Source: an archaeon (GTDB lineage Archaea; Nanobdellota; Nanobdellia; Pacearchaeales; GW2011-AR1). From it: a stretch of DNA of 64,000 nt. The notes under the pieces were generated by a model, which was not told where the DNA came from, did not search any database, and saw only the letters and a list, made by a program, of their open reading frames with translations. The position numbers and the translations under genes are program-made. The stretch lies in assembly GCA_018694115.1 (NCBI GenBank), contig JABHNB010000012.1, positions 1 through 64,000 of the forward strand, written 5' to 3'. Shown piece by piece: positions 1-64,000 of the stretch (the first letter of the stretch is position 1; each line of letters starts with the position of its first letter).

Positions 1-1869
1 AACAACATTCCCGGTTAGAAAGCCGGCTTCAACAGTTTCGTTAGTCTCCTCCGCAACAACCTCTTCTTCTTCAATAATCTCGGTTTCATTTACGGACTCT
101 TCCTCAACCACTTCGGTTACATTTTCAGATTCAGTAGTTTCATTAGCCACCGTCTCATTAACTTCCTCAATAATCTCCGTCACATTTTCTAATTCCTCAG
201 AATCATTTTCTGAAGAATCTTCAACAGTCTCATTAGAACTCGCATTAGTCTCATTTAGAATAGTCTCATTCATATAACCCGAGGCGATCGCATCCTCTTC
301 AGTTGCATACCAATATACCTTAAGCCGAGAATCATTAATACTAATATTCATATCACCAATCACACTATATGCCAAAATATCGGTATAATTCAACTCATCA
401 TCAGCACTAACAACGACCCTCTTCCCCCCATCAATCAAACTCTCACTAGCCAAAGGCGCCTCTGTATAATATTCAACAGCAACGTCAACCGCGTCAGCCG
501 CATTCACAACTTTCTCAACATCAACAACCGTAGAATTAACAGTCTCCACAATATCACCCCCAGCATCAAGCTCTTCCTCTAAAACAACATTACCCGAAAT
601 CGTAAACCCAGTTATCCAACTCCACAACTTAGTCAATAAGCCTTCATTATCAGAAACCGTCAAAGCAACATTCCCCGTCATCACTCCAGTTACAATCTCC
701 TCTCTCTCGGCCTCATTAACAACATTCTCATAATCCTCAGCTTCTGCCTCCGCCTCGACAATCTCATCATCAGTCAAAACCGAAATATTCTCAGCAGCCC
801 TATGTATCTCAATCTTCATACCCCCTGAACTCTTATTCACCCTCGCCTTCCGTAGCCACTTCACCGGCCGATTAATCACAGCCCTATATTGTAAGGTTGT
901 CACGTCTTCCATCACCAAAACAACCCCAACAGTCTCATTCAAAACAGTTTCATCAATTACACTCTCATTAGAAACACTTTCATTCAAAACAGTCTCGTTA
1001 ACAACTCCTCCTCCAATTCCCCCGTCAACAGTTTCATTAACAGCAGGCGACTCAACCTCTTCATCAGCACTTTCATTAACATCCTCCACAGTCTCATTCA
1101 CGCCCAAAACATCATCATCAGCCTCATCCTCCTCATCAACCGTTTCATTCTCAACAACCTCTTCAGCAACTTCATCAGAACCAGAATCACCATCATCCGA
1201 AACCTCCTCGACAACTTCTTCCTCAACCTCTTCTTCAACCTCTTCTTCAACCTCTTCTTCAACTTCCTCACCTTCCTCAACATCCTCCGCAACAACCTGA
1301 CTATCACCAACAACAGAACTCACACCCCCAGCAACCTTCCCAATCTTCCTCTCTTTCTTCTCAACCTTCACTTTCTTTGCTTCCTTCTCAACCTTCACTT
1401 TCTTCACTTTTTTCTCACTTTTTTCCTTCTTCTCGCTCTTCGCTTTCTTTTCCTTCTTCCCTCCACTATCAGAATCGGAACTACTCACATCCGAACCCCC
1501 AGAGTCTCCACCATCACTACTACTTTCACTCGCCCCAGAATCTCCCCCACTATCAGATCCTCCAGACTCCTCACCAACAACAAATCCTATTATCCCTCCC
1601 CAAACATCATCGCCAAAACCAGAAACCTCTCCAGTAATCCTCTCCCTAATTTCAGAATTAAATGAAACAAAACCAACAGCAAAAACCAACAGCAAAACAG
1701 GCAACAAAAACAACCACTTCTTTTTTACTCCACCACCAACTTCCAATTTTTTCCTATCAATTTTAATATATCGCTTCTTAGATTCCCCAGTTTTCGGATC
1801 CCGATAAGATTCATAATAGTACGGACCATACTTCTTCCCTTTAATAGTAATATACTTCTCCTGCACCAT
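1..1869 (-). CDS. Low-complexity surface/membrane protein (C-terminus beyond window start): N-terminal TM, Ser/Gly-rich, Lys-rich, then Glu/Val and NET/NES-rich segments
   Basis: Open minus frame from ATG at 1869 (MVQEKYITIKGKKYGPYYYESYRDPKTGESKKRYIKID...KKKWLFLLPVLLLVFAVGFVSF) read to base 1; not listed in the ORF track because it has no stop in the window. Confidence 0.8.
   Translation of the reverse strand, partial: MVQEKYITIKGKKYGPYYYESYRDPKTGESKKRYIKIDRKKLEVGGGVKKKWLFLLPVLLLVFAVGFVSFNSEIRERITGEVSGFGDDVWGGIIGFVVGEESGGSDSGGDSGASESSSDGGDSGGSDVSSSDSDSGGKKEKKAKSEKKEKSEKKVKKVKVEKEAKKVKVEKKERKIGKVAGGVSSVVGDSQVVAEDVEEGEEVEEEVEEEVEEEVEEEVVEEVSDDGDSGSDEVAEEVVENETVDEEDEADDDVLGVNETVEDVNESADEEVESPAVNETVDGGIGGGVVNETVLNESVSNESVIDETVLNETVGVVLVMEDVTTLQYRAVINRPVKWLRKARVNKSSGGMKIEIHRAAENISVLTDDEIVEAEAEAEDYENVVNEAEREEIVTGVMTGNVALTVSDNEGLLTKLWSWITGFTISGNVVLEEELDAGGDIVETVNSTVVDVEKVVNAADAVDVAVEYYTEAPLASESLIDGGKRVVVSADDELNYTDILAYSVIGDMNISINDSRLKVYWYATEEDAIASGYMNETILNETNASSNETVEDSSENDSEELENVTEIIEEVNETVANETTESENVTEVVEEESVNETEIIEEEEVVAEETNETVEAGFLTGNVV
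1225..1260. repeat. 12-bp tandem repeat (aacctcttcttc x3) encoding the EEEV/EEVE acidic tract
   Basis: Exact tandem units read directly. Confidence 0.85.
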
Positions 1870-1955
1870 CTTTTTAATATAACAATGTGGAGTAAAAAGC
1901 GTATTTAAACTTTATGCGAACCCAGCACTACCAAGAATAAGGTGGAGTAAAACAA

Positions 1956-2729
1956 TTATTTCCTCTCGCTGCCCAAAAACTCATCAATAATCTTCGCCGA
2001 AACTTTCACAGTCCGAAAATCATACTTCTCATCCTTCACAACATCAACCTCAACAACATCAATCGCCCGCAAACTCTTAATGCAAAAAATTCTCCTAAGC
2101 AAATAAAACAATTCCCTCGACGACAAACCATTCGGCTCAGCATAACTAACCCCAGGAGCAACTGCAGGATCTAAAACATCAACATCAATCGAAACATAAA
2201 CATCCTTCCCCATGGCATTCTCTGTAACATAATCCCCAATCGCCTCAATATCATAAACCTCAGAAAAAACCTTAATCCCCTTCTCCCTCAAAAACTTCTT
2301 TTCAACATCCCACATCTTCCTAGCACCAACCAAAACAATATTTTCCGGTTTAAACCCAGCTTCCACAACTCCCCTCAACCACTCCTCATGCGTCGGCTCT
2401 TTCGCACAATAATCACAATCAGCATGCGCATCAAACACAATCAAAAAAGCATCATTAAACTTCTCACCAAACGCCTTCACAATCGGATACGAAATAGAAT
2501 GATCTCCACCAACAAACACTGCTCTCTCTCCTTCTAGATTAGCAAAAATTCCACTAGCCCCCCCATAAATTGCCTTCTCAGAAGCCTCAACATTAGAATT
2601 ATCAACGTCAACAGAAGAAACATCTAACTTCAGCTTATTCTTCTCAAGTTCTGCTACAATCAAGTCGGGAGCCCCAGTAGGGCCTTCATAACCGAGCGCA
2701 TTTACTCGTGGAACCTTAATTAACTTCAT
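1956..2729 (-). CDS. Arginase/agmatinase (ureohydrolase) family protein
   Basis: GGDHSISYP, FDAHADCD and SIDVDVLDPAVAPGVSYAEPNG motifs of the ureohydrolase fold. Confidence 0.88.
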   Translation of the reverse strand: MKLIKVPRVNALGYEGPTGAPDLIVAELEKNKLKLDVSSVDVDNSNVEASEKAIYGGASGIFANLEGERAVFVGGDHSISYPIVKAFGEKFNDAFLIVFDAHADCDYCAKEPTHEEWLRGVVEAGFKPENIVLVGARKMWDVEKKFLREKGIKVFSEVYDIEAIGDYVTENAMGKDVYVSIDVDVLDPAVAPGVSYAEPNGLSSRELFYLLRRIFCIKSLRAIDVVEVDVVKDEKYDFRTVKVSAKIIDEFLGSERK

Positions 2730-2766
2730 AAAAAGGAATAAAATTAGAGACTATTAAAGTTATTGA

Positions 2767-4869
2767 TTAATCGAGACAGTAGACCGGATCTCCAGTGTAG
2801 GGGGACCCATCCCAACAAGCGGAAGTAGAATAATCACAATAGCCATCACAATTATTATCTTGCCCGTCATTACAATTTTCCATTACTCCAGGCTTCACGT
2901 TCTCATCCTTATCATTACAATCCTCTCCCCCACAGAGACTATTTGTGTATCCATCGCCATCATTATCTGGGCAAACACCTGGACAGAAATCATAGTCTGA
3001 TTCATAAGGCCAACTAGTACAATCAGTACTAATACTTCCAAAAAGATTCATAGATCCCGTCCCACTATAACTTGCGCCAGAATCACAGTATAAATCTTTA
3101 TCAGAATTACCACACACTATAGTATCCTTAATTTCGAAATTGCTTCCATCACCAATATTAATCCCCCAGTAATTATTACTTATATTGTTTGGAGATGCAC
3201 TACCTCCAGTTCCTAAAACCCAATTGTTGACATAAACCATCTTAATTCCATAGCCAGAATTCTCAACAAGCCCATTTCCACTAATTCGATTAGAATCAAC
3301 ATTGGCATAATCATTTGTACTCTCGGACCACCCATTCGTTACAATCCCCCCATACTGATTATCATTTATCTCATTATTATAAATTCTCAAATAATCTCCA
3401 TTCTCAATTTCCACCCCATAATTACCATTATCGCTGATATTGTTTCCCTCTATCTTGAAATAGTTATTTTCGTCACTACTATCTCCATAACTATTATAAA
3501 TATAAATTCCCGGATAAGAATTATCAGTTATATTGTTCCCAGAAATAACCCCATAATTAGAATAATCATAATAAACAACCCCATAATAATTGTCCCCGAT
3601 GTCATTAGATATCACCTCGACAGCAGGGCTATTAAAGATACCGATCCCGTAACCGGAATATCTTTCCCTATTTCCTTTAATAGTATTATTTTGAATATAA
3701 TCATAATAACCGCCCCCCTTATCTCCATCTCCCCCCTCAATAACAATTCCGTAACCAGAATTGTCAATCATATGACTATTCTGAATATAGTTATAATAAC
3801 TGCTTCCAGGACCCATTGCCGCAGATTTAGAGTAGATCCCCCAATGATTCCCTTCAACTCGAACGCGGTCTATATTTTCTCCCTTACTCTGATAAGCATA
3901 AATTCCCTCGGTAAATCCAGAAATCGTCCCCCCCACCCCATTGATATAGAAAGTATTTACATTACTAACATAAATACCGGAGTCAGATCCAGAACTTTCA
4001 GAGCTACTAGGACTTCCCGAACCTTCAATATTAAATCCATTCAGATTTAGGATAACGTTATCTGCAGTAATAGTAAGACAAGTACCTGAAACACCACCCG
4101 TATCTATATTTTGATCCAAGTCATACGTGGCAGAAGGCGTAGACAATGTCTCTCCACAAGAACTAATTGGATTAGAATATTGTGGAGATTGGCATACCCC
4201 CGCAGAACAAGTTCCCCCACTAGCCCCACAATCTTGAAGGACGACATCACCAGAACTCTCTGCACAACTTCCCCCAACACAACTATAACTTGTAGATCGG
4301 TTCACAACATTGTTGCTCCCATCACAAACCGTAGAATAAGTTGTACTTGGACAAGGCACCGTCGCAGAACACTCCGTACTCGTATAAACTCCTTCCTTAA
4401 AAGAATCAATTTTGGAAGTTGGATCTCCGATAATCTCCTTATTTCCAGAAATAAAAACAGGAGCGATGCTTGCAGAATCAGGGACTCCTCCCTGATTACT
4501 CAGATTAAAGCAACTCGTCTTTGCCTCGTTAGTTGAAGGAATTTCGGTTCCAGAGAAATTGTATGGATCTTCCAAGCTAGTTCCATTATAGACAAATTCT
4601 ACCTCAATCCTACTCAAATTGACTTCGTCGCCTCCTCGCCTAACTTGAAGACAAAGCATCCCCTTATCAGAATCATAAAAAGTATATCCTCCTTCAGTCT
4701 CAATTACTAAGTTTATATCAAAAGTCTGAAAAACCGCATTATCTCTAATCATTGGAACCACGGCCACCCAAATAATTGCAACCGCCGCAACAGTTACTAA
4801 AACAATTAAAATTATAGCAACAGTCGCAGATATACCTCTCTTATCACCCATGAAAAATTTAAGGAACAA
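2767..4869 (-). CDS. Surface protein: archaeal pilin-like N-terminus, right-handed beta-helix repeats, MopE-like metal-binding C-terminus
   Basis: N-terminus KRGISATVAIILIVLVTVAAVAIIW; many NNxISDNxYGI-type repeats; C-terminal DNDGDGYTNSLCGGEDCNDKDENVKPGVMENCNDGQDNNCDG. Confidence 0.82.
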   Translation of the reverse strand: MFLKFFMGDKRGISATVAIILIVLVTVAAVAIIWVAVVPMIRDNAVFQTFDINLVIETEGGYTFYDSDKGMLCLQVRRGGDEVNLSRIEVEFVYNGTSLEDPYNFSGTEIPSTNEAKTSCFNLSNQGGVPDSASIAPVFISGNKEIIGDPTSKIDSFKEGVYTSTECSATVPCPSTTYSTVCDGSNNVVNRSTSYSCVGGSCAESSGDVVLQDCGASGGTCSAGVCQSPQYSNPISSCGETLSTPSATYDLDQNIDTGGVSGTCLTITADNVILNLNGFNIEGSGSPSSSESSGSDSGIYVSNVNTFYINGVGGTISGFTEGIYAYQSKGENIDRVRVEGNHWGIYSKSAAMGPGSSYYNYIQNSHMIDNSGYGIVIEGGDGDKGGGYYDYIQNNTIKGNRERYSGYGIGIFNSPAVEVISNDIGDNYYGVVYYDYSNYGVISGNNITDNSYPGIYIYNSYGDSSDENNYFKIEGNNISDNGNYGVEIENGDYLRIYNNEINDNQYGGIVTNGWSESTNDYANVDSNRISGNGLVENSGYGIKMVYVNNWVLGTGGSASPNNISNNYWGINIGDGSNFEIKDTIVCGNSDKDLYCDSGASYSGTGSMNLFGSISTDCTSWPYESDYDFCPGVCPDNDGDGYTNSLCGGEDCNDKDENVKPGVMENCNDGQDNNCDGYCDYSTSACWDGSPYTGDPVYCLD

Positions 4870-4881
4870 TTCTTTATAAAA

Positions 4882-6075
4882 CTACTGACTCAAAACAAAA
4901 CTAGAATACTCTGTCTTCGCTGCAAGAGCCTTAATATCTTTCAAGCTTACTTTTTCAATCTTCTTAGAATAATCGTAGTAATCTTCAGCATTTCCAGAAG
5001 CTTCTTCTAAAATTAAATTAACCGCAGTCTCGTTAGAACCCTCAGACTCAACGGCCCTATCTCCAATAACTCTAACCTTAGCCGCAGCCAACTCCTCCTC
5101 AGTTAGATTTTTCATTCCATGGAATTCCTTTAAACTGATGTCGATAACCTCACCAACCTTTTCCTTATCAGTTCCTGCCCAAATTATCATATACCCATAA
5201 TTCTCCCCTAAATCCAATTCAGATTTCACACCATAAACCAATCCCCTCTTCTCCCTAACTTCACTAAATAACCTACTAGACATTCCACTTCCCAATACTG
5301 ATGAAAAAATCTCTGCAGCATATCTTTCATTATCCGAGGACACGGGGAAATGGAAACCCAGGGCAAGGTTCGCTTGGTGTAAATCTGACCGAGTTTCACT
5401 TTCTTTGGAAATTTTTGGAATTATCTTCTCAACCTTTGCAATTTTGCCATCCCCATCAACAGCAAATTCCTCTGCCAACTCCAAAACTTCTTCAAAACTA
5501 TTGTTTCCCACAACACACATAATGGAATTGCCTGGAACATAAACCTCCCGATGCTTCTTCATAAGCTGATCCCTCGTCATCCCCTTCACAGTTTTCTCAC
5601 TCCCACCAATAAAGATTCCAAAAGGATCTTCATACAAACATCGCTTAATATTATCTAAAACATGGGCCCGAGGGTTATCTCTATACATCTTAATCTCCTC
5701 ACAGATGACATTTGCCTCTTTCTCGACTTCAGATTCTGGAAACGCTGCATTGAAGAAAATATCAAAGATAACGTCTGTTGCAACCCTTAGGTGTTCTGAA
5801 GGTAACTTAACATGATATGCAGTAATTTCCTCATGGGTAAACGCATTCAACTCACCCCCAACACCCTCAACTTCAGTTGCAATCTCTTTAACTGTCCGCT
5901 TCTCGGTTCCCTTAAAACATAAGTGTTCAATGAAGTGCGCTATCCCCTTCTCTTCAACAGATTCATATGCTGCTCCAAATTTCGTAGCCAACATCACAGT
6001 AGTCACGGGAACATCTCGCTTCTCATGTAACACTGTCAACCCATTTTTCAAAACCTTCTTATTAAATTCAACCAT
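4882..6075 (-). CDS. M16 family zinc peptidase (pitrilysin/insulinase-like)
   Basis: HFIEH inverted zinc motif in IAHFIEHLCFKGT; REKRGLVYGV C-domain motif. Confidence 0.9.
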   Translation of the reverse strand: MVEFNKKVLKNGLTVLHEKRDVPVTTVMLATKFGAAYESVEEKGIAHFIEHLCFKGTEKRTVKEIATEVEGVGGELNAFTHEEITAYHVKLPSEHLRVATDVIFDIFFNAAFPESEVEKEANVICEEIKMYRDNPRAHVLDNIKRCLYEDPFGIFIGGSEKTVKGMTRDQLMKKHREVYVPGNSIMCVVGNNSFEEVLELAEEFAVDGDGKIAKVEKIIPKISKESETRSDLHQANLALGFHFPVSSDNERYAAEIFSSVLGSGMSSRLFSEVREKRGLVYGVKSELDLGENYGYMIIWAGTDKEKVGEVIDISLKEFHGMKNLTEEELAAAKVRVIGDRAVESEGSNETAVNLILEEASGNAEDYYDYSKKIEKVSLKDIKALAAKTEYSSFVLSQ

Positions 6076-6147
6076 ACAAAAGATGGGAAAAAGAGCTTTT
6101 TAATTATTGTTATGGCCCAAAAACACTAAATTTCGCTCAAAGAAAAC

Positions 6148-6157
6148 TATATAAATC
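6148..6157 (+). promoter_or_regulatory. Candidate TATA box (ctatataaat) for the small membrane protein at 6197
   Basis: Archaeal TATA-like motif about 40 nt upstream of ATG. Confidence 0.45.
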
Positions 6158-6196
6158 ACCTTTCCGTCGATAATATAACTAAAAAGAGGCAATCAA

Positions 6197-6349
6197 ATGG
6201 ATAAAATATTTTCAGTACTGGTAACAATTATCGGTATCCTTTTAGTACTTCCTTTGATAACAGTAACAGCACTACAAGGTCCAATCACAAACTGGATCAT
6301 TGCAATTGCAGTTCTTATCATCGGCCTAAAAGACCTTATTAAGAAATAA
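6197..6349 (+). CDS. 50-aa small membrane protein
   Basis: ATG..TAA, MDKIFSVLVTIIGILLVLPLITVTALQGPITNWIIAIAVLIIGLKDLIKK; preceded by TATA-like box; two hydrophobic helices. Confidence 0.65.
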   Translation: MDKIFSVLVTIIGILLVLPLITVTALQGPITNWIIAIAVLIIGLKDLIKK

Positions 6350-7096
6350 GCCCCAAAAAAATTTATTTTTTATAATTAGAAATCTCTCCCCATTAGTCTC
6401 GAAACTATCAATTGTTTCGAAATTCTCCCCAATAAAGTCCAATATCCACTTTCTTCTAGCCTGGAATCTGGTCCGTCCACTCAAACTTCTAACAGGAAGA
6501 CTCAAAACAATTCGCTCACTCTCTTCCCCAATAGCCAACAAGAACTTCTTTGAAAAGTCCTTCTCAAGATTCTCTAGGGCATCCACCACTTGAAACAGAA
6601 AAATGGCACGAGGTTTAGGCATCTGCTTCAAGGTCTTTAATATAAATTCCAAATCAAATAAATCTCGATGAAGCACGTGTGCACTTTCAAACCCCCCCTC
6701 CTTAAAATAACGATTCGCAGAGTCAACTAACTGCCCAACGGCCTCAACCCCAACATAATTAATCCCTTTTGGCATTAATTCATAAGAAAAGCAATTGGCA
6801 CCACAACCTAGATCCACAACAGCCCCAACATCTCCCATCTTCCCAAAGATCAATTCATACAAAGGCCCATATTCCCTATGCATACTCGACTTATGACTTT
6901 TCAAAATCTCAATTCCCTTTCCCTTCAAAACTTTATTCGTCAGAAAAACTCCAAAATACTTCCTAAGCAAGGATCTAACTTCCTTAATATCTTCACCAGC
7001 GACGCTGATTGCCCGTTCAACAACAGAATCAGGCAATTGAGAAAACTCTCGCTTCTTCTTAACCTCTAAAATAAATTCTTTATCCATTGTTAACAA
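6326..7096 (-). CDS. SAM-dependent methyltransferase resembling the ArmA/Rmt/FmrO 16S rRNA (G1405-N7) family
   Basis: VVDLGCGANCFSYE (motif I), HKSSMHRE, VLSLPVRSLSGR near the C-terminus (cf. ISFPIKSLSGK in ArmA from memory). Confidence 0.7.
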   Translation of the reverse strand: MLTMDKEFILEVKKKREFSQLPDSVVERAISVAGEDIKEVRSLLRKYFGVFLTNKVLKGKGIEILKSHKSSMHREYGPLYELIFGKMGDVGAVVDLGCGANCFSYELMPKGINYVGVEAVGQLVDSANRYFKEGGFESAHVLHRDLFDLEFILKTLKQMPKPRAIFLFQVVDALENLEKDFSKKFLLAIGEESERIVLSLPVRSLSGRTRFQARRKWILDFIGENFETIDSFETNGERFLIIKNKFFWGLFLNKVF

Positions 7097-7670
7097 ACTC
7101 CAAGATCATTTCTTTCTGCCTAACCTCGGGGTGGAACAAAACACCGTAAACTTCCTTCTTCTTGTGCTTAACTGCTTGAACAACCTTGCCATCGACAAAT
7201 GAGCCGAAATCTTCAGAAAATTGAACATAATTATTATGTAAGTGATAAACTTCATGGTCTCCTTCCAAACCAAGAAATTTCTTCTTGAAATTTTCATGAA
7301 AAAATCCAATCTCAGTTTTTTTCTTTAAGATATGGCTAAAATCACTCAGAACATTCAACTTACCAACTTGTTCATCTAAATCCTGGGCCAATCCAATAAT
7401 CTGCATCCCTGCACAAATTCCTAAGACGGGCTTTCTAAAATTTTCATCCCTCAAGAAATGAAAGTGTCCTAGAGACTCCAAATATTCTTCATCCTTCAAA
7501 CTAGTCCCACAAATAATAACTTTCCTTGCATTCATTAGATCTCCCTTCTGAAGCTTCAAGTAATGACGAGTAAAAAATTTAATTTCCTCCTTCTTCAAAA
7601 TGTCTTCAATAGGCTTCACAAACTCCAAATCATGCAACTTCTCCCTACAAACATTAATCACTAGAATCAT
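7080..7670 (-). CDS. Class I glutamine amidotransferase (GuaA-N/PuuD-like)
   Basis: GICAGMQIIGLAQ nucleophile elbow; GVLFHPEV catalytic His/Glu motif. Confidence 0.85.
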   Translation of the reverse strand: MILVINVCREKLHDLEFVKPIEDILKKEEIKFFTRHYLKLQKGDLMNARKVIICGTSLKDEEYLESLGHFHFLRDENFRKPVLGICAGMQIIGLAQDLDEQVGKLNVLSDFSHILKKKTEIGFFHENFKKKFLGLEGDHEVYHLHNNYVQFSEDFGSFVDGKVVQAVKHKKKEVYGVLFHPEVRQKEMILEFVNNG

Positions 7671-8344
7671 TCTAAGGTAACCTCCATTCTCCAGCTATGG
7701 CCCTCACCAATATCTTCTCTCTCCTTAATCTTCAGGCCCCTATCAAATAATGGACATTTCAAAACCAGTGTCTCAAACTCTCCCCCCTCTCCAGCAGGAT
7801 TAATTTTTAATTCTTCGTGGATTTTCCTTAACTCTCCCAGCAATTTCTTATCTACTTTTCTTCCCAACCAGGATTCATCGAAGGGATAGGCAAAAACACC
7901 GACGACAATAACTTCAAACTTTTCTTTCATCAAGTCTTCCATAAGCTCCCACTGATCCTTCTGCCAAAGAGGGTTAAAACATTCTATTCCCAACCGATTA
8001 CAAATTTCTTGGACCCTAGAGGCTTGATAAACACTTTCTACTGCCCCCGTAACTATTCCCCCAACCCCATAATCCTTGATTGCTTGTTTTATGGCCTTCT
8101 CCATATCTTTCAACTCAATTTCCTTCTCTCCTTTTGTCTTCTGAAGTATCAGAGGCACATTCATCCTTTCAGCCTGTATCTTAACTTGAGAGATAGAAGG
8201 CACATGAAACATGAAACTCTCTTTATTTTCACTCTGAATAGAAATCAAACAAGTCAAATCATACCCATATTTTTTAGCCAGCCAAGCTGCATAAGTAGAA
8301 TCCTTCCCACCAGAAAAAAGCACGGCCAATTTCATCTTATCCAT
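7667..8344 (-). CDS. dph6: Diphthine--ammonia ligase (Dph6/MJ0570-type PP-loop ATPase)
   Basis: LAVLFSGGKDSTYAAWLA PP-loop; FHVPSI; GVVTGAVESVYQ-like; GEGGEFETLVL motif. Confidence 0.88.
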   Translation of the reverse strand: MDKMKLAVLFSGGKDSTYAAWLAKKYGYDLTCLISIQSENKESFMFHVPSISQVKIQAERMNVPLILQKTKGEKEIELKDMEKAIKQAIKDYGVGGIVTGAVESVYQASRVQEICNRLGIECFNPLWQKDQWELMEDLMKEKFEVIVVGVFAYPFDESWLGRKVDKKLLGELRKIHEELKINPAGEGGEFETLVLKCPLFDRGLKIKEREDIGEGHSWRMEVTLE

Positions 8345-8408
8345 AATCTAATTTAGAAAAAAAGCGTTATAAGGTTAACTAATTAATTTACCCAATAGGA
8401 ACAGTGCC

Positions 8409-11201
8409 TTATAGCTCTCCTAGGCCTTCTATGTCTCCAATAGCTTCTGAGGGAACAACATCATTAACATCCCCATCATAGTTAGCTGCCCAAAGAGTAT
8501 AATCTCCAATGTCCACCTTTCCATTACCACTAAAATCCGCAGATAACCCTTTACCAGATTTGTATTCTTTTGCCCAAATAGCATAATCTACTTCATCTAC
8601 ATCTCCGTCGTGATTTGCATCTCCAACCTTAAATTCAACTGCATCAAATCCTTCTCCCAAATAATTATAGATACATTGTTCATAATCTTCGATTGCAAAA
8701 ATCCCTGCAAACCTACAAAGTAATTTCACCCCGATGGATTTGAACCCCGTAACACTCTGAATCATTTGATTAATCCCAGTACATTCTCCCCCAGAACAAA
8801 GATTACTCTCACATTCATAACTGTTTTGACAAGCCGTCCAATCCTCTCGCTGAGGCTTTATCTTTCCATCAATATCACAATAAGAACTAAGTCCGAATTT
8901 ATCCTCAAATGTTTGCCGGATAGCTAACCTAAATCCATAAGGAATACATTCATTATTATTGAAACATCCAGAACAGATTCCGGGACTACAACTAGTTTCA
9001 TATTCGGTTCTAGTTTGACATCCATTAAGATCCCTACACTTATTCTTTTGCTTACCATGCGCAGGACAAACAACCGGAGAAATATCACACACCCAATCGG
9101 AGACACAGCTCAGTTCTTCATCTTCTAAAGAACTAGGATACTTAACAAGATAATCCTTCAATAGTCTCCCCGACATGGTTGGCCAATCACTAAAGGCCAC
9201 ATTTCCCTCGAAGGTCACATGTTTTCCACCAAGGGCCTTTAGAACATCCTCAGAAGAGATATCTACTCCCGAAGCACCTAAACTAAACACCATTACAGTA
9301 TTATTCCCACTTCTCCAAAAGGCACCAACAATTCCCTTTCCCTGTTCACGTGCACGAATCATATAAACCCACTGTCTTCCAACATTAACAGTATTCAAGT
9401 TAAATCCCGTTTCATCAACAATCTCCTCAAAAATCTCGTCCATCTGATTTTCAGCCCCAGTTTCCGTAGATAGTAAGTCTACAGTAGCTCCAGCATATTC
9501 TTCATCAACAAGGGATGCGCCCCCATATTCTACAGTTAATCTTACTCCGCCCCCATGTAAACTCCTAAATTCTCCCCAAGGCACGCCAGGATTATATTTA
9601 CTAGTCAAAACAAGATTCTTTGAAAGATAGCCCCTAGGAACCACCATCCCGAGTTCAAACCTTCCCCCATTTGCAGAGACAAATGAATAATCTCCTACGC
9701 TCTCTCCAACAACTTCTCCCCAGAAATTAAGAGAACATACTCTAAGACCGTATGCTTCCTCATAATAACAGAATTTATCATCAAGAATTGGTTCCACTTT
9801 TCCATCCTTACGAGTATAATTATAATTTCTAGATAAATTAATAGTAATGTCTCCTTCAGGAGTTCCAATTACAAATTCTAATTCCATTGGAACATTATCC
9901 AACTGATTCTCAGGAACCTGTATACTCCGGTGAATGCTAAATTTCCCCCCAACTTCAACTAAATTGGGACCTCGGTTTCCAAAACTATCTCCATAAATCA
10001 TATATCCCTCCTCAGAAACACACGCACCATCAGAGCAACCATTAGGGCAAGGCTCACAAGAAAGCCCTTCCGATCCAAGAAGAGGCATACAAACACCAAG
10101 GCTCGGTACACATCCCATCCTTACAGAATTGGTACATTTAGTATTCCTATCAGAGCAATAAACTTCATCTTCAGAAACACACTCAGAATCACTCGTACAT
10201 GTTTGTTCATCAGAAATACACGCACCTTCAGAGCAACCATTAGGACACTCATAATCCACAGAAGTACCCGAAGAATCTCCAGTACAAATAAATTCTTCTA
10301 GCCTGTCTCCATTACAATTATCTATCTTATAATCTCTGCTTGTCCCTGTTGTTCCCTTAACAAAATAATCTGTTCCCCCATCGCTGTCAGTACAGACTTC
10401 AGGTTCATCACCATCAATACAGGCCCCATCAGAGCAACCATTAGGGCAATCATAGTTAATCTCATAATATCCGGTGTCTGTATCGCCTCCAATTCCAATA
10501 ATATTTGGGTTCAGAGGGTCTCTGTTAAGATCGCAAGAATACTCTCTCGAAACATTAAAATATTCTTCCTCAATACTTGAATTATCATTCCAACAATAAT
10601 CAGTTTTTGTCACATCGTCCCTTTCCAAAGTCCCTTTCTCAAAATAATTCTCTCCTCCATCACTATCTGTACAACTATCAGTAGCAGGAGTAGCTGGAAT
10701 CGTAGGACATCCATTATCGACAACCCCATCACAATCATTATCCCTATTATCCCCACAAATTTCCTTCTTTTTAACACATGTAGGGGGTGCACAATTTACC
10801 TTCATAGATTTCTTTTCAGTTTCCCAACAAGCATCATCGCCACTACAGGGGCCCTTAACATAAAAAATGTGCTCCTTAGCTACACCTCGTGGAACAGAAA
10901 CGCTCTTTGCATAATATTTCCTTCCAGTTCCAGGATATCCCCTAATACCACTATTACAATCATAACTTTTGCTAATAAAATCAGGGTCATTCCCATCTAA
11001 GGTCTTAGTGGTAAGTCTTATATCTCCCCAAGTACAAACACTAAAGAAAAGATCCACCTTACAAGTGTCGTTATCTACATATCTCACATTCCCATAACTC
11101 CCACTCTTGATTATATCCCTAACTCCTCCTCCTGCAGAAACAATTCCTAAACTAAATACTAATAATGCAACAACACATAAAGCACCAACACCCTTTTTCA
11201 T
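8409..11201 (-). CDS. Large secreted Cys-rich protein with repeated CTDSDGG..CPNGC modules and a C-terminal dockerin-like domain
   Basis: Signal peptide MKKGVGALCVVALLVFSLGIVSA; repeated CTDSDGGxxYFxKGT...CPNGCSxGACI; C-term DANHDGDVDEVDYAIWAKEY...DFSGNGKVDIGDYTLWAANY. Confidence 0.85.
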   Translation of the reverse strand: MKKGVGALCVVALLVFSLGIVSAGGGVRDIIKSGSYGNVRYVDNDTCKVDLFFSVCTWGDIRLTTKTLDGNDPDFISKSYDCNSGIRGYPGTGRKYYAKSVSVPRGVAKEHIFYVKGPCSGDDACWETEKKSMKVNCAPPTCVKKKEICGDNRDNDCDGVVDNGCPTIPATPATDSCTDSDGGENYFEKGTLERDDVTKTDYCWNDNSSIEEEYFNVSREYSCDLNRDPLNPNIIGIGGDTDTGYYEINYDCPNGCSDGACIDGDEPEVCTDSDGGTDYFVKGTTGTSRDYKIDNCNGDRLEEFICTGDSSGTSVDYECPNGCSEGACISDEQTCTSDSECVSEDEVYCSDRNTKCTNSVRMGCVPSLGVCMPLLGSEGLSCEPCPNGCSDGACVSEEGYMIYGDSFGNRGPNLVEVGGKFSIHRSIQVPENQLDNVPMELEFVIGTPEGDITINLSRNYNYTRKDGKVEPILDDKFCYYEEAYGLRVCSLNFWGEVVGESVGDYSFVSANGGRFELGMVVPRGYLSKNLVLTSKYNPGVPWGEFRSLHGGGVRLTVEYGGASLVDEEYAGATVDLLSTETGAENQMDEIFEEIVDETGFNLNTVNVGRQWVYMIRAREQGKGIVGAFWRSGNNTVMVFSLGASGVDISSEDVLKALGGKHVTFEGNVAFSDWPTMSGRLLKDYLVKYPSSLEDEELSCVSDWVCDISPVVCPAHGKQKNKCRDLNGCQTRTEYETSCSPGICSGCFNNNECIPYGFRLAIRQTFEDKFGLSSYCDIDGKIKPQREDWTACQNSYECESNLCSGGECTGINQMIQSVTGFKSIGVKLLCRFAGIFAIEDYEQCIYNYLGEGFDAVEFKVGDANHDGDVDEVDYAIWAKEYKSGKGLSADFSGNGKVDIGDYTLWAANYDGDVNDVVPSEAIGDIEGLGEL

Positions 11202-11232
11202 AAATTGTTAACATCCTTTACCTATTTAAAGA

Positions 11233-12033
11233 TTATGCAAATCTCAGGCTACTTTTTCCTACCTTAAACAACAAGATTATTTCAAAGACATATGCCACAA
11301 TCAAAACTAAGACTCCAACACCAATAATCAGCGTCGACCAACCAATAATATTCAAAATCCCAGTTACCTTAGCAAAAGGAACCTTATCTCCAAGTTTCAT
11401 CACCCCAATACCAAAAATTATTCCCAAGGCAACAAGACTCAATAAGATTATCACTGCAAAAATCAATACACCTATCATCACCTCTAGAATAGACCCAACA
11501 ATATCTTCCAGTCCATTTGGAGAAACATCTCCTATGAAAAGATCCCTCATAAATGTGGGGGAGAAAAAACCAATCGTTTGAAATATTAAAAAGATGACCA
11601 CAAACCCTATGAGGATCCAACTTGCCACCCCCAGTAGCATCCCATCGTGTCTTCTACCCAAAAGGATAAATCCCGATAAAAACAGGATCAAAGAGAAGAC
11701 AATACCCAAGGTCAATCCCAATCCCACAATGCTTCTTAAATCAGAAAAAAAGGCCAACAAAACCAGGAAAGTAATTGCCAATATGCCAAAGATCCCCGCA
11801 ATTCTGAACCATTTAGAATTCTTCACCAAATTCTTTTCCTCTATCTGGGCCTCTTCGACCCTTGAAAGTGCAGGCGCAATATTCGGGGCATTCTTACTAG
11901 ATAAAAAAGAACTCTCTGCCTCATTAACGTCCTTCTGAGTATAACCTGCAGATAATAATTTCTTCTTCAAAACAGGAATCTCAAATTTCCCAGAATTCTT
12001 CTTCAAATAATCAAGAACGACCTTATTCACCAT
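11233..12033 (-). CDS. Multi-pass membrane protein with N-terminal helical domain
   Basis: 266 aa with several hydrophobic segments; N-term KVVLDYLKKNSGKFEIPVLKKKLLSAGYTQKDVNEA. Confidence 0.7.
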   Translation of the reverse strand: MVNKVVLDYLKKNSGKFEIPVLKKKLLSAGYTQKDVNEAESSFLSSKNAPNIAPALSRVEEAQIEEKNLVKNSKWFRIAGIFGILAITFLVLLAFFSDLRSIVGLGLTLGIVFSLILFLSGFILLGRRHDGMLLGVASWILIGFVVIFLIFQTIGFFSPTFMRDLFIGDVSPNGLEDIVGSILEVMIGVLIFAVIILLSLVALGIIFGIGVMKLGDKVPFAKVTGILNIIGWSTLIIGVGVLVLIVAYVFEIILLFKVGKSSLRFA

Positions 12034-12093
12034 TAAAGAAGGTACACTCCAACATTTAAAAAACTTCTTAAACTCTCACATATATATCCCCCT

Positions 12094-13011
12094 ATGGCAT
12101 CAACAAACCAATCCCCATTCTATCAAAGGGCAGAACAAGAATTTCATGAAGCAACAACCGACGAAGAAAGAATTGCCTGCCTCGAAGTCATGATGAAAGA
12201 AGTTCCTAAGCATAAGTCCTCAGAAAATATGCGAAAGAACCTAACCAACCGTTATAAAAAATTAAAGGCAAGCGTCGCCAAGCAGAAAAAATCGGGAAAG
12301 TCGTCCCAACAAGGGATAAAAAAAGCAGACATGCAATGTGTCTTGGCAGGATTTCCAAACACCGGAAAGTCTCAACTTTTCACACTCCTAACAAACCAAG
12401 AAGCGAAAATCTCTCCTCACGAATTCACCACATACAAACCCCAATTAGGGACATTCAAATTCGAAGAAGCCCAAATCCAAATTATAGATCAGCCCTCATT
12501 TCCAAACCATAGTAAAAACCTAGTCAACTCCACAGACACAATCCTCCTCCTAGTTGAGAGTCTCGACCAAATAAAAAAAGCCGAGGAGTTTCTTTACAGG
12601 TCCAAGGCAAAAATTATTCTCATCTTCAACAAATCAGATCTCTTAAATGAAAATGAAAAAAGAAAAGTCAAAGCAAACCTTAAATCCAAACATAAAAAGC
12701 TAGATTCAGTCCTTTTCTCGTCGATAAATCCAAAAAAAGAAGATATCGAAAAACTAAAAAAGAAAATCTTTGAAACCTTCCCAATCATTAGAGTCTATAC
12801 CAAAGAACCAAAGAAAGAAGCAACAAAAGAACCAATGATCATGAAACCCGGGTCAACACTTAAGGACGCAGCAGAAAAAATCCTTAAAGGCCTCTCAAGG
12901 AAGATCAAACGTGCAAGAGTTTGGGGCCCCTCATCAAAGTTCGGAGGACAGGTCATTGGGATCGACCACAAACTCAAGGATAAAGATGTAGTCGAATTTC
13001 AAGTAAGATAA
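12094..13011 (+). CDS. Obg/DRG-type GTPase with C-terminal TGS domain
   Basis: AGFPNTGKSQLFTLLT (G1), NKSDLL (G4), C-terminal IRVYTKEP...GSTLKDAAEKI...VWGPSSKFGGQVIG..H.LKDKDVVEF. Confidence 0.9.
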   Translation: MASTNQSPFYQRAEQEFHEATTDEERIACLEVMMKEVPKHKSSENMRKNLTNRYKKLKASVAKQKKSGKSSQQGIKKADMQCVLAGFPNTGKSQLFTLLTNQEAKISPHEFTTYKPQLGTFKFEEAQIQIIDQPSFPNHSKNLVNSTDTILLLVESLDQIKKAEEFLYRSKAKIILIFNKSDLLNENEKRKVKANLKSKHKKLDSVLFSSINPKKEDIEKLKKKIFETFPIIRVYTKEPKKEATKEPMIMKPGSTLKDAAEKILKGLSRKIKRARVWGPSSKFGGQVIGIDHKLKDKDVVEFQVR

Positions 13012-13230
13012 CTATTCAAACAAATCCATAAACCAATTAATAATTCTCCTTATTACTCCTGCTGAAACACATTCTCCATCGGCACATACATTACTTTCAC
13101 AATCCGAATCTTCATCACAAAGATTACTCTCCTCCGCACTCACAGATCCCCCATTCCCATTTCCCTCACTACTCGCTCTTCCGCCACTGCTCCCCCCATT
13201 GCTTATGTTGCTTAAATTATTTACTCTGCC

Positions 13231-13302
13231 ACTGCTTCCGCCACTGCTTCCGCCACTGCTTCCGCCACTGCTTCCGCCACTGCTTCCGCCACTGCTTCCG
13301 CC
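13231..13302. repeat. 12-bp tandem repeat (actgcttccgcc x6) encoding a (SGGS)n linker
   Basis: Six exact contiguous units. Confidence 0.95.
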
Positions 13303-15271
13303 GCCGCCACGAACTATCTCAACAACCTCTTCCTCATCAATAATCTCCTCTGCCTCTGCCTCAAAACTCTCACCTAAATAATCAAAAATACATTGCTCAT
13401 AGTTCTCTATAGCAAAGATATCTGCAAACTTACAAAGCAATCTCACACCAATCGACTTAAATCCTGCCACACTCTGGATCATCTGATTAATCCCAGTACA
13501 TTCATGACCTGAACAAAGATTACTAGTACATTCATAACTATTCTGACATCGAGTCCAATCATCCTTCTGTATTTTCATTCGACCATCTAAATCACAATAA
13601 AAATTAAGATAATTAGAAATATGTTTTTGTCGAGTATGATTTCCCGAAACATAAAATGTAACCTGAATATAGCTCTCATTGTAATCTTCAGAATCAAAGA
13701 AAATCTCATCAACGACAAAATAATATTTTTCTACATCCATATAAGGATCCCCAACATTGCTTAAATCAATCTCCGCACCTACTTCTAAATAATAGGATCT
13801 GTTTCCCCACTCATTAACCCTCAATGAAGCAGTTCCATTCTTATAAACATCTAATTGAAGTTCAGCATTCCCATCTCTGTCTCTATCCTGATTAGCCTCT
13901 CGTACACTTAATCCTTCTACACCACTATCCGAAAAAGACTCTGTAACTTCTTCAATAGTCCAGCCATTCTCTTTTTCCTTCCTCATACCATAAGGAATAC
14001 AAATATTATCTGAACCTTCATTATCATTACCCCATTCAAACCATCTAGGAACTTGACATCCTGCACAAATTCCTGGAGAACAAGAAAGCTCAGCAGTTCT
14101 AACTTCCTCTTCCTCTAAATTATTATTCCATCTAGTACATGTCTCTTTCTGCTCTCCATGTGGGGGACAAATAGCAGGAGATAGTTGGCATCTCCAAGAC
14201 CCCACAGATTCCTCTTCCTCTTCAATTTGAGAACCACAAGCATCTAAAAAATATTGAATAAGATCATTACCCGGATAATTAATATATAATCCTGAAACAT
14301 ACTCTGCCCTATTATCCATGAGTTTTTCCAAAAAGTCTATCACATTTTCTTGTTGCCTTCTATGTCTTTCTTGCTCCCTTTCCTGACAACTTTCATGCGA
14401 GTCGCAAAAGTCATAATCATAGCTTGAAAGATAAGCCCTAAATAATTTATTTTCATTAAACCAAATAACATTCACATCATTCTGATACGAAGTATCCCTT
14501 AGATCTCTCTCCTCATACGCCACGGACCAAACACCCTTACAAACATAAACAATCTGATAGTTCTCTTCTTCCTCCCAATAATTATTATCTTCCCATATCT
14601 TTTCCTGCCTACACAATTCATTTTCAATAGCATTCTTCAACCCACGCTCAACATTCTCCTTATTCATTAGTTCCTCTACCGCAATATGTGCATAAGCACT
14701 CCTATAGTCATCACGATACTTAAATGAAGCATCATAAGAACGTCCATAACCTGGATAACTCCAAGAATTATTATATCTTAACTCCCATTTATTCCATTCA
14801 TCAATCGTAATATCACTAGGATTTTCCATGAAGTCCATCACACCAGAACAAGTTTCGAATTTCTTTTCTATACATGCCCCATCAACACAACCATTAGGAC
14901 ATGAAAAATTATCATGCCGACAAAGCAACCCTTCCCCACACCTAAACTCAGTTAATATCTCGGGATAATAAATATCATCTATTGATGCCCCACAAACATC
15001 GGTATGAGTCCTAGTGAAGTTACCTGTTCTCCCCTTATCCACACAAGTTCCTTTAGTGTAATAATCTATTCCTCCATCGGAATCAGAGCAAGAAAGTTCG
15101 CCAAGGCAAGTCTCCCAAGTCCACTCACTCATTGAATCACCATCAGACTGATCAATAATACCATCATTATTAAAATCAAAAAAGGATCAGTCAATGGTGG
15201 CATTTGGATCGTATGACTCAGAATCAGGATTACATTGATTGTATTTCAAAATATCTGTCGCATCAACATCT

Positions 15272-15498
15272 CCATCACCATCATAATCAGCTTCAGAACA
15301 TTCAATTTCCACAGGACATGTCTTTTCGTACCATGTCCTAAAAGAAGATAAATCTGCTGCCCCAACATACCCATCATTATTAAAATCCCAAAAAGAACAA
15401 TTTTCAGTATAATTTATATTATAGCATTCCCTAAACTTAAATAAATCTTCAAATCCAACATCCCCATCACCATCATAATCAGCTTCAGAACATTCAAT
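15272..15498. repeat. Pair of exact 35-bp direct repeats (15272-15306, 15464-15498), period 192 bp, in duplicated EF-hand units
   Basis: ccatcaccatcataatcagcttcagaacattcaat occurs twice; encodes the IECSEADYDGDGD region in each unit. Confidence 0.9.
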
Positions 15499-15657
15499 AA
15501 TCTTCACGGACTCGATAGTCGCATTAGATTCTTCTTCCGCAATAACAATACCCAAACTAAATACTAACAAAAAAACAAAACATAAAACACCAATACTCTT
15601 TTTCATATAACTTTCTAGAAATAATACCTATTTAAACATTACTCTCTTGTTAACAAC

Positions 15658-15942
15658 ATGAACCCTCAAAAGTCCCTTTTCATCGCAACCATAATCGGAA
15701 TCCTAATTCTCTTAGCCATCTCCCAATTTTCATCCCAAATAACAATTCAAGGAAAAATTCAATCAATCAAATATGGAAACAATAAAATTACAATCAAACT
15801 CAACAACACGCCCGAACAAATCATAATCTTCGAAAATAAAATCCTTCCACTAAAATCCGGAGATCAAGTGCATATAGAAGGCAAACAAGATACCTACAAA
15901 AACCAATCCCAAATTATAGTGGATAAAATAGTAAGAAATTAA
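15658..15942 (+). CDS. Membrane-anchored OB-fold-like small protein
   Basis: N-terminal TM; TIQGKIQSIKYGNNKITIKLNN...LKSGDQVHIEGK beta-rich pattern. Confidence 0.6.
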   Translation: MNPQKSLFIATIIGILILLAISQFSSQITIQGKIQSIKYGNNKITIKLNNTPEQIIIFENKILPLKSGDQVHIEGKQDTYKNQSQIIVDKIVRN

Positions 15943-16004
15943 TCGTACGAAAGTTGCTCAACAATATTCCAGAAAAAATCATAATCTTCGAAAATAAATT
16001 AAAC

Positions 16005-16418
16005 TTACTTAATCAATGCCCTTAACTCTTCGTTTTCAAGCTTCAACTCATAAATAGCCTGTCTCAACAACTCAATCTCCATAACAATATCTACACCTTC
16101 CTCAATCTTTGTATGTGGATAAACAGTCTTTAAAACTTCAACAATCTCACAAGGTCTTCCTTTATTCCCACAAACCTCTTCATCGACCAATTCCTCTTCT
16201 GGCCTAGAAAAATCAGTAACCTCATACTCTACATGCCCATAAAACTCACTATGATCAATCTCCTCTCCCTCCTTTAAATCACTAGCATCTTTAATCTTAT
16301 CCAAAGCTTTCCCTTTAGATTTATCATAAACCTGCGTTCGCGTCATGAAACCAGTTGCAGAAACATTATCCGAAAACCAAGCCAAACCACTTCCAACCTC
16401 GCTTGTATTAAATATCAA
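16005..16418 (-). pseudogene. Fragment resembling the C-terminus of a large surface/fibre-like protein, apparently 5'-truncated
   Basis: Frame opens directly after an in-frame TGA and lacks ATG (YDGVNLIFNTSEVGSGLAWFSDNVSATGF...; called start is TTG); ends in a coiled coil IELLRQAIYELKLENEELRALIK. Confidence 0.5.
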
Positions 16419-16535
16419 ATTAACCCCATCATATCAATTACTCATCCTTATTCTTTATAAATCTTATGTCAAATTTTTGAGATTTCACTAAAAAATTAAA
16501 ACGCATCCATATATACCTCTAATCTCTTAAGTAAT

Positions 16536-17732
16536 ATGCTCCAACTCATTGCAGCAATTCTCCTAGGCACGCTCGCAGGAACTTTCACAGGCCTCATCCC
16601 TGGAGTCCACACAAACCTCATAGCGACGTTAACACTTTCAGCCTTGGCTTTTCTCCTAACTTATTTTCAGCCAATTACAATAATTACCTTCATCGCCTCG
16701 ATGGCAATCGCTCATACATTCATAGATTTTATTCCATCAATATTCTTCGGAGCTCCTGATGAAGATACAGGCCTTAGCGTTCTCCCAGGTCATGACCTCC
16801 TTCTCAAAGGACATGGACATGCGGCAGTAAATCTTACCCTACTTGGTTCTGCTCTCTCAATAATACTTCTAATAATAATAGTACCAATCTTCATCATCAC
16901 CGTTCCACCTGTTTATCCATTCATTCAAAGAATGATGGCATGGTTTCTAATCTTAATTTCTATATTCCTTATCTCAAAAGAGAAAGAATCAAAGATATGG
17001 GCACTAATAATCTTCATCTTAGCCGGATTCCTCGGAATAGCTACACTAAACTCTCCAATGGATCAGCCACTTCTCCCCCTCTTGACCGGGCTTTTTGGAT
17101 CATCGACCCTCATTTATTCAATATCTAAAAAGATTACAATTCCCGAACAAAAAACTTCAACATTTATTCTTCCAAAAAAGAAGTTTATCAAACCTGCGAT
17201 TGCAACGGCCTTAGTCTCACCAATCTGTTCTTTCCTTCCAGGCCTTGGGAGCAGTCAAGCAGCAATAATTGGATCTGAAATTACTGGAGAAATCTCACAG
17301 AAACAATTCCTCATTCTTCTAGGATCAATTAATACATTAGTAATGTCAATTTCATTCGTCACCCTTTTCCTTACTCAAAAAACTAGGACAGGTGCAGCAA
17401 ATGCAATCTCACAAATTGCCCAAATCACACCAACAGAGTTAACAATAATCCTCCTCGCAATACTAATCTCTGCAACAATTTCATTCTTCACGGCTTCAAT
17501 AATATCAAAATTTTTCGCAAGACATATCCACAAGTTCAACTATACATTAATCTCCACATTAATTCTAGTCTTTCTAACTTCAATCATTTCCATCACATCA
17601 GGAAAATTAGGAATGTTCACCCTCGTAGTATCTACTCTTCTAGGATTAACATGCATCTATGCTGGGATCAGAAGAGGTTTTTTAATGGGGGCGCTACTTA
17701 TTCCCACCATACTCTTCTATCTCCCATTTTAA
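16536..17732 (+). CDS. TctA/DUF112-like tripartite tricarboxylate transporter permease family protein
   Basis: GTLAGTFTGLIPGVHTNLIATL glycine-rich N-terminus, internal repeat SPICSFLPGLGSSQAAIIGSEI, multi-TM. Confidence 0.8.
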   Translation: MLQLIAAILLGTLAGTFTGLIPGVHTNLIATLTLSALAFLLTYFQPITIITFIASMAIAHTFIDFIPSIFFGAPDEDTGLSVLPGHDLLLKGHGHAAVNLTLLGSALSIILLIIIVPIFIITVPPVYPFIQRMMAWFLILISIFLISKEKESKIWALIIFILAGFLGIATLNSPMDQPLLPLLTGLFGSSTLIYSISKKITIPEQKTSTFILPKKKFIKPAIATALVSPICSFLPGLGSSQAAIIGSEITGEISQKQFLILLGSINTLVMSISFVTLFLTQKTRTGAANAISQIAQITPTELTIILLAILISATISFFTASIISKFFARHIHKFNYTLISTLILVFLTSIISITSGKLGMFTLVVSTLLGLTCIYAGIRRGFLMGALLIPTILFYLPF

Positions 17733-17777
17733 GGTTCCTCAAAAACATTTAAAACTACCAGTATATATACTACTAAC

Positions 17778-17984
17778 ATGGCAAAAAGCGCAATATATCT
17801 TGGAATCGCGTGGCTTATCTTCGCTGCATGGCTTTTCTATGTCTCCAGATCTTGGATTGCACTAGGAGTTAACGCAGCAATAGGAATAGCATTAATTCTC
17901 CTCCATAAGGAAGAAGATAAAATCGAAGAACGAAAAGATATAAATAAACCAAAGGCTAAAAAAGAACAAGTAACACTTAGATAA
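17778..17984 (+). CDS. Small membrane protein
   Basis: 68 aa, two hydrophobic segments, charged tail. Confidence 0.6.
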   Translation: MAKSAIYLGIAWLIFAAWLFYVSRSWIALGVNAAIGIALILLHKEEDKIEERKDINKPKAKKEQVTLR

Positions 17985-17988
17985 TCAA

Positions 17989-18312
17989 ATGGCAAAGATA
18001 ATCACAACCACAACAGCAGAAATTCCTGGAAAAAAAGTTAAACAAATCATTGGAGTTGTAAAAGGAAATACAATTAGAGCACGACATCTTGGACGAGATA
18101 TTATGGCAGGACTCAAAACAATTGTTGGAGGAGAAATAAAATCCTACACAGAGATGACAACCCAAGCAAGAGAAGAAGCATTCAATAGAATGGTTAATGA
18201 GGCTGTAGAACTCAAAGCCGACGCAATTATCAATATTAGATTCACAACTTCAGTAGTAATGCAAGGTGCAGCAGAAATGTTAGCCTATGGCACGGCAGTG
18301 AAACTGCAGTAA
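17989..18312 (+). CDS. YbjQ/UPF0145 family protein
   Basis: VVKGNTIRARHLGRDIMAGLKTIVGGEIKSYTEMTTQAREEAFNRM...ADAIINIRF. Confidence 0.9.
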   Translation: MAKIITTTTAEIPGKKVKQIIGVVKGNTIRARHLGRDIMAGLKTIVGGEIKSYTEMTTQAREEAFNRMVNEAVELKADAIINIRFTTSVVMQGAAEMLAYGTAVKLQ

Positions 18313-18343
18313 AGTTAAATTAGGATAATTCTAATATCTCTCA

Positions 18344-18514
18344 TTACATAAAACGACTACAGTGAGTAAGATCATAGAGAACAGTAGCTCTAACTTCTGC
18401 AGGAGCACTATCTATAGTATCAGGAGTATATTGGGTATTAACTGGTCTCCTCATTGAGATCTTTGTAAGTCCTCTTGCCCTCATCATATCACCAAGATCT
18501 ATATCTTTTTCCAT
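18344..18514 (-). CDS. Candidate 56-aa small protein (not in ORF track)
   Basis: ATG..TAA: MEKDIDLGDMMRARGLTKISMRRPVNTQYTPDTIDSAPAEVRATVLYDLTHCSRFM. Confidence 0.4.
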   Translation of the reverse strand: MEKDIDLGDMMRARGLTKISMRRPVNTQYTPDTIDSAPAEVRATVLYDLTHCSRFM

Positions 18515-18583
18515 ATCATATTTAATATCCCAATCTTTTTAATCTTTTCCAATAAAATTCATCAATTAAGAATAATAACAAAA

Positions 18584-18913
18584 CTACTTCTTCTCATCAG
18601 TTGCCCATCGACTCATGAACATCAAAAAGAGAACTCCAACAACTGTTAATATCAAAGCAGAAATCACATTATAAAAAATAAGGCCAGATGCGCCCATATT
18701 CTTTGCTAGAAGATCTACCAGATTTGTAATGGGTTCTCTCCAGGAAAACGCCATCAGAAATCCAAATGCCGCAGAAACTGCAACTAACAATTGTTTCTTG
18801 AACTCCTTCTTAAATTCAGAAGCATGTTTCTTAGCCCTAATATATAATCTATGTCTAACTTCTTTTTCTACTGCTTTCTTTTCCTTCTTATTCAAAACTA
18901 TCTCTGCCATCAC
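18584..18913 (-). CDS. DUF5654-like small membrane protein
   Basis: FKKQLLVAVSAAFGFLMAFSWREPITNLVD plus a second TM. Confidence 0.6.
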   Translation of the reverse strand: MMAEIVLNKKEKKAVEKEVRHRLYIRAKKHASEFKKEFKKQLLVAVSAAFGFLMAFSWREPITNLVDLLAKNMGASGLIFYNVISALILTVVGVLFLMFMSRWATDEKK

Positions 18914-19015
18914 AAAATATCAAAAAATGAATATATAAAGCTAACCAATTCTAAACCATTTCTTCAACTCAACTTGCTTTTTTCCGATACTCAAGAGGAA
19001 AACATACAAGTTGAA

Positions 19016-22000
19016 CTAGAACCACTTTTTTAGTTCAACCTGCTTCTCATTATCTTTCCCAAAGATACTCTCTATGTACATCTTAGTCAACTCAATACCT
19101 TCCTTAGTATATGCTGCAATATTATAATTCTCTGCTAGATCTAATGCGGGATCAAGATATTTCTTAATCGAACCCTCACTTATTGTAAAGATTATCTTCC
19201 CCTTACAATTTGTACATATCCCTGAAAGAGGGGGTCGTCTAAACTTTTCATTACAAGCAACACACCTAAACTGCTGCTGAGCAAACTTTCTCAAATTACC
19301 TCGAATATCCCTAATGAAATGTCTCTCAATAATCAATCTAGCAACATCTTCAGTATCCACCGCACGAATCTTCCCCACCAATTCCATCTGACTTCCAACC
19401 TTATCTTTCATCGTAGGTAGAATCTTATACGCCCCGTTCAAAACACCCAAATTAAAATTACTAGAATCATGTGTGAATCCTGTACAAGTAAATGGACTAG
19501 TCCCTGCAACCAATCTATCCTGAACTGTTTCAATCTTACATTCACTAGAATGTTTTCTCTGTTCAGCCAATTCATAAACTTCCAAAGGATAGTGGTCAGA
19601 CAATTCAAATGTCAAAATCTGATCATCCACCTCTCCAGCACGAATATGTGCATTCAAAACTAAGGGGGCATCCTGGGTTCCACCACGATGAGAAGGTAAA
19701 AATTTCCTAGAGAAATTCAAAAGAACGTCCATCAACATCATCACCGCAGCCTCATCCCCATCACAATCTCTACGCATTGCTGCGTGCATATAGGGAGAAG
19801 CAGTCAATCCTTGCAAATGGTTAAATCCTACAATCCTTCCAATCACCCCAGCACAATTATGGGGAGCCATACATGCAACTAACTGCCCAACCAAATCTTC
19901 TTTAGATTTCAAATTATAATATCTGGGAAGCCCATAAAATTTTTCTAATTCTTCATCAACAAAATTAGCAATATTAAAGAAAACATCATCTGCTTTTTCA
20001 TCATGAGTTACAGGACAAGACGGCAAAACAACATCATGAGGCCGAAGTTCCAAAATCTGATCTTCCATTTCCAGAATCTCTCCATAAATATCTTGCACAT
20101 ATCCTAACTCTTTCAACTTCTCAACAGAAGTTCCAATCTCTACAGGTTTAAAATGAGTAAGGGGAATCTCAGTCCCATCATATCTTATAGTTCCATCCTT
20201 ATTCACACAAAGATTATACTTAGACCTAAGAATTCCCTTAGCCAAGTTTTCAAAATCATGATCTTCAGAAGAAGTTCCTCTAATTCCCTTGATTAATGGA
20301 GGTACTTCATAGGATTTATATCCAATTAATTCCATTGCTTTTTTGAAATAGTGTTTACTATCAATACTCCGGAAAGTATAGGCATTACTCCCATGTTCTT
20401 CACAGGGTTCATCCATCACCTTAGAACAATCCCTACAATAATATTTTCTAACAGTCTTCTTCCCACATTTATCACAAGTAGAATAAATAGATTCATTTCC
20501 ACACTCACAATGAAATAAAGGCCACTGAGATTTTATATATCCTACATTGACTGCCGCTTGAACACTTCGAAGTCGGCCACCCTGGTCAGAGATTGGAAAA
20601 AGTACACTCGGGCTTCCAGTTAACTTTCTAAGCTTTGCTTTTTCAGGACGACCCATCCTAGTCCCAATAAAATCTCCTGCCTTATCTTTAATTAGATATT
20701 TAGAAAGAGAATCTACAATCTCCAATACATCTTCTTTGGACAAACTTTCCTTATTGCTAATAATTCTTCCAACCTCTTCCTTCAAAACAGTTCCATCCCC
20801 AATAAACTCAAATCCTAAATTAACCAATAAAGCTTCGGCATCTCTTGAAATAACAACATTGTCAAAGACTACATCGTGTTCTATTCCTAAAATTTCCAAA
20901 GCTCTTTTAGCCTCAGAAAATTTCTCACGAACCGAACTTTCCCACGGAAGAACCAACTTACCATTCTCTCCACTCCCTCTCCAAATAGCATTCTGTAACC
21001 AATCCATTAACCAATAAAAGTCATCTACAGAAATTTGATTCCAATAAAAGATATGCATAGGATGTAGGGGTAAGGAATATCTTTCAGAAATTTCCATAGC
21101 TTTTCTCAAAGGAACTTTTCGAATATGATTATAAAAATTTGAAATCTTTTCACCAGTAACATCTAATTTTTTCTTCAATTCTAATTCCCACCACTCTTCA
21201 ACATAACCAGGTTTCAATAACTCCGCATTACGATCTATAACATCACTTAAGGGAAATAAAATATCTCCAAGATAAATAATCTCTTCAACTTCATCATATA
21301 TATCTTTAGATTTTTCAAAATCATTAATTCGTTTCACAGAACCATTTTTCAATTTAACAATAGGGCCATCAATAGAATCGCATGAAGTAATAATGCATCC
21401 CTTAGTAGGTTTTTCAATTTTCAATTGAGTTCCATGAGATAAAAATCCATTTGTAATTCCCATAGTAGCAGGATGGATTGAAACTGCAGAAAACCCTGCA
21501 ACCCTAGACCTACCATATCTAAACCTGAATCCTCCCGCACGAGAAGGATGGCCATAAACTGGACGTCCAGCAACTAAATCCTTAATATATGTCGCAACAA
21601 CATCTCCACTTCCCTTCTCTCTCTTTGCATGAATCTCTAAATATTCATCAAGAAAATCAAATCCTTCACATTTCATCCCCGCTTTCTTTGGAGATTGTAA
21701 TCTCTTAACACCCTTAGCTGCCTTCTGGGCAAGCCCTTCAGAGAAAGTTAAACACATTCCACCACGAATAAAATTAGAGGGGACTCTCTCAAGATCCTTA
21801 TAGTTAGAAACCTCTCTTTTCTCAGTAGGATCTCCAGAAATTTGGATGGGAAGGTTCTTTGCAAGAAAAGTCATTTCTTCTTCAGTAGGAAAATATTGTA
21901 AATTGGTAACTCTCTCATGATAATCTGTATTCTCAGTCACATATCTCTTAATTTCCTGATCACTAGGATCATATTTAGCATAACCAAAGTGATCCCTGAG

Positions 22001-22525
22001 ATAATCTATTAACATCAATACAACACATGTGGCAGTAGTTCCTGCAGAACGAATAGGTCCTGAAAAATTAGCAATAAAATATTCTTTCCCATCGCGAGTC
22101 TTACCAATATCTATACCAGTATAACCTTCAATTGGAGAAGCTACAACACCTAAAGTAATATACGCAAAGCCCACACGGATCCCTGCATCAATCGCTTCGA
22201 GTTGATCCTTAAACTTACAAAACTTTTCTTCAGCAATTTCCCTAGCAATAGCAAAACTAACCGAAGTATCTAACTGCCCAAACTCTTCTTCCAACTCAAG
22301 CATCCTTTTAGTGATCTCAACAATCGGCAAATCTGGATAAATAGTAGTAATCAATCCAACAGACTTCTCTGCCATAGTCATTGCCAGAGGAATCTCAACA
22401 TGATCTTCAGGATCAAGACCTTTAGCCCGGGCAGCATTAGCCACCCCATATTCTTTCTTCACCCCCTCACTGATTTTATCAAAATATCCCTCAACATTCC
22501 AATTACATTTCTCACTAATTTCCAT
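19016..22525 (-). CDS. polC: Family D DNA polymerase large subunit DP2, with C-terminal PIP-box (QVELKKWF)
   Basis: 1169 aa; MHAAMRRDCDGDEAAVMMLMD catalytic region; zinc-binding CECGNESIYSTCDKCGKK and CVACNEKFRRPPLSGICTNCKGK. Confidence 0.97.
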   Translation of the reverse strand: MEISEKCNWNVEGYFDKISEGVKKEYGVANAARAKGLDPEDHVEIPLAMTMAEKSVGLITTIYPDLPIVEITKRMLELEEEFGQLDTSVSFAIAREIAEEKFCKFKDQLEAIDAGIRVGFAYITLGVVASPIEGYTGIDIGKTRDGKEYFIANFSGPIRSAGTTATCVVLMLIDYLRDHFGYAKYDPSDQEIKRYVTENTDYHERVTNLQYFPTEEEMTFLAKNLPIQISGDPTEKREVSNYKDLERVPSNFIRGGMCLTFSEGLAQKAAKGVKRLQSPKKAGMKCEGFDFLDEYLEIHAKREKGSGDVVATYIKDLVAGRPVYGHPSRAGGFRFRYGRSRVAGFSAVSIHPATMGITNGFLSHGTQLKIEKPTKGCIITSCDSIDGPIVKLKNGSVKRINDFEKSKDIYDEVEEIIYLGDILFPLSDVIDRNAELLKPGYVEEWWELELKKKLDVTGEKISNFYNHIRKVPLRKAMEISERYSLPLHPMHIFYWNQISVDDFYWLMDWLQNAIWRGSGENGKLVLPWESSVREKFSEAKRALEILGIEHDVVFDNVVISRDAEALLVNLGFEFIGDGTVLKEEVGRIISNKESLSKEDVLEIVDSLSKYLIKDKAGDFIGTRMGRPEKAKLRKLTGSPSVLFPISDQGGRLRSVQAAVNVGYIKSQWPLFHCECGNESIYSTCDKCGKKTVRKYYCRDCSKVMDEPCEEHGSNAYTFRSIDSKHYFKKAMELIGYKSYEVPPLIKGIRGTSSEDHDFENLAKGILRSKYNLCVNKDGTIRYDGTEIPLTHFKPVEIGTSVEKLKELGYVQDIYGEILEMEDQILELRPHDVVLPSCPVTHDEKADDVFFNIANFVDEELEKFYGLPRYYNLKSKEDLVGQLVACMAPHNCAGVIGRIVGFNHLQGLTASPYMHAAMRRDCDGDEAAVMMLMDVLLNFSRKFLPSHRGGTQDAPLVLNAHIRAGEVDDQILTFELSDHYPLEVYELAEQRKHSSECKIETVQDRLVAGTSPFTCTGFTHDSSNFNLGVLNGAYKILPTMKDKVGSQMELVGKIRAVDTEDVARLIIERHFIRDIRGNLRKFAQQQFRCVACNEKFRRPPLSGICTNCKGKIIFTISEGSIKKYLDPALDLAENYNIAAYTKEGIELTKMYIESIFGKDNEKQVELKKWF

Positions 22526-23120
22526 TTTGAATTAAACTCCCTTCATATTTTTTTATTTCTGCAACAACATCTCCCCAACCATAACAACGAATAACATTCT
22601 CATGAGAAAGTTTTTGATTCCATGGCTGATTAAATAAAAGGACCTGTAGACCCTTCCCTGCATAACATTCAGAATGAAATGCATTATCTTCAACAATTAC
22701 TCCAATTTCTAAATCCCCACAAATTTTATCTTTGGATTTTGAAGACTGTCCTGGATAAAATTCTCCAGAGAATATTAATTGAGAAAAATGTCCGGAGTAA
22801 TTATTTCCTAAAAATTCTTCAGTATCTTCTTTCATCCAAGAAGGACAAGCAGTAATAGCAAATAGCTCATGATATCTTTTCAATAAAGCAACTGCATCTG
22901 AAGAGCCTTCAATAGCCTTAACCATTTTAAAATCCTCTGAAAGACAATAATCATCCAACAATTTACCTGCTTCTTCATAACTAACACCTATAATCTCACC
23001 AAGATTATATACTCCTTGTTCACATGATTTGAAGTCTGTTGAATTTTCCCGGTTATAATACTCCCAAAATCCTCCCATCAAATCTCTCAACACTCCATCA
23101 ATATCAACTGCAATTTTCAT
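22515..23120 (-). CDS. HAD-superfamily 5'(3')-deoxyribonucleotidase-like protein
   Basis: VDIDGVLRDL DxDG motif; ITACPSW; VIVEDNAFHSE. Confidence 0.75.
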   Translation of the reverse strand: MKIAVDIDGVLRDLMGGFWEYYNRENSTDFKSCEQGVYNLGEIIGVSYEEAGKLLDDYCLSEDFKMVKAIEGSSDAVALLKRYHELFAITACPSWMKEDTEEFLGNNYSGHFSQLIFSGEFYPGQSSKSKDKICGDLEIGVIVEDNAFHSECYAGKGLQVLLFNQPWNQKLSHENVIRCYGWGDVVAEIKKYEGSLIQNGN

Positions 23121-24793
23121 TCCATTTCACCTCCATAAATAAGACCCTCGCTATCCCCTTCACTAACCGTTCCTTCCTTACCATTTACATTACATACTAA
23201 ATTATCTCCACTCTCCCATTTAATCTCTTTTTGTCCATCAGAAAAATCAAGTATCTTAATTTCCCTATTTTTTAAATTGAATAGAGGGACCTTACAAGGA
23301 TCCGGAACATTACCTACTTTCTCTTCAAAAGGAGTAATAGACTGCCAACAAGAGCTTGCAATAAGTAAAACATTATTATGTATTGAAATTTCAGGACGAT
23401 GTTGATCTGCAGTTGCAAGGATATCGGGAATAATATCTATTACCATTGGATCTCCCTTCTCACAAGGAATATAATCCATCCCACCATGCATTGGGGCAAG
23501 ATGTCTTCGTCTTAACATTTCCTTTACAACACGAGTAGGAGATCTATGTCCAAAATTGGTTCGAATCTCAGGAATTTCATCAATAAATCTGTTTATACTT
23601 GCACCATGATACATTAAAATTTTAAATCCTCCATCGACTTCCACTAAAGAAGGGTTTGGAACGAGGTGGACATTCTCCATTTTATGTAATCCTTCTGCAA
23701 AACGTTCTCCAATTATTGGTTGAGGCTCCCCTACCCAAACAGAATCATGCTGACCTGGACAAATAATAATTTGTATATCACTTCTTATTAATTTTAAAAT
23801 CTCTTCTACCTTTTCATACTGTCCTCTAGAGGTTTTTTGAATCAAATGTTTCTCCTGGCCAGGATAATGACTAACACCATCCACATTATCTCCTGTCAAA
23901 AATAAATATTTAACTTTTTTAGCTAGAGCTCGCTGCCTATCATCTCCTTCTTCACCATTTAACCATTTTACAAATCTCAATAGATTATCTTCTAAGAACA
24001 TTGTAGATCCAGCATGAAAATCTCCACTAAATGCAACATATTCATCAAAATCTGAAGTCCTCTTTTCCTTTAGTCCACCCTCGGGGAAATTAAGATCATT
24101 TGCAAATAACATTTCACTAGAACCTGAAACATTAATTGCAACAATGTCATCAGGAAGTAAGTCTCTAGCCTTATCAAATACCTCTTGCTTATTATGATTG
24201 ACTAAAACTCTAGAAACTCCAGTCATATCTTCCACTTCTAACATCATATTTTTATTTTTAGTCATCCTTTTTCCTAAAATAGAAACAATAATAGTATAAC
24301 TCCCCCTTTCATTCCCAATCTTCCTTATAGAAGTCAAATCATCAAAATCCCTAGCTTCCAAGTATCCCTTTATTGATTCGTAACGTGATCTAAAATGTTT
24401 AACAAAATCCTTAACGGTAATCTTTTTTTGAGGAAATGCAGGAGCAGATAATAATTTCACCTTACCTACTTTCGCCTCACTAGCTGTTAAATCAGTTCCA
24501 GCCTCATCATTTTCATTTTTCTCATTCCCAAAACTTTCCCCCTTATACCCCATTCCTATAAAGAAATGGTCCATTTCATCATCTCCAGAATAATTAACTA
24601 AAGCATCCCTAATCTTTTTAAAGTGACTAGTAAAAATGGTTTTAGTTATCACTCTCTCTTCAATCCCTAAATTACTAAGAGTTTCTATAACTTTTTGGGA
24701 ACCCTCCTCTTTCAGCTCAGAAAGCATTTCAAGCATTTCCTTATCTAAAAGAAAACCTTTCGCCATACACATTTTTAATATTTCGCTTGCCAT
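23117..24793 (-). CDS. polB: Family D DNA polymerase small subunit DP1 (phosphoesterase fold)
   Basis: FSGDFHAGS, LTGDNVDGV, CPGQHDSV, LMYHGASI metallophosphoesterase motifs characteristic of DP1. Confidence 0.95.
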   Translation of the reverse strand: MASEILKMCMAKGFLLDKEMLEMLSELKEEGSQKVIETLSNLGIEERVITKTIFTSHFKKIRDALVNYSGDDEMDHFFIGMGYKGESFGNEKNENDEAGTDLTASEAKVGKVKLLSAPAFPQKKITVKDFVKHFRSRYESIKGYLEARDFDDLTSIRKIGNERGSYTIIVSILGKRMTKNKNMMLEVEDMTGVSRVLVNHNKQEVFDKARDLLPDDIVAINVSGSSEMLFANDLNFPEGGLKEKRTSDFDEYVAFSGDFHAGSTMFLEDNLLRFVKWLNGEEGDDRQRALAKKVKYLFLTGDNVDGVSHYPGQEKHLIQKTSRGQYEKVEEILKLIRSDIQIIICPGQHDSVWVGEPQPIIGERFAEGLHKMENVHLVPNPSLVEVDGGFKILMYHGASINRFIDEIPEIRTNFGHRSPTRVVKEMLRRRHLAPMHGGMDYIPCEKGDPMVIDIIPDILATADQHRPEISIHNNVLLIASSCWQSITPFEEKVGNVPDPCKVPLFNLKNREIKILDFSDGQKEIKWESGDNLVCNVNGKEGTVSEGDSEGLIYGGEME

Positions 24794-24868
24794 TTTTAAT
24801 CGAACTTTGTTCGTAAAATTGAGGAACTACATTCCTGTGGGAATTGTCCTCAGTATTTATTTAAGTAT

Positions 24869-26083
24869 TTATATGCCAAGACTATCTACTAACATAGCCT
24901 CAACTTTATCAAATAAATTTGATGGAATCGATAATTTAATCTCTCTCGTCCTTCCATGCCTCCCTTTAGAGATCACTTTAGCATTAATTAATCCTAACAT
25001 ATCTATTTCTGCCAATATATCTGAGATTCTTCTTTGAGTCAACGGATCAGTTTTTGTATCTCCACATAACTCTTGATAATAATTATATACGTCTCCTGTA
25101 AAAAATTTATCCCCGTCTTCCCCTTTAGCCTTTTTAGTAAGTTGTATTATAGAATATAAAACCAATTGAAATTGTTTTGGTTCCGAATCAACAATATCTA
25201 AAATTTTATCCCTCTCCATCTTATTATTTGCAAGATCTATATAGTCTTCTTCAACTAATTTTTTTCCTTCCCTCTCCGACAATTCTCCAGCAATTCTAAG
25301 TAAATCAAGAGCCCTACGTGCATCCCCATGTTCCCTTGCAGCATACGCAGCACATTTAGCAACAACACCATCTGCTATAGCTCCCTCCTTAAATGCCTTC
25401 TCACAACGATTATTCAAAATCTCTTGTAATTGTATCGCATTATATGGTGGAAAAACAAACTCCTCCTCACCTAGGGAAGACCTAACCCTTGGATCAATAT
25501 TCTCTAAGAAAGTTACATCATTAGAAATCCCTATCAAAGATATCTGAGCATTACTTAATTCAGAATTAAGACGTGTTAACGAATATAAAAATCCGTCAGA
25601 GATTTTCTTAACTGCAGAATCTATCTCATCAAAAATAAATACTATCAATTGTTTCTTTGAATCAACCAATTCAATAAATTTTGACCAAACCTGATCTGTA
25701 GGTAAACCTGTGGTGGGAATTGTCCCCCCTAATTGACGAATCAATGCCGCCAGAATCCTATACTCTGTATCTGCAACCTTCTTCAATTTACAATTCAAAT
25801 ATTCAAACTTAATTTCTACCCCCAATTCCTCAGCTTTCTTCATCAATTCATCCTGGACATATTGGATAGATAGAGTCTTTCCAGTCCCAGTTTTCCCATA
25901 AACAAACAAATTACTCGGTCTCTCTCCCCTCAATGTAGAAGCTAAAATACTTGCAATTGATTTTATTTGTTCATCCCTATGGGGAATTGATTCAGGAGTA
26001 TATCTTACTTGAAGAACCCCTTTGTTTTGAAACAAACTATTATTAATCGCCGAATCAAAAATATTCCCTAATTCAACACCCAT
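24869..26083 (-). CDS. cdc6: Orc1/Cdc6 replication initiator
   Basis: VYGKTGTGKTLSIQYVQ Walker A, FIFDEIDS Walker B, C-terminal winged helix. Confidence 0.95.
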   Translation of the reverse strand: MGVELGNIFDSAINNSLFQNKGVLQVRYTPESIPHRDEQIKSIASILASTLRGERPSNLFVYGKTGTGKTLSIQYVQDELMKKAEELGVEIKFEYLNCKLKKVADTEYRILAALIRQLGGTIPTTGLPTDQVWSKFIELVDSKKQLIVFIFDEIDSAVKKISDGFLYSLTRLNSELSNAQISLIGISNDVTFLENIDPRVRSSLGEEEFVFPPYNAIQLQEILNNRCEKAFKEGAIADGVVAKCAAYAAREHGDARRALDLLRIAGELSEREGKKLVEEDYIDLANNKMERDKILDIVDSEPKQFQLVLYSIIQLTKKAKGEDGDKFFTGDVYNYYQELCGDTKTDPLTQRRISDILAEIDMLGLINAKVISKGRHGRTREIKLSIPSNLFDKVEAMLVDSLGI

Positions 26084-26156
26084 TTTTATCCCCCATTATC
26101 ACCATAATTAAAATATAGGTTGAGACTTTTTAAACTTTCATATACTTGAAAATATG

Positions 26157-26910
26157 CCTTCCCACCCTTTATTTCAGATGGAGAATATTTTGTTAAATTT
26201 ATTTCTCTATCTCTCTCCACCACAGACTTAAATAAAAAAAAGAATAATCTTCCGTCGCTGATAACTTATTTACATTAAATTATCTAAAATACATGATTCT
26301 ACCCCCTACCCCTTCATTTCCCCTCCAAAAGAAATTCAAAAAATAAAATAAATACCTTATTCAATTCCCCAATAATAATTACCCACTACAATATTCTCCC
26401 CACATATCCCTTCTTTCATCTAAATAATTGTTCCTTCCAAAAATATAATCAATCTAACATAACTATCCTAATATACCATATTACAATATAATTATTACCA
26501 TATACTATAATCAAATATACACTATTAGAACATATATAATACAATATAGGTATATATAATATATATAATATATAATATAAATATTTATAAATAAAAATTA
26601 TAAAAAACAACAATTTAAAAGCCATAATACTTATAAAATAACTTCCAAATGAAATGAAGGGGTAGCAGAGTTATACATAAAAAAGGAGTAATAAGTGCGC
26701 ACAATCCAATGATTAATAGAATAATCTCAATTTTTACTAAAAAATACACCTTTATTTCAAATAGATTTTATTATTTATTTCTCTTAACAATCTTTTGAAT
26801 TTTTTAATGATTATTGATCCAAATTAATAAATTAATAAAACAAATTTTAAATTCTACCAATAAATTATATCACTCAATCACACAAACATTTATAAATAAT
26901 TTTCATTTCA
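26157..26910. other. Candidate replication origin: AT-rich region with inverted ORB-like boxes next to cdc6
   Basis: ctaccccttcatttc (26306-26320) and its exact reverse complement gaaatgaaggggtag (26651-26665) flank a very AT-rich core (~26440-26640); weaker related boxes at 26157-26182 and 26747-26764. Confidence 0.75.
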
Positions 26911-26917
26911 ACAAGCC

Positions 26918-27172
26918 ATGGATAAGAAACCTTTCAAAGCACTTCTTGGAAAACAGATCGTAACCAAGGAAGGAAAGAAACTTGGTGTCGTTAAGGATAT
27001 TACTTTTGAGGCAAGAACAGGAGAATTAATACACCTTGTTCTAAAGGATTTAACAACTTATACTTCAAATCTTTCATTAGAAAGAACAAAAGATAGAGAG
27101 GCATTGGTACCTTACAATTCAGTAATTGCCGTCGGTGATTTCATTGTTGTAAGTGAAGAAGATTTAATGTAG
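26918..27172 (+). CDS. PRC-barrel domain protein
   Basis: LLGKQIVTKEGKKLGVVKDITFEARTGELIHLVL...VPYNSVIAVGDFIVV. Confidence 0.85.
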   Translation: MDKKPFKALLGKQIVTKEGKKLGVVKDITFEARTGELIHLVLKDLTTYTSNLSLERTKDREALVPYNSVIAVGDFIVVSEEDLM

Positions 27173-27231
27173 AAATATAGTAACTTTCTTAGTACAATAA
27201 ACTTTATAAACCAAATTTATCAAAATATAAC

Positions 27232-27660
27232 ATGGCAGAAAAAACAAAAACAATGAACATTGTAGGATCTAACTTAACTAAAGTTAGTGGTGAAAGGAAT
27301 CCTGACTTTAAGGGAAAGCTAGAATTGAATACTAATATTAATTTAAGGTCTGTTGAAAAATTCAAATCCTCCCAGGCAAAACAAGAGGTTCTAAAGGTAG
27401 ATTATCAATTTGAGATTAAATATGGTGAACTCGGAGGAGTATCTATAGAAGGAATACTATTCATCTCTGCAGACCCTAAAACCATAAAAGAAGCAATAAA
27501 GGATAAAGCGGACAATAATTACAATTCTCCTACCCAAATGGCTATTATGAACATTATTATTCAAAAATCTTCAATAAAAGCCTTCGAAATTGAGGAAGAA
27601 CTCGGACTTCCAATACACATTCGGCTTCCTACACTACAGGCATCCGAAAACAAAAACTAA
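27232..27660 (+). CDS. Conserved protein, possibly SecB-like fold
   Basis: Alternating beta pattern LKVDYQFEIKYGELGGVSIEGILFIS and IEEELGLPIHIRLPTL; fold assignment is inference. Confidence 0.5.
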   Translation: MAEKTKTMNIVGSNLTKVSGERNPDFKGKLELNTNINLRSVEKFKSSQAKQEVLKVDYQFEIKYGELGGVSIEGILFISADPKTIKEAIKDKADNNYNSPTQMAIMNIIIQKSSIKAFEIEEELGLPIHIRLPTLQASENKN

Positions 27661-27678
27661 ATCTTTCCCTTTTCTAAA

Positions 27679-28005
27679 ATGCCTTTAAGAAATCTACCTT
27701 CCAAAATTCGTGCAGAACTTGACCAATTTTCAATTGGTGGACACGTTCAAGCAGAGGCAGCAATAGATAACATGAAATCTTATGATCCTACCCAAATTAG
27801 TGGAGATCCACACTCTACATACCATGTAGGTAAGAATAAAGAAGCCTCTGTGAGGAAGTATTTATGCCCCTTTTCCAAAGATACTGTTATCCAAACACAA
27901 CATGATGGCAAAATCCAAACAGTTTCAGTACCCGAAGAGCATCGTAGGACTGCATTACTACTACAATTAATAGCTTTAAACAATTTATTATCTAATAATT
28001 CTTAA
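27679..28005 (+). CDS. Hypothetical protein
   Basis: 108-aa ORF, ATG..TAA, in a gap between plausible genes. Confidence 0.45.
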   Translation: MPLRNLPSKIRAELDQFSIGGHVQAEAAIDNMKSYDPTQISGDPHSTYHVGKNKEASVRKYLCPFSKDTVIQTQHDGKIQTVSVPEEHRRTALLLQLIALNNLLSNNS

Positions 28006-28038
28006 AAAATTTGATTTTTTTACATAAACTTTTTCAAA

Positions 28039-28546
28039 AACTAAAAAATTTACCAATTTATTTTATCATTTCTCAATTCTTTTTGTTAACAATGGGTAAC
28101 TTAGTGAAAACCTATAACAAAATATATAAAACCATTAAACTTTTACAGATTATATTAAAAAAGAGATAATAAAAATATAAAATGCCTACAATTTCTCAAG
28201 AAAAACGCGAAAGAATTTCAGAACAGATACTTCATTATCTATTTGGGATCTTTCCTAAACAAGTTTTTACTTCAGATATAGCAAAAGAACTTGCACGTGA
28301 TGAAGAATTTATAAAATCATTACTAATTGAGTTACAAAAAAAAGATTTAGTGATAAAAATAGACAAAAATCCTGAAGGAATAAAATATTCTCGCAGACTT
28401 CGATGGAGAATCTCTAATAAGGCACACGAAATTTATAAAAAAATGCAGTAGTTAGAAATTTTCTAAATTTTTCATCACTTTCCCTAAATTTTTCACATAA
28501 TTTTCTAAAATTTCTAACTAAAAAATTTACCAATTTATTTTATCAT
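28039..28546. repeat. Exact 31-bp direct repeats (28039-28069 and 28516-28546) flanking a winged-helix gene
   Basis: aactaaaaaatttaccaatttattttatcat twice. Confidence 0.9.
28182..28451 (+). CDS. Winged-helix DNA-binding protein
   Basis: PKQVFTSDIAKELARDEEFIKSLLIELQKKDLVIKIDKNPEGIKYSRRLRWRIS. Confidence 0.65.
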   Translation: MPTISQEKRERISEQILHYLFGIFPKQVFTSDIAKELARDEEFIKSLLIELQKKDLVIKIDKNPEGIKYSRRLRWRISNKAHEIYKKMQ

Positions 28547-28725
28547 AAACTATTATTTATTTTTCATTATAAACCAAAAATTTATTGAATTATTTTTTTA
28601 TTTGTGAAATATATGAATAAAAATTATTTTTTATCAGTTCTTTTCTAAAATTTTCTAAACGGACAACATTAATTATTTTTTAAGCCAATTTACTCAATGT
28701 TCCCTCCTTAAATCCAAAATATATT

Positions 28726-29466
28726 TTGCAAAACAACTATCATTATAAACTCTCCAACATAAATGAGAGTATGGATCCTCTCAAAGAAGCATTTCAGAAG
28801 ATAAAGGAAGACATTCTACTCATAAAAACAGAGCTTTTAGACCTCCAAGAACAGCTATTTGACCTCAAAAACAGACAAATAGAGTCTCAAGAACGTCCAA
28901 TTTCTCCACCAATTCAGACAATTCAGACACAAAATCCTTCTCAAATAGTCCAACAGACAGACAGACAGACACAAAACATGCCTTTAGAGCCTCTCTCCTA
29001 CCCAAATTCACCTGTTTCCATAGGAAATAGGGGGGTTCCAACAGACAGACAGACAAACCAACAGACAGACAGACAGACACAAAATCCCCCACAAATGTCC
29101 AATTATATGAATAATTCTGACCCTATCGATGATTTTGAGCGTGCAAGCAAAATTCTTGATTCCCTAGATAGTATAAAGAAAGAAATAAGGCTTAAATTTA
29201 AACGCCTAACCCCTCAAGAAATGCTTGTTTTTTCCACATTATACAGCCTAGAAGACCAGAAAACACCTGAAATTACGTATAAATTACTCGCAAAACAACT
29301 AAATCTTAGCGAGTCTTCAATTAGAGATTACATAAATAAACTTACAAAAAAAGGCGTTCCAATTCAAAAAATACGTCAAAATAACAAGACAATTACACTT
29401 GAAATCTCCCAAGATCTAAAAAACATTGCTAATTTAGCCACTATAGTCAATCTAAGAGCACTCTAA
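28726..29466 (+). CDS. Coiled-coil / Gln-Thr-rich linker / C-terminal winged-helix protein (ATG at 28771 is a likelier start)
   Basis: N-terminal coiled coil, QQTDRQTQ linkers, C-terminal LTPQEMLVFSTLYSL...YKLLAKQLNLSESSIRDYINKLTKKGVPIQK. Confidence 0.7.
   Translation: MQNNYHYKLSNINESMDPLKEAFQKIKEDILLIKTELLDLQEQLFDLKNRQIESQERPISPPIQTIQTQNPSQIVQQTDRQTQNMPLEPLSYPNSPVSIGNRGVPTDRQTNQQTDRQTQNPPQMSNYMNNSDPIDDFERASKILDSLDSIKKEIRLKFKRLTPQEMLVFSTLYSLEDQKTPEITYKLLAKQLNLSESSIRDYINKLTKKGVPIQKIRQNNKTITLEISQDLKNIANLATIVNLRAL
28953..29078. repeat. Three (ACAG)n tetranucleotide tracts inside the CDS (28953-28971, 29041-29055, 29061-29078)
   Basis: (acag)4, (acag)3 and (acag)4 tracts plus partial units. Confidence 0.95.
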
Positions 29467-29529
29467 TCACCGTCGATAAAATTAAAATAATAGAAATATT
29501 TAAATAGTTATTCTCCCAGGTGATAAAAG

Positions 29530-30015
29530 ATGATATCTAAAGATTGGTTTATAGGATTTATTGAAGGCGAAGGAAATTTTAATATATCTCTTTCAAAGGC
29601 CCTAATGAAAAAGTCAAAAAGTTACCTATTTGAATTTTATCCAATTTTACAATTCAGAATATTTCTTCGAGAAGACGACAAAGAAGCACTAGAAAAAATA
29701 AAAAACTTCGTCGGTGTAGGCAAAATTTATAAAAAAAGTTACAAATATTCCCGAAAAAAAGGCGTAAACTCTCAGGATCAGTATGTTTATATGATAACCT
29801 CTATTAAAAATCTACTTGTCCTAAAAGAGCTCCTTATTTCTTCTAATTTTCATACTAAAAAGAAAAAAGATATGGAAATTTTCTTTAAAGTTTTAGATTT
29901 AAAAATTGAAAAAAAACACTTAACTCTCGACGGTTACAACGAAATTATGGCCTTAGTTGCTAATCTAAATAGTCTGAATAGGGAAAACTTTCGAGTTAAA
30001 CCGGTAACCGAATAA
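29530..30015 (+). CDS. LAGLIDADG-family homing endonuclease (free-standing)
   Basis: WFIGFIEGEGNFNISL motif; LQFRIFLREDDKEALEKIKNFVGVGKIY. Confidence 0.85.
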   Translation: MISKDWFIGFIEGEGNFNISLSKALMKKSKSYLFEFYPILQFRIFLREDDKEALEKIKNFVGVGKIYKKSYKYSRKKGVNSQDQYVYMITSIKNLLVLKELLISSNFHTKKKKDMEIFFKVLDLKIEKKHLTLDGYNEIMALVANLNSLNRENFRVKPVTE

Positions 30016-30366
30016 CTTCCTATGTTTTATCAGCCCTGAATCTTTCATACTCAGGTTAGCCTTACCCCCACTTATACTCACATTTCTCCATTTAACCCCA
30101 AAAACTCACATTTTAGCAAAATATTAACCATCAAGACTCAGATCACTTTGATCTTTACCCTAATAACTCTCATTTTCCTCTCTTTTTAACAAAATTCAAG
30201 GTTACTTTAACCTCACTTTTCATCTAAAAGGCCCTTTTCATTGATTTTCTGGATCTTCCTTTTGGTAACTATTAATCCTTTATCACAAACACTCACATTT
30301 CCTCCAAAAACCTGCTGTTTTTTGGAGTATTAAACCATATTTAACTCTCACTTTTCGACTTTTTCA

Positions 30367-30975
30367 CTAATTTTTGCCCTTTTTAGCCCCTTTTACCTTC
30401 ACTTTTACGCTTTTTACGATTAATGCCCTCATTTTCTCTGGAATGAACAATCTCTTCTTACCATTTGCCTCTCTTGCCTCTTCGATTAGGCCTTCACTTT
30501 TCTGTTTTATAGTGTTTATTTGGCCCCGAATAGTACTCTTATCTTTCCCTAACAATGCTGCTAGATCCTCATAACTTAGTCTCATATCTGCATTTAGAAG
30601 TGCCCAAACAATAGCTCTTTCCATTACAGTTAAATTGTCTAAAACGCCTGTTTGAACAGCCGTTTGGACAGGTGTTTGGACAGCCCGCGCCAAGGGGTGT
30701 TTATGGACAACTGTTTGAGGTTGTTTGGACAAACCCTTGGACAGTTGCGGTCCAAAGAAAGAAATGAAGTCTTTTATCTCTTCAAGATCACTTTGGATAG
30801 AAAAAATCTGAGCCTTTAGTTGACCCAATTCACTAACCTGGTTCTCATGTTTTCCGTCGAGATGTTTAATCCAATCCCCTACTTTTGAGAAGTCTTTCTT
30901 AACATGATTGAAAGAATCACTAACTTCTTTCTTCAATTTCTCCATTCTCTTTTTGTGTCCAAATAAACCAAACAT
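30367..30975 (-). CDS. Coiled-coil / VQT-repeat linker / winged-helix protein (track start 31038; ATG at 30975 likelier)
   Basis: MFGLFGHKKRMEKLKKEVSDSF coiled coil; VQTPVQTAVQT; C-term LTVMERAIVWALLNADMRLSYEDLAALLGKDKSTIRGQINTIKQ. Confidence 0.75.
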   Translation of the reverse strand: MFGLFGHKKRMEKLKKEVSDSFNHVKKDFSKVGDWIKHLDGKHENQVSELGQLKAQIFSIQSDLEEIKDFISFFGPQLSKGLSKQPQTVVHKHPLARAVQTPVQTAVQTGVLDNLTVMERAIVWALLNADMRLSYEDLAALLGKDKSTIRGQINTIKQKSEGLIEEAREANGKKRLFIPEKMRALIVKSVKVKVKGAKKGKN

Positions 30976-31210
30976 CTTATTTATATTTAAGAAACATGAC
31001 TTATAAATGTTTCGCCCTGTCCAAACAACAAACACCAAAATTACTCCATTTTTACTTCAAAAAGCCTGGTTGTCCAAGAAAAATGGGCTTTGTCCAATTC
31101 TTAAACGACCCCCTCTTATCGTCGCTGTACCCTCTTTCTTCCCCTATAATCGCTTAAACAGCCGTCCAAACACCCTTATTTATTTGTTTAAACACCCACG
31201 CCCCGTGGCA

Positions 31211-31361
31211 GCTGTCCAAACAGCCACAAAAAATGAGATAAATTCATTTAATCTAGTTCCAAATAAACAAATCTCTTTCCATAGAAGAGAAAAGGCGAAG
31301 CCTTTTCGCAGCAGATTTTTGACATATCTCAAGAATTGGCTGTCCAAACAGCCACAAAAAA
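31211..31361. repeat. Exact 23-bp direct repeats (31211-31233, 31339-31361) each containing the palindrome GGCTGTCCAAACAGCC or a near copy; enclose a hairpin (31290-31306)
   Basis: gctgtccaaacagccacaaaaaa twice; aaaaggc-gaa-gcctttt between them. Confidence 0.9.
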
Positions 31362-31524
31362 AGAAACAAAATAATAAAAAATAAATATCTCAGACACCCT
31401 TACCTCAACTAAAAAAGATTGATAATCTCATAATGAAACCTACCAAAAATCCAGAAAATCCCCCCAAAAACAAACGGAAAAGTCTCCAAGAAACCTTTAT
31501 AAAATCTAATAACCTTGTTAAAAC

Positions 31525-31815
31525 ATGCAATTTAAAACGAAGGTGATATATTCTACAGTCTTCGCAGCATTACTTTTAATAGCGTCGATAGTAATGCCGA
31601 TAGTTCCATGTAGGACTGCACCAGTTGTTCCAAACCCTACATACAAATGGGCAATGTGTTCCTTAAATCCTGATTCAGTAATTTCTATAAACTCTATCAG
31701 AGAGTACTTTGGATATACGACCTCCATTACAAACTCTTACTTCATGCTAATCATAATCTCTTTCGTGGCGGCAATGGTATTCTTCCATTTCACCACCAAA
31801 AAGAAAAAAGATTAA
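31525..31815 (+). CDS. Small two-TM membrane protein
   Basis: 96 aa, N- and C-terminal hydrophobic helices. Confidence 0.55.
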   Translation: MQFKTKVIYSTVFAALLLIASIVMPIVPCRTAPVVPNPTYKWAMCSLNPDSVISINSIREYFGYTTSITNSYFMLIIISFVAAMVFFHFTTKKKKD

Positions 31816-31833
31816 ATAAACACGGAGGTGAAT

Positions 31834-32028
31834 ATGGCACAAAACGAAACAGGAATCCTGTCAATTATTACATGGATCGTAGGGATCATTGTATCTTTAG
31901 CAGTAGGTTTCGCACTTATCGATGGCGTTATTGCAGTTCCTATGCTTGGAATTGTTAATGTTATTGCAGGTTGGGTAGTTGTTGTTGGCGCAATCATTAG
32001 CGTCATAATGGCAATTTTCAGTAAGTAA
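31834..32028 (+). CDS. Small membrane protein (track start 31828 GTG; ATG at 31834 follows a ggaggtg SD)
   Basis: MAQNETGILSIITWIVGIIVSLAVGFALIDGVIAVPMLGIVNVIAGWVVVVGAIISVIMAIFSK; Shine-Dalgarno-like ggaggtg. Confidence 0.7.
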   Translation: MAQNETGILSIITWIVGIIVSLAVGFALIDGVIAVPMLGIVNVIAGWVVVVGAIISVIMAIFSK

Positions 32029-32062
32029 GCCAACTTTTTTTTATTTTTCCTTCTTGTTTGGG

Positions 32063-32098
32063 GGGCCCAATAAAACGGCCCACCCAAAACATTTTTTT
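32063..32098 (+). terminator. Hairpin plus T-run, terminator-like
   Basis: GGGCC-caataaaac-GGCCC followed by ttttttt. Confidence 0.4.
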
Positions 32099-32206
32099 AT
32101 TAAACTATTGCCTTTTTAATTAAGGTAACCAAAGTGCACAACCGCCTGGCGGAGACAGAAATAAGTAAGCCCTAGACAACTCATTTGTCAAAAAAACCAC
32201 ACAAAA

Positions 32207-32497
32207 ATGGAAACCCTTCAAAGAAAAAATCAACCCACACTCCAGGAAGGCTTGTATCAAATGAGTCCTCTAATGCTTCCCTGTTATGTTCACTCGGATG
32301 GAAGAGTCGAATTTCCCGGAGCAGAACAGATAAAATTTAGGCTAGGGCAACCAAGCGGGTTATCTTCAGATGATCATCCCAGAATCAACCCATCAAGCCT
32401 TGTCCCAATAACCGATCCCGAAAAATATATCCGGACAAAAGAAATCGAATTAAGGTCCCTAATAGGTTTCATAAGATCAAAAAGCCAGGGGATTTGA
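32207..32497 (+). CDS. Hypothetical protein
   Basis: 96-aa ORF with balanced composition; ends in TGA. Confidence 0.5.
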   Translation: METLQRKNQPTLQEGLYQMSPLMLPCYVHSDGRVEFPGAEQIKFRLGQPSGLSSDDHPRINPSSLVPITDPEKYIRTKEIELRSLIGFIRSKSQGI

Positions 32498-33048
32498 TTA
32501 CAAAAGAAAAATAACGATTCGTTTAATTGATGTGAACTAAGCTAGCCAAAGTGAACACCAAAAACATAATTAGAAATAAAAAGACCCAAAACCTCAAAAA
32601 AACATTTCCCTAAAATAAGTAAAATATCAAACCCTCAAAAATCCACAAAAAAGACCCTAAAAAAGACCCAAAACCTCAAAAGTACACACAAGATACCTTG
32701 TGCGTACCCGTTTATGAGGGAATTTATACGTAAAATCCATATAAAACCTCCCTAAGGGCACTTTTTTTAAAAAAGAGACATAACCTTCCAAAAACTCAAA
32801 AAAATTTGTCAAAAAAATCCACGAAAAATCAGCAAACTAAATAATAAAAATTTGGAGTAGAATAATTTAATTATTATCAATACTTATACAAAGTCAACCA
32901 AAGTGCAAAGAACTCAAAATAAATTCGTTTTAAAATTTATCAAATTATAATTTATCAATTAAATCGTTTTCACTAACCTTTCCAAAGTGCAAACCTAAAA
33001 CTATATTATTCACAAACCTGCCTTAATTCAATCTCCCAAAAATATTAA

Positions 33049-33384
33049 TCAAAAATCTGACATTTTGGCCCTTTCTTCATCAGATAAAATTTCTCCCATT
33101 TTAATCCTCGGATTAAAAATCTTTTCAAGAGCAGCAATATGCCTATAGATATTGTTCCCTCTTTTTTCTCCGGAAGTTTTTCCAGTTAATCCGATCTCTT
33201 CTTCAAGCGCCTGATCATACTCCCAATTCTCCTTAGTTTGATCCCATAAAAGCTCCCATGCCAGAGGTTTATCCCATTTTCCCAAATTTGCCGCATTTAC
33301 AAAATCGGATAACTCATTACTATCATAAAATTGGCCAAGTACCCGTGCTTGATACATTCTGCGATTCCATTCAGGATCATTCAT
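33049..33384 (-). CDS. Hypothetical protein
   Basis: 111-aa ORF with soluble composition. Confidence 0.55.
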   Translation of the reverse strand: MNDPEWNRRMYQARVLGQFYDSNELSDFVNAANLGKWDKPLAWELLWDQTKENWEYDQALEEEIGLTGKTSGEKRGNNIYRHIAALEKIFNPRIKMGEILSDEERAKMSDF

Positions 33385-33491
33385 AAAAATATCTCTTTTA
33401 GAGTTTTATAACCATTTAGGTGCTCTGCCATATACCTTTATCTTAACTCCACCACATAAATCTTTATAAAAATAACTGGCCCAAAAAACAT

Positions 33492-34532
33492 ATGGCAAGG
33501 GTGATAGGAACAGGACTTTCTTATGATGACGTACTAATTGTTCCAAAATATAATAAAATTTCTTCAAGAAAAGACGTAGAATTTAGGACAAGAGTTACAA
33601 GGAATCATTTTATTGATATTCCTCTTATTGCTGCTAACATGGACACTGTTTGTGATAGTAGGATGGCAATCGCAATAGGAAAGATCGGGGGGCTTGGGGT
33701 AATTCACAGATTCATGAGTGTTGAAGAACAAGCAAATCAGGTCAGAAAAGTAAAGGAGGAGAGGCTTCTAGCAGCTGCTGCAATAGGGGTAAAAGATGTT
33801 GAAGAGAGAGTGAGAGATTTAGTAAGGGCTAAGGTAGATATTCTTGTTTTAGACATAGCCCATGGGCATTCCAAATATGCGGGGAAAACGATAGATTTCA
33901 TAAAAGCAAACTATCCTGGCGTTGATGTAATGGCGGGAAATATAGCCTCTAAAGACGCCGCGGAATACTTTTTGAGTAAGGGTGCCGATGCAATTAAAGT
34001 AGGTATTGGTCCCGGATCCGTTTGTACGACAAGGATTATGGCAGGGGCAGGAGTGCCACAAATTACTGCAATTATGGATGCATTCGAAGCAACTAAAGGA
34101 GAAATCCCTATTTGTGCTGATGGAGGAATAAGATTTCCCGGAGATGTTGTTAAAGCACTTGGTGCAGGAGCAAATACTGTGATGCTCGGATTTACATTGG
34201 CAGGGACAGAAGAATCTCCAGGAAATATTGTAAAACAGAAAGGAAAAAAGTTCAAAATCTACCGGGGAATGGCAAGTTATGATGCAACAATAAGAAAATT
34301 ACAACTCAACAAAGAAAAACAAAGAGAAGTAATCAGCGTCGAGGGAGAGAAAACACCCATACCTTTCAAAGGCCCCGTGGAACCAATTCTAAAAAGATAC
34401 ATTGGGGGTTTAGCGTCGGGAATGACTTACTTAGGTGCAAAAGAGATGAAAAACCTCGTCGGTAAAGCAGATTTCATCAGAATAACTGGTGCAGGAAGGA
34501 AAAAAAGTCGTGCACATGCCATAGAGAAATAA
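33492..34532 (+). CDS. IMP dehydrogenase/GMP reductase family protein lacking CBS domains
   Basis: GIGPGSVCTTR catalytic loop, ANMDTVCD, ADGGIRFPGD, YRGMASYDA; no CBS insert (346 aa). Confidence 0.9.
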   Translation: MARVIGTGLSYDDVLIVPKYNKISSRKDVEFRTRVTRNHFIDIPLIAANMDTVCDSRMAIAIGKIGGLGVIHRFMSVEEQANQVRKVKEERLLAAAAIGVKDVEERVRDLVRAKVDILVLDIAHGHSKYAGKTIDFIKANYPGVDVMAGNIASKDAAEYFLSKGADAIKVGIGPGSVCTTRIMAGAGVPQITAIMDAFEATKGEIPICADGGIRFPGDVVKALGAGANTVMLGFTLAGTEESPGNIVKQKGKKFKIYRGMASYDATIRKLQLNKEKQREVISVEGEKTPIPFKGPVEPILKRYIGGLASGMTYLGAKEMKNLVGKADFIRITGAGRKKSRAHAIEK

Positions 34533-34583
34533 TATATATCATACCACATATATCTTTTTAAACACAACAAAAGTTATGGTATC

Positions 34584-36014
34584 ATGGCAAAAAGTGGCAA
34601 AAAAGAATCCCCTTCTGTAAAACGTTATTTTATTACTGCTGCACAAGCTTCCTATGAGGAAAAAGAAAATAAGGAAGGAGAAATAGAGTATTTTCAAAGG
34701 GGCGATGTAGCGGATTTAAACAAACCTCTGATGAGGAATATTGAAAGAATGTGTGATGATTACGGTGCAGAACCAATAATTCTTAAAATGAGTGGAAAGA
34801 GCGTAAAAGAAGATGTAATGCATGAGTCTCTTGATGGTCTTCCTGAACCCTACAGAGGAAACAGGGCATTAAACAATAATATTAAAATTTCGGATATGGT
34901 TGTACCTCCACAGAACGTGGATCCGTCGACTGGAAGACTTAGATTTGCACAAAAAGATACAACCCTGGTTTATGCTCACTCTAAACAAAGATTAAGGGCA
35001 GTTCCTTCGAGTAATGCAAAGCTTCCAAAACTTCTTATTACAACCGGAGCAATCACCAACCCAAATTATAAAAGAACAAACCATAAGGGGGATGTTGCGT
35101 TTAGAGATCATGCATTCGGAGGAGTAATGGTTGAAGTGATCGGTGACGAAACTTATAATGTCCGGCACGTCCGAGCAATGAAAAACGGGACATTAGTAGA
35201 TATGGGTAGAAAATATGCGGCAGGCCGAGCAGCCACAACTGCTAAAACCGAAGCACTTGTTCTAGGAGACATTCATATGGGAGATCATGATCCAAAAACA
35301 ATGGCTGCAAATTACGAGATGATAGATCACTTCCAACCCCAGAGGCTCTTGCTACATGATCTCTTAAATGGAAATAGTGTAAATCCCCACGAGAAAGACA
35401 ACCTAATTACCCGGGCTAAGCAATGGAAAGACGGTCAGCTTTCAATAGAAAAAGAACTAAAACTCTGTAATGCCGAGTTAAACCGCTTTGCGAATGCTAT
35501 GGGAACCGGAAAGGTGTATGTTGTAGCCTCCAATCATAACTTTTTCCTAGACAGATATCTTGAATCAGGACGGATAGAGGAAGAACCGTGGAATACAGAA
35601 ATTGCCCTAAAATTAGCAAGCAAAATGGTCGAAGGAGAAGATCCAGTTAAAGCAGGAATAGAAATGATGGGCCCGCTACCCTCTAATGTTCACTTCCTGG
35701 ATCTTGAAGATGATCTTAAGGTTAGGGGATATCAATTAGCAAGTCATGGACACAAAGGTAATTCTGGAGCAAGAGGAGGAAACGCCGCTTCAAGAGAACT
35801 GGCTCATGGAAGGAGCATATCTGGACATTCTCATACTCCAGAACACCTTAGAGATACCATTATCGTCGGAACAAGCACCAAATTGAGTCTACCCTATACA
35901 AGAGGTTCTGCGAGTTCTTGGATGGGTGCTAATGCCGTTGTCTACGATAATGGTCTTGCACAACTTCTTCCGATAATCCAAGGTAAGTGGAAAGCTAAGG
36001 GATTTGAGTATTAA
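34584..36014 (+). CDS. Metallophosphoesterase resembling phage T5 A1-type proteins
   Basis: GDIHMGDHD, ASNHNFFLDRYL, SHGHKGNSGARG, SGHSHTP, GTSTKLSLPYTRGSASSWMGANAVVYDNG. Confidence 0.65.
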   Translation: MAKSGKKESPSVKRYFITAAQASYEEKENKEGEIEYFQRGDVADLNKPLMRNIERMCDDYGAEPIILKMSGKSVKEDVMHESLDGLPEPYRGNRALNNNIKISDMVVPPQNVDPSTGRLRFAQKDTTLVYAHSKQRLRAVPSSNAKLPKLLITTGAITNPNYKRTNHKGDVAFRDHAFGGVMVEVIGDETYNVRHVRAMKNGTLVDMGRKYAAGRAATTAKTEALVLGDIHMGDHDPKTMAANYEMIDHFQPQRLLLHDLLNGNSVNPHEKDNLITRAKQWKDGQLSIEKELKLCNAELNRFANAMGTGKVYVVASNHNFFLDRYLESGRIEEEPWNTEIALKLASKMVEGEDPVKAGIEMMGPLPSNVHFLDLEDDLKVRGYQLASHGHKGNSGARGGNAASRELAHGRSISGHSHTPEHLRDTIIVGTSTKLSLPYTRGSASSWMGANAVVYDNGLAQLLPIIQGKWKAKGFEY

Positions 36015-36061
36015 ATCAAAAGGGATATAAACCATGTTCGCACAATCTTTACAGGTGATGC

Positions 36062-36901
36062 ATGGATAATCAAGAATTTCTTAAGAAAATTGAAGTAGAA
36101 TTAAAAATTTCGAAAAATTCAATATACACCATTCGTAATTATCTTCGTGCGAACAATGATCTCCTATCCTTTGTAGACAAAACTCCAGACCAGATTACCG
36201 AAGACGATGTCAAGATGTTCATGGCCGAGAATCTTTCAGATAAGGCTTCTTCTTCAATTATATTGTTCTTGGCGGCAGTAAAATATGCTTATGTTTCAAT
36301 ATTAAAAAAGGACATAACTTCCTCGATAAGACGTCCAAAGAAAGAAAGAAGGATTCCAACAGTGCTTAGTAAGGAGGAAATTAAAAAACTATTCGGGGCA
36401 ATTAGCACTGCAAAATCAAAGCTCATGATATCTCTAATGTATGCTTGTGGGTTCAGAGTATCTGAATTAACAAGCTTAAAGATTAAGGATTTAGATTTTG
36501 AAGAAAGAATAGGGCACGTTCGTCAAGCAAAAGGAAGGAAGGACAGAATTTTTAATATCCCTGTTTTCCTCTTTAGCGATATAAAAAAATTGGCAGAGTA
36601 TCAGGAAGAATCCGGGAACGAACACCTTTTTACAAATCCTACAACCGGAAAAGGCCTTTCAACAAGAAACCTACAGAAAATGGTATCTTCTGCAGCTAAA
36701 AGGGCGGGGATAAAAAAAGATGTTCACTGCCATACTCTCCGCCACAGTTTTGCTACACACCTTCTAGAAAATAATGTAGATATAAGAAAGATACAGGAGC
36801 TTCTTGGACATGCAGATTTATCCACAACCCAAATATATACCCACATATCTACTGAAGAGCTCAAAAAAATCCCCAGCCCCTTGGATGGCCTGATGAATTA
36901 A
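36062..36901 (+). CDS. xerA: Tyrosine recombinase, archaeal XerA-like
   Basis: ACGFRVSELTSLKIKDLD, HTLRHSFATHLLENNVDIRKIQELLGHADLSTTQIYTH catalytic R-HxxR-H-Y. Confidence 0.9.
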   Translation: MDNQEFLKKIEVELKISKNSIYTIRNYLRANNDLLSFVDKTPDQITEDDVKMFMAENLSDKASSSIILFLAAVKYAYVSILKKDITSSIRRPKKERRIPTVLSKEEIKKLFGAISTAKSKLMISLMYACGFRVSELTSLKIKDLDFEERIGHVRQAKGRKDRIFNIPVFLFSDIKKLAEYQEESGNEHLFTNPTTGKGLSTRNLQKMVSSAAKRAGIKKDVHCHTLRHSFATHLLENNVDIRKIQELLGHADLSTTQIYTHISTEELKKIPSPLDGLMN

Positions 36902-36967
36902 CAAGCGAATACAATCTATATTCTAGACCTTCCAAGTTCTTTTAAATGGAAGAATCCCCTAAATTCT

Positions 36968-37576
36968 ATGTCCAAAAGGAAAATAAGAAATGTCCTGAAA
37001 TCTCAAATGGTTGATGCGCTAGGATTTGCCATCGACGAATCAAATCATGGGGTGGACCATGAAGTATTTGTAATGCTTTGCTCAGATTTTGGAAAAGATT
37101 TTGAGCCTTATAAGACAAGTAAAAAAAGAAGAGTTACGGGGGGACCTACAGAAAGAAGATTATTAGAAGATCTAGAGCTTCGGGACTTTAGATACCTCTT
37201 TGTGGACCGTGTGGACTATGAGACTTATGGCAATCTAAACCTATTTGTAACTGTAGCAAGGAGATTGGCTTCCCAATTTACTGATCGAGGGAGAGAGAAA
37301 AAGAGTCTTGCACTCTATGTTGATGGAAAACTTAAGCCGTCTCAAATAGCAAATTTGAGTAAGGGAGTTTCTATAGATTATGGCCTTCCCCTAAGATCTG
37401 TAGGCGTATTGCCAATGCCAAAGAAAAAAAGGAAAAGAGGAAAACCCCTACCCTCTTATCCCATCGTTCCCTTATTGAGCATGGCAGATACGGCCGCAAA
37501 TTATATCATGACAAAGGATTCAAGGAGAAGTGACCTTGGAGATCTTTTTTCTAATAGAAGAATTGATTTAGAGTAG
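36968..37576 (+). CDS. Uncharacterised protein with RNase H-like/DUF3800-like motif pattern
   Basis: AIDESNHGVDHEVFVML, ALYVDGKLKPS, PIVPLLSMADTAANYI; assignment is inference. Confidence 0.45.
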   Translation: MSKRKIRNVLKSQMVDALGFAIDESNHGVDHEVFVMLCSDFGKDFEPYKTSKKRRVTGGPTERRLLEDLELRDFRYLFVDRVDYETYGNLNLFVTVARRLASQFTDRGREKKSLALYVDGKLKPSQIANLSKGVSIDYGLPLRSVGVLPMPKKKRKRGKPLPSYPIVPLLSMADTAANYIMTKDSRRSDLGDLFSNRRIDLE

Positions 37577-37617
37577 CTCTCCAATACATTTAAATTTACG
37601 GCCCTCTTCAAAAACCT

Positions 37618-38172
37618 ATGACTTGTGAAAAATGCGGATATCAGGATAAAAGAGAGGTAGATATTTTTGGAAGAAAGCTTTGCGGAGTTTGTGCCCATTT
37701 TTCTCCAGAAGATAAGGGGGACTGCTTCAATTACATTGCAGAAAAGATAGATTGGAAGATATTAGACACTTTTAGGAAATATAAACAGCTTCCTGGAGGG
37801 AAACAAAAATCTGGAATGTCCCGGAAAGCGGAACAGGGAAGGCCAGTAACAAGAGCTCCGTTAGGATATAATATCGTAGGAGGAAAACTGACCACAAACC
37901 AAGATTCTGCAAGAGTTCATTCATTATTCAAAACATTTCTCAGCAGAGAGTACTCTCTAAATTCTTTATCCAAAAACTTTGGTCTATCTATAAATGGTCT
38001 TAAAAAAGTTCTAACAAATAGAACATATCTCGGAGAAATAAAATTTGATGGTAATCTCCATAAGGGAGATCACAAACAATTAATCTCTCCAGAAATTTTT
38101 TATGCCGTTCAGAGAAAGTTAAAAGATTATTTGAAACCACGAAAAGGAAATTTTACTAACAAATCTGCTTAA
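37618..38172 (+). CDS. Zinc-finger plus serine-recombinase Recombinase domain protein lacking the catalytic resolvase domain
   Basis: N-term CEKCGYQ...CGVC; RKAEQGRPVTRAPLGYNIVGGKL...RVHSLFKTFLSREYSLNSLSKNFG...VLTNRTYLGEIKFDG...LISPEIFYAVQRKL. Confidence 0.75.
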   Translation: MTCEKCGYQDKREVDIFGRKLCGVCAHFSPEDKGDCFNYIAEKIDWKILDTFRKYKQLPGGKQKSGMSRKAEQGRPVTRAPLGYNIVGGKLTTNQDSARVHSLFKTFLSREYSLNSLSKNFGLSINGLKKVLTNRTYLGEIKFDGNLHKGDHKQLISPEIFYAVQRKLKDYLKPRKGNFTNKSA

Positions 38173-38627
38173 TCTTTTTCATTAGATCTTGCTTCTTTTT
38201 CATTATCTACCTTTAATAAATTCCCGATTCTTTTTACCATCTCCTCTTCAAAAGAATAAGCACATTCTCCAGAAAGAAATGCTTCTTCTCCCTCAATTGC
38301 TTTCCTCAATCCCTCTTTGTCTTCTTCGCTTTGAGCCCATACTCCCCTCTCTTCAAAAGTTTCCATCAAGGCATAGATTGCACAGACGGCACCATAGAAT
38401 CGAAGCCGCTTACCATAAAATTCCCGGATATTTCTTAAATAATTTGATGCCATTTCAGAATCCAACCGCCCTAATCGATCCGATTTCTCAATATATTCTT
38501 TCTCTCCCCAAATATCTTCCAACTCAACTAACTCTTGAAGATCAAAACATTTCCTAAGAAGTCCTTTGCAAATTTCTCTTGCCTCATCTTGCCCGATGTA
38601 TCCAGGAATATTCATTTTTTGTTTCAC
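38169..38627 (-). CDS. Hypothetical protein
   Basis: 152-aa ORF upstream of the ribosomal protein cluster. Confidence 0.6.
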   Translation of the reverse strand: MKQKMNIPGYIGQDEAREICKGLLRKCFDLQELVELEDIWGEKEYIEKSDRLGRLDSEMASNYLRNIREFYGKRLRFYGAVCAIYALMETFEERGVWAQSEEDKEGLRKAIEGEEAFLSGECAYSFEEEMVKRIGNLLKVDNEKEARSNEKD

Positions 38628-38639
38628 AATGAAGATAAA

Positions 38640-39041
38640 CTATCTCTTAGAACTCTGTCGCATACTTCGAGCCTTAGAATCTCCTGGTTTGCAAGCTTCC
38701 TTCCTTCGGGTATCTGCAACTAAAAGATTTCTATCATATGCAAGGAAAGAATTCCTAACATTTTTATCTCCAGTAAATTGTACAATTGCCTTCGCAATAG
38801 CTAATCTTGCAGCCTCAACTTGGCAGGAAAGTCCTCCTCCACTAACATTCAAAGCAATATCAAATTTCAAATCTCCAAGAACATCCTCAGCTAAAATAAG
38901 TGGTTCACTAATCTCTAACTGTTGCAATTCAGGTAAGAATGTCAAGGGTTTTTTATTAAATGTAACATTTCCTGTTCCTTCAACTATTGTTGCTTTAGCG
39001 ACTGCAGTTTTCCTTTTCCCAGAAACGACTAATCCGTTCAT
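38640..39041 (-). CDS. rps9: Ribosomal protein uS9
   Basis: SGKRKTAVAKATIVEGTG...GGGLSCQVEAARLAIAKAIV...RRKEACKPGDSKARSMRQSSKR. Confidence 0.96.
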   Translation of the reverse strand: MNGLVVSGKRKTAVAKATIVEGTGNVTFNKKPLTFLPELQQLEISEPLILAEDVLGDLKFDIALNVSGGGLSCQVEAARLAIAKAIVQFTGDKNVRNSFLAYDRNLLVADTRRKEACKPGDSKARSMRQSSKR

Positions 39042-39445
39042 CTTAATGCCCTCACTATTTCTTTAATTGTAGAATACTTATTTGGTCTTTTATGTTCTAT
39101 CTTTTTGACTTCCTGACCTTCTTTAACTTCTCCGGATCCAACATAACATTTTAATCTTTTATGGGCCTCTCTTCCCTTTGCTCGATCCCAAGGCAGCATT
39201 CCCCTTATCATTCTCTTCAATAATCTATCTGCCTGACGAATATATTTTGGACCCTTTAGTGAACCCCCCCTTCCCATTTCTCTTTTCAACTGGATCTTTT
39301 TAACAATAACATCCTTACTTCCCGAAACGATAACTCCCTCTGAGTTAATAACATCTACAGAATTTCCCTTAAGTAATTCTTTAGCTACGAAGGAACCAAG
39401 TCTTCCCAAAATCGCATCCTTTCCATCAACAATTATTTTTACCAT
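39038..39445 (-). CDS. rpl13: Ribosomal protein uL13
   Basis: VDGKDAILGRLGSFVAKELLKG; GMLPWDRAKGREAHKRLKCYVG. Confidence 0.96.
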   Translation of the reverse strand: MVKIIVDGKDAILGRLGSFVAKELLKGNSVDVINSEGVIVSGSKDVIVKKIQLKREMGRGGSLKGPKYIRQADRLLKRMIRGMLPWDRAKGREAHKRLKCYVGSGEVKEGQEVKKIEHKRPNKYSTIKEIVRALR

Positions 39446-39446
39446 T

Positions 39447-39809
39447 TTAATTTAAAATCTTCAAACCATTTAATTTAGGATTCTTTTTCATCTCATCTGT
39501 GATAAAAACAAATTCTGCCTTTGCATCTTTGATCTTCTCAAGAGCTTTATCCGAAGCCCCCCATGCAACAATCTTTTTTGCCGCATCTAACTCTCCAGCG
39601 CTCAAAACCTTTCCTGCAATAATTACATCTCCCTCAATCATAGAAATTTCTTTCAAATTAACTGCAGGCCATCTTCTTTTTGGTCGTGCTAGTTCCTTAG
39701 CAACAACAGGGTTTGTTTTCTTAAGTGTTATAATAGTCTCGACTAAGGTTGGATCCATCTTTGATCTCATCCTTTTCTCGATTTTTGTTTTACTCAATTT
39801 TATTTCCAT
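39447..39809 (-). CDS. rpl18e: Ribosomal protein eL18
   Basis: RPKRRWPAVNLKEI...AGKVLSAGELDAAKKIVAWGASDKALEKI. Confidence 0.93.
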   Translation of the reverse strand: MEIKLSKTKIEKRMRSKMDPTLVETIITLKKTNPVVAKELARPKRRWPAVNLKEISMIEGDVIIAGKVLSAGELDAAKKIVAWGASDKALEKIKDAKAEFVFITDEMKKNPKLNGLKILN

Positions 39810-39831
39810 TTTTTATTACATCTCCTCGCGA

Positions 39832-39915
39832 TGGGGAGAGGAGGATTCGAACCCCCGTAAGCACTAAGCTAACACGCCCTTAACGTGTCCCGTTTGACCG
39901 CTCCGGCATCTCCCC
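39832..39915 (-). tRNA. tRNA-Leu, anticodon read as AAG
   Basis: Minus strand ggggaga..tctcccc acceptor; anticodon arm acacg-TTAAGGG-cgtgt; long variable arm; TTCGAAT T-loop. Confidence 0.88.
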
Positions 39916-39939
39916 ACAAGATCCCTTAACTTACGATCA

Positions 39940-40653
39940 TTATTTTAATACTTTAGAGACTTCAGAAAGATTAGCTTTCAAAGCCTTCGCAGCCTCGATA
40001 AAAATATCTTTGGCTTCAATTTGTCCCCAGGATTCTATAGAGAACAATAATTCATCACCAAACTTAATCTCAACGCCAGGAAAGTTTTTCATATCTTCTT
40101 GATCTAACTCGCACTCTGAGGCATCGTTAACTTTCAATTTGTCTCCTTCAAGTTTGAAGACCTTAGGATATAGCTTTGCTAATTCCTTCTGTCCTTCACC
40201 TTCCTTAGAGATTGTAATTGCAGGCATTTGTCCATAGAAAACTAATCCGGGAACAAATCTAGCATGATCTTTTCCTTTTCCAGTTGTAGCTCTAGCAACA
40301 AGTTCAATTTCTTGACCCTCTTCAAGGAGCACAATAGGCATATCTTCATAGATAACTTCTGAACCAAGTTCTCCAGAAAGAACTTCAGTTCCTTCTTTCT
40401 TCCCCTTTGTCTTAAGCTTCATTTCAATAGATTGTCCTTCCTTCAGCTTTTGATTTTTCAAGGGGATTAATCCCAGTCGGTGTGCAATAACCTCATCATA
40501 TAATGCCGAATCGTTTTTGTAAATGTCTGCTTCGCTAATCGCTAAAATTGAAATTTCGTTAACGCTTCTTCGGATAGCATTAGCTAGACTTATGTTCATA
40601 TCTGTAACAAACTTCATTTTTCCTGTTTCTTCCGTAATTATTTTCATTGCCAT
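39940..40653 (-). CDS. rpoD: RNA polymerase subunit Rpo3 (D)
   Basis: NISLANAIRRSVNEISILAI...DEVIAHRLGLIPL. Confidence 0.95.
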   Translation of the reverse strand: MAMKIITEETGKMKFVTDMNISLANAIRRSVNEISILAISEADIYKNDSALYDEVIAHRLGLIPLKNQKLKEGQSIEMKLKTKGKKEGTEVLSGELGSEVIYEDMPIVLLEEGQEIELVARATTGKGKDHARFVPGLVFYGQMPAITISKEGEGQKELAKLYPKVFKLEGDKLKVNDASECELDQEDMKNFPGVEIKFGDELLFSIESWGQIEAKDIFIEAAKALKANLSEVSKVLK

Positions 40654-40683
40654 GTTTTTTTATCTGATTTTTAGTTTATAAGT

Positions 40684-41073
40684 TTATACTCTTCGTCCCC
40701 TTCGGCCACCTTTCTTCTTTGGGCCGCCCCGAGGGATACTTGTGGTCTCAGCTATACTGATAATCTTAAATCCTTCTTTAGTTAAAGTTCGAACAATCGC
40801 ATGAGCTCCCGGACCAATACCTGTAGCTCCAGTCTTCCCCTTCATTCTAACATAAAGAGTTTTTATCTTATAATCCTTACACATATCCTGAACTCTCTTA
40901 GCAATAAACATTGCGATAGTCGGATTTGCCTTCATACGGTCATGCTTAGTAATCTGTCCACCAGAAATCTTACCTATCGTATTTCCCGCTAGATCTGTTA
41001 CTGTTGCAATGGTATTGTTAAAACTAGCATAAATATTCAAAATTGCAGTGTTGTCATCTTTCTTAGTTGCCAT
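40684..41073 (-). CDS. rps11: Ribosomal protein uS11
   Basis: IYASFNNTIATVTDLAGNTI...GPGAHAIVRTL...TSIPRGGPKKKGGRRGRRV. Confidence 0.97.
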   Translation of the reverse strand: MATKKDDNTAILNIYASFNNTIATVTDLAGNTIGKISGGQITKHDRMKANPTIAMFIAKRVQDMCKDYKIKTLYVRMKGKTGATGIGPGAHAIVRTLTKEGFKIISIAETTSIPRGGPKKKGGRRGRRV

Positions 41074-41075
41074 TA

Positions 41076-41714
41076 TTATTTGCCTTCCTCCGAAGGTACA
41101 CTCGGGAGTGCAGCCTCTTCAGATTTACTTTCTTCAACTTTCTCTTCTTCAACTTTCTCTTCTTCAACTTTCTCTGTTTCCGCAGGAGCTACCTCTTCCT
41201 TGCCCTCTTCAGAAGGTACTTCTTCAGATACCTTAGCTTCGGCCTTTGGTGCCTTCGCTTTCCTTTCTTTAATAGAAATTTTATCTTCTAAATCCTTAGT
41301 AACTAAAAACGAAGGAGAGTTAACTACATTCCCATCAACTAAAACATTTTTGTGAACGATTAACTGTCTTGCTTGTTTGACAGTGTTTGCTAACTTTTTC
41401 TTGAATGCCATTGTTTGTAATCTCCTGTCCAATAAATTCTCTTCTGTTAAAGCAAGAACATCCGAAACGTCTCCAATTCCAAGCCCCATCCTGTTTAACT
41501 TATCAAAGAATTCTTTTTGTGTTTCTATATCTGATCCAATCAGTGTTTTTGCTCTCTTCCTAAATTTTGAAACCGTGGACTTAGCTTTCCAAATCTCTCT
41601 TTTATTCTTTAGTCCATATTTCTTTATCAAAACATTTTCTTCATCCATTCTCGTTCGGTCAAACAACTGTTTAGGCCTGCTGAATAATTTTCTTTTCTTC
41701 TTTATGTCTCCCAT
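41076..41714 (-). CDS. rps4: Ribosomal protein uS4 with acidic low-complexity C-terminal extension
   Basis: DRRLQTMAFKKKLANTVKQARQLIVHKNVLVDGNVV; tail EKVEEEKVEEEKVEESKSEE. Confidence 0.95.
   Translation of the reverse strand: MGDIKKKRKLFSRPKQLFDRTRMDEENVLIKKYGLKNKREIWKAKSTVSKFRKRAKTLIGSDIETQKEFFDKLNRMGLGIGDVSDVLALTEENLLDRRLQTMAFKKKLANTVKQARQLIVHKNVLVDGNVVNSPSFLVTKDLEDKISIKERKAKAPKAEAKVSEEVPSEEGKEEVAPAETEKVEEEKVEEEKVEESKSEEAALPSVPSEEGK
41131..41175. repeat. 15-bp tandem repeat x3 (tcttcaactttctct) in the uS4 tail
   Basis: Exact contiguous copies. Confidence 0.95.
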
Positions 41715-41715
41715 C

Positions 41716-42183
41716 TTATTTCTTCTTTACTCCAACAGCACCAGATTTCTTTCTGTTTCTCCTGAAGTTCGATTTAGTTCTCTGACCCCTAACTGGCAAC
41801 TTAAGTGCATGCCTATTTCCTCGGTAAGATCTAATTTTCTTAAGTCTCTTAACATCAAATTCCTTCCTTAGATCAAGATCGGATCCCTGTAAATGTAAAT
41901 CCTCTCCACCATCAAAATCCTTCTGCCTATTTTTCAAAAATGCCGGGATTTTTGGATTTTTTACAAATTCCTCAAGCTTTTCTGTTTCTTCAGTTTCAAG
42001 ATCTTGAATTTGTTTGTTTTTATCTAATCCTAATATCTTACAAATCGCACTAGCAAATGCCCATGAGATTCCTTTAATCTTAGTCAAACCAACAAGGAGC
42101 TTTTTGTCCCCCGGAAGATCTTTCCCTAAAATTCTAATTAAGGTAACTTCTTTCTCTTCGTGATTTCTTTTATCTTTTTCCAT
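41716..42183 (-). CDS. rps13: Ribosomal protein uS13
   Basis: IRILGKDLPGDKKLLVGLTKIKGISWAFASAIC; SYRGNRHALKLPVRGQRTKSN. Confidence 0.96.
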   Translation of the reverse strand: MEKDKRNHEEKEVTLIRILGKDLPGDKKLLVGLTKIKGISWAFASAICKILGLDKNKQIQDLETEETEKLEEFVKNPKIPAFLKNRQKDFDGGEDLHLQGSDLDLRKEFDVKRLKKIRSYRGNRHALKLPVRGQRTKSNFRRNRKKSGAVGVKKK

Positions 42184-42194
42184 TTTTTTTCAAT

Positions 42195-42761
42195 TTATCC
42201 TATGAAAAGATTATGTCTTTTCAATTCAGTCAGTTCTTCCATAATCCGTTTCTCAACGACTCTTGCCGGATCTGGCATATTGTGAACCCTTTTCTTAATA
42301 TCCTCAAAGGATTCAAATGATTTCTCGTCCCTCGCCTCTAGAATGGCCTGGGTATGTTTCTTTCCTAGGCCTGGGAGTAACTCAAATTGATGAAGTCGAG
42401 TGTTCATCGCTTGTGCACTGTTGAAAAAGTCAACGAATTTTTGTTCGTTTTCTTTAACCGATTTCTCGACAAATTCTTCTAACTGAATTTTAGCAGTCTC
42501 AGTTAGCTTCTCTCTTGGACATCTTCCAAGGATGTACTGTACTTTTTCTCTTTTACCTTCTCCGATATAGGCTATTTCTCCTATCTCAAATTTTTCCCCT
42601 CTCCGAGGAACCAATTGTAAAAGAGTAAAATGACTAGTCCCAATAGCTTGAGCCAAGGGCATCATTTTGTTTTCTAACGGGTAACCGTATGGAAGAAAAT
42701 CTAATACTACTGCATTTTCTTCTTTCGTCTGAGTACGAGCATTTCCAAATCTTGATTCCAT
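42195..42761 (-). CDS. DUF655 family protein (HhH-containing)
   Basis: VLDFLPYGYP...LLQLVPRRG...LLPGLGKKHTQAILEAR. Confidence 0.9.
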   Translation of the reverse strand: MESRFGNARTQTKEENAVVLDFLPYGYPLENKMMPLAQAIGTSHFTLLQLVPRRGEKFEIGEIAYIGEGKREKVQYILGRCPREKLTETAKIQLEEFVEKSVKENEQKFVDFFNSAQAMNTRLHQFELLPGLGKKHTQAILEARDEKSFESFEDIKKRVHNMPDPARVVEKRIMEELTELKRHNLFIG

Positions 42762-42763
42762 AG

Positions 42764-43066
42764 TTAATATTTTTTGACAACATCTAAAATTTTATTTATT
42801 TCCTCTTGATCCAAGGAAACTTCACTGACAACCTTGTTTAATTCCGAAGCATCTTCTGGCATAAAATCTACTATCTTTACAATATAAGCATCTTTTAGCT
42901 TGATTAAGTCTAGGGCTTTTAACTCATCACTCATTTCTTTTGCCTTCTTAGCGTCCATCTTTACAAACTTTTTAATAAAAACCTTGATTTCTTTTTCTCT
43001 ATCTGAATCTCCAGCTAATGCCGCAACTTCTGCCATTGTTATTGGGGTTTCTTCTGTGATTACCAT
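42764..43066 (-). CDS. RNA polymerase subunit Rpo4 (Rpb4/F)
   Basis: 100 aa; LDLIKLKDAYIVKIVDFMPEDASELNKVVSEVSLDQEEINKILDVV. Confidence 0.85.
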   Translation of the reverse strand: MVITEETPITMAEVAALAGDSDREKEIKVFIKKFVKMDAKKAKEMSDELKALDLIKLKDAYIVKIVDFMPEDASELNKVVSEVSLDQEEINKILDVVKKY

Positions 43067-43311
43067 TATATCTTTTTTAGGTGTGCAGGGTGGATTATAA
43101 ACGTTTTCATCTTGTTTCCATCCTTTATTTCAACTAATTTAAACTTCCCTCTTGAACCACTAACCTTTCCACTTTGTCCTTTCAGTCTTTCTGGAAACGA
43201 AACCCTGATTCCCTTATCAGTTACTATCGCAACGGTTTCCCCGTCGCTAATTTTCTTAAAGTACTGACTAAGTCTTAATTTCCCTTTTTGTCTGATTCGT
43301 TTTCCTTTCAT
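43066..43311 (-). CDS. rpl21e: Ribosomal protein eL21
   Basis: Position after Rpo4; RQKGKLRLSQYFKK...RVSFPERLKGQSGKVSGSRG; HPAHLKKI. Confidence 0.85.
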   Translation of the reverse strand: MKGKRIRQKGKLRLSQYFKKISDGETVAIVTDKGIRVSFPERLKGQSGKVSGSRGKFKLVEIKDGNKMKTFIIHPAHLKKI

Positions 43312-43418
43312 TTTTATTTCCTTAAGAAAGTACTCTGCAGAAATACTGCGCTGTACTTACAACTCGGGCATTGACTACCCTGGTAAATGAAGAAAATTTC
43401 CCTTTAAAAATGTTTTCA

Positions 43419-43784
43419 CTAAGAAATAAATCTCTCTGCATCACTGGGAGGTAAAAATTCAACAGAATCTTCTTCATGGATCTCTTCAGGAATGATTAAT
43501 TCATTATCTTGGAGAGTATTTCCCGTATCAAAATTAGTTTCTGCCTGCGGAACTTCCACGATCACTTCTTCAAAAACTTCACTCACCTCCAAAGGTTCTT
43601 CAATAGCTCCCTCACCAACTCTCCCCAAATCTAAGTTTCCTGCAGCCCTTTCCTTTTCCATGTTCTCAACAATTGCCTTTGCCATCTTTTCTCCCCAAAC
43701 CTGGTACATACATGGCTTACACATATCGACGACAGAACCTTCTTCAACTGCGTCAGAACAATAAATACATCTCTTCATTTTCAC
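43419..43784 (-). CDS. Small zinc-ribbon protein
   Basis: [34 protein letters not shown]: two CxxC pairs. Confidence 0.7.
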
Positions 43785-43891
43785 CTCTTCTCATTCTCCT
43801 GCCAAAACGACTTTTTAAATTTATATGTACCCAAACAAAATTTCCAAGATAAATACACAAAACTTAAAAACTAAACTAGACAATTGATTAT

Positions 43892-44746
43892 ATGAGAAAA
43901 GAAGCGATGTTGGTTTTATGTATTGTACTATTTTCTATCTCATTCGTGGCTTCAGCGGGGTGTGATCCTAGCATCTCACTAATAAACCAAGACCCATATC
44001 CCGCAGTCCCAGGAGATTCGGTAAAGTTAGTTTTTCAAGTGGACAATGTTGACAATCCAGAATGTGGAGACATTGAGTTTAAACTCCTTGAAGAATACCC
44101 CTTCACATTAGATCAGGGATCAAAATCTGTCTACAATATTAATCCAACTTACGTTCAAGAGCACACAACCTACCTAATGGCCCCATTCACAATAAGAGTT
44201 GACGAAAATGCTTTAGACGGGGATACTCCCATCGAAGTAGGACTATCATTCACTGGACCTACTTTTGGAGAATTATCTGAAAAGTTCGATGTATCTATAG
44301 AAGATGTAAAAGCAGATTTTGAAATAACTATTAAGAATTACGAAGCCACAACAAATACTCTTACACTAGAAATTTTGAATATTGGGAAGTCAGACATCGA
44401 AGCCCTTACACTAGAAATTCCAGAACAAGAAAACATCATAGTTAAGGGTTCATATAGAAATATTGTAGGAGATCTTGATTCAAATGATTATACAACCGCG
44501 GATTTTGAATCAATTCCCGCAGATGGTGAAATAATGGTGAGCGTCCTATACACGGACTCAATTAATGTAAGGAGAAATTTACAAAAAACAATAACTTTCA
44601 ATTCACAATATTTTGAAGACAGAAATGGCACAGGCAACGGAACTTCAATATGGACTTACATAATTATTCTAATTGTCATCGGAGCAGTCTTCTGGTGGTG
44701 GAGAAGACGAAAGAAGAAGCAAGCTGCTCACAGCCATAGGCATTGA
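43892..44746 (+). CDS. Secreted membrane-anchored protein with CARDB/COG1361-like domains
   Basis: Signal peptide, beta-rich NEW3/CARDB-like repeats, C-terminal TM WTYIIILIVIGAVFWWWRRRKKK. Confidence 0.75.
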   Translation: MRKEAMLVLCIVLFSISFVASAGCDPSISLINQDPYPAVPGDSVKLVFQVDNVDNPECGDIEFKLLEEYPFTLDQGSKSVYNINPTYVQEHTTYLMAPFTIRVDENALDGDTPIEVGLSFTGPTFGELSEKFDVSIEDVKADFEITIKNYEATTNTLTLEILNIGKSDIEALTLEIPEQENIIVKGSYRNIVGDLDSNDYTTADFESIPADGEIMVSVLYTDSINVRRNLQKTITFNSQYFEDRNGTGNGTSIWTYIIILIVIGAVFWWWRRRKKKQAAHSHRH

Positions 44747-44760
44747 AATTCTAAACTTCC

Positions 44761-45975
44761 TTACTCATACCTAAGAGCATCAACGGGATTAATCTTGGAT
44801 GCCCTAATGGCAGGAATAACACCAGATATAGCTCCAGTTAATGTAGCAAACAAAATTAGTCCCACAAACAACAAAACAGAAAAATGAGGGCTAAGAAAAC
44901 CCCACCCCAAATTATCCAACAGAATCCCTCCACCATAACTCACAATCCATCCCAATCCAACCCCGATTACTCCCGCAACAAAACCTAAAAATGCAGATTC
45001 AAATAAAAATATTTTGAAGACCTCAGAGTTTCTCCCCCCAATAGATTTGATTATCCCAATCTCTTTTATTCTCTCAAGAACCGAAGTAATCATTGTATTA
45101 GCGGTATTAACCGCACTCACCACAACAGAAATTAACGCAATCAAAACAACAAACCCGATTATGATATTCAACGCACTTCCAAAGGCCTCAATCATATCCT
45201 GAAAAGATTGGACATGAAAATCTTCCTTCCCTTTATCCAAACCCCTCTCTTTCCGGAGATTCTTTTCGATTCTTTCAATAATTTGATCAATGTTATCTAC
45301 GTCGACCCTTGCAATAATCCAGCCGTAAGATAGTTCTTCTCCCGGATAAAGTTCCTCCATATAATCATTTGTAATATATATTTGTGCATCATCAGGAGGG
45401 CTTCCGACAGATTCATAGAACCCTACAATCTTCATCTTCTCGCCATTAACTTCAAGATTATCATTAACCTCATAAGCTTTTGAAAAGATAGCATCCGGAA
45501 CTTGGTAACTATAGCCTGCCATAAGTTTCCCCTTTTCACCCTTGTTTAAATCGCGCCCAAAACCAACCTCAATGTTTGAAAATTCCATCATAAGTGGTTT
45601 TTCAGGATCATATGAAATCAAAAAGGTATATTTCTTCACCGTGCCTTGTTGTACTTCAGCTACCTTAAATCGCAGGCCAGTAACCTCCTCAACTCCTGAA
45701 GTTTTCTCAATCGCCTCTAAATCATCATCTGTTAATTTGAAAGTATCATCAAGCCCAGGAATCCCCGCTCCTCCTTTTGCTTGGATAATTAGTTTATCCG
45801 CAGATGAGCTAGAGCTTAATTCCCCAATATAATCATAAAGCCCCCACCCATAACTAATAAAAATAAAAATCGTTGCGATTCCAATAAAAATAGATAAAAT
45901 TGTAAGGAAGCTTCTAGCCTTCCGGTGTTTCAAATTCCTCAACGAATATTTTATGCTTTCTTCACTAATTACCAT
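44761..45975 (-). CDS. MacB/FtsX-type ABC transporter permease
   Basis: N-term SLRNLKHRKARSFLTILSIFIGIA; C-term TMITSVLERIKEIGIIKSIGGRN...PAIRASKINPVDALRYE. Confidence 0.92.
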   Translation of the reverse strand: MVISEESIKYSLRNLKHRKARSFLTILSIFIGIATIFIFISYGWGLYDYIGELSSSSSADKLIIQAKGGAGIPGLDDTFKLTDDDLEAIEKTSGVEEVTGLRFKVAEVQQGTVKKYTFLISYDPEKPLMMEFSNIEVGFGRDLNKGEKGKLMAGYSYQVPDAIFSKAYEVNDNLEVNGEKMKIVGFYESVGSPPDDAQIYITNDYMEELYPGEELSYGWIIARVDVDNIDQIIERIEKNLRKERGLDKGKEDFHVQSFQDMIEAFGSALNIIIGFVVLIALISVVVSAVNTANTMITSVLERIKEIGIIKSIGGRNSEVFKIFLFESAFLGFVAGVIGVGLGWIVSYGGGILLDNLGWGFLSPHFSVLLFVGLILFATLTGAISGVIPAIRASKINPVDALRYE

Positions 45976-46967
45976 GTTATCTCCTTAAGAATCTCATTTT
46001 TATTTTGATTGAACCATTGAGCAACTTTAGAATATAGTTTTAATCTGTAAAGTTTTGCTCTTTCAGGGTCATGAATCAACATCCAATAAGAATAAGAAAA
46101 ATCTTCAATTGCCCCTGCAATAATTATCTCCGGAATAAAACTAATCTCCGTTCTTGATAAAGGATGATGTTTCTTATACTCTTTAAGAAAGAATTTAACT
46201 AGTTTTAAATCCAACTTATACTTATAAGTTTTATCTCTACAAGAATATTGCAACATCACAGCAAGGTCCTTAATTAATGTGTCTTTGATTTCTCCAACAT
46301 TTTCAAAGTCAATTACTCCAACAAGTTTTTTGTTTTTCCAAAGGGTATTTTCCGGACCGATATCCCGATGCAAGGAATATTTTTTCAGCTTTGAATATCC
46401 CACTACATTTAAATTATTAAGTAATGGGAGAAGTTTATTTGACTCCCCTAAAAAAATCTTTTCTTTTTCATCTTTAGGAGAATTGCCGATTTCTTTTTGA
46501 AAAGATTTTATTTCTTCCAAAATCTCTTCTCTGGCAAAGTCACTATAGGAGGTTTTATTATCTATACCAGAATTTTCTATAATCTGATGATAAATAGCCA
46601 TCATTTTAGCGCATTCTTTTAATTCAGGATAACCAAATCTTTTTATGTCTCTCCCTTCAATAAACTCGTAAACCCAAAAAATAGAACCTCCTTTTTTGAT
46701 GAAAGACTCCCTCTTTCTATTTTTTATAGGGGAGGGAATCTTATAAGGAAATTTTTTACGTTTTAAATAATCTAAATATTTTAATTCAAATTTCAATTCC
46801 TTAAGTTTTTTACTTTTTCCAAGCTCTCTAAGAATATATTTTCCTTTTGTTGTTCTAACAATCCAATTTAGATTGACAACTCCTTTTTCCGTTTTTTTGT
46901 GGGATAAGATTCTTCCAAGATCCCAGCTCCCTAAAATTATTTTTATTTCTTTAAGTCCCATCATCAA
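45969..46967 (-). CDS. Aminoglycoside phosphotransferase (APH)/choline kinase-like protein
   Basis: YSLHRDIGPENTLWKNKKLVGVIDFENV catalytic loop and metal-binding motif. Confidence 0.85.
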   Translation of the reverse strand: MMMGLKEIKIILGSWDLGRILSHKKTEKGVVNLNWIVRTTKGKYILRELGKSKKLKELKFELKYLDYLKRKKFPYKIPSPIKNRKRESFIKKGGSIFWVYEFIEGRDIKRFGYPELKECAKMMAIYHQIIENSGIDNKTSYSDFAREEILEEIKSFQKEIGNSPKDEKEKIFLGESNKLLPLLNNLNVVGYSKLKKYSLHRDIGPENTLWKNKKLVGVIDFENVGEIKDTLIKDLAVMLQYSCRDKTYKYKLDLKLVKFFLKEYKKHHPLSRTEISFIPEIIIAGAIEDFSYSYWMLIHDPERAKLYRLKLYSKVAQWFNQNKNEILKEITW

Positions 46968-48196
46968 CCTCTCAACGCATCCACTGGATTTTGTTTAGCT
47001 GCTTGCATCGCCGGCGCAATTCCTGCCACCGCCCCGACAATAAAACTTCCCACCAAGGAAAAGAAAACCAAAATCCAATTAATAGTCAAAGGAATATCGG
47101 ACCCAATAAAACTCCCGATCCCTGCAGTCCCAACAATCCCAATCAACATCCCGATTGTAGCTCCAACCGCTCCCCCAATCAAGCCCATCAAACCAGATTC
47201 AATCATAAACTGCATAAAGACATGCTGGTTAGTAGCTCCGATAGCTTTCATAATTCCGATCTCTTTTCTTCTCTCTAAAACCGAAGTTGTCATGGTATTA
47301 ACAATTCCTATCGCTCCCACGATTATTGAAAGAGATGCAATAATTATAATAAATGCCTGAACTCCCCCTAAAACTGTATTAACTGTCGCCATCATTGCCT
47401 GGGGGGTGGATACATCAAAATCTTCCTCCCCTTCTTTAACTCCCCTACGTTTTCGCATCAATTTTTCGATGTCTTCTTTAGCCTTGTCCATCAAATCCTT
47501 ACTTTTAACCTGCACCGCAATCAAGTCAACATCATCTCCGTAACCCATTAAATCTTCAAGAGGGTCTTCATTCATATAAACGATATTATCAAAGACGAGA
47601 CTACCCTTCTTTTTTGATATCCCAATTACTTCATAGTCTCTAACTGTCAATGCTTCACCCTGAAGAGAAATTTTATCTCCCACCTTAATAGACTTTTCTA
47701 ACCCCACAGAATCTGCATAAAAATTATAACCTAACATAACACGATTCCTATCTCCATCTTTCAAAAGTCTCCCAAATTCTGCCTCTAATTCTAACACTTC
47801 GTAAGAATAATCCCTATCTTCCCCACTTGGAACGCTCATAGCGCTTCCAAAAACTGCCCTATCATTGAACTCAAGTCTTCCAGAAGGGAGATTTCGTCGT
47901 ATCGTTCGAACAACCGTGCTAAGTTTATCAATCGCTTCAACATCCCCCACAGTTAGGGGATTAACAACCCCGCTTCCCGGAGGCCCGTAAGAATTCAACC
48001 CGCCGGCCTGGACAGTTATTACTTCGGTGGAACTAACTCCAAATTGGGCACTCACCGCCGCCTGCAATCCATTTCCCAAAGTTATCAACGCAACAACCGC
48101 GGCAATCCCAATAAAAATCCCAAGCAAGGTTAACCACGACCGAATCCCGCGATGTTTCAGATTCTTAAATGATAGAGCAAAATAATCTCCTAGCAT
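46964..48196 (-). CDS. MacB/FtsX-type ABC transporter permease
   Basis: SFKNLKHRGIRSWLTLLGIFIGIAAVVAL; TMTTSVLERRKEIGIMKAIGATN; PAMQAAKQNPVDALRG. Confidence 0.93.
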   Translation of the reverse strand: MLGDYFALSFKNLKHRGIRSWLTLLGIFIGIAAVVALITLGNGLQAAVSAQFGVSSTEVITVQAGGLNSYGPPGSGVVNPLTVGDVEAIDKLSTVVRTIRRNLPSGRLEFNDRAVFGSAMSVPSGEDRDYSYEVLELEAEFGRLLKDGDRNRVMLGYNFYADSVGLEKSIKVGDKISLQGEALTVRDYEVIGISKKKGSLVFDNIVYMNEDPLEDLMGYGDDVDLIAVQVKSKDLMDKAKEDIEKLMRKRRGVKEGEEDFDVSTPQAMMATVNTVLGGVQAFIIIIASLSIIVGAIGIVNTMTTSVLERRKEIGIMKAIGATNQHVFMQFMIESGLMGLIGGAVGATIGMLIGIVGTAGIGSFIGSDIPLTINWILVFFSLVGSFIVGAVAGIAPAMQAAKQNPVDALRG

Positions 48197-48197
48197 C

Positions 48198-49124
48198 TTA
48201 CTTCCCTCCCTTCTTCGCCTGTTTTCCTTTCACTAATTTCTTCTTATCTAGCCCTTTCCTAGATTTTCTATTACCTTTCTTTCCATTCCAGCCATGTTTT
48301 CTATGCAATGCTCTCTCTTCAGCTTCAACCTTAAATCCATTCTTCTTATGGGTGGTCTTTTCCACTTTCCCATCCCTTAACCAATAAACTTTCTCCGCAT
48401 AAGCCTCTGCCAATTCAGGTTCATGAGTAACCATAATAATTGTCTTCCCTTCCTTATTCAACTGTTGTAAAAATTCCATAACTTTCTCACCGGTCTTAGT
48501 ATCCAAATTTCCTGTAGGTTCATCCGCCAAGATAACTTCCGGATCATTAGCCAATGCTCTGGCAATAGCAACCCTCTGCATCTGCCCACCAGAAATCTGA
48601 TTAGGATAGTGGTCCATCCGATCTCCCAGATCAACCTTCCTCAAAAGATCCTCTGCAGTTACTGCCCTCTCATAAATATCCGTCCCCTGAAACATCATCG
48701 GAAGCATAACATTTTCCTTGACCGTAAGGTTTGGGATTAGATTGAAATTCTGAAAAATAAACCCAATCTTCTTTCCTCGGATTTGTGCCAAATCAGATTC
48801 AGTTAATGTTGATATATCTTCTCCATCAAGCAAGATCTTTCCCATAGAAGGCATATCCAAACTTCCAACAAGATTCATAGAAGTTGATTTTCCGCTTCCC
48901 GAGGGTCCCATAATCGCAACAAAGTCTCCCTCACTAATACAAACATCAATCCCATCCACTGCCCGGACAGTCGTATCTCCCATATGATAAATTTTAGAAA
49001 CCCCGGTTAACCGAATAATTTCCTTATCACACTTTATTTTTCCAAGGGCTTTATTCTTTTTTCCACCTATAGAACTCTTCTTTCTCTCCTTTTTATCACC
49101 CATAGCTCTTCGAAGAGACAACAA
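48198..49124 (-). CDS. ABC transporter ATP-binding protein (MacB/LolD-like)
   Basis: GPSGSGKST, ISGGQMQRVAIARAL, VILADEPTGNLD. Confidence 0.96.
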   Translation of the reverse strand: MLSLRRAMGDKKERKKSSIGGKKNKALGKIKCDKEIIRLTGVSKIYHMGDTTVRAVDGIDVCISEGDFVAIMGPSGSGKSTSMNLVGSLDMPSMGKILLDGEDISTLTESDLAQIRGKKIGFIFQNFNLIPNLTVKENVMLPMMFQGTDIYERAVTAEDLLRKVDLGDRMDHYPNQISGGQMQRVAIARALANDPEVILADEPTGNLDTKTGEKVMEFLQQLNKEGKTIIMVTHEPELAEAYAEKVYWLRDGKVEKTTHKKNGFKVEAEERALHRKHGWNGKKGNRKSRKGLDKKKLVKGKQAKKGGK

Positions 49125-49177
49125 TATTTAAAGTTATCCAACAAAAACTTTATAAACCAAATTTTCGCCACTATATC

Positions 49178-49375
49178 ATGATAATTCCCATTAGATGTTT
49201 TAGCTGCGGAAAACCAATCGCACATTTGTATAAGAAGTATAAAACCCTAGTAGAAGCAGGAAAAACACAGAAAGAAGCTCTTGACGAGCTAGGTATCAAA
49301 AGGTACTGCTGCAGAGCAAAGATCCTTGGACAATCAGATACTCTTGAGTTAGTTAATAAGTTCAAGAAGTTCTAA
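49178..49375 (+). CDS. rpoN: RNA polymerase subunit Rpo10 (N)
   Basis: MIIPIRCFSCGKPIAHLYKKY...LGIKRYCCRA. Confidence 0.95.
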   Translation: MIIPIRCFSCGKPIAHLYKKYKTLVEAGKTQKEALDELGIKRYCCRAKILGQSDTLELVNKFKKF

Positions 49376-49425
49376 TGATTCTATATTATTTGTAAAATTG
49401 TTTGTTTAATAATTAAACTGAAAAA

Positions 49426-49818
49426 TTAAATAAGCCCTCTCTTCTCAAGCGCTTCATCCCGAATTTTCTGGGCCAGATTACCCATTGCCTCGATCCCATC
49501 TAAATTCGGGGCATCTACAAAGTTTCTCAATGTGGAATTATACTTCTCTGCCAGTTCATCTAGGACCTCAATTTCCGCAGCATATTCCTCAAGAGTCATA
49601 TCTAGATCTTCCGGGTAATCCTCCCCAATTCTCTCTCTAAAGGATCGAACTTTCTCCCCTAAAATTTCCACTGCAAGAGAACGAAGCTCTTCATCAGATT
49701 TACCTGTCCCGATCTTTCTATAAGTTTTAACACCCGATATTTTCGCGCCCCACTCCCTAAAATAGTGACAGAAGTAAGCGCTACGTTGTTGTGCGGGTGT
49801 TTCTATAGGATCTTCCAT
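49426..49818 (-). CDS. Hypothetical protein
   Basis: 130-aa ORF with soluble composition. Confidence 0.55.
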   Translation of the reverse strand: MEDPIETPAQQRSAYFCHYFREWGAKISGVKTYRKIGTGKSDEELRSLAVEILGEKVRSFRERIGEDYPEDLDMTLEEYAAEIEVLDELAEKYNSTLRNFVDAPNLDGIEAMGNLAQKIRDEALEKRGLI

Positions 49819-49856
49819 ATTAAATTATCTGTCCCTTCTTCCCAAAAAATATAAAA

Positions 49857-49966
49857 TAGACAGCTTCGTGCGTTCCCATCGTTAGACAGTACAAACACGA
49901 ACATATCAAGCTTAACTTCTGAGTTCGGAATGGGATCAGGTGTAACCAAAATACTATGGCCGTCTA
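49857..49966 (-). rRNA. 5S rRNA, not adjacent to 16S/23S in this window
   Basis: Minus strand tagacggccatag...cctgatcccattccgaactcagaagttaagctt...gatgggaacgc...gctgtcta with terminal helix tagacggc/gctgtcta. Confidence 0.9.
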
Positions 49967-50049
49967 ATCATTGTAGAAAATTTCATTTTATAAACCTATC
50001 TATCTCCCAATAAATAAGCTTAAAAACAGGATTTCTGTTCTATGATTGC

Positions 50050-50133
50050 GAGGGAATGCCGGAGCGGTCAAACGGGACAGACTCAAGATCTGTTAGCTTA
50101 GTGCTTACGGGGGTTCGAATCCTCCTTCCCTCA
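50050..50133 (+). tRNA. tRNA-Leu (CAA)
   Basis: gagggaa/ttccctc acceptor, acaga-CTCAAGA-tctgt anticodon arm, long variable arm. Confidence 0.95.
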
Positions 50134-50187
50134 TTTCCGTAAGGAAATAGAGGAAAAGAAACTTTCAAAGAAAGTTACTTCCCTCAT

Positions 50188-50263
50188 GCCCTTGTAGCTC
50201 AGTTTGGATTAGAGCACGTCCCTCCTAAGGACGGGGTCGCAGGTTCAAGTCCTGTCAAGGGCG
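50188..50263 (+). tRNA. tRNA-Arg (CCT)
   Basis: gcccttg/caagggc acceptor, cgtcc-CTCCTAA-ggacg anticodon arm, ggttcaagtcc T-arm. Confidence 0.95.
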
Positions 50264-50603
50264 TTTCAGACTCGAACCAAGACTGTCGCAGGCGAACAAT
50301 TCGCTTCGAGCAAAAATCTTGGTTAAATTAATTTTGAGAGATGCAAATTGTGAGTAAAGTCCTGTCAAGGGCGTTCAATAGATTAATTAAGCTTAAAAAC
50401 CCCTTATCATTATCAAAATCATGCGTGGGTAGTTCAGTGGTAGAATAACTGGCTTCCAAAATCTTCTTTGAAGAGACCAGTTGACCGGGGTTCGAGTCCC
50501 CGCCCGCGCATTTTCTAGGGACGAGAATTTCGAGTCTGAACAATTCGCTTTGAACAACTAAACCCTAATTTTGTGAGATGCAAATTGTGAATAGCCCGCG
50601 CAT
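50247..50603 (+). repeat. tRNA-3'-end duplications with related spacer elements: 50247-50265 = 50357-50375 (19 bp); 50502-50511 = 50594-50603 (10 bp)
   Basis: Identical sequence; the two spacers share gaacaattcgctt(c/t)ga(g/a)caa ... gagatgcaaattgtga. Confidence 0.9.
50423..50510 (+). tRNA. tRNA-Gly (TCC) with about 17-nt intron (about 50459-50475)
   Basis: gcgtggg/cccgcgc acceptor; actgg-cTTCCa[aaatcttctttgaagag]a-ccagt; intron at canonical 37/38. Confidence 0.9.
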
Positions 50604-50641
50604 CCCCAAACTCTTATAACTTTAAACTCCCTATAATTTCC

Positions 50642-51769
50642 ATGTCAAAAAGGCTACGAAAGATCTTATCAGAAGAACCAATCAAAACCCCTGGAAGTCC
50701 ATTCTGGAACGTTTTCAAAAGATTCGGGCGAGATGAAGTGATAGCAATGATCATTAATGTTGTTGGGACCACCATTGCAGGGTTCTACCTCACATCTGCA
50801 TTTCTTCTTTCAATTATCGGTCCGATAATAGAAAAGTTAGGGTTTTTCCCCGCAAATTTTTTAGAATCCTTCAAAATATATAAAACAACTCCCAAGGAGA
50901 AAAGGAAATCAAAATCCCACTACTTCAAGGGAGGTCTCAAACGGGGAATGACAAGCCTAGGAGAAGATATCCTTATCCATGATCTGCTGTACATCATCCT
51001 TCTCTTTACGGGACTAAAAGTTTATCCTGCAATCCCTATTTGGTTACTTTCTGCTTCTAGCTTCATAATTGCTGTCTTTTTGGTTTCCTTAATTGAGGTC
51101 ACCATAACTGAAATAAGATATATTGGTTTCAAAAAAAGGATGGCCTATGTGGGATTTAAACCAGAAAATTATATCGAAACAAGATTCCTTATTAGTTCTG
51201 AGAAAAAACCTAATGAAATCTTAGACAAGCTTGCAGATCATTTTGACTTGGATATTCGAGAGTTTCTAAAATATGAGGACCTATACTTCGATAGCAACTT
51301 TCCTCAATTCTCTGGAAGAAAAGCAAAAGTTAGATTAAGAAAAAGAACAAATACTGAAGGAAAAGGATGGTTGAAAACTGCTCAAGTAATTTACACCAGG
51401 GCAAGAGAGAGTCAGCAAAAGAAGGATCAATTTAGATTTTTTCCAATAAAGAAAGAAAAATTCTACTTTTTCCTGGATCAGAGAATGCCCAAAAAGATTT
51501 CTAAAATAGAAAATTCAAAAATTAGGAGATTTTTAAAATCTTGTGAGACGGTTCCAAAAAAGAAGATCCTCTTTGAAAGATCCATTGCAAGGAGTGAGGC
51601 TTTATTGGCATCAGTAGATAAGCCCCTTAAGGGACGAGATTTCTTTATTCTAGAGCTAAAAACAAGGAATGACACAAAACTTCTTGTTGAAGCAATGAGG
51701 TTTGCAATGCAAGAGTTCCCCGTACTCCAAACTACAAAAGGCAAATCAGATATTGCAATATTATCCTAA
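50642..51769 (+). CDS. Membrane protein with C-terminal CYTH-like domain
   Basis: Two or more TM segments then YIETRFLISSEK...KVRLRKRTNTEGKGWLKTAQ...FILELKTRND. Confidence 0.6.
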   Translation: MSKRLRKILSEEPIKTPGSPFWNVFKRFGRDEVIAMIINVVGTTIAGFYLTSAFLLSIIGPIIEKLGFFPANFLESFKIYKTTPKEKRKSKSHYFKGGLKRGMTSLGEDILIHDLLYIILLFTGLKVYPAIPIWLLSASSFIIAVFLVSLIEVTITEIRYIGFKKRMAYVGFKPENYIETRFLISSEKKPNEILDKLADHFDLDIREFLKYEDLYFDSNFPQFSGRKAKVRLRKRTNTEGKGWLKTAQVIYTRARESQQKKDQFRFFPIKKEKFYFFLDQRMPKKISKIENSKIRRFLKSCETVPKKKILFERSIARSEALLASVDKPLKGRDFFILELKTRNDTKLLVEAMRFAMQEFPVLQTTKGKSDIAILS

Positions 51770-51806
51770 CCCCAAACTTTAAAACCACAAAATTTCTATC
51801 TATAAT

Positions 51807-52016
51807 ATGACAAAACACCGACATGGTTACGATCCATCTCGTCCGAAAGCAGAAATAGTGACCTCAAGACTTTCAGGATCTGCATGTACTGCAGCATTCC
51901 TTAAGATAAATAGGGAAATTCGAAAAGTAGTTGACGATGCAAGGAAAAATTCTCCTTGCACACATGGAAAGATGTATTCCCCAAAAAGCAAAATCTACCA
52001 CGCGAGATTTAATTGA
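51807..52016 (+). CDS. Small hypothetical protein
   Basis: 69-aa ORF directly upstream of secF; stop overlaps the secF start region. Confidence 0.55.
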   Translation: MTKHRHGYDPSRPKAEIVTSRLSGSACTAAFLKINREIRKVVDDARKNSPCTHGKMYSPKSKIYHARFN

Positions 52017-52021
52017 TAAAT

Positions 52022-53032
52022 ATGGCCTTTGAAAAAATTTACAATAAAAACTACAAAAAGATATTGATTCTCCCAGCAGTGCTCCTAGCAGTATCCCTGA
52101 TATATTTGTTTGTCTTCTACGCTCAAACAGGAGATATCATTAACAAAGACGTCTCGCTAACTGGGGGTACAACAATCACAATATCTACAGATATTTCCTC
52201 AGTAGATCTTGAAGCAGAACTTTCAAAGACCTTAGACGATTTTTCAATAAGTGCGGTTTCAGATAATGCAGGGAATCAACTACAACTTATTATCACAATT
52301 GGAGAAGAAAGGACAAGCGACCTAGAAGCTGCACTAGAAGATTATCTCGGATTTGAGTTAACAAACGAAAATTCCAGTAAGGAAACAACATCCTCAAGTC
52401 TTTCCTCAGATTTCTATAAGCAACTTATTGTGGCGGTATTGTTAGCATTCTTCTGGATGGCTGCAGTGGTTTTCATTATCTTTGCAAAAGGAAGAAAATT
52501 AAAGATTTGGACAATTATCTTGAACGTTCTATTCGGATTTTTCATGGGAAACTTTTTCCTTTCAATTAATCCCATAGTTTCTGCTGTTATCTTCCTGGCA
52601 TTCGCGTCATTCTTAATTTATACTTATGTAAAGAATTCAATTCCTGCCTTCGCAGTAATGCTTTCTGCATTCGCGGACATTGTGATGACATTAGCAGTAG
52701 TAGATCTTGTTGGGATGAAACTTTCAACCGCAGGAATTGTAGCATTCTTGATGCTTATTGGTTATTCGGTAGATACGGATATCCTTCTAACGACAAGATT
52801 GCTAAAGAAGAAAGAGGGAATAAACAGTGCACTTTTCGGAGCATTCAAGACAGGAACCACAATGACCTTAACGTCGATAATTGCGATAACCGCAGCACTA
52901 ATTGCAGTGTATTCGTTCTCCTCTGTCCTAAATCAGATTTTCACAATTCTTTTAATTGGTCTTGGTTTTGATCTTTTCAATACTTGGATTACAAATGCAT
53001 CTATAATTAAATGGTACTCTGAGACAAGATAA
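52022..53032 (+). CDS. secF: Protein-export membrane protein SecF (track start 52013; ATG at 52022 likelier)
   Basis: SLTGGTTITIST; LIGYSVDTDILLTTRLLKKK; TM pattern. Confidence 0.92.
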   Translation: MAFEKIYNKNYKKILILPAVLLAVSLIYLFVFYAQTGDIINKDVSLTGGTTITISTDISSVDLEAELSKTLDDFSISAVSDNAGNQLQLIITIGEERTSDLEAALEDYLGFELTNENSSKETTSSSLSSDFYKQLIVAVLLAFFWMAAVVFIIFAKGRKLKIWTIILNVLFGFFMGNFFLSINPIVSAVIFLAFASFLIYTYVKNSIPAFAVMLSAFADIVMTLAVVDLVGMKLSTAGIVAFLMLIGYSVDTDILLTTRLLKKKEGINSALFGAFKTGTTMTLTSIIAITAALIAVYSFSSVLNQIFTILLIGLGFDLFNTWITNASIIKWYSETR

Positions 53033-54579
53033 TGGGGAAATTAACTTTTAGAATTTGGGTCCTCATTGCCTTTGTAATCCTTTCCCTAATTTCCATCTTC
53101 TCAATTCCTCCAATTGCATTCCAGGACGGAATCCTTGTAGATTCTGTAGTTCAAAATTCTTCAATTTTTGAAAGTGGCCTAAGAGAAGGAATGATAATCC
53201 AAGAAATTAATGGGAACACGATAAGTACCCTTCAAGATTATTCGGATTCAATGGCTATCTTTTCTAATCTCAACGAAGGCCAAACTGAAAGGGTGGAGAT
53301 AAAGACAGATTCAATAGAGATAATTAATTTATTCGATAAGTCCATCATTTCAGATATCTCCTTAACAGAAATTCCTTCCTCTAGGCTAAAGACCGGATTA
53401 GACTTGCAGGGGGGCGCAAGAGCGTTTGTAAAAGCAGATGTTCCACTTAATGATGCAGAATTAAACGATTTAATTTCAGTCTCTGAACAGAGATTAAACG
53501 TGTACGGACTTTCAGATGTAAGGTTCTTCAAGGTTACTACTTCCAATCAGGAGAATATGATGGGGATAGAAATTGCAGGATCATCTCCTGAAGATCTAGA
53601 AGAACTAATTGCAAAACAGGGAAATTTTGAAGCAAAAATCGGGAATGAAACCGTTTTTGTTGGGGGAGAAAAAGATATTACTCATGTTGGTAGAACTGGA
53701 CAAGATGCATTAGTAACAGAGTGCTTTGCTACACAAGACGGTGGAGAGGCATGTAATTTTAGGTTTGTTATCTTCTTAAGCGAGGAAGCCGCACAGAGGC
53801 ACGCAGACATTACTTCGGAGTTATCTCTTAATGGTTCTTATCTTAGTAAACAAATAGATTTCTTTATTGATGGGACTAAAACTTCTTCACTAAATATCGG
53901 AGCAGATCTAAAAGGACAAGTTGCAACACAAATCCAAATATCTGGATCTGAAGCTGGAGCAACAAGACAAGAAGCACTTGAGCTTGCTAAGCTTGAAATG
54001 AAGAAACTACAAACAATTCTGATTACCGGATCCTTACCTTTCAAACTTGAGATCGCAAAGATCGATAAAATCTCTCCAAACCTTGGGGATCAATTTACTA
54101 GGCAGATTCTTATGGCGGGACTTTTTGCAATCATCGCGGTATCCCTTCTAGTTTTTGTAAGATACCGAAAGATTAAGGTCTCGATAGCACTAGTCACAGT
54201 TTCCTTATCTGAGGTATTAATAATTCTGGGGGCAGCAGCGTTAATCGGATGGAATCTCGATCTTCCCTCCATTGCAGGTATTATCGCGGCAATAGGTACG
54301 GGTATAGATTCCCAATTAATTATTCTAGATGAAGCGAGAGATAAACACGAATCAATTAAGCAGAGGATTAAGAAGGCCCTTTTTATTATTTCCACCGCCT
54401 TCGCAACAACTTTCGTTGCATTGATCCCCTTAACCGGATTCTTAGGTTTCATGGGTATTGGGGCCGCTTCAGCAGGTCTTCTAAAAGGTTTTGCAATAAC
54501 AACCCTTATCGGAATCACAACAGGTGTTCTAATTTCGAGACCCGCGTTTGCAGATATCGTAAAAAAGATGGAGGAGTAA
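53032..54579 (+). CDS. secD: Protein-export membrane protein SecD with PDZ-like insert after TM1
   Basis: GLDLQGGARAFV; IAAIGTGIDSQLIILDEARD; PDZ-like VDSVVQNSSIFESGLREGMIIQEINGNTI. Confidence 0.92.
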   Translation: MGKLTFRIWVLIAFVILSLISIFSIPPIAFQDGILVDSVVQNSSIFESGLREGMIIQEINGNTISTLQDYSDSMAIFSNLNEGQTERVEIKTDSIEIINLFDKSIISDISLTEIPSSRLKTGLDLQGGARAFVKADVPLNDAELNDLISVSEQRLNVYGLSDVRFFKVTTSNQENMMGIEIAGSSPEDLEELIAKQGNFEAKIGNETVFVGGEKDITHVGRTGQDALVTECFATQDGGEACNFRFVIFLSEEAAQRHADITSELSLNGSYLSKQIDFFIDGTKTSSLNIGADLKGQVATQIQISGSEAGATRQEALELAKLEMKKLQTILITGSLPFKLEIAKIDKISPNLGDQFTRQILMAGLFAIIAVSLLVFVRYRKIKVSIALVTVSLSEVLIILGAAALIGWNLDLPSIAGIIAAIGTGIDSQLIILDEARDKHESIKQRIKKALFIISTAFATTFVALIPLTGFLGFMGIGAASAGLLKGFAITTLIGITTGVLISRPAFADIVKKMEE

Positions 54580-54582
54580 AAT

Positions 54583-55044
54583 ATGCAATTTAAATGGCAC
54601 ATTCTAATAGGATTCATAGTCTCATTCATTCTAGTCCGTTTCATCGGGTTCTCCCCCCTTGCAGGATTAATTATCTTTTTAGTATCAGTTTTGATCGATG
54701 GAGATCATTATCTTTGGTATGCAATTGAGATGAACGATTGGAATCCCCTAAATGCACTCAGGTGGTATAATAATTCAATTCCGAAATGGTTTTCACTTTC
54801 GATAAAAGAGCGGAATAAATTTAAGCGAGGGGTTTTTGTTCTTCATAGCGCAGGATTTTGGATAATCCTCCTGATTCTTTCTTTTGTCCACTCTTTCTTT
54901 TTATGGGTATTTCTCGGGGTTACACTCCATATGATCTCCGATCTTTTGGATTTGGTAGTTAGGGGAGAACCATTATATAACAAGCTTTGTCCGTTATATG
55001 TAATAAAGAGAAATAAGAATAAAAAATCCCTCGGGGAATTATAG
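54583..55044 (+). CDS. YdjM/DUF457-like membrane protein
   Basis: VSVLIDGDHYLWY and VFLGVTLHMISDLLDL motifs with TMs. Confidence 0.55.
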   Translation: MQFKWHILIGFIVSFILVRFIGFSPLAGLIIFLVSVLIDGDHYLWYAIEMNDWNPLNALRWYNNSIPKWFSLSIKERNKFKRGVFVLHSAGFWIILLILSFVHSFFLWVFLGVTLHMISDLLDLVVRGEPLYNKLCPLYVIKRNKNKKSLGEL

Positions 55045-55092
55045 CTATTCGGGCCCACAAATACATAAAAAGCCCAAATTCGACCTTCCAGC

Positions 55093-56235
55093 ATGGAGAA
55101 CAAAAAGGTTCTTGTGAGTGGATGTTTTGACCTTCTTCACGCAGGACATGTAGAATTTTTAAACCAGGCTTCAAGATATGGGGATCTTTATGTTATTGTC
55201 GGGACTGATTCAAATATCGAACTCCTGAAGGGAATCAAACCGACATATAAGGAAAAGGAAAGATTATTCCTATTAAAAAATTTAAGCTCGGTAAAGGAAG
55301 CGATTCTTGCATCTGGAACTGGAGTGTTAGATTTTACTGAAAATTTAAAGGAGATAAAACCCGAGATATTTATCGTAAATGAAGATGGCAATTCCCCAGA
55401 AAAAAGAAAATTATGCGAATCACTAGGAATTGAATATATCGTCTTAATGAGGGTTCCGCACGAGGGGCTTTCAAAGAGAAGTTCAACAGAATTAAGGACC
55501 CAAAAATCTAAAATCCCTTCCCGAATTTCAATAGCGGGAGGGTGGTTAGATCAGCCCTATGTTTCAAAACATCATCCCGGACCAAATTTAACAATTTCCC
55601 TAGAGCCCACAGAGACTTTTAGTCTCCGGAGCGGAATGGCAACCTCCACGAGGAATAGTGCGATTCGACTTTGGGGAAACTGCATTCCCAATGAAGATCC
55701 TCGTCACTTAGCAAAAATACTTTTTAGTTTTGAGAATCCTCCCGGGAAAAAAGAAATCGCAGGAGCACAGGATGCAATAGGGATAATGGTCCCTGCCTTA
55801 AATTATGCCTATTACACGGGAGAATATTGGCCAGAGGAAATAAGGACCGTGAATGATGAAGACATTCTCTCCTGGCTAGAAGATAAAATATATCTTATTC
55901 CCTTAAAACCTCGGGCGGAGGGCTATAACGTTTTTGAGGGTTGTAACTTAAACGAGGAAAATGCTAGGAATCTATCTGAAGCAGCAGAAGAGTGCTTTAG
56001 GGCCATTTTAAGGAAAGATTTTGACTCATTCGCAAGAAACTTCAAAAGAAGTTTTGATGCACAAGTTTCCCTTTTTCCTGAATCTCTTCCAGATTATGTT
56101 AAGGAGGAGATAGAAAAGTATTCAGATATAGCAAGCGGATGGAAATTATCCGGTGCAGGGGGAGGAGGATATCTGATTTTAGTTTCTGACAAACCCATTG
56201 AAGGAGCAATTAGGATTAGGATTAGGCGAGAGTAA
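55093..56235 (+). CDS. Bifunctional cytidylyltransferase / GHMP-kinase-like protein
   Basis: N-term SGCFDLLHAGHVEFL (HxGH); C-term RISIAGGWLDQP and WKLSGAGGGGYLI. Confidence 0.85.
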   Translation: MENKKVLVSGCFDLLHAGHVEFLNQASRYGDLYVIVGTDSNIELLKGIKPTYKEKERLFLLKNLSSVKEAILASGTGVLDFTENLKEIKPEIFIVNEDGNSPEKRKLCESLGIEYIVLMRVPHEGLSKRSSTELRTQKSKIPSRISIAGGWLDQPYVSKHHPGPNLTISLEPTETFSLRSGMATSTRNSAIRLWGNCIPNEDPRHLAKILFSFENPPGKKEIAGAQDAIGIMVPALNYAYYTGEYWPEEIRTVNDEDILSWLEDKIYLIPLKPRAEGYNVFEGCNLNEENARNLSEAAEECFRAILRKDFDSFARNFKRSFDAQVSLFPESLPDYVKEEIEKYSDIASGWKLSGAGGGGYLILVSDKPIEGAIRIRIRRE

Positions 56236-56247
56236 TAATTAAAAATT

Positions 56248-57369
56248 TTATATAAAGTCAACAGTCATATTATCTTCTTCAACCGCTTTCTCAAAAATCT
56301 GGTTGTGTGGTTGATATGTGCATCGAGGACAATTTTCTGGTTTTATCTTATCGAACATTTTCCAATGTTCTTCTGAGCCCCAAAAATCAGTTACCTGGGA
56401 TGTTGAAGTTAAATCTGGGAGTGTTAGCCCTTCATCTCCCCTCCGATCACAACATAATCCAAAACTATATTTTCCTTCAGAAGATTGAGGAGGCATAAAA
56501 ACTCCTGTCATAAAAATTGCATGACAAGTGTCAAATTCATTCTGTTTTCTAAAGTTTCCATCAAATTTGTGTGTGATTCCGAATACCTTGAATGTGTCTG
56601 TTTCGAGTTCTCTTGCCCTTTCAATTTGATCATTAAATTCTTCTAGATCTCCAATACTGAAGGTATCCTTTGGCTTCTGACCCACTTGATCCCAAGGAGT
56701 TCCAAAGGGTCTTATATGTAAATTACGACAACCGGTCTCTCTCGCAATTTTTGCAGCCTCATAAACTTCTGAAACATTTCCTGGATGAAGTAAATATTTG
56801 TAACTAACTCCGTGACCTTGTCCGGGACCTCCAAGTGTTCCTCCAAGGCTCGCTAATTTTTCTATACCTTTTATGGTTCTATCAAAATCTCCCTGTTTAG
56901 CCTTTTTCAATTTTTCCAGTGTTTCCTGGCTTGCGCAATCCATACTAACTCCCACCCAAGTACAATTATTTAGATAATCCATATGCCTATCCAAGTATAA
57001 TCCGTTAGTAACAATTCCACTCTTAACATTACCCTCTGCCAATTTCCCGACCAATTTCCCTAGGTACGGGTGTATCAATGGCTCCCCCCCTCCCGCAATA
57101 CAGACAGCATCAACGCCCCACTTAGGAAGATAATCTGCAATTTCTTCTAATGTGCTATCTCCAATTTTCCCAGTATTTTTATCGAGGATATACTCTGCAT
57201 TACACCAAGTACATCCATAATTACACGAATTTATTGGATCTATCGTCACCAATGTAGGTGCAGGAATTTCTTCTCCCCTGATAATCTTTCTCCATTTTGG
57301 AATCTGCGCCATGAGTTTAGCAGAATTAAATGGGTTGTATTGGTCGGTCCACTCTTTAGAAGTTGCCAT
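56248..57369 (-). CDS. Radical SAM protein with SPASM-like C-terminus
   Basis: INSCNYGCTWCNAEY (CxxxCxxC); CIAGGGEPLIHP; C-terminal CC and CPRC cysteines. Confidence 0.9.
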   Translation of the reverse strand: MATSKEWTDQYNPFNSAKLMAQIPKWRKIIRGEEIPAPTLVTIDPINSCNYGCTWCNAEYILDKNTGKIGDSTLEEIADYLPKWGVDAVCIAGGGEPLIHPYLGKLVGKLAEGNVKSGIVTNGLYLDRHMDYLNNCTWVGVSMDCASQETLEKLKKAKQGDFDRTIKGIEKLASLGGTLGGPGQGHGVSYKYLLHPGNVSEVYEAAKIARETGCRNLHIRPFGTPWDQVGQKPKDTFSIGDLEEFNDQIERARELETDTFKVFGITHKFDGNFRKQNEFDTCHAIFMTGVFMPPQSSEGKYSFGLCCDRRGDEGLTLPDLTSTSQVTDFWGSEEHWKMFDKIKPENCPRCTYQPHNQIFEKAVEEDNMTVDFI

Positions 57370-57489
57370 AACAAAACGATTAATTTACTCTATTTAAGCT
57401 CTGGGGTTTAAGATTGTTACTGTTCAGGCATAATTATTTGGTCTAATTTACTCCGTTAAGTTTATATTGTCTACCCTCCTTCAAAAAAA

Positions 57490-58218
57490 ATGAGTCAAAA
57501 AATAGTTTTTCAATCCAAAATAAAAGATCAATTATTTGATTTTTTAAAATCTAATCATCAAAGGAAAATTCTAAATTTTTTAAATCTGCATGATATTTAT
57601 CAGGCAGAGAATGAACCTCTTTTTAGAAAATCTATTCTCTGCGAAGAAAATCTCAATTTTATCGACGGGTTCATTATTTCAGCATATTTTTCACTTACAA
57701 AGCTAAAAAGGGTTCCAAGAATTCGCGGACCCACCTTTACTAGAGATTTTCTATCAAATAAAGAACAATCGGCAAACAAAACCCACATATTCATTGGGTT
57801 AGAGAAAAATGATTTGGAAAAACTTCAATCAGCATTCCCCCATTTGAAAAAAGTTTCAGCATATAATCCTCCTTATATCAAGGGTTTAAAATTTCCAAAA
57901 GAAGAAGTTGAAAAAATCGCGAATATGATAAATAAAGCGAAGGCAGATTATGTTTGGGTCGGAATTGGATGTCCAAAACAAAACATTCTTTCAGCAGAAC
58001 TCTTCAAAAAATCTTCTGCACAATATTTCGTTAACATCGGAGCTGCACTAGACTTTCTTCTTGGAAAAAAAGAAGAAGCTCCATTAATTGTTCGAGAACT
58101 CGGAATAGAATGGCTTTATAGGCTTGTGACAGATTTCAAATATTCTAGAAAAAAAGTTTGGAGAAGTTTAATCGGACTCAAAAACCTAAGCTCTATAGAA
58201 TTAGAAAAGAAAAAATAA
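57490..58218 (+). CDS. WecG/TagA/CpsF family glycosyltransferase
   Basis: DYVWVGIGCPKQNILSAELF...NIGAALDFLLGKKEEAP...LGIEWLYRL. Confidence 0.9.
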   Translation: MSQKIVFQSKIKDQLFDFLKSNHQRKILNFLNLHDIYQAENEPLFRKSILCEENLNFIDGFIISAYFSLTKLKRVPRIRGPTFTRDFLSNKEQSANKTHIFIGLEKNDLEKLQSAFPHLKKVSAYNPPYIKGLKFPKEEVEKIANMINKAKADYVWVGIGCPKQNILSAELFKKSSAQYFVNIGAALDFLLGKKEEAPLIVRELGIEWLYRLVTDFKYSRKKVWRSLIGLKNLSSIELEKKK

Positions 58219-58219
58219 A

Positions 58220-59248
58220 TTAATTATTTGATTCATCACGGATACATTTCTTCACAAGCTTTCTTATACTTCCTTCAAATGTCTCTTCGGATTCCTTGGG
58301 GGAGTTAATAGTTCCTTTTACTAATCCGACGTAATAATCTATGGATTTTGCAATTCCTTCGTCTAAGGAGAACTTCGGAGCCCATCCAAGTGAACGAAGT
58401 TTTGTAGAATCGATATATTGATCTGCGATTTCCTTAAGCTTGGCAGGTCTTGTAAATGATTCAATGTCCGTTTCAGGATTTTTACCCATTGCATAACAAA
58501 TCTTATGCAGTAAATCTTCCACCCTTAAATGTTCTGTTCCTCCGCAGCAATAGACCTCTCCATCTTTTCCATTTCTAGAAACTCTAATAAATGCATCAAC
58601 AACATCTTCAATATATACAAATTCTCTAACAAAATCTTTAACTCCGCTATTCAATTGACCCGGAATTCCCTTAGCTAGGCGCGTTATCGTGTTTGGAATA
58701 ATTCTTGAAAGGTTGGGGTCATATGGGCCATAGACATTTGAACATGCCACAACCTTTGTCGGAACACCATAATTATGGAAATAACAACGGGTTATAAGTT
58801 GCTGACAACCCTTAGAAGTTTCATAGGTATGGGCGGGATTAATGGGGGATTCTTCAGTATATGGAATTTTCCCTGCTCCGAAAGATTTATCGCTAGTGGA
58901 AACCACAATACTTTTTACAGTGTCTCCAGAGATTCTACATGCCTCAAGTAGTGCGACAGTTCCCATGATATTGATATCAAATGTGGACTGGGGGTCATTT
59001 GCACATTCTTTTACGATTGAATGAGCCGCAAAATGATAAATTTCCTCAATTTCATAATATGCAATAATTCTTCTTAGTAAGTCTGTATCTCGAATATCTC
59101 CCTTTACAACAACATCCGGGACATTTGGAAGAACTCTTTTCAAGTTTTTATCTCTCCCAAAACCAACAATAGTATTTTCAGGACCTTTAAGCTTTCCAAT
59201 TATTGCGTTACCTATGAAGCCTTCGTAGCCAGTAATTAAGATATTCAT
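58220..59248 (-). CDS. NAD-dependent sugar epimerase/dehydratase
   Basis: MNILITGYEGFIGNAI; YETSKGC catalytic YxxxK; SNVYGPYDPNLSRIIP. Confidence 0.92.
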   Translation of the reverse strand: MNILITGYEGFIGNAIIGKLKGPENTIVGFGRDKNLKRVLPNVPDVVVKGDIRDTDLLRRIIAYYEIEEIYHFAAHSIVKECANDPQSTFDINIMGTVALLEACRISGDTVKSIVVSTSDKSFGAGKIPYTEESPINPAHTYETSKGCQQLITRCYFHNYGVPTKVVACSNVYGPYDPNLSRIIPNTITRLAKGIPGQLNSGVKDFVREFVYIEDVVDAFIRVSRNGKDGEVYCCGGTEHLRVEDLLHKICYAMGKNPETDIESFTRPAKLKEIADQYIDSTKLRSLGWAPKFSLDEGIAKSIDYYVGLVKGTINSPKESEETFEGSIRKLVKKCIRDESNN

Positions 59249-59336
59249 GAAAGAAACTGTAATAATTAACTTTTAAAGATTATTGTTGCAGAGAATATAG
59301 TGAAACATTTAAAAAAGTGCGGGCCGATAGTAGATT

Positions 59337-60275
59337 ATGAAAGGTAAAACCCAAAAAGTGCCTGCAGTTTTACTTCTTGCCTTCAAAAGACCCAATGTTA
59401 CAAGAAGGGTTTTAAATGAAATACGTAAGGCAAGACCAAAAAAACTTTTTTTTGCCGTAGATGGCGCAAGAGAAGGGAATAAAGACGACGAGAAAAAAAC
59501 AAAAGAAGTTAGAGAATTAATTAGTGAAGTTGATTGGCCCTGTAAGGTAAAGACGTTATTCAGAAATAAAAATTTGGGAACAAAATGGGGGATCATAGAA
59601 GCAATCAATTGGTTCTTTTCACATGTTAATCAAGGAATTATTCTTGAGGATGATTGTATTCCAAACCAAAGCTTTTTCAGATTCTGTCAGGAAATGTTAG
59701 AAAAATATCATGACGATGACAGAGTAATGCACATTGCCGGATCAAATCCTCATCGCGGCTGGAAGAGGGACAAGGACTACTCATACTATTTTTCGAATTA
59801 TACTCTAAGTTGGGGATGGGCGACTTGGAAGAGAGCATGGGAAAAATTTGATCCGGATGTTAAAACCTATCCAGAAATCAAAAGGAAGGGATATCTAAAA
59901 GACATCTATCCAAGAATCTCTGAACGAGTAGTTGTCCAAAAGGGATTCGATGCAGTATGCTTTAAGGGATTTGATGTGTGGGACCATCAATGGCTTCTAA
60001 CTCCAGCAATTAATTCAGCACTTTCGATAATTCCCAACGAAAATTTAATTCAAAATATGGGGACTCATTCTGAAGGAACCCATACTACAAGCACCTTTGA
60101 TAAGGAGTTATCTCTAAAAACAAGTGAACTAAAATTCCCACTAAAACATCCTCCATTCATGATTAGGGATGACGTCTCTGATAGGAGATATGTGAGATGG
60201 ATGTTTATGAAGAGAATAAGAAACCAACTGATAAGAACCCTCAGACTCTCAAAATTTTTCCAGAGCAAAGAATAA
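59337..60275 (+). CDS. Glycosyltransferase (GT2-like)
   Basis: VPAVLLLAFKRPNVTRRVL...FRNKNLGTKWGI...GIILEDDCIPNQSFFRF. Confidence 0.85.
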   Translation: MKGKTQKVPAVLLLAFKRPNVTRRVLNEIRKARPKKLFFAVDGAREGNKDDEKKTKEVRELISEVDWPCKVKTLFRNKNLGTKWGIIEAINWFFSHVNQGIILEDDCIPNQSFFRFCQEMLEKYHDDDRVMHIAGSNPHRGWKRDKDYSYYFSNYTLSWGWATWKRAWEKFDPDVKTYPEIKRKGYLKDIYPRISERVVVQKGFDAVCFKGFDVWDHQWLLTPAINSALSIIPNENLIQNMGTHSEGTHTTSTFDKELSLKTSELKFPLKHPPFMIRDDVSDRRYVRWMFMKRIRNQLIRTLRLSKFFQSKE

Positions 60276-60299
60276 AAAGCAAGTCATACTTCTATTTTC

Positions 60300-61712
60300 A
60301 TGACTAAGAAAAATACCTCAGATTCCAAAGTAGGAGATATTGAAGAGGCATATAACCGGGTAAGAAAACACAATTTCTCGGGGAATAGGGGGCAAGCCAT
60401 AAAAAATTCTTACTATTTTCTACTAACTACTCTTGTAGGAAAAATTGGTTCGTTAGTCTTTACTATTTTCATTGCAAGATTGCTTATGCCAGAATTGTTC
60501 GGACTTTATGGAATTGCACTTTCAACAATAATTTTATTTAGCTCATTCTCAGATTTAGGAATATCTACTGCCCTTCTAACCTTTATGTCAAAAAAATTCG
60601 GAAACAAGGAACTTTCCAAGGAAAAAGGATACTATGAACATCTTCTAAAGTATAAGGTAATATTGCTTTCCTCAGTTTCTATAGTCCTCTTAGCTTCTAG
60701 TTATTTCGTAGCAAATTATTACTATCATAAACCAATTTTCCTTACACTTCTAATTGGGGCCATCTATATTCCTGCCGTGGGGTTGGTGGGATATTTTGGA
60801 CAGGTATTTGCTGCAAGAAATAACTTTAGGATGGGATTAGTCAAGGAGATAATCATTCAGGTAACAAGGTTAACAATCGTCCCCTTAGTGATTTTACTTT
60901 TAATAGGAAAGATACAAACCCAATTTCTTTTGATGTTAATTTTTCTATCGCTCTCCCTTGCATATACTTTAGCGGCATTATTCCTCTATGTAAGAATAAA
61001 AAAAGCAGATTTTTTTAAGGTAAAAACTGAAAAATTATCAAAATCTGAAAAGTCTGAGCTTGCAAAATTTGTCTTACCTCTTTCTGTAACTGCTCTCTCT
61101 GGAATGTTTTTTGGAAGTATAGATATGATTATGTTGGGAAGATTTGTTGCTTCAGAATTCGTTGGATTTTATCAATCTTCATTCAGTCTAATCAGTTCAG
61201 CATCTGCAATTGTTGCATTTTCTGGAACTGCGCTCTTTCCTATTCTCGCAAAACTTGGGGGGAAAAGGCTAGAAAGAGGATTTAAGAAAAGTGTTAGGAT
61301 AACTGCGATAGTTGCAATCTTGGCAGCAATCTTCACATATTTATTTTCAGAGACAATAATCCTCCTCATATATGGTGCAGAATATTCCAATTCAATTTTA
61401 TTGTTAAAACTATTCTCACTTATGTTGTTTAGTACCCCTATCATCGCAATGTATTCTTCTTATTATATCTCTCAAAAGAACACAAGAAGTTATGCAGGTT
61501 TACTAATCCTCTCTACAATCCTAAACATAGTTCTAAATTACATTTTAATTACTTCCTTTATTTCTCGGGGCATGATGGCTGCAGTGGTAGGTGCATGCAT
61601 AGCGACGATAATCAGTAACTACATATATCTTATCGGATTGATAGTTCTAAGGAAAAAAGTTTGGAGGAGCCTAAAGGGGATTCCTAGTCTTGGAAACATA
61701 AAACTCGTTTGA
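60300..61712 (+). CDS. Wzx/MATE-type polysaccharide flippase
   Basis: 12+ TM; FARLLMPELFGLYGIALS-type N-term; LLIYGAEYSNSILLLKLFSL. Confidence 0.9.
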   Translation: MTKKNTSDSKVGDIEEAYNRVRKHNFSGNRGQAIKNSYYFLLTTLVGKIGSLVFTIFIARLLMPELFGLYGIALSTIILFSSFSDLGISTALLTFMSKKFGNKELSKEKGYYEHLLKYKVILLSSVSIVLLASSYFVANYYYHKPIFLTLLIGAIYIPAVGLVGYFGQVFAARNNFRMGLVKEIIIQVTRLTIVPLVILLLIGKIQTQFLLMLIFLSLSLAYTLAALFLYVRIKKADFFKVKTEKLSKSEKSELAKFVLPLSVTALSGMFFGSIDMIMLGRFVASEFVGFYQSSFSLISSASAIVAFSGTALFPILAKLGGKRLERGFKKSVRITAIVAILAAIFTYLFSETIILLIYGAEYSNSILLLKLFSLMLFSTPIIAMYSSYYISQKNTRSYAGLLILSTILNIVLNYILITSFISRGMMAAVVGACIATIISNYIYLIGLIVLRKKVWRSLKGIPSLGNIKLV

Positions 61713-62567
61713 ATCTATCCCATAATTATTTCCGGTTATATCTTTCATTTTTGAGATATTTTTCATAAATAATTCTGCCAAAGCAAAATCTAATGGTTCG
61801 TCAATATCCCACCCCTCTATCTGATCTATCTCAAGCATATATGGACGATTCCCAACTCTTCGTTTGAATTCTTCAAGAGCTTTTTTTGTTATTCCATAAA
61901 GTCCGGTTGTTTCAATCATCAGAGGTACTGCGTCTTGTGAACGAGGAAGATTTCCTGGATAATAAGTTATTGGCCTACCTCCATGCCAAGCCCAATCATG
62001 GCGCTTGTTCACCGTAAATACTGAATCATGATTTGTTTCTTCTAAAATATTTATTGACTTGTTTATTGATTCAGAGGTTAAAAATGGCGCAGTTACAAAA
62101 AGTTGCAAATATATGTCTGCATTAATTACTTCTGCAGGATAGGAGATCATTTTATCTCCGGTAATATTTTTTTCAAAGTACCAATCAGGAACTTCTAAGT
62201 TTTCTGCACCCATTGCAGCAATCTCCTCTTTTACTGCCTGGCAGTTTGTGATTACATAGACTTTTTCAAGATTGCTCTTTAGAGCCTTTTCAATAATATA
62301 TTTATAGAGTGGTTTTCCTTCAAGGATACGCAGATTTTTCCCAATTACTCTTTCACTATTTTCCTTAAATGCAATAATTCCTACAGCATGGTATTTCCCC
62401 ACTTCTTCTCCATTTCCTAATTTACTTTCTATTTTGTCTAATTTTTCTTCTAATCTTGCAAATTCCCTATGAATATCTAAGGTCATAGCTACATCATCCA
62501 TTTTGCCAATACTAGATTGTGTATTTACTTTTTTCATTTCTAACTCTGGTGTATACTCTCCATCCAT
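61671..62567 (-). CDS. NeuA-like acylneuraminate cytidylyltransferase family protein
   Basis: AVGIIAFKENSERVIGKNLRILEGKPLYKYIIEKAL; DIYLQLFVTAPFL. Confidence 0.87.
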   Translation of the reverse strand: MDGEYTPELEMKKVNTQSSIGKMDDVAMTLDIHREFARLEEKLDKIESKLGNGEEVGKYHAVGIIAFKENSERVIGKNLRILEGKPLYKYIIEKALKSNLEKVYVITNCQAVKEEIAAMGAENLEVPDWYFEKNITGDKMISYPAEVINADIYLQLFVTAPFLTSESINKSINILEETNHDSVFTVNKRHDWAWHGGRPITYYPGNLPRSQDAVPLMIETTGLYGITKKALEEFKRRVGNRPYMLEIDQIEGWDIDEPLDFALAELFMKNISKMKDITGNNYGIDSNEFYVSKTRNPL

Positions 62568-62681
62568 AGAAATGATTACATCAACCCATTTTTAAGGATT
62601 ATTATACTGGAGAATTAGGCTAATAGAATCAATTTATTAGACTATAATAAACCTTATTAACTCTCGTTTTTCAATAGAAAC

Positions 62682-63632
62682 ATGAAATCAATAGTATTTG
62701 TTTCTACGAGTCCCTATGGGGACTACAACCATTCACTCAAGGACGCCCTTAGGCCCTTTGAAACGCATTACAACACAAGTGGCAAGGAATACCCCAAAAT
62801 TTCTCTAATAGAGAAAGTAAAAAGGATTAATCCCGAATATATTATTGCGGGTGTAGAAAAATACGATAAGGAAGTACTTGATCTCTGCCCTAACCTAAAA
62901 TTAATTGCACGTGTAGGAATTGGGCTTAATTCTGTCGATATTGAAGAATGTAAGAGAAGAGGGATCGCAGTGACGTATACTCCTGATGCTCCCTCAAATG
63001 CCGTTGCAGAGCTTACTATTGGACAAATATTGCTTGGAATCCGATTTGTACCCACGGCAGATAAAATAATTAGAAAAGGGGGTTGGGAAAGATATATCGG
63101 AAAAGAATTATCAAATGTAAAAGTTGGTTTAATTGGTTTCGGAAGAATTGGAAAACTTGTTTATGACAAGATTAAAAGATTGGGAGCAAAAGAAATAATG
63201 GTAAATGATATTGATAAAAACCAATTCCGAAATAATTCTGAGTTGATGATTGCATCCAAAGAGGAGATACTAAAAAATTGTGACGTGATTAGTTTGCATA
63301 TCCCGCTAGAAGATGAAACGATAGATTTTATTAAAAAGGACGATTTTCAAAAAATGAAACCAGACGCAATTTTAATTAATAATTCCCGAGGAAAAATTGT
63401 AAATGAACAAGATCTTTATGCTTGGCTTCATACTAATGAAAGGGCATTTGCAGCGCTAGATACTTTTAAAACAGAACCCTATGTTGGGCCCCTGTCAAAT
63501 TTAAACAATATTTTTCTTACCGCCCACATGGGGAGTTGTAGCATGAAAAGTCGTAATGACATGGAAAGCGGTGCGTTGGCAGAAGTGCTTAATGCAATAA
63601 ATGGAAAGGAATTTAATAATCAGGTAGTTTAA
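62682..63632 (+). CDS. D-isomer-specific 2-hydroxyacid dehydrogenase (SerA-like)
   Basis: VGLIGFGRIGKLVYDKI; INNSRGKIVNEQDLYAWL; LTAHMGSCSMKSRNDM. Confidence 0.92.
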   Translation: MKSIVFVSTSPYGDYNHSLKDALRPFETHYNTSGKEYPKISLIEKVKRINPEYIIAGVEKYDKEVLDLCPNLKLIARVGIGLNSVDIEECKRRGIAVTYTPDAPSNAVAELTIGQILLGIRFVPTADKIIRKGGWERYIGKELSNVKVGLIGFGRIGKLVYDKIKRLGAKEIMVNDIDKNQFRNNSELMIASKEEILKNCDVISLHIPLEDETIDFIKKDDFQKMKPDAILINNSRGKIVNEQDLYAWLHTNERAFAALDTFKTEPYVGPLSNLNNIFLTAHMGSCSMKSRNDMESGALAEVLNAINGKEFNNQVV

Positions 63633-63636
63633 ATTT

Positions 63637-64000
63637 TTAGAAGTCCTTTATTTTTTCAAGAACTTTCTTGTAATAATTTTCAGAAACTGTTCCCTCTTTA
63701 GGCTGATAAAAATTCTCCCTAAATTCTTTCTGATATTTTTTTGACCAAGAAAGATATTTTTTTGGATTATTTAATTTTCGGAATAACTTTTCTAAATCTT
63801 TTTCACTTTTGAAACAATCATCATTTTTCCATAATTTTACTAAGAAGTCATCAGAATATCTGAATATTGGCTTTCCATATTGGAGAGACTCTATTGCAAT
63901 AGTTGTATTATGGATTACAATAAAATCAGAATTTTTTATGGTCTCTGAAACATTCTTAACCGGGCAATATTTCAAATTTGTGGCTGTTATTATTTCGGAA
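63637..64000 (-). CDS. Partial glycan biosynthesis protein (GT-B/CDP-glycerol-transferase-like), start beyond window end
   Basis: Frame stays open to 64000; IKNSDFIVIHNTTIAIESLQYGKPIFRY pattern typical of GT-B C-domains. Confidence 0.6.
   Translation of the reverse strand, partial: SEIITATNLKYCPVKNVSETIKNSDFIVIHNTTIAIESLQYGKPIFRYSDDFLVKLWKNDDCFKSEKDLEKLFRKLNNPKKYLSWSKKYQKEFRENFYQPKEGTVSENYYKKVLEKIKDF

What the first reader, a model, noticed from the sequence alone, without database searches (positions are those of the whole stretch)
18941..19048. A second PIP-box peptide lies in frame just after the DP2 stop codon, with mainly synonymous differences
DP2 ends ..ESIFGKDNEKQVELKKWF-TAG. The same frame continues FNLYVFLLSIGKKQVELKKWFRIG-TAG. 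KQVELKKWF is identical at the protein level, but 6 of 9 codons differ (AAG CAG GTT GAA CTA AAA AAG TGG TTC vs AAG CAA GTT GAG TTG AAG AAA TGG TTT), and SI-GK upstream also aligns. Explanations: (a) UAG readthrough giving a two-PIP DP2; (b) a separate PIP micropeptide (TTG start MYVFLLSIGKKQVELKKWFRIG); (c) the leftover native 3' end after replacement by a divergent DP2 copy.
Basis: seen in the sequence. Interest (0 to 1): 0.82.

Follow-up and report, generated by a model that had tools for sequence, protein, structure and literature searches.

The report
Displaced old end of polymerase gene
The second copy of the polymerase's clamp-binding tail is most likely the old, no longer translated end of the gene, pushed aside when a small hairpin-forming DNA insert brought in a differently spelled replacement end; the same layout is found at many essential genes in related tiny archaea.

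Summary
On the minus strand, DP2 (19016-22525) ends ..KQVELKKWF-TAG, and KQVELKKWF is encoded again at 18953-18979. Six of nine codons differ, all silently (chance about 1e-5). Readthrough and a PIP micropeptide are not supported: no other of 187 family genomes matches the focal insert, and the roughly 10 of 150 relatives with a second copy of their own DP2 end have it in any frame. The copies share a layout: gene end with stop (A1), inverted copy of A1 codons, hairpin, second gene end (A2). In sister genera the hairpin is a dispersed element (core YCCAAGCGTGGYC) flanked by silently different copies of the 3' ends of rpS9, FEN1, aIF5A, LeuRS, rpS19e, Pop5-like and pilin genes. At rpS19e and Pop5-like in G127, two same-genus genomes show the empty site: A2 is the native end, A1 the foreign one. 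The nearest precedent is in fungal mitochondria (PMC3630166), with an endonuclease gene where the hairpin sits here. For DP2 in this genome the direction is inferred; no near relative is available.

The parts
19016..22525 (-). DP2 (PolC), large subunit of DNA polymerase D, with C-terminal PIP box QVELKKWF and stop TAG at 19016-19018
   Evidence: ORF; Pfam PF03833, PF24844, PF24846; C-terminal PIP of DP2 described in PMC7101311
19019..19045 (-). A1: coding copy of KQVELKKWF, the current gene end
   Evidence: less usual codons (CTA, TTC) than A2
19028..19042 (-). X: left arm of the inverted repeat, inside the QVEL codons of A1
   Evidence: pair I2
19007..19021 (-). X': right arm of the inverted repeat, spanning the last Phe codon, the stop codon and the first bases after it
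   Evidence: pair I2 (13 of 15 complementary); its first 9 bases after the stop also pair with A2
18980..19002 (-). Second hairpin TTTTCC-TCTTGAGTATC-GGAAAA between the copies
   Evidence: fold z -4.6; similar hairpins at the DP2 ends of G004 and G012; one weak 3-mismatch match elsewhere in the genome
18953..18979 (-). A2: second copy of KQVELKKWF, read as the displaced native 3' end, untranslated
   Evidence: native polarity shown only at homologous layouts in G127
18941..18952 (-). RIG extension and TAG after A2 (original stop apparently lost by a small change)
   Evidence: interpretation is inference
18584..18913 (-). Next gene downstream, DUF5654 membrane protein, preceded by a TATA-like stretch at about 18929-18940
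   Evidence: promoter reading by eye

Best explanation
The downstream KQVELKKWF is the displaced native 3' end of DP2 and is not translated. A short insertion separates it from the gene. The insertion consists of a foreign, silently different copy of the DP2 end with its own stop codon, an inverted copy of part of that end, and a hairpin. The gene now ends with the incoming copy, so the PCNA-binding tail is kept. Shown: the duplication, its silent-only differences, the hairpins, recurrence at many genes in relatives, and native-versus-foreign polarity at two loci of a relative. Inferred: that DP2 in this genome has the same polarity, that the unit came from another lineage by recombination in the conserved coding sequence, and that the hairpin marks the mobile part. 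The enzyme that inserts it is unknown.
For: Layout A1 / inverted copy / hairpin / A2 at DP2. Second copies of the own DP2 end in about 10 of 150 relatives, well above expectation, against 0 of 56 other genes in the window. Same layout around a dispersed hairpin at rpS9, FEN1, aIF5A, LeuRS, pilin, rpS19e, Pop5-like. 67 of 84 changed codons silent over 15 pairs. rpS19e: A2 with its downstream junction ATA AAA TAA AATG equals the uninterrupted gene of G031 and G149. Pop5-like: A2 has the genus-specific SGTIK, A1 the SGTLK of other genera. X' matches A1 and not A2 at rpS9, aIF5A and G090 DP2, so A1, X' and hairpin came as one unit. OapC and tRNA-Met of the same genome carry the same layout.
Against: No empty site or donor was found for DP2 in this genome. 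The focal hairpin is not the dispersed YCCAAGCGTGGYC sequence, and part of it could be remnant DP2 coding sequence. Some pairs are identical or nearly so (G172 60 of 60 nt, G109 29 of 30), which looks like local duplication instead of import. The A1 codon signal is modest and partly derived from DP2 tails of mixed species.
Confidence: 0.68

Rival explanations
1. Local duplication: a polymerase template switch at a fold-back copied the DP2 end twice in place (A1, inverted piece, A2), and the copies later diverged in situ.
For: Inverted piece between direct copies is what a double template switch leaves; G172 has a 60-nt identical pair and tRNA-Met a 27-nt copy with an inverted piece. OapC shows only 3 silent differences.
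Against: An untranslated A2 should gather replacement changes, yet focal, G107, rpS9, pilin and LeuRS pairs have none. X' matches A1 but not A2 in several pairs. Pop5-like A1 carries an out-of-genus residue. The same hairpin recurs at unrelated genes.
Confidence: 0.2
2. UAG readthrough yields a DP2 with two PIP boxes.
For: A2 is in frame with A1 and only one stop lies between them in this genome.
Against: In relatives the second copy is out of frame in about half the cases or behind further stops; most DP2 genes have none; no PylS match over cut-off.
Confidence: 0.02
3. A2 encodes a separate PIP micropeptide (TTG start) that binds PCNA.
For: PIP residues are perfectly kept in A2.
Against: The same layout occurs at genes with no PIP, including tRNA-Met and ribosomal proteins; start codons and frames are not conserved across the DP2 cases.
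Confidence: 0.03
4. Scar of a tyrosine-recombinase integrative element that used the DP2 3' end as attachment site.
For: 3' ends of tRNA and protein genes are classic sites; in G109 a PIN-like and a UPF0175 gene lie between DP2 copies that agree in 29 of 30 nt.
Against: Most inserts are only about 25-60 nt and no second copy flanking a recombinase gene was seen; other hairpin copies sit in frame inside genes without long repeats.
Confidence: 0.06

Closest known systems
Mobile-ORF insertions carrying a foreign gene C-terminus in fungal mitochondria (Glomus atp6, atp9, cox2, nad3; Allomyces atp6), PMC3630166
   Same: A foreign, largely silently different gene end is joined to the gene, and the native end lies displaced downstream and matches the sister species.
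   Different: There an endonuclease gene of several hundred bases separates the copies; here a hairpin of a few dozen bases and no gene. Here it is in archaeal chromosomes and at many nuclear-type housekeeping genes.
Rickettsia palindromic elements (PMC10969869)
   Same: Dispersed palindromes, some inserted in frame in protein-coding genes with the reading frame kept open.
   Different: About 150 bp and not described there as carrying or duplicating gene ends; no sequence relation was tested.
C-terminal PIP box of DP2 in Pyrococcus (PMC7101311)
   Same: DP2 ends in a PIP box, QVELKKWF here.
   Different: Pyrococcus DP2 has an internal and a C-terminal PIP in one protein; the second copy here lies after the stop codon.
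Integration of elements at tRNA and protein gene 3' ends by tyrosine recombinases (general knowledge)
   Same: Gene end restored by the incoming copy, old end displaced.
   Different: No recombinase gene or sizeable element between the copies here.

Membership tests
Foreign C-terminus insertion (fungal mitochondrial mORF type) | Gene ends with an incoming copy that differs mostly at silent sites | tested here: met
   focal 6 silent, 0 replacement; 67 of 84 changed codons silent over 15 pairs
Foreign C-terminus insertion (fungal mitochondrial mORF type) | Displaced downstream copy matches the sister species | tested here: inconclusive
   met at rpS19e and Pop5-like of G127; for focal DP2 no relative is close enough
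Foreign C-terminus insertion (fungal mitochondrial mORF type) | Homing endonuclease gene between the copies | tested here: not met
   only about 37 nt of hairpin sequence between the copies; a LAGLIDADG gene exists 10.5 kb away, unlinked
Dispersed hairpin element with core YCCAAGCGTGGYC | Core sequence present at the focal locus | tested here: not met
   no match in G000; focal hairpin has a different sequence
Rickettsia-palindromic-element-like | Dispersed palindrome inserted in frame in coding genes | tested here: inconclusive
   seen for the core element in G127, G031, G072; focal hairpin has one weak second match in a pilin gene
Tyrosine-recombinase attachment-site scar | Element with recombinase between the repeats | tested here: not met
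   no gene between the copies at the focal locus
Stop-codon readthrough extension | Downstream frame conserved across orthologues | tested here: not met

The most novel reading that the evidence does not exclude
A natural counterpart of home-and-rescue: a tiny non-autonomous palindromic element that spreads into the ends of essential archaeal genes and brings a silently different rescue end that keeps the gene working. The hairpin plus the old end (A2) might even act as scaffold and guide RNA directing a nuclease supplied elsewhere to uninserted gene copies, which the differently spelled A1 would escape. No nuclease or transcript was tested.
Probability: 0.1. Interest if true: 0.93.

Novelty: new variant of a known kind. 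Interest (0 to 1): 0.7.

Why it matters
If right, replacement of essential gene ends by a mobile insert, known from fungal mitochondria, also runs in archaeal chromosomes, at many genes, with an insert of only a few dozen bases. That would affect how gene ends are annotated and how silent changes and horizontal transfer are read in these archaea, and it points to an unknown mobilising enzyme. It also warns that a duplicated functional motif after a stop codon can be a displaced relic and not a readthrough extension.

Tried and rejected
Readthrough and micropeptide (frame and conservation tests). Apparent distant copies in L015, L009 and L016 lie inside or near a downstream PHP-domain DnaE-like gene and were taken as chance. 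L068 looked like a second DP2 tail but is contig-end overlap with L065. Deliberate recoding of A1 was considered because A1 and A2 share few codons; the out-of-genus residue in Pop5-like A1 makes import the simpler reading. Donor search for focal A1 or A2 among the other DP2 tails: no clear donor (best 23 and 24 of 27). Sister comparison at G172 and G095 DP2: downstream DNA too diverged to polarise. Rfam: nothing near a gathering score. Structure prediction was not used, since a 9-residue tail would not benefit.

Full report
WHAT IS THERE. The window belongs to a small-genome archaeon. Named relatives found through DP2 (about 58-64% identical) are mostly Candidatus Pacearchaeota. DP2, the large subunit of DNA polymerase D, occupies 19016-22525 on the minus strand and ends ..ESIFGKDNEKQVELKKWF-TAG. 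Downstream in the same frame lies FNLYVFLLSIGKKQVELKKWFRIG-TAG. The two KQVELKKWF stretches differ in six of nine codons, seven bases, all transitions and all silent; random changes would do this about once in 1e5.

The DP2 stop codon sits in an inverted repeat: CAGGTTGAACTAAAA in the last codons and TTCTAGTTCAACTTG across the stop. Then comes a second hairpin, TTTTCC-TCTTGAGTATC-GGAAAA, and then the second copy. Folded as single-stranded DNA the stretch is well below shuffled energies (z -3.6; the downstream hairpin alone z -4.6). The order is: A1 (gene end with stop), X' (inverted copy of A1 codons), hairpin, A2 (second gene end).

RELATIVES AT DP2. DP2 was found in 53 of 57 relatives and 132 of 141 family genomes. 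Most end in a PIP box and have no second copy. Yet 11 of 150 loci have a direct repeat of their own 3' end within 250 nt at p<0.01 where 1.5 are expected; a few of these 11 are low-complexity matches away from the PIP. At the protein level 6 of 150 are at p<0.002 where 0.3 is expected. None of 56 other genes of the window reached p<0.025 in the direct-repeat test. Clear cases are G172 (60 of 60 nt identical, 43 nt downstream), G107 (KQESIQKWF twice, silent differences only), G090 and G072 (same hairpin between the copies), G111, and G109 (29 of 30 nt, with a PIN-like and a UPF0175 gene between). The second copy is in frame in only about half of the cases, which removes readthrough as a conserved function. 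No other of 187 family genomes matches the focal insert itself.

NOT A DP2 MATTER. The hairpin shared by G072 and G090 (core YCCAAGCGTGGYC, outer stem TTCATTCG..CAAATGAA) is dispersed in several genomes of the family. Around it stand duplicated gene ends. G072 rpS9: AAG AGA CAA TCA AGT AAA CGT TGA / AAG AGG CAG AGT TCT AAG AGA TAG (KRQSSKR twice). G072 aIF5A: KLIKRKL twice with every codon changed. G072 FEN1: two PIP ends. G093 LeuRS: KPGIYLE twice. G093 pilin: KEVLVF twice. Also G127 rpS19e, G127 Pop5-like and G116 RuBisCO. Pfam supports rpS9, FEN1, aIF5A, rpS19e and OapC; the Pop5-like assignment is below cut-off (Pop8 family), and LeuRS, RuBisCO, rpL24, rpL31e and pilin were named by eye. 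Twelve of 51 hairpin copies exceed the 99% level of mismatched flank pairs, five of them tandem or in-element repeats. Over 15 curated pairs, 67 of 84 changed codons are silent and differences fall 26/17/75 on codon positions 1/2/3; the pairs were selected for similarity, so this is a description, not an unbiased test. Other copies sit in frame inside genes, as Rickettsia palindromic elements do, or form tandem arrays of 42-57 nt.

IN THE SAME GENOME. A scan of 459 ORF ends in 424 kb returned DP2 first. It also gave OapC (13 codons repeated, 3 silent and 0 replacement differences, hairpin between) and the 3' end of tRNA-Met (27-nt copy with an inverted copy of the T-arm between). By that scan's p-values the number of hits is near expectation (3 seen, 1.5 expected), but the base-level alignments are clear duplications. 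Fourteen OapC matches in 13 other genomes of the genus lack the duplication.

WHICH COPY IS NATIVE. At rpS19e, G127 has ..GGA ATC AAA TGA, insert..AGC ATA AAA TAA AATGAC. The uninterrupted genes of G031 and G149 (same genus) read ATA AAA TAA AATGGC and ATA AAA TAA AATGAC: A2 is native and joined to the next gene. At Pop5-like, A2 reads AGC GGG ACG ATT AAG (SGTIK) as in G031 and G149, while A1 encodes SGTLK, as in nearly all other genera compared. A1 is therefore probably foreign to the genus. The inverted copy X' matches A1 and not A2 at rpS9, aIF5A and G090 DP2, so A1, X' and hairpin travelled together; at the focal DP2, X' can pair with either. A1 codons are also less usual than A2 codons over 12 pairs (lnP -79 versus -65).

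MECHANISM. Best reading: a hairpin-bearing insert entered next to a gene end in a donor lineage and moved between lineages by recombination in the conserved coding sequence, co-converting the gene end (A1) and leaving the recipient's own end (A2) stranded. Pairs with identical copies may be young or local duplications. Direct repeats around a palindrome are prone to deletion (general knowledge), which would favour survival of diverged pairs. The inserting enzyme is unknown. A freestanding LAGLIDADG gene (29530-30015) and a phage-integrase-family recombinase (36062-36901) lie in the window, but nothing links them to DP2.

COMPARISON. The closest described case is in fungal mitochondria: in Glomus and Allomyces an endonuclease-bearing insert supplies a foreign C-terminus and the native one is displaced; the Glomus atp6 native end is about 91% identical to the sister species and the inserted one about 64% (PMC3630166). 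The archaeal case works like this but lacks the endonuclease gene, so it is not filed as a member. The DP2 C-terminal PIP is characterised in Pyrococcus (PMC7101311).

LIMITS. For DP2 in this genome neither donor nor empty site was found. The focal hairpin is not the dispersed sequence, and a second copy in this genome is only weakly supported. Part of it could be remnant DP2 coding sequence. The genomes are metagenome assemblies; the layout recurs in many independent ones, so an assembly error is unlikely as a general cause but is not excluded for any single locus. Literature search was limited to an open-access library; no description of such archaeal elements turned up.

Noticed in passing
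L175 (G109:C37), about 0-900 nt downstream of the DP2 stop: A PIN-like gene and a UPF0175 gene (toxin-antitoxin-like pair) lie between two copies of the DP2 end that agree in 29 of 30 nt.
   Followed up: partly
L015, L009, L016 (G015, G009, G008), downstream of DP2: A PHP-domain gene resembling the start of bacterial DnaE lies near DP2 in three genomes of the genus.
   Followed up: partly
L231, L223, L239, L243, L244 (G127 and G031): A 55-57 nt double-hairpin sequence is inserted in or near genes, in frame in some (peptide like NFLTNSPKRGRVK), with a tandem copy in G031:C12.
   Followed up: partly
L209 and L227 (G093:C201 and C122): A 44-nt hairpin unit is tandemly repeated at the start of a gene resembling ApgM, with a variant copy of the gene start in each unit.
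   Followed up: no
G000:C13 near 71177 (L267): A tRNA-like 3' end is followed by an inverted copy of GGTTCGAGT and a 12-nt direct copy, the same layout as at tRNA-Met.
   Followed up: no
window 29530-30015 (+): Freestanding LAGLIDADG endonuclease gene after an HTH gene; no duplicated gene end was noticed around it.
   Followed up: partly
contig ends of L058, L065, L102 (G082), L130 (G164), L134 (G081): Several assemblies break within about 50 nt of the DP2 stop, which may reflect strain variation or repeats there.
   Followed up: no
L004 (G005), 30-250 nt downstream of DP2: A block beginning TTTCAATTTCACAGCAGCTCCGTAAGCAACATCAAAGATGTAGC is repeated in at least three near copies.
   Followed up: no
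window 36062-36901 (+) and 37618-38172 (+): A phage-integrase-family recombinase and a protein with a weak serine-recombinase domain match lie close together.
   Followed up: no

Follow-up and report, generated by a model that had tools for sequence, protein, structure and literature searches.

Introduction

tRNA genes are classic landing sites of mobile DNA, and the small inserts analysed here bear on an open question, namely how archaea came to have tRNA genes that are disrupted, split or interrupted by introns. Several described systems show partial resemblance to these inserts. Mitochondrial GC clusters are mostly intergenic and are flanked by duplications of 2-3 nt (AG or ACT) (PMC4478555, PMC2800124). 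Casposons of Methanosarcina mazei and Aciduliprofundum boonei insert at the 3' ends of tRNA genes and are bordered by direct repeats (PMC6977970), and archaeal tyrosine integrases cut at tRNA loop borders and use the 3' parts of tRNA genes or, for the pTN3 type, the 5' half (PMC8371274). For archaeal tRNA genes, a tRNA-Thr case with a 1.9-kb element carrying a putative recombinase gene has been described, as has tRNA intron gain by transposition (PMC3293823).

The window, the whole 64,000-nucleotide stretch that was analysed (contig JABHNB010000012.1 of assembly GCA_018694115.1, lineage GW2011-AR1 of the Pacearchaeales), contains three consecutive tRNA genes followed by inserts of tens of bp that carry neither an integrase nor any other gene; two of them contain a hairpin that we call E1. 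E1 comes closest to MITEs and to mitochondrial hairpin elements that carry no genes (PMC4478555). Like the palindromic GC clusters of yeast mitochondria and the mitochondrial double-hairpin or repetitive hairpin-forming elements, E1 measures tens of bp, forms a hairpin and is dispersed; both are also polymorphic at orthologous sites, fuse into composites and have an unproven mobilising enzyme (PMC4478555, PMC2800124). Unlike the GC clusters, E1 lies at tRNA arms, and the tRNA end copied beside it is 10-37 nt long or longer. MITEs share with E1 a short, non-autonomous and gene-less makeup, terminal inverted repeats, border direct repeats and many copies, whereas E1 has in addition an inverted copy of its target, and its repeat begins at a tRNA-arm position. 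Casposon duplications are 14-15 bp long at the very 3' end, in contrast to the variable repeats of E1, which mostly start from the T-loop. Tyrosine-integrase islands (SSV1, pTN3, pT26-2) also break in tRNA loops, leaving the tRNA whole and a fragment at the far side, and the 3' and 5' classes of insert parallel the pT26-2 and pTN3 island types, respectively (PMC8371274); unlike these islands, the inserts are gene-less, have periods of 40-110 bp, show the same element at nearly all isotypes and include the inverted T-arm copy. The archaeal tRNA disruption case resembles E1 in having insertions in or beside tRNA genes, differences within populations and tRNA fragments left behind (PMC3293823), but the E1-type inserts are gene-less hairpins at many tRNAs and not a 1.9-kb element. 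BHB introns and the mitochondrial elements are set apart from E1 here by description, not by formal criteria. A published description of these inserts was not found in the literature searched, whose coverage largely left out subscription papers and preprints.

Within a lineage, dozens of tRNA genes hold small inserts whose junctions can be read; some copies form arrays, a few lie inside tRNA genes, and alleles with and without an insert exist. The system therefore makes models of tRNA-gene disruption testable.

Results and Discussion

Three tRNA genes with inserts in the window

The sequence-only reading had reported that the Leu, Arg and Gly tRNA genes are each followed, beyond a spacer, by a second copy of their own 3' end, and all three repeat pairs proved exact and correctly placed.

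50050-50133, plus strand: intact tRNA-Leu(CAA) (ARAGORN; Rfam RF00005, 54.3 bits)
50125-50134, plus strand: direct repeat CTTCCCTCAT, copy 1, Leu 3' end (repeat family D10)
50135-50177, plus strand: Leu insert, not E1, with an antisense variable-arm/T-stem stretch TTTCCGTAAG and a small hairpin AACTTTCAAAGAAAGTT
50178-50187, plus strand: direct repeat CTTCCCTCAT, copy 2 (family D10)
50188-50263, plus strand: intact tRNA-Arg(CCT) (ARAGORN; Rfam RF00005, 63.7 bits)
50247-50265, plus strand: direct repeat AAGTCCTGTCAAGGGCGTT, copy 1, from T-loop position 57 to just beyond the Arg 3' end (family D3)
50269-50278, minus strand: inverted T-arm copy GACTCGAACC, 9 of 10 positions antisense to the Arg T-arm (sequence comparison)
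50285-50292, plus strand: GTCGCAGG, sense copy of the Arg variable-loop/T-stem 5' strand, immediately 5' of E1
50291-50356, plus strand: E1 hairpin of the Arg insert (covariance model R1, 73.6 bits, E 4e-14)
50357-50375, plus strand: direct repeat AAGTCCTGTCAAGGGCGTT, copy 2, abutting E1 with gap 0 (family D3)
50423-50510, plus strand: tRNA-Gly(TCC) with an intron after the anticodon (Rfam RF00005, 60.2 bits)
50502-50511, plus strand: direct repeat GCCCGCGCAT, copy 1 (family D11)
50512-50534, plus strand: spacer between tRNA-Gly and E1 (I1), including a sense T-loop-like stretch TTCGAGTC
50535-50593, plus strand: E1 hairpin of the Gly insert (covariance model R1, 61.2 bits, E 3.8e-11)
50594-50603, plus strand: direct repeat GCCCGCGCAT, copy 2, abutting E1 with gap 0 (family D11)

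The tRNA-Gly gene was missed by ARAGORN and detected by Rfam; across window positions 50000-50700 only tRNA reached the gathering score in Rfam 15, and E1 had no Rfam match. Homology between the Arg and Gly spacers (93% identity over 28 nt, 90% over 20 nt) shows that they are copies of one element, not unrelated spacers. The Leu insert (i6) has no match to E1, and comparable hairpins follow tRNA-Leu in congeners. At the Arg locus the copied part of the tRNA exceeds the visible 3' repeat, extending to a piece of the T-stem 5' strand and the inverted T-arm copy, and the same arrangement of GTCGCAGG before E1 is present in the Arg orthologues of two congeners, G003 and G015. A single block duplication behind all three loci is ruled out, as had been argued, because both the periods and the break points differ. 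A CRISPR-like arrangement, with the tRNA end as repeat and E1 as spacer, was likewise rejected because the inserts are mutually homologous and Cas1 is absent.

A lone 5S rRNA gene (49855-49967, minus strand) adjoins this tRNA cluster and is divergent from it; in the congeners G001, G005 and G006, 5S lies downstream of tRNA-Arg in the same direction.

Copies of tRNA ends across the genome

A search over all tRNAs of the window's genome found the pattern to be wider than the three reported cases, with 13 of 39 tRNAs having a copy of at least 10 nt of their own 3' end 15-200 nt downstream, compared to 0.07 expected from 100 dinucleotide shuffles, in which the maximum was one such tRNA. Copies of at least 12 nt follow nine of the 39 (0 expected), and the mirror image, a copy of the 5' end upstream of the tRNA, occurs at four (0.09 expected). 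These counts are far above the shuffles, and the pattern is therefore real and genome-wide, including the 5' class; chance is ruled out as its origin. An assembly artefact is ruled out as well, since the same architecture occurs in congeners from separate metagenome projects (GTDB records). Among 146 distinct tRNA loci, a sample enriched for E1, 66 had a 3' duplication and 22 a 5' duplication, and about half of the inserts at the duplicated loci were E1, the remainder being other hairpins. Neither duplication was present at any of 30 tRNAs of G149, an E1-free relative from the same family whose genome is 95% complete.

Structure and distribution of E1

Aligned copies define E1 as an element of about 65 bp, GGCGAACAATTCGCTTCGAGCAAAA...TTTTGCGAGATGCAAATTGTGAGTA, that is gene-less, ranges from 58 to 78 bp and has paired ends (n=32 aligned copies). 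Base pairing between its halves gives a single imperfect hairpin in which G-A/A-G, C-A and T-T mismatches are conserved, and the apical stem varies freely in sequence while its pairing is kept. Two-sided changes affect 15 of the 18 pairs, with 93% of cells paired; none of 500 shuffles scored as high, and slid-alignment controls scored far below. With the covariance model, about 140 copies were detected across 16 of 17 congeners, and four other genera of the same family also have copies; outside that family, 382 sampled genomes of the phylum gave no hit. Scanning 85,488 species with a strict pattern recovered E1 solely from MAGs carrying the labels Pacearchaeota, Nanoarchaeota or unclassified archaeon, which places the window in a DPANN archaeon of this group. 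Eleven matches in viral contigs consisted of half the motif (chance half-matches) and had no tRNA, and a viral origin was rejected.

Covarying pairs, together with one-sided changes in which G-U is more frequent than A-C, would suit inserts that are selected as pre-tRNA processing or regulatory structures, the second 3' strand competing for the 5' acceptor strand. The sequence-only reading had offered such a processing or decoy arrangement as an alternative, and when the whole Leu, Arg and Gly stretches are folded to minimum energy, the 5' acceptor strand does pair with the second copy; such thermodynamic pairing would allow an effect on pre-tRNA folding. As the reason for the structures, such a role is unsupported and appears quite improbable to us. 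A hairpin recognised as single-stranded DNA would also show stem covariation, and the inserts are lineage-specific and polymorphic: only about one third of the genome's tRNAs have one, the orthologous loci of close relatives lack them, one locus hosts differing hairpin families, no copies occur in the E1-free G149, and one E1 copy sits at the end of a protein gene, alaS.

In the genome labelled G063, contigs C3 and C5 (L174-L193) hold 24 E1 copies, nearly all on one strand per contig (12 of 13 plus on C5, 7 of 7 minus on C3). A replication-strand bias was considered for this pattern and set aside, the composition skew of the pieces being too weak to assign a leading strand.

Inserts are framed by copies of the target tRNA

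Inspection of 93 distinct E1 copies, a biased sample in that the loci were collected by similarity to E1, placed 72 within 250 nt of a recognised tRNA. The majority (58) followed a tRNA 3' end and pointed away from it, eight preceded a 5' end and also pointed away, five pointed toward the tRNA and one lay within a tRNA call. For the other 21 no tRNA was called nearby; about ten of these are in G063, where no clear duplication was seen in the flanks of the tRNA-less copies. A direct repeat of at least 9 nt whose outer copy starts no more than 6 nt from the right border of E1 was present at 64 of the 93 (42 at gap 0), compared to 24 of 493 control positions. The length of the flanking repeat varies from 9 to 45 nt, and the repeat mostly begins in the T-loop.

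Read in order, the layout is the whole tRNA, its own T-arm as an inverted copy, the T-stem 5' strand in sense, E1, and the tRNA from about position 57 outward; it is common to other insert families too, including the small Leu-type hairpin. The break point inside the tRNA arm varies between loci. In 42 of 49 cases the inverted T-arm copy resembles the T-arm of its own tRNA more closely than those of other tRNAs, which shows that it derives from the target. Together with the sense copy it makes up, at several loci, a near-perfect palindrome that adjoins E1, for example GTGCTGACGTCAGCAC.

Such palindromes before E1, short inverted copies with microhomology (for example the TGA junction at the tRNA-Met locus L051), and array growth by identical units, as at the tRNA-Val of G006, could be products of slippage and short-range template switching at tRNA hairpins, with E1 spread by inter-locus recombination and no dedicated mobility. 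We consider this unlikely, because generic error does not predict that the arms and mismatches of E1 are conserved across five genera or that its orientation is consistently away from the tRNA (66 of 93).

Filled and empty sites, arrays and unusual positions

Comparison of orthologous tRNA loci with and without spacers, suggested by the sequence-only reading, revealed both states among congeners. The tRNA-Arg(CCT) locus is filled by E1 in G000, G003 and G015, holds other hairpins in G002, G006, G011 and G014, and is empty in G001, G004, G005, G009, G010 and G016; the Arg-Gly intervals of G003 (filled) and G010 (empty) align across the site, including to the right of E1. At Val, Gln, Ile, Met and Gly tRNA loci, two or three units stand in tandem.

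These observations, together with the element family itself, its structure, its dispersal over isotypes and genomes and the layout of the inserts, lead us to conclude that E1 is very probably a non-autonomous mobile hairpin element targeting tRNA-arm sequences. Minimal tRNA-targeting elements had been one of the earlier proposals, and it is well supported by a structured family with dozens of tRNA targets of many isotypes, by presence and absence at orthologues, by the tandem arrays and by the lack of duplications in E1-free G149. GTTCRA, a T-loop sequence, probably serves as the target, and E1 as well as several unrelated-looking hairpin families appear to insert at tRNA arms, mostly in the T-arm in sense and sometimes in the D-arm in antisense.

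Insertion also occurred at a protein gene. In alaS of G010, identified by C-terminal sequence motifs and not by family search, E1 (L199, G010:C2:5202-5270) lies near the 3' end of the gene in a T-loop-like GTTCGAA, within the codons of the conserved AGVRRI motif, whose DNA, GCAGGAGTTCGAAGG, closely resembles a T-arm. Beyond E1 the final codons of alaS recur, leaving the end of the reading frame present twice. T-loop-like DNA therefore suffices and tRNA identity is not needed, and this case speaks against the structure having arisen for tRNA processing.

Junctions read by eye show that E1 also occurs within tRNA genes, namely in a tRNA-Ser of G003 and in the second member of a tRNA-Cys tandem of G002, near position 26. 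It lies between the D-stem and the anticodon stem in that tRNA-Ser (L101, G003:C5:122441-122506), in the tRNA-Cys copy (L104, G002:C4:136725-136790) and in a tRNA-Ser-like fragment (L208, G002:C6:71693-71758). At L097 (G003:C5:62497-62736), E1 halves flank a whole tRNA-Ser inside a broken tRNA-Ser, and a second E1 follows.

Candidate mobilisers and a proposed mechanism

No mobilising gene was found linked to E1, excision was not observed, and no gene-bearing element with E1 ends was present at the 93 inspected loci or in viral contigs. Tyrosine recombinases (PF00589), mostly XerA-like, are encoded in 19 of 20 genomes; the sole genome without a match, G001, is also the sole E1-free congener and is only 69% complete. 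The association between this enzyme and E1 is weak because XerA-like enzymes are expected in archaea anyway. In the window, a XerA-like tyrosine recombinase of 279 aa is encoded at 36062-36901, and genomes rich in E1 encode tyrosine recombinases of about 400 aa. Three other enzymes were rejected as general mobilisers because their presence is inconsistent across the 20 genomes: Cas1 (PF01867), the casposase type, occurs in only one and is absent from the window's genome (82.7% complete); the Y1 transposase (PF01797) occurs in eight, which include neither the window's genome nor most carriers; and reverse transcriptase (PF00078) occurs in four and is absent from most carriers.

E1 lacks at least one defining feature of each of the MITE, casposon, IS200/IS605, retroelement and tRNA island classes. 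For MITEs these are a target site duplication of fixed length (9 to 45 nt here) and an autonomous transposon sharing the ends; for casposons, a Cas1-type casposase in the genome; and for retroelements, a reverse transcriptase in the carriers. IS200/IS605 elements, including REP-like ones, would call for a Y1 transposase in the carriers and no target duplication, whereas most E1 copies have a border repeat. For tyrosine-recombinase integration the enzyme is present in the carriers and missing from the element.

The likeness to attL and attR sites noted in the sequence-only reading holds for the geometry, with breaks at tRNA-arm loops, and stops at the inserts, from which an integrase is absent. 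Degenerate integrative islands that had lost their interior and left att duplications would account for direct repeats of tRNA 3' ends at att-like positions, for the preference of archaeal tyrosine integrases for tRNA 3' parts, or the 5' half in pTN3-like enzymes (PMC8371274), and for the widespread tyrosine recombinases. This origin is nevertheless highly improbable, given that a uniform structured element of about 65 bp over many isotypes is unlike the leftovers of random deletion, that complete units stand in tandem arrays, that att-site recombination would not give an inverted T-arm copy, and that viral contigs contain no full-length E1-bearing parent.

For E1 as a mobile hairpin, mobilisation would occur in trans, most plausibly by a tyrosine recombinase, because tRNA loops are the usual crossover sites of that class; the use of tRNA 3' parts or the 5' half by known integrases fits the T-arm and D-arm classes of insert. 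Judging from the junctions, insertion may be coupled to a local re-duplication that restores the tRNA gene by template switching or foldback, since plain strand exchange yields neither an inverted copy nor a variable repeat length. Each insertion leaves the tRNA gene whole on the inner side of the element and a second copy of the tRNA's outer end on the far side, with an inverted T-arm copy forming a palindrome before the element; selection against tRNA loss would keep only the duplicated products. The specific enzyme and the rescue step, taken jointly, are put forward tentatively and with considerable doubt. If a host recombinase moves these hairpins, E1 would be a very small mobile element, scarcely more than a recognition hairpin.

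It is conceivable, though we lean against it, that one common system inserts gene-less hairpins of several families at tRNA-arm loops and rebuilds the target by foldback copying. If so, an essential gene would survive every insertion, by a route unlike both classical transposition, with its fixed duplication, and conservative site-specific recombination.

Other insert families

The 5'-class loci C13:118041-, C8:23144-, C4:297- and C11:118596+ of G000 (L043, L049, L056 and L048, respectively) have copies of 10-18 nt of the tRNA 5' end, 54-65 bp upstream. A second hairpin family, TGAAAC...GTTACT (antisense), occurs at loci of this class and is common to G000 and its congeners. At L058 (G000 C8:25049-25166) and L064 (C6:13658-13728), which have no copy of a tRNA end, the tRNA is followed by a T-arm palindrome and then by a common motif, CCCGAAGGGTACTTRCGAAGYGC, that perhaps marks another hairpin family.
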